Below are positions 1 to 28,127 of a stretch of 28,127 bases of DNA, piece by piece. Origin of the DNA: a virus. The notes beneath the pieces are model-generated. The model ran no database searches, was not told the DNA's origin, and was given only the letters and a program-made list of their open reading frames with translations. The DNA lies in IMG/VR virus record IMGVR_UViG_3300031857_001060, positions 1 through 28,127 of that record. One strand, 5' to 3'. Position numbers and translations under genes: made by a program. Within the stretch, counting starts at the first letter, position 1, and every line of letters begins with the position of its first letter.

Positions 1-142
1 ATATAGAATCTCCGTTAATTGTTTTGATATTATCACCTGATACCAATGTATCCTGCTTACCATTTCTCCCCTGGTTAACAGCTTCACCGAATAGATCAGA
101 TAGATCATCCGGGCTCATTGGATATTTAGTAGGCTTAATCAT
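1..142 (-). CDS. Tail fibre/receptor-binding-like protein, N-terminal part only
   Basis: The first 47 codons are visible and the gene runs off the left edge. The start is ATG at 142. An ATG seven bases further upstream (149) opens only a 4-codon frame and is discarded. The visible segment is polar and ends in NIKTINGDSI. This resembles the IKTING(x)S(I/L) motif that I know from the N-terminal, virion-attached ends of phage tail-fibre and collar proteins. Its place as the last visible gene of the morphogenesis region, after portal and connector, fits a host-recognition gene. The receptor-binding part lies outside the window, so the call rests on one short motif plus position. Confidence 0.5.
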   Translation of the reverse strand, partial: MIKPTKYPMSPDDLSDLFGEAVNQGRNGKQDTLVSGDNIKTINGDSI

Positions 143-188
143 TTGCCATTATTCTTAGTTAAGTAAGTTAGTAGTTTCTTTACGTTAG

Positions 189-214
189 TAGGCTTCGGCC
201 TATTTTGCTTTTTT
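189..214 (+). terminator. Rho-independent terminator-like hairpin reading on the plus strand
   Basis: TAGGC (189-193) and GCCTA (198-202) form a perfect stem around a TTCG tetraloop, closed C(UUCG)G. It is followed on the plus strand by a T-rich tract (203-214, ten T of twelve). The orientation is opposite to every gene seen here. On the minus strand the same hairpin has no U tail and would only mark the end of the connector gene, whose stop codon overlaps the T tract. Confidence 0.45.
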
Positions 215-953
215 ACAGCACCCATCCTATGTTATAATTGTTAGTATCTGGATACATATCCCCGTTAGAATTCTGATTATATTCTGGGAATAGGTTATTA
301 TTAAAGCAGAGATAATCAATCATTCTCTCAGTGTAGTGCTGAGCTATCTGCCGTTGCTTATCAATCAATAGATCTAGCTCTGCCTTCTCAATAGTATTAG
401 CATTCTCGCTAGTATGCTTGAATATCCCCTTGTTAGCTATTGTATATGCTGCGAATGGTAGGTATTCCACCATGGCCCAATGTATTAGGGATGGCTTAAC
501 ATAGGTATTAAGTAGTGTACTATATGGTACCTGAATCTCATCAATGGCATTGATAGTGATAGTAGCATTATTATTACCTGTTGCAATAGTCAAAACATCT
601 CCAGCAGTATATCCTGTACCTGCAGTGCTCACAGTGTAAGATACTACTGCATTCCCTGCTGTAACTATATCCACTCCAAAACCATTACCGCTACCACCTG
701 TACACGCTATCCCTGTTAGGTTAGTATATCCTGTACCTCCTGCAGTTAATGTGGTAGTAGTAGGTACCCCTGTATTACTCACAGTATTAAGAATATCATT
801 CTTTAGCTTATTGAATAGCTGTGTACCTAGGTAATTCTGCAGGTGAATATCCTGTGCTACCTTAATCCATTGGATAAAGTTATCAGTATCCACGTTACCA
901 TTGGTAGCTGTGAACTTAACTAGATCCTGTCTTGTTATGAATAGTGCTTCCAT
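213..953 (-). CDS. Head-tail connector (DUF6712-like) with a Gly-rich insertion
   Basis: This 246-residue protein has an N-terminal helical segment (about residues 5-58) and a C-terminal helical segment (about 140-225). I recognise both as the DUF6712-like connector family of Bacteroidota phages, expected to sit on the portal ring as an adaptor. Between them, roughly residues 62-138, is a stretch rich in Gly, Thr and Ser with two similar units (GGTGYT and GTGYTAGD). It reads like a small beta-rich repeat domain rather than the helical connector fold. The start ATG shares one base with the portal stop codon, so translation is probably coupled to portal. The family call comes from memory of the ends; the insertion is directly visible. 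Confidence 0.65.
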   Translation of the reverse strand: MEALFITRQDLVKFTATNGNVDTDNFIQWIKVAQDIHLQNYLGTQLFNKLKNDILNTVSNTGVPTTTTLTAGGTGYTNLTGIACTGGSGNGFGVDIVTAGNAVVSYTVSTAGTGYTAGDVLTIATGNNNATITINAIDEIQVPYSTLLNTYVKPSLIHWAMVEYLPFAAYTIANKGIFKHTSENANTIEKAELDLLIDKQRQIAQHYTERMIDYLCFNNNLFPEYNQNSNGDMYPDTNNYNIGWVL

Positions 954-2815
954 TATTTATTATAATCTGGGTGATGTCCATTATTAGGCATATCTATCGG
1001 AGGAGTATTAGCATCTCCTGATCCTGTTGGATTAGGTAGGTAGCTCTTAGGAATAGATGCTACCTGCTCAGATGAGCTCAGTGCTTTATCAGGCCGATAG
1101 GTGCCATCAGTATTTTTCTTTAATCTATATAGCTGCTCAGTCCAGAAATGTCCACAATTTACCCCTCCTTTGAATTTGAATAAATCATATGGCTGTCCTT
1201 TGTGCCCTAGCTCCTCATTCACTCCTGCTCTACTTGCAGCATCTATATCCTCTAATCTGTATACTACTCCATTGTTAGTACGTCTCATCATTTGTTTACA
1301 GAAGTCCCGGCTGTTATCCTTATTGTATCTTTCAGAGTATCTATATCTTACCTTATATACACTCTTATCTAGGTAGCTGAATCCATTAGGATTACTCTTA
1401 ATGAATCCGCTTAACTTCTCCAGGATAGTTTCTTTAGGCTTAATCATGCGAGTAGCCCACTCTTCTGTGCTGTCATTCTTATTGGACCATTCTCTCTCAT
1501 CTACCAGCTCCCATTCATCATCATCATTGTGCTCCCCTGATAGATTATCTAGTACATTATATAGCACCTCATCAGATACATCCTCTTTCTTTAGCTGTAC
1601 AGGTACAGGTTTCAATCCCACTAATGCTCTAATCTCATCTGCTGTCATTGATTCTAGCACCTTGTTAGCTACTAATGGGCTCATCACATTGATAGCATCA
1701 GTAACTTTAGTAGCCTCATCCGTAGTAGTTAGATCACCCTGTGCATCTAATGGGTTTAATGTTTCAAAATATAGCTTTAATGCTATGCCATTATAGGCTA
1801 GAATCTTATCGAATGCATCTAGCATCACCTCCTGAAGTGGAGTAATTACCATGTTATTGAATAGAATAGCACTATTTTTGAGCTCATCTGCATTAGCACT
1901 GAATCCTGTAGTAGTAGCTATCCCAAATAATAGCGGAGATGTTACGTTATGACCTATTAATATCTTACGTACACATTCCTCAGATAGGTATTTATACAGC
2001 TCAGGAGCCTGCTCTACTGGCATATTCTCAATGGTAGCTGCAGTTTCTTTAGATGTGTTGAATGATACCACTAACTTATCACCCTGTGGGCCTGTTAGCT
2101 TATTCATGATATCACTCTTTATCATCTGCTGCTGCTCCTCAGATGGCACCCCATTATTAAAGTTAATGATAGTGCTAGGGCTGAATGAGCTCTTAACCAG
2201 GTTAATCATATAATCAGATGTCTCCTCCTCCAATACGGCATATGGAAGGGCCCCCTGGTAATCTGGATAGGAATAGTATTTCATCCCCACTGAATAGGGC
2301 TTAACGTATAGTATCTCTATCTCATCCTTAGATGTGCCGAATGCAGCTATTCTCTTAGGTGCAAATTTTCTAATATCACCCCAGTTATCGGAGTAGTAGT
2401 ATCCTGTTACCTCACCCTCCTCATTACATTTCTCAGCTCTTAATAGATGTACAGGGATGTGATGTACCTTAGCTATCTTTTTATGGTCCTTAGTGTATAG
2501 TACCTGGATAGCGAACTGCCCCATCATTTTGAAATCTAGGGCCATCATTCTCACATCATCCTTCTCAAATAGGCTCATCATCTGTGCATACTCGTTAGGT
2601 TTCTTTCCTGCATCTAGAGCTCTTAATCCTTTACCGTAGATTAATCTAGCTACGTTATTGATCACTGCAGAATTGGTAGTGCTGTTGATGTATCTATCTA
2701 GTAACCACTGGAAGTGCTGATTATCCTCCCCATATTCCACCCATGAATCTCTTTTAGATTCCTTTATTACAGGTGGTTGATAGGCTGCTAGATTAATTAC
2801 GTGTATATTATCCAT
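953..2815 (-). CDS. Portal protein with a C-terminal Cys/His-containing extension
   Basis: The product (620 residues) should form the dodecameric ring at the capsid vertex through which DNA is packaged. The first 420 residues follow the portal pattern: an early aromatic clip region, a YGKG segment near residue 60, and a long central alpha/beta part with the GIATTTGFSANADE region near residue 300. From about residue 440 to 580 there is an extra segment with a basic YKVRYRY strand, DFCKQMM, and FKGGVNCGHFW near 548-558. Bacteroidota phages carry similar segments on morphogenesis proteins. The last 40 residues are Pro/Asn-rich. It lies directly before the connector gene and well downstream of capsid, an unusual order. 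Confidence 0.8.
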   Translation of the reverse strand: MDNIHVINLAAYQPPVIKESKRDSWVEYGEDNQHFQWLLDRYINSTTNSAVINNVARLIYGKGLRALDAGKKPNEYAQMMSLFEKDDVRMMALDFKMMGQFAIQVLYTKDHKKIAKVHHIPVHLLRAEKCNEEGEVTGYYYSDNWGDIRKFAPKRIAAFGTSKDEIEILYVKPYSVGMKYYSYPDYQGALPYAVLEEETSDYMINLVKSSFSPSTIINFNNGVPSEEQQQMIKSDIMNKLTGPQGDKLVVSFNTSKETAATIENMPVEQAPELYKYLSEECVRKILIGHNVTSPLLFGIATTTGFSANADELKNSAILFNNMVITPLQEVMLDAFDKILAYNGIALKLYFETLNPLDAQGDLTTTDEATKVTDAINVMSPLVANKVLESMTADEIRALVGLKPVPVQLKKEDVSDEVLYNVLDNLSGEHNDDDEWELVDEREWSNKNDSTEEWATRMIKPKETILEKLSGFIKSNPNGFSYLDKSVYKVRYRYSERYNKDNSRDFCKQMMRRTNNGVVYRLEDIDAASRAGVNEELGHKGQPYDLFKFKGGVNCGHFWTEQLYRLKKNTDGTYRPDKALSSSEQVASIPKSYLPNPTGSGDANTPPIDMPNNGHHPDYNK

Positions 2816-2816
2816 A

Positions 2817-3152
2817 TTAGTACATTAAAAAGTCATTTGTGGTGGTATTAGATACATACCCCTGTGCATTAGGTGAATAGTTAGCAGCTACCTGAGCAGT
2901 GCAGAATATCCTATCCCTGTATACTTCATCACCGGATACATCCTTTAATACCATTCTATAGTAGTGCCCCTCAATACAGCTTAATGTTACCTCTATCTCA
3001 TCAGCATAATCACCTGGAGTATAGTTAATGATCACCACAGGTACCTCTATATTAGTACTCTCATCTGTGATATACATAGTATCCACAGTACTCTCTCTAG
3101 GAATGAACTTTAAGAATTGTGGATTAACTGAATCAGTGCTAACTACTATCAT
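2817..3152 (-). CDS. Small virion-associated protein of unknown function
   Basis: About 111 residues, probably beta-rich, with alternating hydrophobic positions and the phrase GHYYRMVLKD followed by YRDRIFCT. I recognise this pattern from uncharacterised proteins in head-gene clusters of Bacteroidota phages but know no function. The frame is open up to a TTG at 3167, but that codon lies inside the TGAGTTAT motif of the putative late promoter. I therefore choose the ATG at 3152, six bases after that motif. It is separated from portal by a single base, so the two are very likely one transcription unit starting just upstream. It could be a neck or decoration protein. Confidence 0.6.
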   Translation of the reverse strand: MIVVSTDSVNPQFLKFIPRESTVDTMYITDESTNIEVPVVIINYTPGDYADEIEVTLSCIEGHYYRMVLKDVSGDEVYRDRIFCTAQVAANYSPNAQGYVSNTTTNDFLMY

Positions 3153-3158
3153 ATAGAT

Positions 3159-3182
3159 ATAACTCAATAAGTTAAAAATTGT
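3159..3182 (-). promoter_or_regulatory. Putative phage late promoter (a), before the portal unit
   Basis: On the minus strand TGAGTTAT occupies 3166-3159 and ACA begins at 3182, exactly 16 nt upstream. The chosen ATG (3152) follows after six bases. It lies directly downstream of a terminator-like hairpin, as expected for the start of a new transcription unit. Three other late genes show the same two elements at the same spacing. Confidence 0.5.
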
Positions 3183-3183
3183 T

Positions 3184-3214
3184 TCTAAAAAGAAAGGGGA
3201 GCTAATGCCCCCCT
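3184..3214 (-). terminator. Terminator after the putative tail-tube gene
   Basis: On the minus strand AGGGGGGC (3214-3207), loop ATTA and GCTCCCCT (3202-3195) form an 8-bp stem with one G·U pair, followed by TTCTTTTTAGA. It falls 30 bases after the stop at 3244. A 17-bp core of this hairpin is identical to the terminator at 23326-23351. Confidence 0.75.
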
Positions 3215-3243
3215 CCCAATATAGCGAAAACCCCTTAACGCTA

Positions 3244-3837
3244 TTAAGCAGTTACTAAAGTAGGATTCCCTAACAAAGTAAGTAAATCAACCTCAGTAGT
3301 ACAATCTAAGAAATTGGCAGGCTTTTCCTCCATGGCTTCAAAAGTTAATTGATAACCATTAAAATCACCATACGCAACTCCAGAATTAACACTACCAGCA
3401 GTAGCATCACATCCTCTGTATAGACCAGCTAAAAAGAATTGGTTACCATTGGTACGTACCACAATATGTGGACGGCCATAAGCTAAGATCTTGAATTGTT
3501 TGTGGAATACAGGATCCTGTCTTTTTAATTGTACAGTTAATGTCTGAGTAAAGAATGTAGTACCATTATCACGTGATGTGTTAACAGTGGTATCAAATCC
3601 ATTCTGCCCCTTTAACTCATACTTATAGATCTCTGAAGTTAATGCTGGAGCAATAGGTGATAAAGCAATACCAGTGATCTGATCCTCAAATCCTAGAGTA
3701 GTATCATAAGTTACATCCCCACCTCCTGCTACAGGATCTGGGTTAAAGTTACCGAAGTTAATGAAGTAGATAGCCTGGATTCCAGATATACTATCTTTAC
3801 ATTGCTCGGTACGTCCGTTTGAAATTATACAAGCCAT
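3244..3837 (-). CDS. Putative major tail tube protein
   Basis: The 197-residue product is beta-rich, with few charged patches and a Gly/Asn-rich texture. The segments RPHIVVRTNGNQFFLAG (about 126-142) and GDFNGYQLTFEAMEEKPANF near 157-176 are the most family-like. I recall proteins with this layout as tail-tube or major tail proteins of Bacteroidota siphoviruses, which polymerise around the tape measure. It sits between the major capsid gene and the portal unit rather than beside the tape measure, and is bracketed by two strong hairpins, which fits a highly expressed structural gene. A capsid decoration protein is the main alternative. The start follows an A-rich leader without Shine-Dalgarno sequence. 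Confidence 0.5.
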   Translation of the reverse strand: MACIISNGRTEQCKDSISGIQAIYFINFGNFNPDPVAGGGDVTYDTTLGFEDQITGIALSPIAPALTSEIYKYELKGQNGFDTTVNTSRDNGTTFFTQTLTVQLKRQDPVFHKQFKILAYGRPHIVVRTNGNQFFLAGLYRGCDATAGSVNSGVAYGDFNGYQLTFEAMEEKPANFLDCTTEVDLLTLLGNPTLVTA

Positions 3838-3848
3838 TTTTATTTTTT

Positions 3849-3876
3849 ATTAAAGGGGAGCAGTTACCCACTCCCC
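3849..3876 (-). terminator. Terminator/attenuator hairpin after the major capsid gene
   Basis: On the minus strand GGGGAG (3876-3871) and CTCCCC (3860-3855) pair. The inner T·G, G·T and G-C pairs close a GTAA tetraloop, giving nine pairs in all. The following bases TTTAAT form only a weak U tail. It lies between the capsid stop and the tail-tube start and could attenuate read-through or stabilise capsid mRNA. Confidence 0.6.
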
Positions 3877-3890
3877 ATGATTATTTTATA

Positions 3891-4856
3891 TTAGTTAGCA
3901 GAGTTAACAATACCGTAAGTTACGATATCCTCAACAACTCCATACTGAGCACCACCAGCCATACGCATGATAACACGTACATTTTGTGATCCATCAATAT
4001 CAGACATATCAATAACCTTAACTTCATTCATATCAGATAAGATAGAAGTACCAAAGAATAGGTTATCAGTAGTAGTAGCGATAGCAGTGTTAGAAGCTAA
4101 TCCTGGTGCCCAGAAAATCTCAACTCCATCAATGCTCAAAGATCCGTTATTGTACCACTGAGTAGATTGGTTATTAACCCCTGTACCTGGAGTAACAGCA
4201 GCAGATGCACCTGATACAGTAGAGAATCCACCTAATGCACGTACATATGCCTTAGCAATGTTAGTAGATACATAGATACGTAGGTTAGGATTACCATAAA
4301 GTGCAGCAGGAATTGCATCAACAATCTTACCTAATTCTACTACTACGTTCAAAGCAGTTACAGTAGTACCAGTTACCTCCTGAGCTACAGGAAGTGCAGC
4401 ATCCAATGCAACTAAAGTAGAGATACCATCAAATGATCCAGAAGTACCAGTAGCACCTGTCCAGAATGCTGTCTCAACGTTAGCAGCAACTTTATCAGAT
4501 ACGTGAGCAATAACGAAATCAGCGAATGATTTAGGTAAAGTTTTGAATGAAGAGAATCCCATCTCAGCAGCTTGCCATGTAGAGAAAAAATCTTTCTTAC
4601 ATAACTCTAAATTCACCTGTAGATCTTTAGTAGTTAATACTTTCTCAGTTAATGTAACTGTAGATAGATCAGAGAATGCACAGCTAGAGTTTTTCAAAAT
4701 TGCATCTGTAGAAACTTTTTGAATAACTTGCTTGTAATGTACATTAGGAAGTACAGTTACTCCACCATTCTCAATGGTAGGAGCAGATAATAGAGCTGCA
4801 GATACATATTTCCCTGCAAACTCACCAGCATAAGTGGTTGTAATTGAAGTAGCCAT
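3891..4856 (-). CDS. Major capsid protein (HK97-fold type)
   Basis: This 321-residue protein should be the capsid subunit. It follows a scaffold-like gene, has the length and Ala/Thr/Val/Gly-rich composition usual for HK97-type capsid proteins, and lacks recognisable enzyme motifs. The N-terminal 60 residues are polar and flexible. The middle contains the helix-rich KKDFFSTWQAAEMGFSSF and FADFVIAHVSDKVAANVETA segments (around 85-132), like the long spine helix region. The end (RMAGGAQYGVVEDIVTYG) resembles the closing strand of this fold. The start follows an A-rich leader, suiting strong A-dependent initiation in Bacteroidota. Maturation by the upstream XkdF-like protease is likely but no cleavage site can be assigned. 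Confidence 0.85.
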   Translation of the reverse strand: MATSITTTYAGEFAGKYVSAALLSAPTIENGGVTVLPNVHYKQVIQKVSTDAILKNSSCAFSDLSTVTLTEKVLTTKDLQVNLELCKKDFFSTWQAAEMGFSSFKTLPKSFADFVIAHVSDKVAANVETAFWTGATGTSGSFDGISTLVALDAALPVAQEVTGTTVTALNVVVELGKIVDAIPAALYGNPNLRIYVSTNIAKAYVRALGGFSTVSGASAAVTPGTGVNNQSTQWYNNGSLSIDGVEIFWAPGLASNTAIATTTDNLFFGTSILSDMNEVKVIDMSDIDGSQNVRVIMRMAGGAQYGVVEDIVTYGIVNSAN

Positions 4857-4874
4857 TTTTTGTTTTTTGTTTTA

Positions 4875-5474
4875 TTAATTGTTTAATTTATTTAAGATAC
4901 GATCCATAGTAGATTCTCTTCTGTTAGCTCCCCACTGGAAGTTAGCTGTAGGATTCTCTTTCTCTGGATTATGAGCTATAGGCTTAGCAGCAGGCTCATC
5001 AATTACTGGTGCCTCTTCTACTACAGGCTGCTCAGATAATTGTGCTTTCAATGCTTCATTCTCTGCCTTTAACTCTTCGATTTTACTGAATAACATCTCC
5101 TCAACTTGAGATTTGATTATCTTTTTAGGTTGAGCTGCAGGAGCCTCTTCAGACATCATTGGGGCCTCAGCTTCAGGAGCTTCAGGAGCCTCAACTTCTA
5201 CCTCTACCTCAGGAGCTTGCTCCTCTTCTTTCTCCTTAATCTCAGCAATAACTCCCTCAGTAGCTACTACTAACATTCTGCCATCCTCTAGCTCATACTC
5301 ACCAACAGGTAAAGCAATACGCTGCTCATCCTCAGTAACAATAAATACTTCCATACCTGGCTCGAATGCATCAGCCTCTAGTACAGTTACTCCATCCATT
5401 AACTTCATGGATGCCAGCTCCACCTTCTCCATTCCGAGAAGTGCAGAGATACGTGATAAAATTGATTCTTTCAT
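4875..5474 (-). CDS. Capsid scaffolding-like acidic protein
   Basis: 199 residues in three parts. A compact beta-rich N-terminus covers about 1-82. A strongly acidic Glu/Ala/Pro/Val linker covers about 83-118. A coiled-coil segment around residues 125-147 (MLFSKIEELKAENEALKAQL) leads to a basic tail ending RRESTMDRILNKLNN. An acidic, partly coiled protein with a basic C-terminus encoded directly before the capsid gene matches the scaffolding role, where the tail binds capsid subunits during prohead assembly. The gene begins 12 bases after a TGAGTTAT motif, so it may open the head transcription unit. The function is inferred from position and composition. Confidence 0.6.
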   Translation of the reverse strand: MKESILSRISALLGMEKVELASMKLMDGVTVLEADAFEPGMEVFIVTEDEQRIALPVGEYELEDGRMLVVATEGVIAEIKEKEEEQAPEVEVEVEAPEAPEAEAPMMSEEAPAAQPKKIIKSQVEEMLFSKIEELKAENEALKAQLSEQPVVEEAPVIDEPAAKPIAHNPEKENPTANFQWGANRRESTMDRILNKLNN

Positions 5475-5486
5475 GTTTTTTTATGT

Positions 5487-5510
5487 ATAACTCATTAATT
5501 AATACTCTGT
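5487..5510 (-). promoter_or_regulatory. Putative phage late promoter (c), before scaffold and capsid
   Basis: On the minus strand TGAGTTAT is at 5494-5487 and ACA starts at 5510, 16 nt upstream. The scaffold ATG (5474) is 12 bases downstream through an A-rich leader. The element lies almost entirely in the 43-bp gap before the scaffold gene. Confidence 0.5.
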
Positions 5511-5517
5511 TCCATTT

Positions 5518-5700
5518 TTAGTTAATCTGCCTAACCTGTACTATGTTAGTGATGTTACCCGGATTATCTGTAGTGATATCTCCAATACCCTGTGCCTGCA
5601 GTGATCCATCACAGCATTTAGCAGAATACTTCCCATCCTTACATAGGCACCCTCTCTTGCCACCCTTAGGTGAGCTCTTGCTTTGTTTTACGTTACTCAT
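5518..5700 (-). CDS. Small Cys-containing head-region protein
   Basis: 60 residues. The N-terminal 18 are basic and Ser/Lys/Gly-rich, followed by a cysteine cluster GCLCKDGKYSAKCCDG (18-33) and a polar tail. Four closely spaced cysteines suggest a metal site or disulfides. I recognise the CLCKDG...CCDG pattern as recurring in head-gene clusters of Bacteroidota phages, without known function. Its ATG overlaps the stop of the preceding 47-residue gene as ATGA, so the two are translationally coupled. Confidence 0.6.
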   Translation of the reverse strand: MSNVKQSKSSPKGGKRGCLCKDGKYSAKCCDGSLQAQGIGDITTDNPGNITNIVQVRQIN

Positions 5701-5840
5701 TTTCCTTGTCCTTTATATAGTTTAATGTAATTTCTAGCCCCTTTCATATTGGATGCCTTGCATTTAGAATGAATCCCTGGCCTTTTTTTCCTGGGCTTTC
5801 TCACAAATGATATTCCTGTGGATGCTTTAACCTTCGCCAT
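5697..5840 (-). CDS. Small highly basic protein between protease and scaffold genes
   Basis: 47 residues starting at ATG 5840, with about 16 Lys/Arg and two His. Notable are RKPRKKRPGIHSKCKAS (14-30) and the end NYIKLYKGQGK. I recall the RKKRPGxHxKxK...NYxKxYxGQG layout as a conserved tiny protein in many Bacteroidota phages. It overlaps the end of the XkdF-like gene by 14 bases and couples to the next gene by ATGA. Its charge suggests DNA or RNA binding, perhaps in the capsid interior, but this is a guess. Coding status is supported by the overlaps and the familiar pattern. Confidence 0.65.
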   Translation of the reverse strand: MAKVKASTGISFVRKPRKKRPGIHSKCKASNMKGARNYIKLYKGQGK

Positions 5841-6741
5841 TCTGATCTATTTTAGATTTAGCCCAATTCAATGCAGCCTTACCTCCCCATAGTAGGTAGC
5901 TTATATATCCACAATCATTTGAATCTCCCTGATCATAATATACCTCAGCTCTGGATAGGTAGCTGTACATTCTCTTAATGGTTTCCATGCTCACTGCCTC
6001 ACCATTAGCTAACTGCTGTGCTCTAATCTTACCTACCTGAGTAGCACATTTATTCCCATTTCTTTCATTCAATGCTATGCCTCTCTGTGCATTCCTTCTA
6101 ACTACAGATGGGTAATCATTATAGCTCTCCTCTTCTAACTGCTGGCCCTTTAGTACCTTCTTAATCTGCTCTATCAGGTATTCCTTCTCCTCATCCATAG
6201 TTTTACGCATAGAAGTTTCCATAGCCATCTCATACTTATCTGCGAAGTATCCCTCTATACTGAATCCCTTAACTTCGCCATCCTTTACTTTTTTCCATAC
6301 ATCCGGATTATTAACCTTCATGCTTATCATCCATGTACCTTTAGGTAGTGAGAATCCATAGGCTGCACTCTTATCTTTTTCAGGGTTATCAATTATCCAG
6401 GATTCCACTACAGTCATTCCATCTATTTCTTTATCATGCTCATAGGTAGCCTTCTGATGGTTGCTGTTTATGAAAAACATTTCACTGGCTTTTCTCACTG
6501 TATCCTCACTGAAGTAGATATAGAATTCCCCATGCTTAGGATTCTTTCTATATATCTGCTTATTAGGAATCAATGCAGGCCCCATGAGTAGCTTTTTTTC
6601 CTTATCTACTGTAGCTAGCTCTATAGATTCCTTACTTAATTTGATAAAGTTTTCCTCTATGGCAGGATCCTCTACTACGGATACAGCATATACTCCCATC
6701 TCTTTATCCTTTTCATCCAGGATCAATTCAATTATTTTCAT
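5827..6741 (-). CDS. XkdF-like prohead protease with an extra C-terminal domain
   Basis: 304 residues. Residues 1-170 match the XkdF/Peptidase_S78_2 layout: an N-terminal SVVEDPAIEENFIKL segment near 21-35, a His in ATYEHD (H102) and a Ser in GFSIEGYF (S161). These are the candidate catalytic His and Ser of this serine protease family, which trims scaffold and capsid proteins during maturation. Residues about 205-300 form a separate helical domain (QVGKIRAQQLANGEAVS, MYSYLSRAEVYY, LLWGGKAALNWA) that I also know from the ends of other phage prohead proteases. Its place two genes before scaffold fits. The start shares one base with the tape-measure stop. Confidence 0.8.
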   Translation of the reverse strand: MKIIELILDEKDKEMGVYAVSVVEDPAIEENFIKLSKESIELATVDKEKKLLMGPALIPNKQIYRKNPKHGEFYIYFSEDTVRKASEMFFINSNHQKATYEHDKEIDGMTVVESWIIDNPEKDKSAAYGFSLPKGTWMISMKVNNPDVWKKVKDGEVKGFSIEGYFADKYEMAMETSMRKTMDEEKEYLIEQIKKVLKGQQLEEESYNDYPSVVRRNAQRGIALNERNGNKCATQVGKIRAQQLANGEAVSMETIKRMYSYLSRAEVYYDQGDSNDCGYISYLLWGGKAALNWAKSKIDQNGEG

Positions 6742-9023
6742 TATAATGTAGCGTTTGTTATTCTATTTCTATCTAGTGCCTGTTGAGTAGTTACTTCTGC
6801 TCCTACCACATATGCCTTAATTGGCTGCTGTTGTAACTGAGCTAACTGATTCAGCCCATTGTTACCTACTACGTTGAAGTTAGGAGCCATTACTCCACCT
6901 CCTGTGCCTCCTCCTGAAGCACCACCACCACCACCTATAGATGGCCCTGATGGAGCAGAGCCTCCTCCACCTATTTCTTTCAATGCCTTAGCTGTAGCAG
7001 CTACGTTAGCAGCTATTCCTAATGCTGTTGATATATTATTAGCTGCGATCACTGGAACAGCAGATACCCCACTGGATGCAATAGCCTGAGGAGTAGCCAA
7101 TGCACCTATATTGGCTAGCTTATTAGCGATCACCATCTTAGCAATACCTGCAGCACTCTCTATAATTACAGCAGTTTTTTGTGCTGCCTTACTTTTACCG
7201 AATATCTGCTTAATTAAATTGGCTGCCTGGTTAGCTATATCTACATATTGCATTTCTAGGGCTGCCTTCTGCTCATATGCAGATTTTTTATCAGCTATAT
7301 CCTTCGCATATGAACTAACTTGATTATCATTTAATGCCTTATTATACTTAATGAATGCAGCAGCACTTAAATTTTGATACTCCTCCTCAGTTATTAATTT
7401 ATTATCTAATGCATTTTGAAGATTCACATAATCCTGATCCAGGGCTAGCTTTTTAATTGCTACTTTTTTCTCCTCTTCATCAGTAATAAAATCTATTTCG
7501 AGCTGTCTCCTATCTAATTCATCTTTCCATATCTTATCCTCTGATGCTTTCATGTTACTCATGTTCAATGCATCATACTTATCATTGATATTTTTTATAT
7601 CATTCTGATACTGCTCAGTTATTTGTGTAGTATCCCTACCTGCTTTATCGGCTAATAGCGTTAAATCATCATATTTATTAGCAGCCTCCTGTAATTCTTT
7701 CTCTCTTGCATTTTTTATTCTTCCCTGTCTATCTGATTCAATAGCATCTAAGAATTTATTTAGATCTGCAGCATAATCCTTGACCTCTTCAGCAGTATCA
7801 CTAACTGAATCTTTTACATTTTTATTAGATTCAGCAAACTTAGTACCTCCATTCGTGAGATTATTCATTCTCTCTTCAGCATTCTGTAATGCTCCAGCAT
7901 AACCATCAAATCTACCTTTAGTAGCATCTAACTCTTGCTGAAGTTCTGCCTGTTTTTTCTTAGCATCTGCTACTGCAGCCTGCCTACCTGGCATAGATGA
8001 TTCTGCCTGTATAGTAATATTTAATTTTTGTATTTTACCCTCTAATTCAAGCTGCTTATTGAAGTTATTTTGCATAGCTTCATTAAGTGATTGAGCCTTA
8101 AATTTTAATTTTAATACATTTATATAATTTCTTATCTCATCATTTATAGCTCTTTGAAATCCAGCCTCATCTTTTAAGTTCTGTAAAGTAGTGCCATATT
8201 TAGCATTTATATCGGTAATTAATTTACTTCTCTCTTTACTACCTGCATTTGTTTGTTTTAATTGGCTAGCGAGCTTAAAGAATTCTACTCCTTCTTTAGC
8301 TACAAATTCTCTATTTTTCTTTGACTGCTCAGCCTGTCTTTTTTGTTTTTCTGCTAGATCATCAGATGAATCACCCGCCTCTTTAGTAGTAGATATATAA
8401 TATACTATTCCTGCTGTTAATGCTGTTAATGCTAATACTACTGCTCCTATTGGATTCATGGCCATAGCAGTATTCAATCCCTCCTGTGCTACTGCTGCCT
8501 CAGTGGTTACTACTGTTTCAGTTTGTTTAGCTGCTATGGATGCTGTGGTAGCTGCTACTGATGCTGTTTCTGCAGCATTCTTAGCAAATAACTTAGTAAC
8601 GAAATCACCTATTACTCCAGTTAAATTTATAAAACTATCTTTGGCCTCCCCTAATGACTGTAACCCCTGTGAGATAGCCATGGCACTCTGTACCTTTAGA
8701 AGTGTTTTTTGCACCTCCTCACCCTCAACTCCTAATAATCCCATAGCTCCCTGAACAGCAGAGAATCCTCCAGCTACTCCACTCAATGTAGCGGTGAATG
8801 ATTTGAATTTAGCATCCGGATTAAATGCATCCGTTAATGCTTTACTATCAGCTATCCTATCTTTTAGCTCTGCAGCTTTCTTAGCAGCAGCCGTAGCCTG
8901 TACGGATGTAGCACCATACTTATCAGCTAATGCAGCTACCTCAGCCTGTGCCTCCTTTAGCTGAGCTTTTAGGCTCTTGGAATTATCCTTAACCTCTAAT
9001 TCTATTGTTCTCTTTTCTGCCAT
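6741..9023 (-). CDS. Tail tape measure protein
   Basis: 760 residues, the longest protein of the late region. The N-terminal 60 residues are an Ala/Lys/Glu coiled coil. A hydrophobic block AMNPIGAVVLALTALTAGIVYYI spans about 188-210, followed by long charged coiled coils to about residue 590, another Ala-rich hydrophobic stretch (about 600-680) and a Gly-rich linker (about 690-715). This is the usual build of a tape measure, which sets tail length and travels with the DNA. With the commonly used 0.15 nm per residue the tail would be roughly 115 nm. Two tail genes precede it and the protease follows. The TGAGTTAT motif ends nine bases before the ATG. Confidence 0.85.
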   Translation of the reverse strand: MAEKRTIELEVKDNSKSLKAQLKEAQAEVAALADKYGATSVQATAAAKKAAELKDRIADSKALTDAFNPDAKFKSFTATLSGVAGGFSAVQGAMGLLGVEGEEVQKTLLKVQSAMAISQGLQSLGEAKDSFINLTGVIGDFVTKLFAKNAAETASVAATTASIAAKQTETVVTTEAAVAQEGLNTAMAMNPIGAVVLALTALTAGIVYYISTTKEAGDSSDDLAEKQKRQAEQSKKNREFVAKEGVEFFKLASQLKQTNAGSKERSKLITDINAKYGTTLQNLKDEAGFQRAINDEIRNYINVLKLKFKAQSLNEAMQNNFNKQLELEGKIQKLNITIQAESSMPGRQAAVADAKKKQAELQQELDATKGRFDGYAGALQNAEERMNNLTNGGTKFAESNKNVKDSVSDTAEEVKDYAADLNKFLDAIESDRQGRIKNAREKELQEAANKYDDLTLLADKAGRDTTQITEQYQNDIKNINDKYDALNMSNMKASEDKIWKDELDRRQLEIDFITDEEEKKVAIKKLALDQDYVNLQNALDNKLITEEEYQNLSAAAFIKYNKALNDNQVSSYAKDIADKKSAYEQKAALEMQYVDIANQAANLIKQIFGKSKAAQKTAVIIESAAGIAKMVIANKLANIGALATPQAIASSGVSAVPVIAANNISTALGIAANVAATAKALKEIGGGGSAPSGPSIGGGGGASGGGTGGGVMAPNFNVVGNNGLNQLAQLQQQPIKAYVVGAEVTTQQALDRNRITNATL

Positions 9024-9168
9024 CTCTCATATATAACTCACGTTGCTTAGCTTTGTACACCCCCTTTATATCGGTTCTAATGGCATACTTTCCTTTTGCT
9101 ATTTCTATTAATTCACTCTTTCCTAAGTGTTCAGTGATGCTTAGCATCTGTATTATGTGATGTAACAT
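8989..9168 (-). CDS. Small basic ORF linking two tail genes
   Basis: 59 codons from ATG 9168, starting just inside the 147-bp gap left by the preceding tail gene and overlapping the tape measure start by 35 bases. The product is basic in its C-terminal half (KAKQRELYMRDGRKE). Its start four bases before the preceding stop (9172) is typical of coupled genes here, and the frame fills an otherwise empty gap. Against it, the putative late promoter of the tape measure lies inside the frame. I do not recognise a family. Confidence 0.45.
   Translation of the reverse strand: MLHHIIQMLSITEHLGKSELIEIAKGKYAIRTDIKGVYKAKQRELYMRDGRKENNRIRG
9033..9056 (-). promoter_or_regulatory. Putative phage late promoter (b), before the tape measure
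   Basis: On the minus strand TGAGTTAT is at 9040-9033, with ACA beginning at 9056, 16 nt upstream. The tape measure ATG (9023) follows nine bases later. The element overlaps the reading frame of the small gene 8989-9168. Confidence 0.45.
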
Positions 9169-9171
9169 ATT

Positions 9172-11235
9172 TTATCCTTCTGGTAATGGTGGTATAATAT
9201 CATCCGGGCTAACTGGCATGAAGTCATTTAACAGCTTCATGGTAACCTCACCCGAAGTTAGGTTACTATTCAAATCATTAATGATATATCTCTTATCTCT
9301 AATGATCACCCTATCATTCATTCTTAATCCTGTTAGTAATGAGATAGGCAGAATGGTTTTATATGTAGTGAGCCTATTCTTTACGTTGTATAAATTGGAT
9401 AGGTACTGAAAGTAGTATGTGGCAAATAGGCTCTGCTGAATTGGATAGAGATGGTAGGTAGATGTCTCAGGTGCAAAATTTAAGGAGTAATCTACAGCAG
9501 TAGATGCCTTGAAATCCTGGCCGAACATGGTATAATCATGTGATGTTCTATTCCCTGCTACAGGATCAGTATAGTGTATCTGCTTAGTTACATACTGCAC
9601 AGTACTATACTTATATAATATCAATGGCTTAGGGATGTATGGAGCCAGTGAGCTATTCAAACAATATCCTACCTGTAATGGCTCTCCTGTGAATTTATTA
9701 AACATCATGTTTTCGAATGGTAGCTGTATCACGAACTCAGGGCCATCATAAGGATACTGGTAATCAGTATCACCATACTCCTTACTCCACTGTTGGAAGT
9801 AGTATTTATTCATGGCACTCTCACTGCTCTGATACTTGAATGCTATCCTCTTATATAATGGCACCTTAGCTACCTCCACACTACTCACATCTGCATACTC
9901 AGTGATATCGAATACTCTACCTGTAGCATACCAATCTAGTAATGGCTCCACTGTATACTCATTCAATGCAGTAGCCTCACATATTAGGTTAAATTCCTTC
10001 AGCACTCCAGAAAAGAAATCCGCTATTTTCATATCTGGAGCTGCACTGGCTAGGTTAGTACCTGATACGAATATCAATGTACTGGTAGTATACTCAAAAT
10101 AATCTACCATGGTAGCACCAAAGTACAGGAATGAATGCCTAACATACATATCAATGTTAGTAGCTTGCTCACTCCTTACCTTAAATGTATACGTCTCATC
10201 TAGGCCATATACGTTAGTGCTTAGGATGTTACCGGATGGAGTAAAATCTAGGCAATCAATAGTGTTAAAAAATACTCCGTTTCTATACACATCTATATAC
10301 CATGTGATTCCTGTACCTGCTATAGATGTAGGAATAAAATCTATCTGATGATAAGATGCACCTGCACCTGGTAGATATACGAACTTAATGCTGTTATCTA
10401 TGTAGGATACATATGGGGTTAAATCATAGTTAGTAAAGGATGAGGTATTCAAACCTGTGATATCTATCCCCTGTGGAGCTGAGCTGAATTTAGGTACATT
10501 CTTATTCTTATACCATAGATAGGCTGCAGTGAATCTCTCATCTGAAAAGAAGTTACTATTAAATGTAATGGCATACCTCTGCTCAATCAATCTCATGATG
10601 GTATTCAATCTGATAGCAGGGAATAATTCATTTTTAGGATTGATAGCACCACTACCTGTATGTAGATCATTATTAGTAGTAGTACCTGTTACATAGTTAG
10701 GAGATGTATAATTAGCCTGGGCTCCATCATACTCCCATAACCTGTTAGATGTGATCAATGGCCATGCTACATCAGGATCAGGATAGGTGCCATCTATTCT
10801 ATCTACTATCTCATCCATGGTCCAGTTATGCTCATATGCTGAATAATCCAGGTCCTTTAATTTATCATCCCCGAATTTATCCTTTAAGCTAACTAGCTCC
10901 CCATAGAATGTAATGGTATAATCCTGCACCCTGCCATTAACTACCGTAGCCTTCTCCAGGGATATCCTTCCCTTTCTGAATGTGGTTAGATCTATCTCAA
11001 TATAGCCATCTCTACGCAGGCCATAATCTAGTGAGCCATCTACAGCATTCTCATAGAAGTGTTCAAATATCTGGTTATTATTAGACGTACCAGGCACAGT
11101 GAATGACTGGCTCATATCCGTATGGGTTTTACTGATATCAGTTACATTCTGAATACTAGTACTTACCTGTATCTGCTCATCATTGAATAGATCTAATGCT
11201 CTACCCTCTATGAATACTCTTACCTGCCTATCCAT
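9172..11235 (-). CDS. Large tail (baseplate/tip-region) protein
   Basis: 687 residues, rich in Tyr, Phe, Thr and Asn and apparently mostly beta. The N-terminal 120 residues (VRVFIEGRALDLF, ISKTHTDMSQSFTVPGT, TFYGELVSLKDKFGDDKL) match a family that I know from Bacteroidota siphoviruses, encoded beside the tape measure and usually labelled tail protein. Position suggests a tail-tip or baseplate hub role, but no lysozyme, peptidase or carbohydrate-binding motif is visible. It overlaps the preceding gene by one base. The exact place in the virion cannot be decided from sequence alone. Confidence 0.6.
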   Translation of the reverse strand: MDRQVRVFIEGRALDLFNDEQIQVSTSIQNVTDISKTHTDMSQSFTVPGTSNNNQIFEHFYENAVDGSLDYGLRRDGYIEIDLTTFRKGRISLEKATVVNGRVQDYTITFYGELVSLKDKFGDDKLKDLDYSAYEHNWTMDEIVDRIDGTYPDPDVAWPLITSNRLWEYDGAQANYTSPNYVTGTTTNNDLHTGSGAINPKNELFPAIRLNTIMRLIEQRYAITFNSNFFSDERFTAAYLWYKNKNVPKFSSAPQGIDITGLNTSSFTNYDLTPYVSYIDNSIKFVYLPGAGASYHQIDFIPTSIAGTGITWYIDVYRNGVFFNTIDCLDFTPSGNILSTNVYGLDETYTFKVRSEQATNIDMYVRHSFLYFGATMVDYFEYTTSTLIFVSGTNLASAAPDMKIADFFSGVLKEFNLICEATALNEYTVEPLLDWYATGRVFDITEYADVSSVEVAKVPLYKRIAFKYQSSESAMNKYYFQQWSKEYGDTDYQYPYDGPEFVIQLPFENMMFNKFTGEPLQVGYCLNSSLAPYIPKPLILYKYSTVQYVTKQIHYTDPVAGNRTSHDYTMFGQDFKASTAVDYSLNFAPETSTYHLYPIQQSLFATYYFQYLSNLYNVKNRLTTYKTILPISLLTGLRMNDRVIIRDKRYIINDLNSNLTSGEVTMKLLNDFMPVSPDDIIPPLPEG

Positions 11236-12326
11236 TATATAGCTGTTTGAATCACATCAAATGCGAGCTCTATCTCTATTTGATAATTGATAGTTTTGTT
11301 ATTGATATTTTTCTGCTTATTAATGCTCTTAGTATTCACCTTTGCAGGGATTCTCTTAGTACCATCTACCCATATAACTCTCTCACTGAGTAGGAGCTCC
11401 TGCATAACTTCTCCATAGCTTTCATCTACCCATCCAGTATTCATGATATACTTACGTATCCCGTTAGCATTGAATACTCCTCTCTGGCCTTCGCTTAATG
11501 TCATTGGATACACATCACTCATCATTAGATTATAGGTAGTGTTAGTTACATCTAACAGCTCCTGTGATGCCTTGAAAAAGAATTCCCTCTGCCATCCTCC
11601 GAATCTATTTAGAAAATCAATAGTCATGGGCTCATATCTGCACTCCTCCTTAGGGATGAATGTAGCCTCCCATTGTAGCACGTTCAAATCATCATATATC
11701 TGCATGAGATTCCCGGCACTGTAGTATAATGGGAATACTCTAAATAAATCATATACCCCTGCCAATGTGTACGTGTTAATCTGGCTAGCACCTGTGAGTA
11801 GATTCTGCCGATATACCGACCAGTCTCTATCCAGGAATGCAGTAACTATTCCAGCTCTATGTGCCCCATTACTAGCAGGAGTATTAGTAGAATCATACCA
11901 GTAATAATGCTTAGTGCCATCCCCTAGTAGGATATCCCCTCTATCTACATTAGTGAGCTCCTCAAAGTATCCGTATCCATCATAGCACCTAGCAGTAACT
12001 GTCTGATCCAGGATATAGCTACCTCCTATTAGATTATATGTTTTATACTGCACATAGGTATATTCATCAAACTCAGTAAAATCATTCACAGTATTATAAT
12101 TCATCCCATTGACCTTATGCTTCAGGTATTCCTTCAGATACGGGCTGATGTTATACAGATTCTCAGTAACCCCGGTAGCAGGTATTAACTTACTCAATGT
12201 ATACGTAGGCTGAGTAGGAGGTCCACTACTAGCCCCATCATAGATATATAATTCTATCTTACTGCCTGTTTGAGATACATCATTAACTGATACTATATGC
12301 GGTGATCTAGTGAATATCCTTATCAT
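11235..12326 (-). CDS. Tail protein, possibly distal-tail-like
   Basis: 363 residues, beta-rich. The N-terminus (IFTRSPHIVSVND, GSKIELYIYDG, YTLSKLIPAT, NISPYLKEYL) fits a protein that always accompanies the neighbouring large tail protein in the Bacteroidota phages I remember. The order of tail completion gene, this gene, large tail protein and tape measure suggests a distal-tail or tip component. The start overlaps the preceding stop by four bases (ATGA). No enzyme motif is seen. A minor tail protein of another kind is possible. Confidence 0.5.
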   Translation of the reverse strand: MIRIFTRSPHIVSVNDVSQTGSKIELYIYDGASSGPPTQPTYTLSKLIPATGVTENLYNISPYLKEYLKHKVNGMNYNTVNDFTEFDEYTYVQYKTYNLIGGSYILDQTVTARCYDGYGYFEELTNVDRGDILLGDGTKHYYWYDSTNTPASNGAHRAGIVTAFLDRDWSVYRQNLLTGASQINTYTLAGVYDLFRVFPLYYSAGNLMQIYDDLNVLQWEATFIPKEECRYEPMTIDFLNRFGGWQREFFFKASQELLDVTNTTYNLMMSDVYPMTLSEGQRGVFNANGIRKYIMNTGWVDESYGEVMQELLLSERVIWVDGTKRIPAKVNTKSINKQKNINNKTINYQIEIELAFDVIQTAI

Positions 12327-12847
12327 TTCTTTTTAGCTTTTATTATCTGATCTAATGCCTCTAATGTGAGCTCCTCCATATCTAGCCCATACTTACTAAT
12401 TAACTCATCTGGTAGCTTTTTGTAACCCCCCTCGAATGCCTTAGTAAAGAATAGAGTAGGTTTAATCCCCTTCAGAAATATGCTTCGAGCTATCAGGAAC
12501 TGCAGGCTCTTTCTAGGCAGTAGCTTTCCTTTCTCATCCCTAGGAGCTATCCCTTTCCTTACTAGCCATCCATCCAACTTTTTCATTGGTGGTATCTTAG
12601 TAGTATATTTATACGGTGATCCCCATCCACGTTGCACACCATTCACCCCTTTATCCTGGTAGGCTCCATACTCCTCCATCTCAAAGTAGATCCCTATGCT
12701 GTTAGGCATTGCCTTTACTTCACCATCAATGGATTCATACAGGGCTCCACTGCTCTTCTTACCTGCTCTAGTTAGGTTAGCTCTGGCCTGCTTAACTACG
12801 TAATCCCTGAACTTCTTTAGCTCATCATATGTTTCTTGCTGATCCAT
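12323..12847 (-). CDS. HK97 gp10-like neck/tail-completion protein
   Basis: 174 residues. The layout is that of the HK97 gp10-like group: an N-terminal helix with ARANLTRAGKKSSGALYESI (18-37), a beta segment IGIYFEMEEYGAYQDKGV near 51-68, then PRKSLQFLIARSIFLKGIKPT (about 111-131) and a C-terminal helix. Such proteins act at the joint between head and tail tube. The product is basic. It shares one base with the preceding gene's stop and overlaps the following gene by four bases, so it belongs to a coupled neck cassette. Confidence 0.7.
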   Translation of the reverse strand: MDQQETYDELKKFRDYVVKQARANLTRAGKKSSGALYESIDGEVKAMPNSIGIYFEMEEYGAYQDKGVNGVQRGWGSPYKYTTKIPPMKKLDGWLVRKGIAPRDEKGKLLPRKSLQFLIARSIFLKGIKPTLFFTKAFEGGYKKLPDELISKYGLDMEELTLEALDQIIKAKKK

Positions 12848-13302
12848 TAGCAGATGGTCATATCATTAGGGCAAATTATATCTAAGGTCATAGCCCAGCC
12901 TACTAGGTTATTCTCGAATCTCTCAGTAAATGGCTCACAGGTAGGAGTAGATTCTACGTGATAATTCAAATCATGCAGGGCCCCATGCAGTAACATCTGA
13001 TAGGCTCTATTCAGAATCTGTAGTGTAGAATTCAATGCATCATTAGTATTATCCTTTGTCTCCCATTTAGTATCATCCTCCACCTTTACAGCATCAGTGA
13101 TATCCATGCAGAATATAGTAACTGTGAATCTTTGGATGTTAGCTTCAAACTGGGCCTGTGTAACCATTGTATGTACCAGGGGAAAAATTGTCTGCTTTGC
13201 TATATCCACATCAAATATATCCCCATTGGTAACTGTGTTAACTAGCACATCATTATCAAAGTGATCTTTAAGTGCTTTTACTAGCGTATAATATCCTGTC
13301 AT
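12847..13302 (-). CDS. Tail terminator-like protein
   Basis: 151 residues of mixed alpha/beta type. An opening helix (YTLVKALKDHF) is followed by VNTVTNGDIFDVDIAKQTIF (22-41), two strands (FEANIQRFTVTIFCMDI) and a conserved end ENNLVGWAMTLDIICPNDMTIC. This pattern is familiar from neck genes of Bacteroidota siphoviruses and resembles tail terminator proteins, which cap the tail tube before head joining. The ATG at 13302 overlaps the stop of the -1 reading frame of the chaperone gene as ATGA. That supports the -1 frame as the translated end of the upstream gene. Confidence 0.55.
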   Translation of the reverse strand: MTGYYTLVKALKDHFDNDVLVNTVTNGDIFDVDIAKQTIFPLVHTMVTQAQFEANIQRFTVTIFCMDITDAVKVEDDTKWETKDNTNDALNSTLQILNRAYQMLLHGALHDLNYHVESTPTCEPFTERFENNLVGWAMTLDIICPNDMTIC

Positions 13303-13580
13303 TTCTTTATTCTTTTATTTATTTCTCTTTGTTCAATTTCGTTTTTCTGCTTTTCAAAGGTGAGGTAAGTGAGACATTTATGTAATTGGTATCCGGTAAC
13401 TTCATCAAACTTTGAGATATCTCCCTTAGCGACTGCATATATGCTAGAATACCATCCCCACTGTTTAGTAAATTGCCCTCTTTCTGAGAAATCCTCCTCT
13501 GCCTTCTGCTCTGTTTGTTGCTCGTTAATGTCTCCAAATAATCCACTGTACTGCCTAATAACTCGTTCCCTAAATTGTAA
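13299..13580 (-). CDS. C-terminal extension of the tail assembly chaperone in the -1 frame
   Basis: If ribosomes slip back one base on the T9 run (13587-13579), codons continue from TTA at 13580 for 93 residues to TGA at 13299. There are no stops, and the residues look like a genuine folded protein: FTKQWGWYSSIYAVAKGDIS, then FDEVTGYQLHKCLTYLTFEK and a Lys/Glu tail. I know similar KWGWY...GD(I/V)xxFxEVT...CLxxLxFEK sequences from tail gene clusters of Bacteroidota phages. The stop overlaps the next ATG as ATGA, whereas the zero frame ends 16 bases short of it. The full shifted product would be 256 residues. A sequencing error in the homopolymer is the alternative explanation. Confidence 0.7.
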   Translation of the reverse strand, partial: LQFRERVIRQYSGLFGDINEQQTEQKAEEDFSERGQFTKQWGWYSSIYAVAKGDISKFDEVTGYQLHKCLTYLTFEKQKNEIEQREINKRIKK

Positions 13581-14068
13581 AAAAAAACCCTCGCAGAAAT
13601 TGCTATCTCCATAGGCATATACTTCATTAGATCATGCCACTCCTCACTACCTGTATATGGCATTATCTCATACTTATCTTTGTACGTCTTAGTAATGGGC
13701 CTGTACATCACAGCCATGGCTTTGTGGAAATCCTCCCATGAATTCATGTGATGTTCTAGATCAATATACTCACCCCAGCTAATCTCCTCCAGGTTAGGGA
13801 TGAATCCAAACTCCATCTCCTTTAATTTGAATCTCTGATAGAATACAGGCTTAACACTGAATATCTTATTGAAGTGCTCTACCAGGTTATTCATATCATT
13901 GTACTTAATCTTAGCTACATCCTTCAGCTCTATGCCGCAGAATATCTCTATCATTTTCTGAGCTATGAATTCCTGATCATCAGAATTCTCCTGTACTTTT
14001 AGGAATTTCTGATAATTAACTAATGGAATCTCAGCTATTGATTCAGGTACGGTTATGTCTACTTTCAT
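13319..14068 (-). CDS. Tail assembly chaperone, zero-frame product
   Basis: 249 residues in the zero frame. The first 163 (to the T9 run) include FIAQKMIEIFCGIELKDV (34-51), KEMEFGFIPNLEEISWGEYI (83-102) and HKAMAVMYRPI near 114-124, a family I associate with tail assembly chaperones of Bacteroidota phages. These bind the tape measure during tail polymerisation. After the run the zero frame continues 86 codons with a Ser/Arg/Lys-rich tail. Part of it (NSGDGILAYMQSLREISQSL) also looks like known family ends. The gene overlaps the preceding small gene by 26 bases. Producing short and long forms by frameshifting would parallel lambda G and GT, although here tail tube and tape measure are not adjacent. 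Confidence 0.65.
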   Translation of the reverse strand: MKVDITVPESIAEIPLVNYQKFLKVQENSDDQEFIAQKMIEIFCGIELKDVAKIKYNDMNNLVEHFNKIFSVKPVFYQRFKLKEMEFGFIPNLEEISWGEYIDLEHHMNSWEDFHKAMAVMYRPITKTYKDKYEIMPYTGSEEWHDLMKYMPMEIAISARVFFYNLGNELLGSTVDYLETLTSNKQSRRQRRISQKEGNLLNSGDGILAYMQSLREISQSLMKLPDTNYINVSLTSPLKSRKTKLNKEK

Positions 14069-14222
14069 TCTCTTTTATTACGTGGTGGTAGGCCAGCCTC
14101 AACATCTCAAAATGATCAGAGAATCTACGTACATCATTGAATACAATCTGTACCTTTCTCCCCTTCTTATCCAGGATATATGCCTGGACCACTGCAATCA
14201 TTTCATTGAGATCATTTGTCAT
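14043..14222 (-). CDS. Small protein opening the tail unit
   Basis: 59 residues from ATG 14222, overlapping the chaperone start by 26 bases. The sequence MTNDLNEMIAVVQAYILDKK begins an amphipathic helix, followed by a strand (RKVQIVFNDVRRF) and a His-containing basic tail. I do not recognise a family. Support comes from the putative late promoter ending six bases before the ATG and from the coupling overlap. It occupies most of the otherwise empty gap between large terminase and chaperone. Confidence 0.55.
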   Translation of the reverse strand: MTNDLNEMIAVVQAYILDKKGRKVQIVFNDVRRFSDHFEMLRLAYHHVIKENESRHNRT

Positions 14223-14228
14223 ATACTA

Positions 14229-14252
14229 ATAACTCACATTACTGTCATTTGT
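14229..14252 (-). promoter_or_regulatory. Putative phage late promoter (d), before the tail unit
   Basis: On the minus strand TGAGTTAT is at 14236-14229, with ACA beginning at 14252, 16 nt upstream. The ATG at 14222 follows after six bases. It lies in the 103-bp space after the large terminase gene, one of the few real intergenic gaps of the late region. Confidence 0.5.
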
Positions 14253-14325
14253 AGTATCGTATCTCAATGCTCTCATTCTCACTGCTTTATCTACCTTTAA
14301 TTAAACAATTACTTTAACTCTTTTA

Positions 14326-15534
14326 TTATCTTATATAGTACTTTCCTTTGTTTGGATTTTCGAGCTGGTAACTAATAGCATATCTAATAGCATCCAGTGC
14401 ATGATTCCATTTATCTATTGGGGTTTTACTCTTCTGAGATAACCAGCAGTAGTTATTCAGTTCCTTAATCAGCTCTATGCTACCCTCATCTATCACCAGG
14501 TCATAATCCTGCATCAGGCTGATACCATAGCTCACTGAATCAGGCCCCTTAATTGCAGGCATAACATTGCACCCCATAGCATTCAGCTCAGTGATTAACC
14601 GGGGCTCTGCACTATCCCCTATGATTAGGTTAGCTCCTGCTCTACTCTTATTGATATCCGCTATCATGGAGGTGGTTAGGCCCTTCTCATACAGGTGCAA
14701 TCTTAGGTATATTTTCTTATTTGTGGTATCAATGGATGTTTCTACTAGCGTAGTAGGATCCTGTGAGAATCCGTAATCCTGTCCAAAAACTACAGAGCCC
14801 ATATTCTGGAATAGCCCTATGGACCAGTTAGAGAATATCACTCCTTCTGCTTTATCTAACCATCCACCTAAAATAGTATGCTGATATTTATCTGGCCTCC
14901 GTTCCTGCATGATAGCCACCTCATCTAGGAATGACTGCGGTAGGTTAGCTATGTTATCCTGGTACGTTGTATGGATGTAGCAGGTATCCCCATTCTCAGT
15001 ATTAGATCCAGGTTGCACCCCTCTATCCTCAAAGAATCTCTTGTATATCCAATGCTCCTTAGTGGATGGATTCAGGATCAGTATCACCCTGTTATCTCTT
15101 TTACTGCTACGGATGGATAGGTTAATCTTATCAAAGGTATTCTCTTCTGTTAGCTCTTCTGCCTCATCCACTATCCAGGTAGTTATTCCCTGTAATGATT
15201 TTAAGTTAGCTGTCTGATCACCGGATGAAGTTTTGATACCTCTGAATATAATCTCACTGCCTGATGTCTTATTGAGTATCTCACTCTTAGTTATCTCGAA
15301 ATGGGCCTCTAATCCCATGAGCTCTATTTTCTCCTTGAATTCTGGAATGATAGATATATGGGCTGATGTCATGGTTTGCCGGGTGAATAGTATCTTATGC
15401 CCTGGCTCGAATGATAGCAGGCATACCCATGCAGCTACGCTAAATGATTTAGAGCTACCTCTACCTCCAGTGATCACATAGTATCTGCTATCACTCCTGA
15501 ATAAATTACTATACTTCGAGCTTAGGCGTATCAT
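14326..15534 (-). CDS. terL: Terminase large subunit (packaging ATPase and nuclease)
   Basis: 402 residues. The ATPase half has Walker A GGRGSSKS (23-30), Walker B WIVDEAEE (120-127) and a coupling-type motif ILNPST (153-158). The nuclease half has the RNase H-like acidic residues in GQDYGF (D253), IGDSAEP (D307) and HALDAIRYAI (D381). The protein pumps DNA into proheads through the portal and cuts the concatemer. Length and motif spacing fit the Terminase_3/PBSX-like group. The start overlaps the small subunit gene by 26 bases in another frame, a common arrangement for coupled synthesis. All key residues appear intact. Confidence 0.95.
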   Translation of the reverse strand: MIRLSSKYSNLFRSDSRYYVITGGRGSSKSFSVAAWVCLLSFEPGHKILFTRQTMTSAHISIIPEFKEKIELMGLEAHFEITKSEILNKTSGSEIIFRGIKTSSGDQTANLKSLQGITTWIVDEAEELTEENTFDKINLSIRSSKRDNRVILILNPSTKEHWIYKRFFEDRGVQPGSNTENGDTCYIHTTYQDNIANLPQSFLDEVAIMQERRPDKYQHTILGGWLDKAEGVIFSNWSIGLFQNMGSVVFGQDYGFSQDPTTLVETSIDTTNKKIYLRLHLYEKGLTTSMIADINKSRAGANLIIGDSAEPRLITELNAMGCNVMPAIKGPDSVSYGISLMQDYDLVIDEGSIELIKELNNYCWLSQKSKTPIDKWNHALDAIRYAISYQLENPNKGKYYIR

Positions 15535-15802
15535 TAAATTCTACTACATCCTTTATGTTAAATGAATTGATATCCACCTTTGTCTCCTGCTCCACTCTCT
15601 GAACTGGCATCCCTAACCTATAATTTAACCACAGCTTTATGGCTGCAGTATCTCCATCTAGCACCTTATGGTATAGTGCATTTAGGATCTGATCACATGG
15701 TGCCACCTTATCCATCTGCTCTGCCAGAGCTACCTCTGCAGCTTTGGGTTTCCTTCCAGCTCCTGGCCTCCTGCCTCCGTTTTGTTTTACTATTTCATCC
15801 AT
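15509..15802 (-). CDS. terS: Terminase small subunit-like DNA-binding protein
   Basis: 97 residues. The N-terminus carries NGGRRPGAGRKPKAAEVA (8-25), the basic GxGRKP-type signature frequent in phage small terminases and related DNA-binding proteins. A helical part follows (CDQILNALYHKVLDGDTAAIKLWLNYRLG, split over 36-65) with a polar acidic tail. It should recognise packaging DNA and regulate the large subunit. It precedes terL with a 26-base overlap, which makes the call firm despite its small size. Confidence 0.8.
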   Translation of the reverse strand: MDEIVKQNGGRRPGAGRKPKAAEVALAEQMDKVAPCDQILNALYHKVLDGDTAAIKLWLNYRLGMPVQRVEQETKVDINSFNIKDVVEFNDTPKLEV

Positions 15803-15822
15803 TGTTAATAAAATCTGATTAT

Positions 15823-16254
15823 TCAGATCATAGCCCCTACTCCAGGTAGTGCTCTAACCACATCTATATTATTATCATAGTGAGTAGTTATCTTTAGCTT
15901 TTTAACTAGCTCTATCTTTTTCTCATTACTCCCTACAGCGTAAATTCTCTCTACTGGAATCCCTACCCTTCTAGCTATCTTTAGCATGAAGTTAACTGAA
16001 TCTCTAGCAGAAATGATATACACTATCACTCCTTTCTCTACCAGCTCCATAGCTTTACGGATTCCCACTGCTCTATTCAATGTACCATCATAATCAAATG
16101 ATACTCTAGTAGTAGCTAGATTCTCCTCAAATGAGCTACGGCATATAGCAGCTCTTTGCTCGCTAGGATATTCCTGGATCATTTTCTCATCACCCATGCA
16201 TCTCTGCATGAATTCATTTTGAGATTCATTACTTTTCGGTTTGGGAATAGGCAT
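15823..16254 (-). CDS. Short conserved phage module fused to a HAD-family phosphatase-like domain
   Basis: 143 residues from ATG 16254; an in-frame ATG at 16263 is possible. The first 40 residues (PIPKPKSNESQNEFMQRC, then MGDEKMIQEYPSEQRAAICRSSF) form a Cys-containing module that I know as a free-standing or C-terminal element of phage prohead proteins. The rest is a small HAD-like fold: motif I VSFDYDGTL near residue 51, IYAVGSNEKK around 103 and motif IV HYDNNIDV near 125. The motif I nucleophile and acid-base Asp are present, so phosphohydrolase activity is plausible. The substrate is unknown; nucleotides or 5'/3' DNA ends are possibilities. It overlaps the preceding gene and lies just before the terminase pair. 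Confidence 0.7.
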   Translation of the reverse strand: MPIPKPKSNESQNEFMQRCMGDEKMIQEYPSEQRAAICRSSFEENLATTRVSFDYDGTLNRAVGIRKAMELVEKGVIVYIISARDSVNFMLKIARRVGIPVERIYAVGSNEKKIELVKKLKITTHYDNNIDVVRALPGVGAMI

Positions 16255-16657
16255 CGTAAACATGTTTTAATTGATTCACCATTGACTGCACACATGATCC
16301 ACAGGTAGTATACTGTATCCTCTGTGAGAATACTCTATTGTTAATCTCTAGCATCTTATACTGCTCAGATGGTTTCATGGATAATTTAGGCCTGTTAAAG
16401 AATTCATGCAGGTATTCATACTCCTCCTGGGTTAATGGATGGATGTTATTTCTACGGAATAGTGTAGATATCTTATTCTGAATCTTAGCACCCCATTCAT
16501 TCAGTGCCTCCTTCCGTTCATTACATCCACAATCCTCCCCTACTAAATGCTTAACTATTGCTTTAATCCCTGTAGCCTCAGTTACTGATTCTACTGCATC
16601 CCCGATATTCCAGGTGATGGGCTCCTCTACTGGAGCTGTTGTCTTACGTTTTGCCAT
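16229..16657 (-). CDS. Cysteine-pair protein of unknown function
   Basis: 142 residues. After a flexible N-terminus there is DAVESVTEATGIKAIVKHL (about 20-38) followed by GEDCGCNERKEALNEWG, and near the C-terminus TTCGSCVQSMVNQL (117-130). Two separated CxC/CxxC pairs suggest a metal site. I recall similar proteins in Bacteroidota phages just upstream of terminase, but no function. It shares one base with the preceding stop. A packaging-related role is possible from position only. Confidence 0.6.
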   Translation of the reverse strand: MAKRKTTAPVEEPITWNIGDAVESVTEATGIKAIVKHLVGEDCGCNERKEALNEWGAKIQNKISTLFRRNNIHPLTQEEYEYLHEFFNRPKLSMKPSEQYKMLEINNRVFSQRIQYTTCGSCVQSMVNQLKHVYDAYSQTEK

Positions 16658-16839
16658 TATACTATGTTATTTTGCTTTGCATAATCACTGAGCTCTCTTA
16701 GATCATTCTTAAGAATCTTTATCTGCTCCTTAAGTTTAATATTCTCACGTTCTAGATCTAGCATAATCTTAAAATTTTCCTTTGCTCTATGCTCTCTACG
16801 TTCTAGCTCTTGTTCTAATACTTTTAATATATAATTCAT
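16657..16839 (-). CDS. Small coiled-coil protein
   Basis: 60 residues, almost entirely one predicted coiled coil: leucines or isoleucines recur at heptad positions from VLEQELERREHRAKENFK (7-24) to IKLKEQIKILKNDLREL (34-50), with dense Lys and Glu. It is probably a dimeric helper. It lies between the sigma-like gene (one base gap) and the Cys-pair gene (one base shared), so it is cotranslated with them. It could act with the sigma-like factor, but nothing in the sequence proves this. Confidence 0.55.
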   Translation of the reverse strand: MNYILKVLEQELERREHRAKENFKIMLDLERENIKLKEQIKILKNDLRELSDYAKQNNIV

Positions 16840-16840
16840 A

Positions 16841-17371
16841 TCAATCTATTAATTCATAATCTCCATTCTTATAATCTATCCAATCCTCCCCTACTGCTGT
16901 ATTGATTCTCTCCTTACAGTGCTTTAAGGTAACGAATATACTCTTCGGGCTTATGGTAGTTTCTTTAGCTATTTTACGGATACTCATTCCAGATTCCCGG
17001 TAGATGTTCCATAGCTTCTGATCATACCAGTGCCATGCATTCACCTCCTTATCTATCTTATCCTGGATCTTTAGATAGGCCTCAGTGATATCTATTATAT
17101 CCTCAGGTGCCTTAATGTTGTATGCCTGATCCATTGACGTGATTATAGGCTTCTGGCCTCTATTCATGATTAGGTAGGTATTCCTTAGCACGAAATAGAT
17201 ATAGGGCCTATTCACCTGTCCATCTATTATAACCTGCTCCTCACTGCAATAGGACATAATGCGAAGGTATACCTCCTGCACTATATCCTCTGCATAGAAA
17301 TCCTCACCAAATGAATTAACTATCTTAACCCATTCAGTATGGTGCTTAGCTATTTTTGTGATCCATTCCAT
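16841..17371 (-). CDS. RNA polymerase sigma-70-like factor
   Basis: 176 residues from ATG 17371; the open frame extends upstream into the neighbouring gene, but this ATG gives a normal sigma N-terminus. Residues 5-75 resemble region 2 (DFYAEDIVQEVYLRIM at 24-39, then RPYIYFVLRNTYLI), which contacts the -10 element and core polymerase. Residues about 113-158 resemble region 4 with a helix-turn-helix (SGMSIRKIAKETTISPKSIF). There is no region 1 or 3, so the size fits a small ECF-like sigma. It probably redirects host polymerase to phage promoters. It stands at the border between replication and packaging genes, the right place for a late switch. Confidence 0.65.
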   Translation of the reverse strand: MEWITKIAKHHTEWVKIVNSFGEDFYAEDIVQEVYLRIMSYCSEEQVIIDGQVNRPYIYFVLRNTYLIMNRGQKPIITSMDQAYNIKAPEDIIDITEAYLKIQDKIDKEVNAWHWYDQKLWNIYRESGMSIRKIAKETTISPKSIFVTLKHCKERINTAVGEDWIDYKNGDYELID

Positions 17372-17534
17372 AATTGTGGCGTAAATATACTCTAAAAAAG
17401 CTATCGTATATCTCACTCCCCACATTTTTACCTCTCATGAATCTATACAGCTTCGCATAGTTAACGTTCATATCCTCAGCTAGATGTGTTAATTTGTACC
17501 TTTTGCACAATTTACTGTTGATTTCTTTTCTCAT
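17346..17534 (-). CDS. Small helix-turn-helix protein
   Basis: 62 residues from ATG 17534. The frame is open back to a TTG at 17612, but that region overlaps the SSB-like gene by 56 bases. The core YKLTHLAEDMNVNYAKLYRF (13-32) reads as a helix-turn-helix, with the recognition helix around NYAKLYRFMRGK. It may be a repressor-like regulator acting near the sigma-like gene, which overlaps it by 26 bases. No dimerisation domain is visible. The start choice is uncertain. Confidence 0.5.
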   Translation of the reverse strand: MRKEINSKLCKRYKLTHLAEDMNVNYAKLYRFMRGKNVGSEIYDSFFRVYLRHNYGMDHKNS

Positions 17535-17556
17535 CCATTCGGATACATTCTGATTA

Positions 17557-17907
17557 TCAGAAAGGTAGATCGTCACTGCTCTCAAGGTCCATGGATTTTT
17601 TAAGTTTATCAATAGGTGCCTGCTCTACTTTAGAGCTCAGGCTCATGGTCCATGCCTCAATAGAATTGAAGTACTTAATAGTGCCATCCTGTGCCTCCCA
17701 TCTACGGCCTCTCAGGTTATAGCTTACCTCTACTACCTCACCTGTCTTTAGGTTGTTAGCTAGATCGCATTTATCCTGGGTTAGCTGGAATGTTACGTAC
17801 TGTGGATACTCATCCTGGCTCTTCAGGGTTATCTCTCTCTTCTTAAATTTGTCAGAAACTGACGTTGTTGGCGTGATGAACACTACCTCTCCTTTGAATT
17901 TACTCAT
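17557..17907 (-). CDS. SSB-like single-strand DNA-binding protein (DUF3127 type)
   Basis: 116 residues. The first 90 look like an OB fold with the DUF3127 features GEVVFITPTTSVSDKFKKR (6-24), YPQYVTFQLTQDKCDL (34-49) and YNLRGRRWEA. The end is acidic and finishes SSDDLPF, very similar to the DDIPF tip that bacterial SSBs use to recruit partners. It should coat single-stranded DNA during phage replication and recombination and may recruit the ERF, exonuclease or primase proteins encoded upstream. The ATG overlaps the preceding 31-codon gene by eight bases. Confidence 0.7.
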   Translation of the reverse strand: MSKFKGEVVFITPTTSVSDKFKKREITLKSQDEYPQYVTFQLTQDKCDLANNLKTGEVVEVSYNLRGRRWEAQDGTIKYFNSIEAWTMSLSSKVEQAPIDKLKKSMDLESSDDLPF

Positions 17908-17995
17908 GGTTTTTTATGTATATTATGTAGTTAATTGTACTTATCCATCCCCAAACTATAGCCGGGGTTATTAAAATTGTTAATGCTAAAATCAT
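17900..17995 (-). CDS. 31-residue single-span membrane peptide
   Basis: A tiny gene starting at ATG 17995, whose first bases overlap the stop of the upstream membrane protein as ATGA, and ending eight bases inside the SSB-like gene. The product is nearly all hydrophobic (MILALTILITPAIVWGWIST) with a short polar tail NHE, so one membrane helix is expected. Coding status rests on the exact coupling at both ends and the helix. Function is unknown; a holin-like or inner-membrane accessory role cannot be excluded. Confidence 0.5.
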   Translation of the reverse strand: MILALTILITPAIVWGWISTINYIIYIKNHE

Positions 17996-18240
17996 TTTAT
18001 TAAAGTTATTACTATTACTGTACCCACAATGTACCCACAGCTCAGTGCTACTGCATTCAGTATTCTTTCATTCCAGTTATTAGCCTCAATCATGTATCCC
18101 AGGAATGGGAGCCCTAAGAATGGACCAATGGCAGCAAAGAATATCATACCTGGAGCATTCCCTTCAGATACATATCTGATATAGAAGGTACTGCATATCT
18201 CAATCACTAGAGCTGATAGGAAAATTATAGGATATCTCAT
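17992..18240 (-). CDS. Small multi-span membrane protein
   Basis: 82 residues with about three membrane segments: near residues 3-20 (IFLSALVIEICSTFYI), 31-50 (MIFFAAIGPFLGLPFLGYMI) and 60-81. The loop EANNWNERI separates the last two. I recognise similar proteins from early or middle regions of Bacteroidota phages, without function. It overlaps its upstream neighbour by four bases and its downstream 31-residue neighbour by four. A holin is a formal possibility, but it is far from the amidase and in the replication region. Confidence 0.6.
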   Translation of the reverse strand: MRYPIIFLSALVIEICSTFYIRYVSEGNAPGMIFFAAIGPFLGLPFLGYMIEANNWNERILNAVALSCGYIVGTVIVITLIK

Positions 18241-18458
18241 TTATCTAGGTTTACGTCGTTATCATTTAAGCTACTGAATAGAAAGTCCTGTATCTTTTCT
18301 ACTATCTCATACTGCTGTTTTGGTAGCTCTCCATACTTCAGCATACTACGCAGCTCTGCCTTGAGCTCCCATAGTACATTAAGCATATCAGCCCCTTTAA
18401 TGGCACAGTAGTGCTCTGCCTGCTCCTCAGGGAGGTTGAATTCAATTATTGCTTTCAT
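18237..18458 (-). CDS. Small phage protein of unknown function
   Basis: 73 residues from ATG 18458. The frame is open further upstream, but that part overlaps the preceding gene heavily and the start MKAIIEFNLPEEQAEHYCAI is the familiar one. The pattern (M)KA(x)EFNLPEEQ...L(W)E(x)...LR is common in small phage proteins of this host group and of Gram-positive phages. It is probably helical and acidic. It overlaps its upstream neighbour by 17 bases and the next gene by four. No function is known to me. Confidence 0.6.
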   Translation of the reverse strand: MKAIIEFNLPEEQAEHYCAIKGADMLNVLWELKAELRSMLKYGELPKQQYEIVEKIQDFLFSSLNDNDVNLDK

Positions 18459-18657
18459 AGGTTTCTGTATAGTATTGTTCACTACCTTCCAATGGAAATA
18501 AATCCTTATTGCTTTGTGGATCAAAAAATCCGCATTCATATGCATATAATATCTGCTGTTTCTCCATTGCTTTGGCTTGTTCTAGAATTCTTTCAGGTAT
18601 TTGAGATTCAAGTATTGGCCATTGCTCAATTAACCACTGTACTGCTGTTTGTTTCAT
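18442..18657 (-). CDS. Small phage protein of unknown function
   Basis: 71 residues starting MKQTAVQWLIEQWPILESQI. The remainder contains LEQAKAMEKQQILYAYECGF (25-44) and a Tyr/Glu-rich tail. I recall this KxTAVxWLxEQ...QAKxMEKxQI(x)xA layout from many Bacteroidota phage genomes as a conserved hypothetical. It is largely helical. It follows the MazG-like gene after 13 bases and overlaps the next gene by 17. Confidence 0.65.
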   Translation of the reverse strand: MKQTAVQWLIEQWPILESQIPERILEQAKAMEKQQILYAYECGFFDPQSNKDLFPLEGSEQYYTETYESNN

Positions 18658-18670
18658 ATAAAGGATGTTT

Positions 18671-18910
18671 TTATAGGTTTTTGTCCTGTTTATGACTAGT
18701 TATTTTCTTTAGTTTCTCAATGTATAGAGTAGCATCCATTAGCTCCTCCTGTAGATGGTTAAGCCATCCGGTTAAATCTACATCCTTTCTATCTAGGTTA
18801 GTACCATACTTAGCCTGGCCTCGCTTACTCCGTTCATAGTACTTAGCCATGACTGCTACCAGGATACTATCCTCCTGTTGAATGGGCTCTTGTTCGTGGG
18901 TTATGTTCAT
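18671..18910 (-). CDS. Small helical protein with a MazG-like motif
   Basis: 79 residues. After a flexible N-terminus there is MAKYYERSKRGQAKYG (21-36), then GWLNHLQEELMDATLYIEKL around 48-67. The EELMDA helix next to a preceding helix recalls the metal-binding EExxE-type helices of MazG-like nucleotide pyrophosphohydrolases. A full EExxE...ExxD set is not present, so the assignment is weak. If real, it would act on nucleotides during replication, in keeping with its place downstream of recombination genes. It shares a base with the upstream stop. Confidence 0.45.
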   Translation of the reverse strand: MNITHEQEPIQQEDSILVAVMAKYYERSKRGQAKYGTNLDRKDVDLTGWLNHLQEELMDATLYIEKLKKITSHKQDKNL

Positions 18911-19107
18911 TAGTATACTCTTTCTTTAGGCCATACAATCTCCTCACCATAAACTTTTAATGTTAATGCTTCAGCATATTGGATAGCTAGGTTAGTAGTA
19001 TGATCTACTGGATTATCAATTAATCCATCACTGTAGTTACCAAATACAGCCAATAGGCCCTGCATGGCACTAATTACTGCCTGTTTATAGAATTCTTCTC
19101 TAGTCAT
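18910..19107 (-). CDS. Small phage protein of unknown function
   Basis: 65 residues beginning MTREEFYKQAVISAMQGLLA. The rest includes LAIQYAEALTLKVYG (41-55). It is mainly helical. The MTREEF...AAxxAMQGLLA opening is one I know from conserved small proteins in phages and integrated elements of Bacteroidota, where it usually stands near recombination genes, as here. It starts two bases after the exonuclease stop. No function can be inferred. Confidence 0.6.
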   Translation of the reverse strand: MTREEFYKQAVISAMQGLLAVFGNYSDGLIDNPVDHTTNLAIQYAEALTLKVYGEEIVWPKERVY

Positions 19108-19108
19108 T

Positions 19109-19732
19109 TTACTTATTTTTTAATTGTGTTAATACTTCGTTATAGAACTTTGTAGCCTCAATTAGCCTCTCAGCCATCTGAATCTCCAGCTCCTTATCTC
19201 TCTCAAATCTGATAGAGGTGATTCTCTTAGCAGGATCTATATGATCCACCTTATGGATGGCATAGCTATCATAATCACTCAGAATATCATCAGCAGTAGA
19301 TACCATCACATAGCAGAGCTCAAAGGTAGGCATATCGTATAACCAAAGATAGGCCCTACCCTGCCATTCATAATCATTTAGATCCTTCAGCTCATAGCTA
19401 GTAGCCGGGAATGTATCCAGTGAGAATGAGCTCTTAATATCAATGATAAGATTCTCAGTGATAATATCACAGCATCCGGATAACCATTCATTCTCTACTC
19501 TCTTCTCATTCTTTTTGTATGCCTCGAATCTAACAGCATTCAGTAGATCAATAGAATCCTGCTCCTGGTGAATACCTTTGAGAATATACTTATTAGTTAA
19601 CTCAGTACGGTAATCATAGAAATCCTCTTTAGCCTTCTGGATGATATAGCTCTTAGCTGTTTGACTTAATACATCCCCCTTACTCCTGGAGGATGTCATT
19701 AACTTACCTAATTGTGATGCTCTGAATTTCAT
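19109..19732 (-). CDS. PD-(D/E)XK exonuclease, YqaJ/lambda-exo-like
   Basis: 207 residues. An N-terminal RASQLGKLMT segment is typical of the YqaJ-like group. It is followed by GIHQEQDSIDLL (53-64, with E57), SGCCDI with D89, the core IIDIKSS (D98, K100) and YEWQGRAYLW (121-130) with the conserved Gln. These fit a PD-(D/E)XK nuclease of the lambda-exonuclease/YqaJ type, which resects double-stranded ends. Directly upstream is an ERF annealing protein, with a 4-base ATGA overlap. Together they form a two-component single-strand annealing recombination system, like lambda exo and beta. Confidence 0.75.
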   Translation of the reverse strand: MKFRASQLGKLMTSSRSKGDVLSQTAKSYIIQKAKEDFYDYRTELTNKYILKGIHQEQDSIDLLNAVRFEAYKKNEKRVENEWLSGCCDIITENLIIDIKSSFSLDTFPATSYELKDLNDYEWQGRAYLWLYDMPTFELCYVMVSTADDILSDYDSYAIHKVDHIDPAKRITSIRFERDKELEIQMAERLIEATKFYNEVLTQLKNK

Positions 19733-20301
19733 AGCTGTGCCTCCTGCTCTTTGGTTAATGAATAGGTAGCTTTCAATTCATCTACTGAGTATCTCCCATC
19801 TGCAATAGCTTTAAGTGCTTTACCGAACTTCTCAGCATCCAGTGATGGTTTAGCCTTAGGAGCTCTAGATGCCTCATGGCCATCATCATCCACTGCCTGA
19901 AGGGATAGCAAAGATACTAGCGTATATCTACGGAAGTATGTGATAGCTCCTCCTAACTTCTGTGCATCTGTGATGGGAGGTAATGTCATGAATGATTCAA
20001 ATCTATCACCATTCTCTACATCCACCACTATAGTATATACCTTATCATCCTTCACAGGCTGAATTAATAGCAGGCCATGATCCAGGAGGATAGGCTCCAC
20101 CGTATCAATGATGCTGTTAATATCTGCATAGTTTCTCTTCAGATGGGGATTAGTAGCATTCTTAACTACCTTACCCATTGACTGCTTAGCTAGGTGCAGC
20201 TTTTGGTAGATGTTAAGGCTTACTGCCTGAGGTACTACCTCCTCATTAGGAGTATTGCAAATTACTAACTCTCCTGTTGTTTTGTCTTTTCTAACTGCCA
20301 T
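19729..20301 (-). CDS. ERF-family single-strand annealing protein
   Basis: 190 residues. The signature segment around 116-143 reads GGAITYFRRYTLVSLLSLQA followed by VDDDGHEA, which is the ERF motif (GxAxTYxxRYxLxxxxGxxxxDDDG). The N-terminus has a helical KLHLAKQSMGKVVKNA region, and the last 40 residues are a flexible, partly helical tail. ERF proteins form rings that anneal complementary single strands, helping phage recombination and concatemer formation. A promoter-like TATATTTG stands 21 bases before the ATG, so this gene may start a unit including the exonuclease and SSB-like genes. Confidence 0.8.
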   Translation of the reverse strand: MAVRKDKTTGELVICNTPNEEVVPQAVSLNIYQKLHLAKQSMGKVVKNATNPHLKRNYADINSIIDTVEPILLDHGLLLIQPVKDDKVYTIVVDVENGDRFESFMTLPPITDAQKLGGAITYFRRYTLVSLLSLQAVDDDGHEASRAPKAKPSLDAEKFGKALKAIADGRYSVDELKATYSLTKEQEAQL

Positions 20302-20321
20302 AATTTTGGGTTTTATTTTTA

Positions 20322-20354
20322 CAAATATATAAATAATTTAATTCACTGCTACAA
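20322..20354 (-). promoter_or_regulatory. Bacteroidota-type promoter before the ERF gene
   Basis: On the minus strand TATATTTG (20329-20322) matches the TAnnTTTG -7 element. A TTTG (20355-20352) lies 22 bases upstream, slightly longer than the usual spacing. It occupies the only gap (36 bp) in the replication cluster and leaves a leader of about 15 bases before the ATG at 20301. Confidence 0.5.
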
Positions 20355-20793
20355 ATTCATTAAAAAAATCTACAAAATCATCAAAGTTTCGAGCTATGTA
20401 GTAGGTACCTCCTGCCCTTTCAATCATCTCCTGGTATCTCTTCTGTGCATCACTCTGCCTATCCTTCCCTATCTTTACCTCTATCTTAACTGAACGGCCC
20501 TTAATGGTAGCAGATATATCGGCAGATCCTGCTGTGCTTGTGCCCTTTGTCCATGTTACTCCTATCACTTTACCGGCTGTAGTTTTTTTTTCTCTTGCTG
20601 TTCCCATGGTATTAATCCTTTCGGCCTGGTATCCATGGTAGTTAATATAATCACATATAGCTCTAGTTAATCCGTTAGCTGTTGAATCTTTGTACATTGT
20701 TTTAGGTATATAATCAGGTGGGTAATTGGGATGGGTTATTGCATACTTCCGCAGTTTTAACTCATGCATTAACAATTTATATTCTTTTTTCAT
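20338..20793 (-). CDS. VRR-NUC/Holliday-resolvase-like nuclease
   Basis: 151 residues. The C-terminal half has GSADISATIKGRSVKIEVK (89-107), with D92 and the E105-V-K107 core, then DRQSDAQKRYQEMIERAGGT (111-130). This is the order of a PD-(D/E)XK nuclease of the VRR-NUC kind, usually acting on branched or flapped DNA. The N-terminus is basic and may contact DNA. It lies between primase-helicase and ERF and could resolve recombination intermediates before packaging. Substrate preference cannot be read from sequence. Confidence 0.65.
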   Translation of the reverse strand: MKKEYKLLMHELKLRKYAITHPNYPPDYIPKTMYKDSTANGLTRAICDYINYHGYQAERINTMGTAREKKTTAGKVIGVTWTKGTSTAGSADISATIKGRSVKIEVKIGKDRQSDAQKRYQEMIERAGGTYYIARNFDDFVDFFNEFVAVN

Positions 20794-20801
20794 CTTATAG
20801 G

Positions 20802-23123
20802 TTATGATTCCTTCTCTATGGTTAATTCAAAGTACCTACCATGCTGATCTCTATTCCGGGTAAATTTATATCCCTTATAACTTGCATAGGCCTGCACCCA
20901 TTTCAAGTACTTTCTAGAATCTAGATCCTTAAATCCATTAGTATCTGCCTGGAATGATTCCATGGATGCCTTATTATAATTTCTGATAGCTAAGGTTATA
21001 TTCCCATCCATAACGAAATCATAGAATTCTTTACAGGTATTCTGAATGAATCTCTTAGCATCTGCATTGATACTCTTACTTCTTATCAATCCATTCTGCA
21101 GGTACATCTGTAGGTTATTCAGCATATAGTTATCGAAATTAGCCCATTCACTGGATGTCCATTCATCAAATAATAGCTTACCATATTCATCCTGGGGATT
21201 CCGTTGGGAATTAAAGTACTGGAAAAACTCTATCTCATGCCTTCTCCTGTCATGGGATGTACCAGCTCCACTGATAACATAGTTAGTAGTGATCACTATC
21301 TTAGGGCTCCGCTCGAATGGGATATATATCTCATCCTTATTCTTTCGGTTTACAGGAATCCCCTCAGTGATAAGTGAGAATAACTGCTCAAAATCAAAAT
21401 GCTTTTTAACATCATCAAATGCTAGTACCTGAGTATCTAGATTCACCCTCTGATATACAAAATCACTCTTTGATGGATTGAATGCTTTACCATCTATCTT
21501 AATAATCTTTCGGATGTTACCTATAGCTGTTAGCATTAGGCTCTTACCACTCCCTCCATTAGGATTATCATCTATCTCCTGATCATTAAAAATGATAGCC
21601 TTCTGATCTGTTTTATCTTTGAATGTATGTATCAGATATCCCAGTGTGGATTCCATTGCTTTAATCCGTTCACTATCCTGGGCTGATACCTTATGTACAA
21701 AATCCTGGAAGTTATTATCATGAGATGGTAACCTAGTGAAATCTCGCTTAATGATCTGCTCCTTCCAGATGTATCCATCCACATCAATGTAACTAATCAG
21801 CTCCACTCCATCCTTAGTAACCTGCACCACTCCATTAAGGAATGGGATATAACTAACATCCCTGGTATCCTGCAGTATTTTCATATCAATGGATTCCAGC
21901 ATATTAAGATGGGATTCAGTGAACAGGTATACGCTTTTAGCACAGAAATCATATATATCCATCTCCTCCTTATCTTTGAGATAGTTAAGTACGAAATCCT
22001 TAATCAGATCTACTGAGCTCTCAGATACCTTATTCTCTTGAATGTATACATATGTAGGCTTCTTACTGCCTTCTGGATAGTACTTAGCGAATCCATGCTT
22101 ATGCAGGAACTTACCATAATCATGCGGCACTATCTTAATCTTATTCCCATCCTGCTCCCAGAATTTATCATCCACATTCTGCACCTCCTTCTTAACTGAA
22201 TCAATGATACCACTATGCACTCCTAACTGCTTCTGAATCTCCTCCTCACTGATACCATCCTTTAGCTTTATCTTTACCTTCTTAACTGTGCTGATATCCT
22301 CGAAGTACTTTATTCCGAATGATGCTCTTTTATATGCAGAGCCTATAGCTATCATTATCTCAGATGCTGTAAAATCAGGCTGATGATACTGCTGCAGGTA
22401 TTCATTGGCTGTATGCTCATCCACTCCATACTCACACATACAGCAGGCCACCCTGTATATCCAGTTATTCCTGGCTTCATCAAAACTGCCATGATTAAAT
22501 TTCATGATCAGCTCTACTATCCTTTCCTCATTGGTGATAGCTAGCACTGGGATTCTCTCAGTAACTGTATATCCTTTATCCTGGGATATATCAGTGAATA
22601 CCTCAGCGAATTCATTAAGGTATGCATCAGTATCATAGGATTCAAAGCATACCCTACTCACATTACTATTAGCTACATCAAAGTAATCACTATTAATATA
22701 CTCCTTGAATGCCTCGAATCTCCTCTTATGCTCATACTTATCTGATTCAGGTATTCTAATCACCACCTTTAACCCATTACCGGATGGCGAGGTGAATAGC
22801 ATATACACATACGGGCACTCCATTAGCCTATTCCGTTCCTGGAGCTGTACCTTCTGATTAGGATACTTATCGAAATCTAATACACATAGCCCTGAATGAG
22901 CTACTAGGCCATCATCCTTTCTCTCATTAAAGGTGCCATTAAACATTATAGCCATCAGTTTATTCTTACCTTCTGAATCTCCAGCTCGAATTCTATTGAT
23001 CTTAGCTATTATATCAGGATTCCCATTCTTAATCCTGTTGAATACTTCATGTGCTGTTAGCTTAAATGGGGTTTCTTTAGAGCTATATAGGCTCCTGAAA
23101 ACGGAAATTGTGGGGTTATACAT
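20802..23123 (-). CDS. Primase-helicase: VirE_N/BT4734-like domain plus SF3 helicase
   Basis: 773 residues. The N-terminal part (about 1-190) matches the VirE_N/BT4734-like type: VLDFDKYP with D83 and D85, and SPSGNGLKVVIRI (112-124), typical of archaeo-eukaryotic primase-like folds. A PriCT-like helical part follows (about 200-285). The C-terminal half is a superfamily 3 helicase with Walker A NGGSGKS (522-528), Walker B LAFDDV (D570, D571) and a sensor-type KIVITTN ending at N614. It should unwind and prime phage DNA. It lies directly downstream of a repeat-rich gap. The promoter -7 element ends five bases before the ATG, so the mRNA may be leaderless. Confidence 0.85.
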   Translation of the reverse strand: MYNPTISVFRSLYSSKETPFKLTAHEVFNRIKNGNPDIIAKINRIRAGDSEGKNKLMAIMFNGTFNERKDDGLVAHSGLCVLDFDKYPNQKVQLQERNRLMECPYVYMLFTSPSGNGLKVVIRIPESDKYEHKRRFEAFKEYINSDYFDVANSNVSRVCFESYDTDAYLNEFAEVFTDISQDKGYTVTERIPVLAITNEERIVELIMKFNHGSFDEARNNWIYRVACCMCEYGVDEHTANEYLQQYHQPDFTASEIMIAIGSAYKRASFGIKYFEDISTVKKVKIKLKDGISEEEIQKQLGVHSGIIDSVKKEVQNVDDKFWEQDGNKIKIVPHDYGKFLHKHGFAKYYPEGSKKPTYVYIQENKVSESSVDLIKDFVLNYLKDKEEMDIYDFCAKSVYLFTESHLNMLESIDMKILQDTRDVSYIPFLNGVVQVTKDGVELISYIDVDGYIWKEQIIKRDFTRLPSHDNNFQDFVHKVSAQDSERIKAMESTLGYLIHTFKDKTDQKAIIFNDQEIDDNPNGGSGKSLMLTAIGNIRKIIKIDGKAFNPSKSDFVYQRVNLDTQVLAFDDVKKHFDFEQLFSLITEGIPVNRKNKDEIYIPFERSPKIVITTNYVISGAGTSHDRRRHEIEFFQYFNSQRNPQDEYGKLLFDEWTSSEWANFDNYMLNNLQMYLQNGLIRSKSINADAKRFIQNTCKEFYDFVMDGNITLAIRNYNKASMESFQADTNGFKDLDSRKYLKWVQAYASYKGYKFTRNRDQHGRYFELTIEKES

Positions 23124-23127
23124 AGTG

Positions 23128-23157
23128 CAAATATAATAAATGACGTTTAATAAACAA
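23128..23157 (-). promoter_or_regulatory. Bacteroidota-type promoter of the primase-helicase gene
   Basis: On the minus strand TTG (23157-23155), a 19-base spacer and TATATTTG (23135-23128) form a near-perfect TTG-N19-TAnnTTTG. A degenerate copy of the nearby ATGACGATA repeat (23140-23148) lies in the spacer, so a protein bound there would block polymerase. The ATG is at 23123, which predicts little or no leader. Confidence 0.65.
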
Positions 23158-23317
23158 TATATGACAATAAAAAAAAGTTATCGTCATGCCTGTAACTCAA
23201 TACAGGATTAGGTTTCAGCAGTTTCATGACGATATGACGATAAATTTTCCAAAGTTTCAGATAAAAATAGGTACATAGTAAGGGGAAGGTATATAAGGAG
23301 TTTTGTCCTATCGTCAT
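23140..23317. repeat. Cluster of ATGACGATA repeats: candidate origin/initiator boxes
   Basis: Six copies are seen. Exact copies lie at 23226-23234 and 23234-23242 (plus strand, overlapping by one base) and at 23179-23187 and 23309-23317 (minus strand). Degenerate copies are ATGACAATA at 23161-23169 and ATGACGTTT at 23140-23148. Two exact copies read TTATCGTCA on the other strand, 7 of 9 bases like the DnaA box TTATCCACA. A-runs (23170-23176, 23326-23333) and a perfect inverted repeat CCTGTA-N6-TACAGG (23189-23206) lie in the same gap. I saw no further exact copy elsewhere in the window. It fits an origin or operator region. Confidence 0.6.
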
Positions 23318-23325
23318 ATTGGCAT

Positions 23326-23351
23326 AAAAAAAAGAGGAGCTAATGCCCCCC
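23326..23351 (-). terminator. Strong terminator after the DnaA-like gene
   Basis: On the minus strand GGGGGGC (23351-23345), loop ATTA and GCTCCTC (23340-23334) form a 7-bp stem with two G·U pairs, followed by eight T (23333-23326). The TAG stop of the gene (23342-23340) lies at the loop and 3' stem junction. This closes the early operon before the candidate origin. Confidence 0.85.
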
Positions 23352-23840
23352 TTCTCCTGTATTAACCCTTAAAAAATTATGTGATTCAAAGATATTAATT
23401 AAATCAGATGCACTCATCTTATCCTCGAACTTTGTTAATAACTTTGGTGGTATATTCCCAGTGATAGTGATCCTGGCCTCCTCATCACATAAGGGCATCA
23501 CGTTCACATCAAAGATTCCTATATCATCTCTCTTTGCCTTAATTAGATCAGGTAGTGGATGGATGTACTTAAGGTACCTTGAATCTTTTTTGCTGTACCA
23601 GTACTGATGCTCTCGCATTCCATGTATCACAGAGCTATGATCCCGGTTAAAGAATTTACCTATCATACTGAATGTCATGTGCCGGTGATTGTACAGGAAA
23701 TTGTACAGGTAGTACCTCTTATATGCTACATCCTCTCTCCTGCTCTTAGTGTTGAGCTGGAATGATTCTATGATATTCCATACATCCTCATTCTGTAGCT
23801 GTGTTAACTTGAACACAGTCTCATCTATTTCTCCTCTCAT
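23340..23840 (-). CDS. DnaA domain IV-like DNA-binding protein, candidate phage initiator
   Basis: 166 residues. Residues about 33-78 closely follow DnaA domain IV: a basic RREDVAYKRYYLYNFLY segment, then MTFSMIGKFFNRDHSSVIHG (55-74). The last part matches the DnaA signature GRDHTTVxHA, which contacts the DnaA box. There is no AAA+ domain, so it cannot melt DNA by itself like DnaA. The C-terminal 90 residues are unrecognised. The gene ends at the repeat cluster 23140-23317, whose copies partly resemble DnaA boxes. It may bring the primase-helicase to the origin or regulate the promoter there. A transcription factor role alone is possible. Confidence 0.65.
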   Translation of the reverse strand: MRGEIDETVFKLTQLQNEDVWNIIESFQLNTKSRREDVAYKRYYLYNFLYNHRHMTFSMIGKFFNRDHSSVIHGMREHQYWYSKKDSRYLKYIHPLPDLIKAKRDDIGIFDVNVMPLCDEEARITITGNIPPKLLTKFEDKMSASDLINIFESHNFLRVNTGEGGH

Positions 23841-24025
23841 AATTGCTCTACTTTATATCCCCATTCAAGGTATTGTTCTAATGTATCAGGCTCTTCATTC
23901 TCTGGATCATGGAAGTTTAATTGCCATAGGTATCCATCCTCACTCATTCCCATGTAGCACCATGTGCCACCTTCAGGCTCTACTGTATCCTCCATCCATA
24001 TTCTGTAGTATTTTGTGTATTTCAT
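23837..24025 (-). CDS. Small acidic aromatic-rich protein
   Basis: 62 residues with many Trp, Tyr and Glu: YYRIWMEDTVEPEGGTWCY (6-24), then DGYLWQLNFHDPENEEPDT (30-48). The texture suggests a compact beta structure with an acidic surface. It is coupled by four-base overlaps to both neighbours (winged-helix-like gene upstream, DnaA-like gene downstream). I know no family. Host-takeover proteins of this size are common in early operons, but that is only context. Confidence 0.5.
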   Translation of the reverse strand: MKYTKYYRIWMEDTVEPEGGTWCYMGMSEDGYLWQLNFHDPENEEPDTLEQYLEWGYKVEQL

Positions 24026-24276
24026 TGTAAGTAATTTTTTAACCGTTCAAAAAAATCTATTTTCTCATGCAGCCTAATTCCTTCTGCACCTGCCTGATAA
24101 TTTTCCATATCTAAATTCCATTTAACCCAGTATAGATCCTTCTCTATTTGGCTCTTGCAGTAGTTAGCATCCATCTTATCATTTATCTTAGCCTGGATAT
24201 CTTTGGTTTTATGGAATTCTAGATCATTGAGTATCTCAATTATCAGATATACTCTCTTAAGTTGTGGTATTTTCAT
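24022..24276 (-). CDS. Winged-helix-like small protein
   Basis: 84 residues. The segment LKRVYLIIEILNDLEFHKTKD (split at 6-26) followed by IQAKINDKMDANYCKSQIEKD (27-47) and a strand pair to GIRLHEKIDF resembles a DeoR- or WYL-type winged helix, where the second and third helices read DNA. It overlaps the preceding HTH gene by 20 bases. The two proteins are similar in plan and may be a duplicated pair. DNA binding is an inference from the helix pattern. Confidence 0.5.
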   Translation of the reverse strand: MKIPQLKRVYLIIEILNDLEFHKTKDIQAKINDKMDANYCKSQIEKDLYWVKWNLDMENYQAGAEGIRLHEKIDFFERLKNYLQ

Positions 24277-24466
24277 TTTTCTCTATAAAGTATTTATTAA
24301 ACTTATCCTTCTTTACTCGCATCTCTAGCTTTATAAAAAGCTGTAGGTATCTATAGGCTGTCCTTTCACTGGTACCTAAGTACCTGGATATTCCCATCAC
24401 TGTCCTGGGCTTTTCCTGTAGCATCTGCATGAGCCTTAGCACCCTGTATATTTTGTGCTGATTCAT
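24257..24466 (-). CDS. Winged helix-turn-helix regulator-like protein
   Basis: 69 residues: KIYRVLRLMQMLQEKPRTVM (5-24), then the classic ISRYLGTSERTAYRYLQLF (26-44) and a basic strand part (MRVKKDKFNKYFIE). This is the HTH_11/DeoR-like winged helix seen in WYL-type regulators and in many small Bacteroidota phage proteins. It likely binds phage or host promoters. The ATG overlaps the upstream stop as ATGA and the gene overlaps the next by 20 bases. The palindromic sites at 26208-26282 are possible targets, but this is speculative. Confidence 0.65.
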   Translation of the reverse strand: MNQHKIYRVLRLMQMLQEKPRTVMGISRYLGTSERTAYRYLQLFIKLEMRVKKDKFNKYFIEKNENTTT

Positions 24467-24711
24467 CCTTCTATTCTTTTAGGATCATTCACTCCTTTGA
24501 ATAGATCTGATGTAGTAGAGATCATTCCGGTAGCTTTCATGAAATCCACCTCAATCTTAGCAGAATTTATGATCACATTCCCCAGGCTGCTAATGGCCTG
24601 TGCTTTATCAATTTCTTTCTGCAGATCATCTGCTGTCATTTCATCATTATCTAATCTCTCCAGTGCTGCGAAGAGGTGATCACGTAGATCATTCATTTTG
24701 TTTCTAGCCAT
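24463..24711 (-). CDS. Small helical phage protein
   Basis: 82 residues: MARNKMNDLRDHLFAALERL opens a helix, followed by IDKAQAISSLGNVIINSAKIEVDF, split across 33-56. The pattern MxRNKMxDLRxHLFxxxERL...AKAIxxxAxxIINSAKxE is one I recognise from early regions of Bacteroidota and Firmicutes phages, with no confirmed function. It overlaps the end of the HNH gene by eight bases and the next HTH gene by four. Confidence 0.6.
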   Translation of the reverse strand: MARNKMNDLRDHLFAALERLDNDEMTADDLQKEIDKAQAISSLGNVIINSAKIEVDFMKATGMISTTSDLFKGVNDPKRIEG

Positions 24712-25312
24712 TTTGTTTGTTTTTTATTGTTTTGTTTAATTTAGCTTTAAGCCTGATTAGTTTTTTTAGATCATCAGGGAATCTATGTAGTGTGTTACGG
24801 TTAGCATTCTCACTCATTGGAATGCACTCCAGGTTAGTTAGATCTAAATTCATGGTATTACCATCAATGAATCTCACTATATGCTTAGCAGGAATGGGCC
24901 CATGTGCCTGCTCCCATATCAATCTATGAGTTAGCACCCATTTACTATCAGCTAACTTACTATAGTAGTATTTTCTCCCACTGGTATCTGTACGGATGCT
25001 CATGGCATTATCTCCTTTAGTGTTATGTGGTTTCCTGCCGGGCTTAAACATAGTTTTGGCTGCATTGGTTAGGAGTAAATTTGGACATTTTTTGCCCTTA
25101 TTCCATGATTCATTACCTTTCTCAAACCTTGTAGCTTTACCTGCATTTAATATCAGAGCCCGGTTAATAGCTTTTTTTACTTTTGGATCCTTCTTAATTC
25201 CTACTTTGTAAGTTCTATTATATACCTGTGATACAGTTAATCCTAGATAATCAGCTAGAGCTCTAGCAGGAACGTATGGGTAAAGTATCTCAAGTATCTT
25301 ATCCTGTCTCAT
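24704..25312 (-). CDS. HNH endonuclease with N-terminal HTH
   Basis: 202 residues. The N-terminal 45 residues form a helix-turn-helix (ALADYLGLTVSQVYNRT at 18-34). Basic FEKGNESWNKGKK (63-75) and KPGRKPHNTKGDNAMS patches follow. The HNH core has THRLIWEQAHGPIPAKH (128-144), then RFIDGNTMNLDLTNLE (147-162), with H129, H144, D150, N152 and N160 as candidate metal and catalytic residues. This is the HNH_3 group common in phages, either a free-standing homing endonuclease or a packaging/replication nickase. It overlaps the next gene by eight bases, so it is well settled in the operon and shows no sign of recent insertion. Confidence 0.8.
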   Translation of the reverse strand: MRQDKILEILYPYVPARALADYLGLTVSQVYNRTYKVGIKKDPKVKKAINRALILNAGKATRFEKGNESWNKGKKCPNLLLTNAAKTMFKPGRKPHNTKGDNAMSIRTDTSGRKYYYSKLADSKWVLTHRLIWEQAHGPIPAKHIVRFIDGNTMNLDLTNLECIPMSENANRNTLHRFPDDLKKLIRLKAKLNKTIKNKQNG

Positions 25313-25322
25313 ATCTTCTCAA

Positions 25323-25571
25323 TCACAAAGTGTCCGTAAATGTGAGTACCTGCTGCCCTGAATTGGTTAAGTTGCCAATGGCAGAGGGCTTTAGTTGGGA
25401 ATTCGTAGCTCTCTGAGAGCCTTTGTTCATAATAGTAGAGTAATCTGTACATGAGTTCTTACATTTTAAGTATTCTAAATATAGGGCGAAATTAAAGGAG
25501 CCGCCCTTGTCTCCTGCAAATGACTGATTGGACCACCATCTAGCCATCTCTGATATATCTCTAAACATCAT
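25323..25571 (-). CDS. Hypothetical early protein with an odd C-terminal half
   Basis: 82 residues if translation starts at the ATG at 25571; the second ATG at 25568 is equally possible, and the frame is open to 25592. The first half (ISEMARWWSNQSFAGDKGGSF, split at 5-25, then NFALYLEYLKCKN) looks like a folded protein. From about residue 46 the sequence becomes Ser/Asn/Thr/Gln-rich without clear structure, unlike its neighbours. That end may be a non-conserved read-on after loss of an earlier stop. It overlaps the acidic gene upstream by 11 bases. Confidence 0.4.
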   Translation of the reverse strand: MMFRDISEMARWWSNQSFAGDKGGSFNFALYLEYLKCKNSCTDYSTIMNKGSQRATNSQLKPSAIGNLTNSGQQVLTFTDTL

Positions 25572-25851
25572 ACCTCCACGCATCTTCATCAAAAAAATTC
25601 ATAGGATCCTGCATCTCCCTGATCATATCAGTTTCATTAATCCATTCTTTTATCTCTTCATTCAGTGCATCCATCTGTGCATCTGTTAGGATATAATCCA
25701 GCTCCACCTCACCTATCACCTGAGTAGATAGGATATTAGTTAGCTCCAGCTCATAATCCTCATCAGTGATATTCACTATCTTAAATTCACAGCTACCATG
25801 GATATCATCAAAATCAAAGTAGGCTGTATCATGTGTTAATTCTACTAGCAT
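25561..25851 (-). CDS. Very acidic small protein, possible DNA mimic
   Basis: 96 residues with 27 Asp/Glu against only four Lys/Arg, spread along the whole length (FDFDDIHGSCEF near 12-23, ITDEDYELEL near 28-37, DEDAWRYDV at the end). A beta-rich first half and a helical second half are likely. Strong, evenly spread negative charge in an early phage gene fits DNA-mimic inhibitors of restriction or nucleoid proteins, but acidic hypotheticals are common and no family is recognised. It overlaps the 31-codon membrane peptide gene by seven bases. Confidence 0.5.
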   Translation of the reverse strand: MLVELTHDTAYFDFDDIHGSCEFKIVNITDEDYELELTNILSTQVIGEVELDYILTDAQMDALNEEIKEWINETDMIREMQDPMNFFDEDAWRYDV

Positions 25852-25940
25852 ATTATCAGTATTAAAATTTGGTAAATAATAATTGGAAGTACTGCCACGA
25901 ATAGGGCAGAGAAAATGTCATCAAGTAGTTTATTTTTCAT
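25845..25940 (-). CDS. 31-residue single-span membrane peptide
   Basis: From ATG 25940 to TAG 25845. A charged start MKNKLLDD is followed by a continuous hydrophobic stretch IFSALFVAVLPIIIYQILIL (9-28), so it should be one inner-membrane helix with the N-terminus in the cytoplasm. It overlaps the preceding gene by 11 bases and the next by seven, filling a gap exactly. Function is unknown. It matches the other 31-residue membrane peptide at 17900-17995 in size but not in sequence. Confidence 0.5.
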   Translation of the reverse strand: MKNKLLDDIFSALFVAVLPIIIYQILILIIC

Positions 25941-26091
25941 CATTTAAGTTTAATCGGGTTAATAATTCATCCATCACCATCCACTGGCTAAATGCTTTTT
26001 GAGTAGCATCATCTAATGCTCCGAATGCATCTCTGAGCTCTACATAATCAGCCCATAATTCCTGCTCGTAACTTTTAATTGTGTCTATCAT
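25930..26091 (-). CDS. First gene of the early operon, small acidic helical protein
   Basis: 53 residues from ATG 26091. The frame is open upstream to a GTG at 26211, but that part contains the promoter, so the ATG is preferred. The sequence (MIDTIKSYEQELWADYVELR, then FGALDDATQKAFSQWMVMDEL) is helical and acidic. I recognise no family. It lies 28 bases downstream of a good TAnnTTTG promoter and is probably among the first proteins made after infection. Confidence 0.55.
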   Translation of the reverse strand: MIDTIKSYEQELWADYVELRDAFGALDDATQKAFSQWMVMDELLTRLNLNDEK

Positions 26092-26119
26092 AACGTGGTT
26101 TTTAATTGTTAATACCTGA

Positions 26120-26149
26120 CAAAGATACAAAAAGTTTCGTATCTGCAAA
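26120..26149 (-). promoter_or_regulatory. Bacteroidota-type promoter of the early operon
   Basis: On the minus strand TTTG (26149-26146), 18 bases, then TATCTTTG (26127-26120) matches the TTG and TAnnTTTG elements used by the primary sigma of Bacteroidota. The next ATG (26091) lies 28 bases downstream after an A-rich leader. It is the best placed promoter for immediate expression by host polymerase. Confidence 0.65.
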
Positions 26150-26207
26150 TAATTTTGCACATTTTTTTTAGTTATGCACAAATTTAGAATGATTCTAAAT
26201 AAGGAAC

Positions 26208-26282
26208 TCACATTATAAGTGTAGAATTGTGGTGAAAATGTCTTAAAATAAGGGTAATAACGTGATAATCACATTATAAGTG
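26208..26282. repeat. Direct repeat TCACATTATAAGTG, two copies, with adjoining palindrome
   Basis: TCACATTATAAGTG occurs exactly at 26208-26221 and 26269-26282, 61 bp apart, close to six helical turns. The second copy overlaps the perfect palindrome GTGATAATCAC (26262-26272). The unit has CAC...GTG ends around TTATAA. Both copies lie upstream of the early promoter. They look like binding sites for one dimeric regulator. Confidence 0.55.
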
Positions 26283-26362
26283 GTAATAAAATGGATAAAC
26301 TACTGCACTTATGGGTGCTATAAGGGGATAATCTCAGTAAAAATAAGGAGATAGCCTGATGT

Positions 26363-26381
26363 GTACGGGAGATATCCGTAC
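26363..26381 (-). terminator. Hairpin after the exonuclease gene
   Basis: GTACGG (26363-26368) and CCGTAC (26376-26381) form a perfect 6-bp stem with a 7-base loop, starting six bases after the stop codon at 26387. There is no U tail on the minus strand, so it is at best a weak terminator or an mRNA 3'-end stabiliser. It might also be an operator. Confidence 0.35.
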
Positions 26382-26386
26382 GTATA

Positions 26387-27160
26387 CTAAGATATATTTT
26401 TTTTCTTATAGATGTATTCCTGGTACTTAGTGAATACCAGATGATTAATCTTATTGTGCTTTTTGCAATCTCTGCACTGCAGCCAATGATGAACTGTGCC
26501 GGCAGTAGTTACTACCTTCTTATTGTACCGGTGGTTAGTACCTCCACATTCAGCACATTCGTACTTATCACCCCCATGCTGTACTGCATAGTTATGATTC
26601 GCTAATGTGTATGCATTTAGTTTATGGAATACTGATTCTAGCACCTCTACATCCATCTTACAATATGCTACCATCTTATCCAGGGCATTCTGATCTTTAC
26701 GGAATACTATATCCTTCCATAGATCTAGGCCTCCCGTTTCCATCTTAGCCCCTACATTTAGAAACTTAGCTATGTAGTCAAGTTTATTGCTATTAAAATT
26801 AAAGTACTTTTTAGCCCATTTAAGCGTATCTATACTCTTAGGTGATGGCATAACATTAATACCATGGATTAGAGCTCTTGTACGTATCCATTTCAAATCA
26901 AACCTATCACCGTTATGTGCTACTATCTCATCCGCCTGAGCTATGAGCTTCACGAACTGCTCAATCATTTTCTTATCACTCTGGCTCTTACTCCATGTTA
27001 GGCTGTGGATCTCCTCCTCACCCTCCCATTTATAGCAGATGCAGATAATGGCCCGTTCATGAATGATATCCCCTGGGTTAATGGTTAGGTTGTATCCTGT
27101 TCTCCAGAATACTCCGACATTAAAGGATGTTTCAATGTCGTAAAATAATCGTTTTCTCAT
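26387..27160 (-). CDS. DEDD 3'-5' exonuclease with C-terminal zinc ribbon
   Basis: 257 residues. The RNase H-like fold shows all exonuclease motifs: YDIETS (D8, E10), AHNGDRFDLKWI (D85), IDTLKWAKKYF (D111) and YCKMDVEVLESV (Y167 or nearby, D170), with LDYIAKFL between. This is the DEDDy type, like DNA polymerase proofreading domains but without a polymerase. Residues 202-232 form a zinc ribbon (CAEC...CRDC). It probably degrades or processes single-stranded DNA ends, perhaps host DNA. The ATG overlaps the spanin-like gene's stop by four bases. Its placement with lysis genes is odd for a DNA enzyme. Confidence 0.75.
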   Translation of the reverse strand: MRKRLFYDIETSFNVGVFWRTGYNLTINPGDIIHERAIICICYKWEGEEEIHSLTWSKSQSDKKMIEQFVKLIAQADEIVAHNGDRFDLKWIRTRALIHGINVMPSPKSIDTLKWAKKYFNFNSNKLDYIAKFLNVGAKMETGGLDLWKDIVFRKDQNALDKMVAYCKMDVEVLESVFHKLNAYTLANHNYAVQHGGDKYECAECGGTNHRYNKKVVTTAGTVHHWLQCRDCKKHNKINHLVFTKYQEYIYKKKNIS

Positions 27161-27621
27161 AATTTGAATAGCAGAGCTATCCTATCCAGGAGCCCTTTTT
27201 GAATTAAGAAACGCAGAAAGATACCTAAAAAGAATGCAATAACAATAGGCCACCACGCCCATCTGTATTTTACTACCTGCTTAGCCTTAGCTGTTTTCCA
27301 CTGAGTATCCCCTTTAATCTTTAATGTTTTTACCCTCTCCTTATACAGGATCCTTTCCTGGAATCTGGTACGTGGTATATAGATATTCTTATACTTTATC
27401 ACCGTATCGCGATATGAGATATATTTCTCCCATATAATCGTATCATTGTGTATCACAGGGAATGAATCCACAGTAGCTATCCTGATAGTATCACTATCCT
27501 GGACCACCTGCAGGCCATTCTTTAATGCCTTCTTATAATGCCATTGTGCTCTCTTTGGAGCTGAGCAGGATGTCGCAAATATAGTATAAATTAGCGACAA
27601 AATAATTATTAAACTCCTCAT
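27157..27621 (-). CDS. Lipoprotein with C-terminal membrane helix, unimolecular spanin candidate
   Basis: 154 residues. The N-terminus is a lipoprotein signal (MRSLIIILSLIYTIFATSC, Cys at 19). Then come about 100 periplasmic residues with alternating Asp/Thr/Ile strands (QDSDTIRIATVDSFPVIHND) and a basic part. At about 123-140 a membrane helix WWPIVIAFFLGIFLRFLI follows, with positive residues after it. Anchors at both ends fit a unimolecular spanin such as T1 gp11, which links outer and inner membrane and fuses them after the cell wall is cut. The amidase gene directly upstream supports this. A host-exclusion lipoprotein is the alternative. Confidence 0.6.
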   Translation of the reverse strand: MRSLIIILSLIYTIFATSCSAPKRAQWHYKKALKNGLQVVQDSDTIRIATVDSFPVIHNDTIIWEKYISYRDTVIKYKNIYIPRTRFQERILYKERVKTLKIKGDTQWKTAKAKQVVKYRWAWWPIVIAFFLGIFLRFLIQKGLLDRIALLFKL

Positions 27622-27624
27622 GTA

Positions 27625-28127
27625 CTATAGGTTTTGTAGCATTTCAATCATTCTAGGGCATGGGTAAATATCTGCCTTATCTTTCCTTACTGAATTGTGA
27701 GTATAGATACCTGGGGTGCCTTTGAATGCCTCCTTATCTATACTGAATATCTCTGATCTGTAGGCCTTAGGAATCTCATAGGTATCACATAGATATTCTA
27801 CTAACTGCCTAGTAGATTCTATCTGTGCATCTGTATACTTATACCAGTATTTATTCCCCTTGTATGGAGTATCTAAGGTAGTTACCATGGAAGGATCTAC
27901 TACTCCTTTAACGTAATTGTAGAATTTACCATCCTTTAGCTTCAATGGGCCCCAGTTACATATCTCAATACCTACAGATAGCTTATTAAGATTCTGGTAC
28001 TTTAATCCATGAGCAGAGAAATCCTGGGAATCTATCCCTAAATGATAGGCCCAGTGCCTAGATGAAAAGCACTGTACTATTGTACCCTTCTCCCCTACCA
28101 CGAATGCAGTAGCTATCCTATCCCCGT
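27625..28127 (-). CDS. N-acetylmuramoyl-L-alanine amidase (endolysin), 5' end missing
   Basis: The frame runs off the right edge, so about 30-50 residues including the first zinc His are missing. The visible part begins inside a strand (GDRIATAFVVGEKGTIVQCF) and continues RHWAYHLGID. It has SVGIEICNWGPL in the middle and YTHNSVRKDKADIYPCP near the end. This is the Amidase_2 order: the strand before the substrate cleft, the GIE motif, and the late H..(x)..K/D zinc site. The enzyme cuts the bond between muramic acid and L-alanine in peptidoglycan, serving as endolysin. The gene lies three bases before the spanin-like gene. No signal peptide can be judged. Confidence 0.8.
   Translation of the reverse strand, partial: GDRIATAFVVGEKGTIVQCFSSRHWAYHLGIDSQDFSAHGLKYQNLNKLSVGIEICNWGPLKLKDGKFYNYVKGVVDPSMVTTLDTPYKGNKYWYKYTDAQIESTRQLVEYLCDTYEIPKAYRSEIFSIDKEAFKGTPGIYTHNSVRKDKADIYPCPRMIEMLQNL

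Follow-up and report, generated by a model that had tools for sequence, protein, structure and literature searches.

One gene in the window, the whole 28,127-nucleotide stretch of viral DNA analysed here (IMG/VR record IMGVR_UViG_3300031857_001060), has a two-frame architecture that is conserved among its relatives, with purifying selection acting on both frames. As the best overall explanation, we lean towards a two-product, tail-chaperone-like gene whose -1 frame is reached mostly by polymerase slippage. This single recoded gene would make two proteins with a common N-terminal domain: a 'G-like' form from straight zero-frame reading, and a 'GT-like' form that ends in a helical domain coded in -1. 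Both products probably exist in the cell. Over about the first 20 codons, the overlap would mainly serve the zero frame, completing the last helix of the N domain; at codons 30-93 it would mainly serve the -1 domain, with the zero frame still constrained. Three features make the gene unusual: a strict T9-T10 run, a mechanism that is likely transcriptional, and a long overlap with selection on each frame.

The gene and its parts lie on the minus strand, as follows.

13319..14068, minus strand: zero-frame coding sequence of 249 aa, with the N-terminal domain (1-163, common to both forms) and the zero-frame C-terminal tail (164-249)
13579..13587, minus strand: T9 slip run, with the in-frame heptamer T_TTT_TTT at 13586-13580
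13299..13586, minus strand: -1 frame C-terminal (T-like) domain, terminating at TGA
13322..13578, minus strand: dual-coding region of about 86 codons, with purifying selection on both frames
13570..13572, minus strand: third-frame TAG stop just 3' of the T9, which would terminate transcripts minus one T
12847..13302, minus strand: next gene (phrog_30964, unknown function), whose start overlaps the -1 stop as ATGA

The local sequence is GCGAGGG-TTTTTTTTT-ACAATTTAGGG, with codons GCG AGG GTT TTT TTT TAC AAT TTA GGG around the run. An earlier note on this DNA had described an uninterrupted T9 at 13587-13579 read GTT TTT TTT TAC, a -1 slip opening 93 codons that end in an ATGA overlap with the next gene, and a zero frame also open for 86 codons to 13319; all of this is present in the sequence. 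Past the two TTT codons the zero frame stays open for 86 codons within the ORF 14068-13319, and the -1 frame for 93, up to a TGA (13301-13299) that shares bases with the next gene's ATG at 13302. The predicted junction peptides are ...ARVFFYNLGNELL and ...ARVFFLQFR. The window has a second nine-base homopolymer, an A9 on the sense strand (20583-20591, minus), within a 151-aa gene at 20338-20793 (...AREKKTTAG...).

Relatives were collected by peptide searches of viral contigs, using as queries the zero-frame protein, the -1 domain, the Nonlabens protein and three distant alignments. About 380 loci were fetched, some of them repeats of one contig, and these fall into 113 lineages at 80% identity; relatives of the zero-frame protein are 49-100% identical to it. 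In 320 loci, the -1 domain could be anchored on its WGWY codons, independently of the T run. T9 was present in 296 and T10 in 23, all with the domain in -1. In the one other locus (L103), a T10 fuses both parts in a single frame, around position 958; a natural, fixed fusion and an error are indistinguishable there. Among loci missed by the WGWY anchor, 59 of 60 have T9 or T10, and the remaining one (L046) has an upstream deletion. Runs of T9 or longer occur only twice in about 418 kb of the relatives' other ORFs, so the presence of T9 or T10 in every relative read is not chance. Reads with eight or ten T in the true sequence, or homologues with a single frame and random change in the other, had been named as what would overturn a programmed switch; the homologues hold T9 or T10 throughout with no run of eight, 319 of 320 loci have the switch, and constraint acts on each frame. 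One relative (L054, about 2360-2500) has a -1 frame that stops after 44 codons, with its T9 and zero frame intact. A prophage search of genome contigs confirmed no relative.

Frameshifting in tail chaperones is a textbook example of programmed recoding by the ribosome. In the gene described here, the most likely route to the -1 frame would be slippage of RNA polymerase on the T9 (U9 in the mRNA). With one extra U, normal ribosomes would enter the -1 frame; with one missing U, they would meet a stop close by. The ribosome may add to this by slipping -1 on the U_UUU_UUU within the run. That transcriptional slippage gives access to the -1 frame, which does not exclude ribosomal frameshifting, appears moderately probable from the pattern of conservation. 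If RNA polymerase does the switching, the same two-product logic is reached through a different step of gene expression.

The site combines features of both processes. As in programmed transcriptional slippage, the frame transition has an unbroken A/T run, about nine or longer, conserved in length and found in three phases; as in programmed -1 ribosomal frameshifting, an in-frame X_XXY_YYZ heptamer (T_TTT_TTT) is present in every lineage. The run starts in codon phase 1 in 107 of the 113 lineages, in phase 2 in 5 and in phase 0 in 1, always with a length of 9-10. This length, held across codon phases, suggests that the polymerase may make the switch. Lineages without a 5' T (first codons GGT, AAT or AGT) have a run that extends 3' instead. 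A T-to-C change silent in both frames is possible within the run in 98 of 113 lineages and was seen in none, which points beyond a ribosomal slip; in most of the 98 it would leave a T_TTT_TTC heptamer, and TTC makes up 27% of Phe codons. A third-frame stop lies 0-3 codons past the slip in 64 of 67 lineages, so that shortened transcripts would end at once, and may be a by-product of conserved Phe-Arg/Leu-Gly codons.

Programmed -1 ribosomal frameshifting on U_UUU_UUU, similar to that of lambda G/GT with another slippery site and compatible with slippage, is a serious possibility, if short of probable. Since the run always holds the in-frame heptamer, slipping by the ribosome accounts for the frame change just as well, and -1 ribosomal frameshifting is widely conserved in tail chaperones (PMC5009743). 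The 9-10 length would then be a by-product of hydrophobic or aromatic flanking codons, or of a stronger slip context. However, the run reaches at least nine in all three codon phases and, where a flanking T is lost, extends on the opposite side; T_TTT_TTC, the usual slippery-site alternative, never appears, and searches for a downstream stimulatory RNA structure found none in the window (z=+0.78). The alignment likewise gave no conserved RNA structure (consensus energy -0.59 kcal/mol, no pair changed on both sides), and Rfam gave no match. Such structures are common in -1 ribosomal frameshifting, though not obligatory. The programmed -1 frameshift proposed in the earlier note thus holds as a -1 switch, present with T9 or T10 in 319 of 320 loci; its agent may be the polymerase and not the ribosome, given the 9-10 length kept across phases.

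Polymerase slippage would place the gene beside known transcriptional slippage genes (Thermus dnaX, Shigella mxiE, IS elements), which share an in-frame A/T run of about nine or more with conserved length and have alternative products in other frames, here putative (PMC1088944, PMC5009743). Unlike those genes, this one is a phage morphogenesis gene with two long, conserved endings, and its slippage is putative. Our literature search found no tail chaperone made by transcriptional slippage. We give slightly better than even credence to the broader proposal that a large phage family makes two tail-chaperone forms by RNA-polymerase slippage at an obligatory T9-T10, in place of ribosomal frameshifting, the unslipped form having a selected tail in the DNA that also codes the domain of the slipped form.

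Both frames of the overlap are coding and under purifying selection, as assessed by counting tests rather than a formal codon-model fit. When the -1 protein was recoded with the codon usage of the window, an 86-codon open zero frame arose in 0 of 2000 trials. When the observed codons were permuted instead, an open zero frame had P=0.012 in the window, and most relatives gave values below 0.05. Third positions of -1 codons coincide with second positions of zero-frame codons, which means that any third-base change silent in -1 alters a zero-frame residue. With the upstream N domain as reference, -1-silent change fell to 0.10-0.12 at codons 6-18 and to about 0.4-0.75 up to codon 72. The slowing begins at the run, with none upstream. 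At -1-frame four-fold sites compared in disjoint pairs, the ratio to the upstream rate was 0.06-0.17 for the first 20 codons; past codon 20 it was 0.46-0.54 in groups with long zero frames (p<1e-20). Two-fold synonymous sites show some slowing also after the zero-frame stop. The residues tell a similar story by position: a zero-frame helix, LLxATLxYLExE, is kept at codons 8-20 with zero-frame codon periodicity, and the -1 domain dominates conservation at about codons 30-95.

A function for the -1 domain alone after the run, with a zero frame open by chance or through the weeding of stops, is very unlikely. The -1 domain is the better conserved frame past codon 30 and is also present in the Nonlabens clade, where the zero frame stops early. 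But four-fold sites unable to create a zero-frame stop are still slowed past codon 20, to a ratio of 0.43 (disjoint pairs, p=1e-24), and zero-frame residues are kept at codons 8-20 where the -1 residues vary. Most directly, the clade with a short zero frame, which ends 15-28 codons past the run, serves as a control and contradicts this reading: past its stop, the same region shows no slowing (ratio 1.04, p=0.8). The earlier suggestion that the C-terminal third is coded in two frames, to be examined by aligning homologues for purifying selection on each, is therefore borne out by constraint in both and by its absence in the control clade. A single sequence would then carry two alternative endings of the protein, both functional. 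The long overlap is a clean natural case of two proteins evolving in one DNA, with sister clades lacking the overlap as a built-in control.

It is likewise very unlikely that the -1 domain forms a gene apart, starting by itself within the first one. The annotation of Nonlabens phage P12024L does have a separate 55-aa CDS, but it begins late and omits conserved residues. An internal start was rejected: 107 of 113 lineages have no ATG ahead of the WGWY motif, and the window's gene has no ATG, GTG or TTG there. The chance of a homopolymer sequencing or assembly error in a truly continuous gene is close to nil, because the same T9/T10 switch is found in the approximately 380 fetched metagenome loci and in the genome of the cultured Nonlabens phage P12024L, even though homopolymer indels are common and the T10 of L103 fuses the frames; as had been argued from the window by itself, such an indel would not explain two good frames, and both are under selection.

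The -1 domain is common to all clades, including the Nonlabens phages. The zero frame extends 55-94 codons past the run in most lineages, 39-41 in one group and 15-28 in the Nonlabens clade. On the simplest reading, the -1 domain is old, as is a short zero-frame end, and the lengthening of the zero frame over existing -1 code would have come later. In Nonlabens phages P12024L and P12024S (genes 40/41, and PHROG 32199), the N domain is homologous, the T9 lies in the same phase and the -1 domain is homologous, whereas the zero frame ends 15-28 codons past the run. Genes 40 and 41 are annotated in these phages as two unrelated hypothetical genes. In P12024L (L047, JQ823123.1 23946-24640), they are the alternative frames of a single recoded gene that has the same T9, so that the one cultured relative found has two supposedly unrelated hypotheticals that belong together.

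In recoding of the lambda G/GT type, the gene sits between the major tail protein and tape measure genes; the short form binds the tape measure and the long form binds the major tail protein. Two neighbours bear on the comparison.

14326..15534, minus strand: terminase large subunit (terL), the upstream neighbour
6741..9023, minus strand: tape-measure-like protein, downstream on the same strand (phrog_9959, phrog_339 and others)

The operon runs terL, recoded gene, phrog_30964, phrog_29822, two larger genes, tape measure and head protease. The recoded gene thus adjoins terL and shares its strand with the tape measure, which lies four genes downstream; no family match identified a major tail protein. 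Judging from architecture and operon position, the gene most likely acts as a G/GT-type chaperone, and this role is a likely one. The identification as a tail assembly chaperone made in the earlier note is supported by these two features but not by any family match: Pfam and PHROG gave no chaperone family for the N domain or the -1 domain. Its claim of the same principle as in lambda G/GT agrees with the relatives, as one N-terminal domain is followed by a C-terminal extension reached through a -1 switch in 319 of 320 loci. Like lambda G/GT, the gene would give a short protein and a -1-extended protein with a common N-terminal part, and it lies upstream of the tape-measure gene (for lambda, PMC5009743 and general knowledge). 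Unlike lambda G/GT, it adjoins terL, has no detectable sequence homology to it, slips at T9-T10 instead of G_GGA_AAG, and keeps 55-94 zero-frame codons under selection where the lambda zero frame ends near the slip site. We read this as a genuine variant of lambda G/GT-type recoding, whose selected dual-coding region is unusually long and whose mechanism is probably transcriptional.

Structure prediction (AF2) of the zero-frame product gave a pLDDT of 83.7, with the N domain mostly above 90, a long helix crossing the slip site and low confidence in the tail past residue ~196. The -1 domain alone was predicted as an all-helical bundle (pLDDT 86). Against the PDB, Foldseek gave the zero-frame model no match with E<=0.001, only chance helical matches; there were no PDB candidates for VIA-align with the -1 domain, and PDB sequence searches returned nothing. 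Matches among viral structures were to uncharacterised phage proteins, to Nonlabens and to Flavobacterium phage 6H. One weak BFVD match (E=0.24, prob 0.80) is named tail assembly chaperone, the sole structural match so named. In phage 6H (L221, KC959568, 10048-10927 minus), a gene with a structurally similar N domain stops soon past TGT TTT TTC TAT, and about 300 bases containing an open frame separate it from the next annotated gene; its -1 frame hits a stop at once, so the switch is unreadable there and this locus was not used as evidence. Several BFVD entries (A0A516L611, A0A6J5N0W0, A0A6J7WDG4 and others) are single chains of about 226-267 aa that match both the N-domain and the -1-domain models, and shorter ones, of 43-84 aa, match just the -1 domain; the databases probably hold both in-frame fusions and missed frameshifts.

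Follow-up and report, generated by a model that had tools for sequence, protein, structure and literature searches.

The DnaA-like protein and the repeats located next to its gene appear to belong to two separate specificities in a group of phages represented by a 28,127-base virus record, which was analyzed over its full length (hereinafter, the window). On balance, we consider it probable that the primase-helicase encoded beyond the repeats reads them as origin repeats and that the DnaA-like protein is a regulator acting at DnaA-type boxes of an early promoter. Both sets of sites are conserved among relatives, and natural recombinants dissociate the two systems in both directions; binding of either protein to its sites is what we infer from these patterns. 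A sequence-only reading of this region had proposed a self-contained initiator and origin; its domain IV-only protein, its conserved repeats and its origin-like gap in front of the primase-helicase gene stand, whereas the role of the DnaA-like protein as the initiator for these repeats is not supported.

Window layout, gap and repeats

All major genes of the window are located on the minus strand, in the order early promoter (approximately 26149-26120), small genes, DnaA-like gene (23840-23340), hairpin (23352-23335), 216-bp gap, primase promoter (23157-23128) and primase-helicase gene (23123-20802). The features in and around the gap are the following:

23340..23840, minus strand: DnaA-like protein of 166 aa whose only DnaA part is domain IV (residues ~16-105), extended at the C-terminus; proposed regulator of early-operon transcription
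23335..23352, minus strand: terminator-like hairpin with a T run where the DnaA-like gene ends
23124..23339, minus strand: AT-rich gap with repeats, 216 bp; proposed replication origin and primase-helicase operator
23309..23317, plus strand: repeat 1, TATCGTCAT, exact
23234..23242, minus strand: repeat 2, TATCGTCAT, exact, in tandem with repeat 3 at an 8-bp pitch
23226..23234, minus strand: repeat 3, TATCGTCAT, exact
23179..23187, plus strand: repeat 4, TATCGTCAT, exact
23161..23169, minus strand: repeat 5, TATTGTCAT, with one mismatch, immediately before the primase promoter -33 element
23140..23148, minus strand: repeat 6, AAACGTCAT, two mismatches, between the -33 and -7 elements of the primase promoter
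23128..23157, minus strand: primase promoter, TTG-N19-TATATTTG, which we take to be of the Bacteroidota type
20802..23123, minus strand: primase-helicase, 773 aa, BT4734-like_N and PriCT_1 (Pfam), Walker A motif NPNGGSGKS, C-terminal part (~656-773) of putative winged-helix type; proposed initiator on the repeats

The description of an AT-rich, repeat-bearing gap before the primase-helicase gene is accurate: the gap is 69.4% AT compared to 61.7% for the window, and the repeats are clustered in it. All four exact copies of TATCGTCAT among the 28,127 bases lie inside the gap, and so do all five copies with at most one mismatch, against 8.2 expected window-wide by chance; the total number of near copies is not raised, and their clustering is. 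Six repeats had been counted, of which four are exact and one has a single mismatch, but the sixth (23140-23148) has two; at its place, the gap alignment shows a ATCGTCAT/ATTGTCAT-like sequence in many relatives. As claimed, the gap contains two copies of TTATCGTCA, which shares 7 of 9 positions with TTATCCACA; the window has no copy of TTATCCACA itself. In a scan for 7-mer clusters, the gap words GACGATA (4 of 4 copies in the cluster), ATGACGA (4 of 4) and ATCGTCA (4 of 5) stand out from the other local clusters of the window, which consist of words with 12-25 copies overall, because the gap words are almost absent elsewhere in the window.

The blocks of the gap alignment comprise 22 of the gaps, and L013 and L032 were retained in the alignment despite their broken-looking reading frames. 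Nearly all close relatives aligned have gaps of 216-218 bp (232 bp in L002), and the positions of the repeats are fixed, with one repeat by the terminator, a tandem pair, one repeat in the opposite sense and copies around the promoter. Given this conservation of the gap and its repeats, the gap is likely to be an origin. GC skew, the examination of which had been proposed as a check, does not switch anywhere along the window, with its major genes on one strand, and accordingly places no origin. Outside the gap, the window contains no near copies of the repeat (at most one mismatch) compared to about 8 expected by shuffling, which might reflect avoidance of stray initiator sites; the relative G009 has four such copies outside its gap.

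The DnaA-like protein is, as the sequence-only reading had stated, a DnaA domain IV-type protein without an AAA+ domain: the suggested comparison with Bac_DnaA_C yields a match to PF08299 at residues 28-76 (32.4 bits against a cut-off of 31.5) that is the sole Pfam match of the 166-aa protein, and the fold is that of domain IV. The best fold matches of the structural model (pLDDT 81) are DnaA domain IV chains (3pvp, Z 9.3; 1j1v, Z 9.0). A PDB search with the single sequence produced no match; a profile of the family (24 relatives) retrieved five DnaA sequences from PDB with E-values of 1.7e-5 to 0.0011. In the profile alignment to E. coli DnaA, with residue numbering derived by hand, a near-invariant arginine of the family corresponds to R399 and the family DHS motif to D433-H434-T435; the DNA-contact residues of DnaA domain IV are retained in the family. 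The PHROGs search with this protein gave no good family (best E 0.076), and a scan of IMG/VR detected 79 relatives.

No helicase family was matched in the Pfam search with the primase-helicase. Its structural model is poor (mean pLDDT 59.5) outside of the C-terminal part, where helices and a beta hairpin of winged-helix type are modeled at pLDDT ~84-91, and winged-helix proteins are among the fold matches to residues 684-773, with Z up to 5.8. Fold matches of the primase include NrS-1 PrimPol, vaccinia D5, SaPI5 primase-helicase and AsfvPrimPol, all with modest scores (Z below 7). The -7 element of the primase promoter, TATATTTG, stops 4 nt before the ATG (23121-23135), with a similar arrangement in relatives; given this distance of only four bases, transcripts of the primase gene may carry almost no leader.

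The pattern TTG-N17-21-TAnnTTTG has only two matches on the coding strand across the entire window, namely, at the early and primase promoters. We take this TTTG/TAnnTTTG promoter type to be the Bacteroidota type; a scan for sigma-70 promoters finds fewer matches in the window than in shuffles, which would fit a host using the former type. The promoter type, together with phage records with known hosts, points to Bacteroidota as the host phylum, the named primase relatives being phages of Flavobacterium, Polaribacter, Maribacter and Bacteroides. A search of bacterial genomes for primase relatives as a clue to the host returned none, and a literature search, with most subscription journals outside its reach, returned no description of this phage system.

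Repeats, primase and DnaA-like protein across natural recombinants

From 98 primase loci, six without enough upstream sequence (L093, L127, L165, L173, L175, L178) were removed and four were added, resulting in 96 loci, or 97 with the window, of which 88 are complete enough for the comparison of recombinants. Several loci share contigs, and close copies were removed before the calculation of correlations, with 54, 48 or 57 loci kept. In 91 of the 96 primase loci, the gap is immediately preceded by the DnaA-like gene; among the remaining five, three contigs start too close to the gap, a related ORF lies at a distance of 1.6 kb in L174, and L176 lacks one. This adjacency suggests that the DnaA-like protein and the repeats work together and is a point against the two-specificity reading. 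In pieces of G011, G013 and G015, which carry a DnaA-like gene without such a primase, no repeat cluster was found beside that gene.

The recombinants separate the DnaA-like protein from the repeats, so that the proposal of this protein as their initiator is not borne out. Metagenome contigs are the source of the key recombinants; many contigs carry the Prim-Pol arrangement, but L138 and L172 are single cases. L048 and L161 (the latter on the same contig as L049) encode a 120-aa DnaA-like protein that is identical in every residue (100%), with closely related genes on either side; their primases are 21% identical, and their repeat similarity is 0.00, L048 combining TTTGCGTCAT repeats with a primase-helicase of the BT4734 type and L161 combining TGTGCAAAG repeats with one of the Prim-Pol type. 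Likewise, L138 and L144 have DnaA-like proteins with 96% identity, primases with 70% identity and a repeat similarity of 0.00. The opposite dissociation is seen between L138 and L125, where the DnaA-like proteins are 15% identical, the primases 87% identical and the repeats the same (similarity 0.89), and between L172 and L171 (DnaA-like protein 25%, primase 80%, repeat similarity 0.73). Thus, unlike the cognate boxes at the origin of a full DnaA, the repeats dissociate from the DnaA-like protein; as in D5-type initiator helicases, the iterons adjoin the helicase gene and co-vary with it.

The correlations across loci are compatible with this pattern. In 54 dereplicated loci, the partial correlation of the repeats is 0.50 with the primase and 0.25 with the DnaA-like protein, both significant by permutation; in 48 loci, with a looser word cut-off, the respective values are 0.61 and 0.33. 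The primase appears to carry most of the repeat signal, and the unexplained remainder that goes with the DnaA-like protein (0.25-0.33 given the primase, p ~0.001) would be compatible with a minor role of the latter. In a joint regression over 57 loci of the BT4734 type, the C-terminal 118 residues of the primase have a beta of 0.64 (p 0.003), compared to 0.06 for the DnaA-like protein (p 0.27), 0.33 for PriCT (p 0.10), 0.24 for the helicase (p 0.15) and -0.44 for the primase N-terminus. When 411 close pairs are considered, the best correlate of the repeats is once more the primase C-terminal part, albeit a weak one (0.39). This part differs most in close pairs with altered repeats (L092/L117, L091/L095, L081/L083), including L092/L117, where the repeats changed and the DnaA-like parts show no difference over the stretch that they share, but also in some pairs with unchanged repeats (L045/L048).

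In the Prim-Pol group, the iterons TGTGCAAAG and CTTTGCACA (L161-L172 gaps, e.g., L171 3110-3500) deviate from TTWTNCACA, the consensus of DnaA boxes, at a single position (8 of 9 agree), which makes a DnaA-type reader possible in this group; judging by these sequences, participation of host DnaA or of the DnaA-like protein at the iterons there is conceivable as well. In L049, a 198-aa ORF (3803-4399) that is absent in L048 lies between the Prim-Pol primase and a shared 151-aa gene; by eye, it has the look of an HNH-type nuclease and might be a passenger carried by the cassette that was swapped. A 69-aa HTH protein of the window (24257-24466) was considered as an iteron binder and rejected, as L048 has iterons but, by eye, no counterpart of this protein.

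In the outgroup phage MW202828 (L194), whose primase is 38% identical, a gene annotated 'dnaA' lies 2.4 kb upstream, and the region before the primase contains no such repeat cluster; four copies of TGATTATC are located at the primase 3' end and beyond. This phage encodes two short proteins annotated as dnaA or chromosomal replication initiation (5034-5336 and 14108-14677) that carry a DnaA-type helix (QHSSVIHG and TDHSTIIHY, respectively), neither of them directly before the primase.

The early promoter and its DnaA-type boxes

The window contains three matches to TTWTNCACA, two of which lie side by side at 26153-26180, outside the region considered in the sequence-only reading, at a promoter 2.3 kb upstream of the DnaA-like gene:

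26182..26200, minus strand: palindrome ATTTAGAATCATTCTAAAT, perfect, 19 bp, directly upstream of the boxes
26172..26180, minus strand: DnaA-type box 1, TGTGCATAA (TTATGCACA on the plus strand)
26153..26161, minus strand: DnaA-type box 2, TGTGCAAAA (TTTTGCACA on the plus strand), 19 bp from box 1 and adjoining the -33 element
26120..26149, minus strand: early promoter, TTTG-N18-TATCTTTG
25930..26091, minus strand: small ORF of 53 aa that starts with ATG, the first after the early promoter (the ORF list began it at a GTG at 26211, upstream of the promoter)

In the alignment of early promoters, for which loci were picked for having a box, relatives share the order palindrome (TTTAGAATnATTCTAAA, in many of them), box, box, -33 element, TATCTTTG. 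The spacing of the boxes is about 20 bp, or about 10 bp in the L097 subgroup, where the boxes read exactly TTTTCCACA. The palindrome recurs as TTTAGAATnATTnTAAA at early promoters even in groups with other boxes, and its 7-1-7 form presumably recalls operators of the Fur/PerR type.

In the 73 loci whose sequence extends 2,400 bases or more upstream of the DnaA-like gene, a box on the operon strand is present in 47 of the 49 with a window-type helix in the DnaA-like protein and in 3 of the 24 others; by the strict pattern, 19 of the 49 have a close pair of boxes. Altogether, 71 boxes in these 73 loci are on the operon strand and 6 on the opposite strand. L114 and L153, two of the three box-bearing loci with another helix, are taken to have cut-off DnaA-like ORFs, and the third, L168, to be a true exception. 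At the same place of the promoter, with the promoters anchored by hand from listed candidates, the other-helix groups carry TAATAAC repeats (with DHSTVSYG), TGTTAA repeats (with THGSIIHL) or TTGTATACAA-type sequences (with SHCTVLNG).

Across 48 loci, the similarity of promoter boxes shows a partial correlation of 0.60 (p 0.001) with the DnaA-like protein given the primase and of 0.02 (p 0.39) with the primase given the DnaA-like protein. The boxes are located approximately 1-2.3 kb from the DnaA-like gene and the iterons directly behind it, and the pattern of co-variation is the reverse of that expected from physical distance. The co-variation of the boxes with the DnaA-like protein rests on about five groups and may in part represent hitch-hiking of the whole upstream block; the comparison of L145 with L138, where a 119-base promoter island is kept and the flanking sequence on either side is not, argues a little against mere hitch-hiking. 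The promoters of L172 and L171 differ only weakly (cosine 0.64) and therefore do not help the argument on the boxes. The cosine is a coarse measure, given that it is only 0.52 between the window and L125 despite the paired boxes in both.

With both sets of sites in view, the reading with which we started, that the DnaA-like protein binds the TATCGTCA repeats, starts replication and hands over to the primase-helicase, appears improbable. It draws on the adjacency of the gene to the gap in 91 of 96 loci, the domain IV fold with its DNA-contact residues, the residual correlation with the repeats and the likeness of TTATCGTCA to TTATCCACA, but it has to accommodate identical DnaA-like proteins with unrelated repeats (L048/L161), dissimilar ones with the same repeats (L138/L125, L172/L171), the near-zero regression coefficient and the fact that the boxes closer to the DnaA consensus are found at the early promoter instead. 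We assign a similarly low probability to the repeats being operators only, through which a regulator (the primase or another protein) would control the primase promoter, with the origin elsewhere: repeats 5 and 6 do flank the -33 and -7 elements of that promoter, but four of the six lie well upstream of it, in a conserved register and within an AT-rich gap, and such repeats serve as origins in known relatives of this helicase class, as outlined in PMC7581432 and PMC4234260.

A third possibility pertains to the boxes rather than to the repeats, namely, that host DnaA reads the early-promoter boxes, so that the phage senses host replication, with the DnaA-like protein competing there or at the host oriC. 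The boxes fit TTWTNCACA, and those of the L097 subgroup are TTTTCCACA exactly; however, the boxes track the DnaA-like protein of the phage, and the other-helix groups carry other sequences at the same place, although their hosts could differ too. We regard this possibility as unlikely, if slightly less so than the two preceding ones, and favor the reading with two specificities, the primase-helicase at the repeats and the DnaA-like protein at the early promoter.

Proposed mechanism and comparison with known systems

Under the two-specificity scenario, the TTTG/TAnnTTTG promoter would fire early in infection, with the DnaA-like protein acting at the two boxes by the -33 element and turning the early operon, including its own gene, up or down. 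Activation appears more likely because the place next to the -33 element suits an activator; repression is possible. The operon would yield the DnaA-like protein along with other early products and end at the terminator. The primase-helicase promoter would then fire until its product fills the iterons, at which point the promoter would be silenced and an initiation complex assembled in the gap; that the primase-helicase also shuts off its own gene is suggested by the location of the last repeats (5 and 6), which flank its own promoter elements. The putative C-terminal winged helix of the primase-helicase would bind the iterons, and the protein would open the AT-rich gap, unwind it and prime synthesis.

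There are precedents for both halves of this scheme. The C-terminal domains of SaPI Rep and of Cch2 bind short repeats that adjoin the respective genes, as outlined in PMC7581432, and the origin repeats of P4 alpha are bound by a winged helix, as outlined in PMC4234260. Together with the co-variation of the repeats with the primase, these precedents make a primase-helicase origin the simplest reading of the gap. Similarly to SaPI Rep and SCCmec Cch2, the window protein would combine a D5-type helicase core, joined to a primase as in SaPI5 (7om0), with a C-terminal DNA-binding domain and gene-adjacent repeats as the origin, although its likeness to D5 consists in modest fold scores. Unlike in these systems, the repeats are upstream of the gene, around its promoter, rather than downstream, and unlike in SaPI5, the primase part is BT4734-like; a profile search detected no sequence similarity between the window primase-helicase and SaPI5. 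P4 alpha, compared by description, is likewise a single protein with primase and helicase activities and a winged helix that binds the origin, which has repeats. The P4 alpha primase is of the Toprim type, unlike that of the window. NrS-1 PrimPol shows a weak profile match to residues 80-171 (6a9w, 6k9a, 6k9c; E 0.15-0.18), and 6k9c is the top Foldseek match of the window primase (E 0.008); to our knowledge, no iteron origin is known for NrS-1.

For the DnaA-like protein, GafA is a precedent for a DnaA-like domain acting at promoters: activation of GTA promoters requires the DnaA-like domain at its N-terminus, according to the parts of PMC9638019 that deal with this domain, and GafY, a split relative of GafA, activates GTA promoters with IHF, as summarized in PMC11150451. 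By description, GafA and GafY are regulators of the same phage-derived type with a DnaA-like DNA-binding domain; promoter action of the window protein is predicted. They differ from it in host group and in their other domains, and the GafA sites, as far as the relevant parts of PMC9638019 indicate, are apparently not DnaA boxes. The proteins of Pelagibacter phages annotated as 'DNA replication initiation (DnaA)' (e.g., in HTVC100P) are also short and carry a DnaA-type helix, with 32-36% identity over part of the domain, but belong to phages of other hosts, and in MW273924, the one locus compared, the genes that come next are on the opposite strand and do not include a primase.

A more general picture, in which throughout this widespread phage group, probably infecting Bacteroidota, domain IV has become a dedicated regulator of a single early promoter and could compete with host DnaA at true boxes, with cassettes of iterons and primase-helicase swapping behind the DnaA-like gene, is tentative and, in our estimation, rather doubtful. 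If it is true, competition between host DnaA and the phage protein could tie the start of infection to the replication state of the host. The present comparison, which uses natural recombinants as swap experiments, corrects an easy misreading, whereby a DnaA-like gene next to repeats is taken for a DnaA-type origin. It also provides two testable sets of specificities, one pairing the primase C-terminal domains with iterons and the other pairing the DnaA-like helices with promoter boxes. Where a short phage protein in a setting of this kind is annotated as DnaA or 'replication initiation', its actual function may be that of a transcription regulator.
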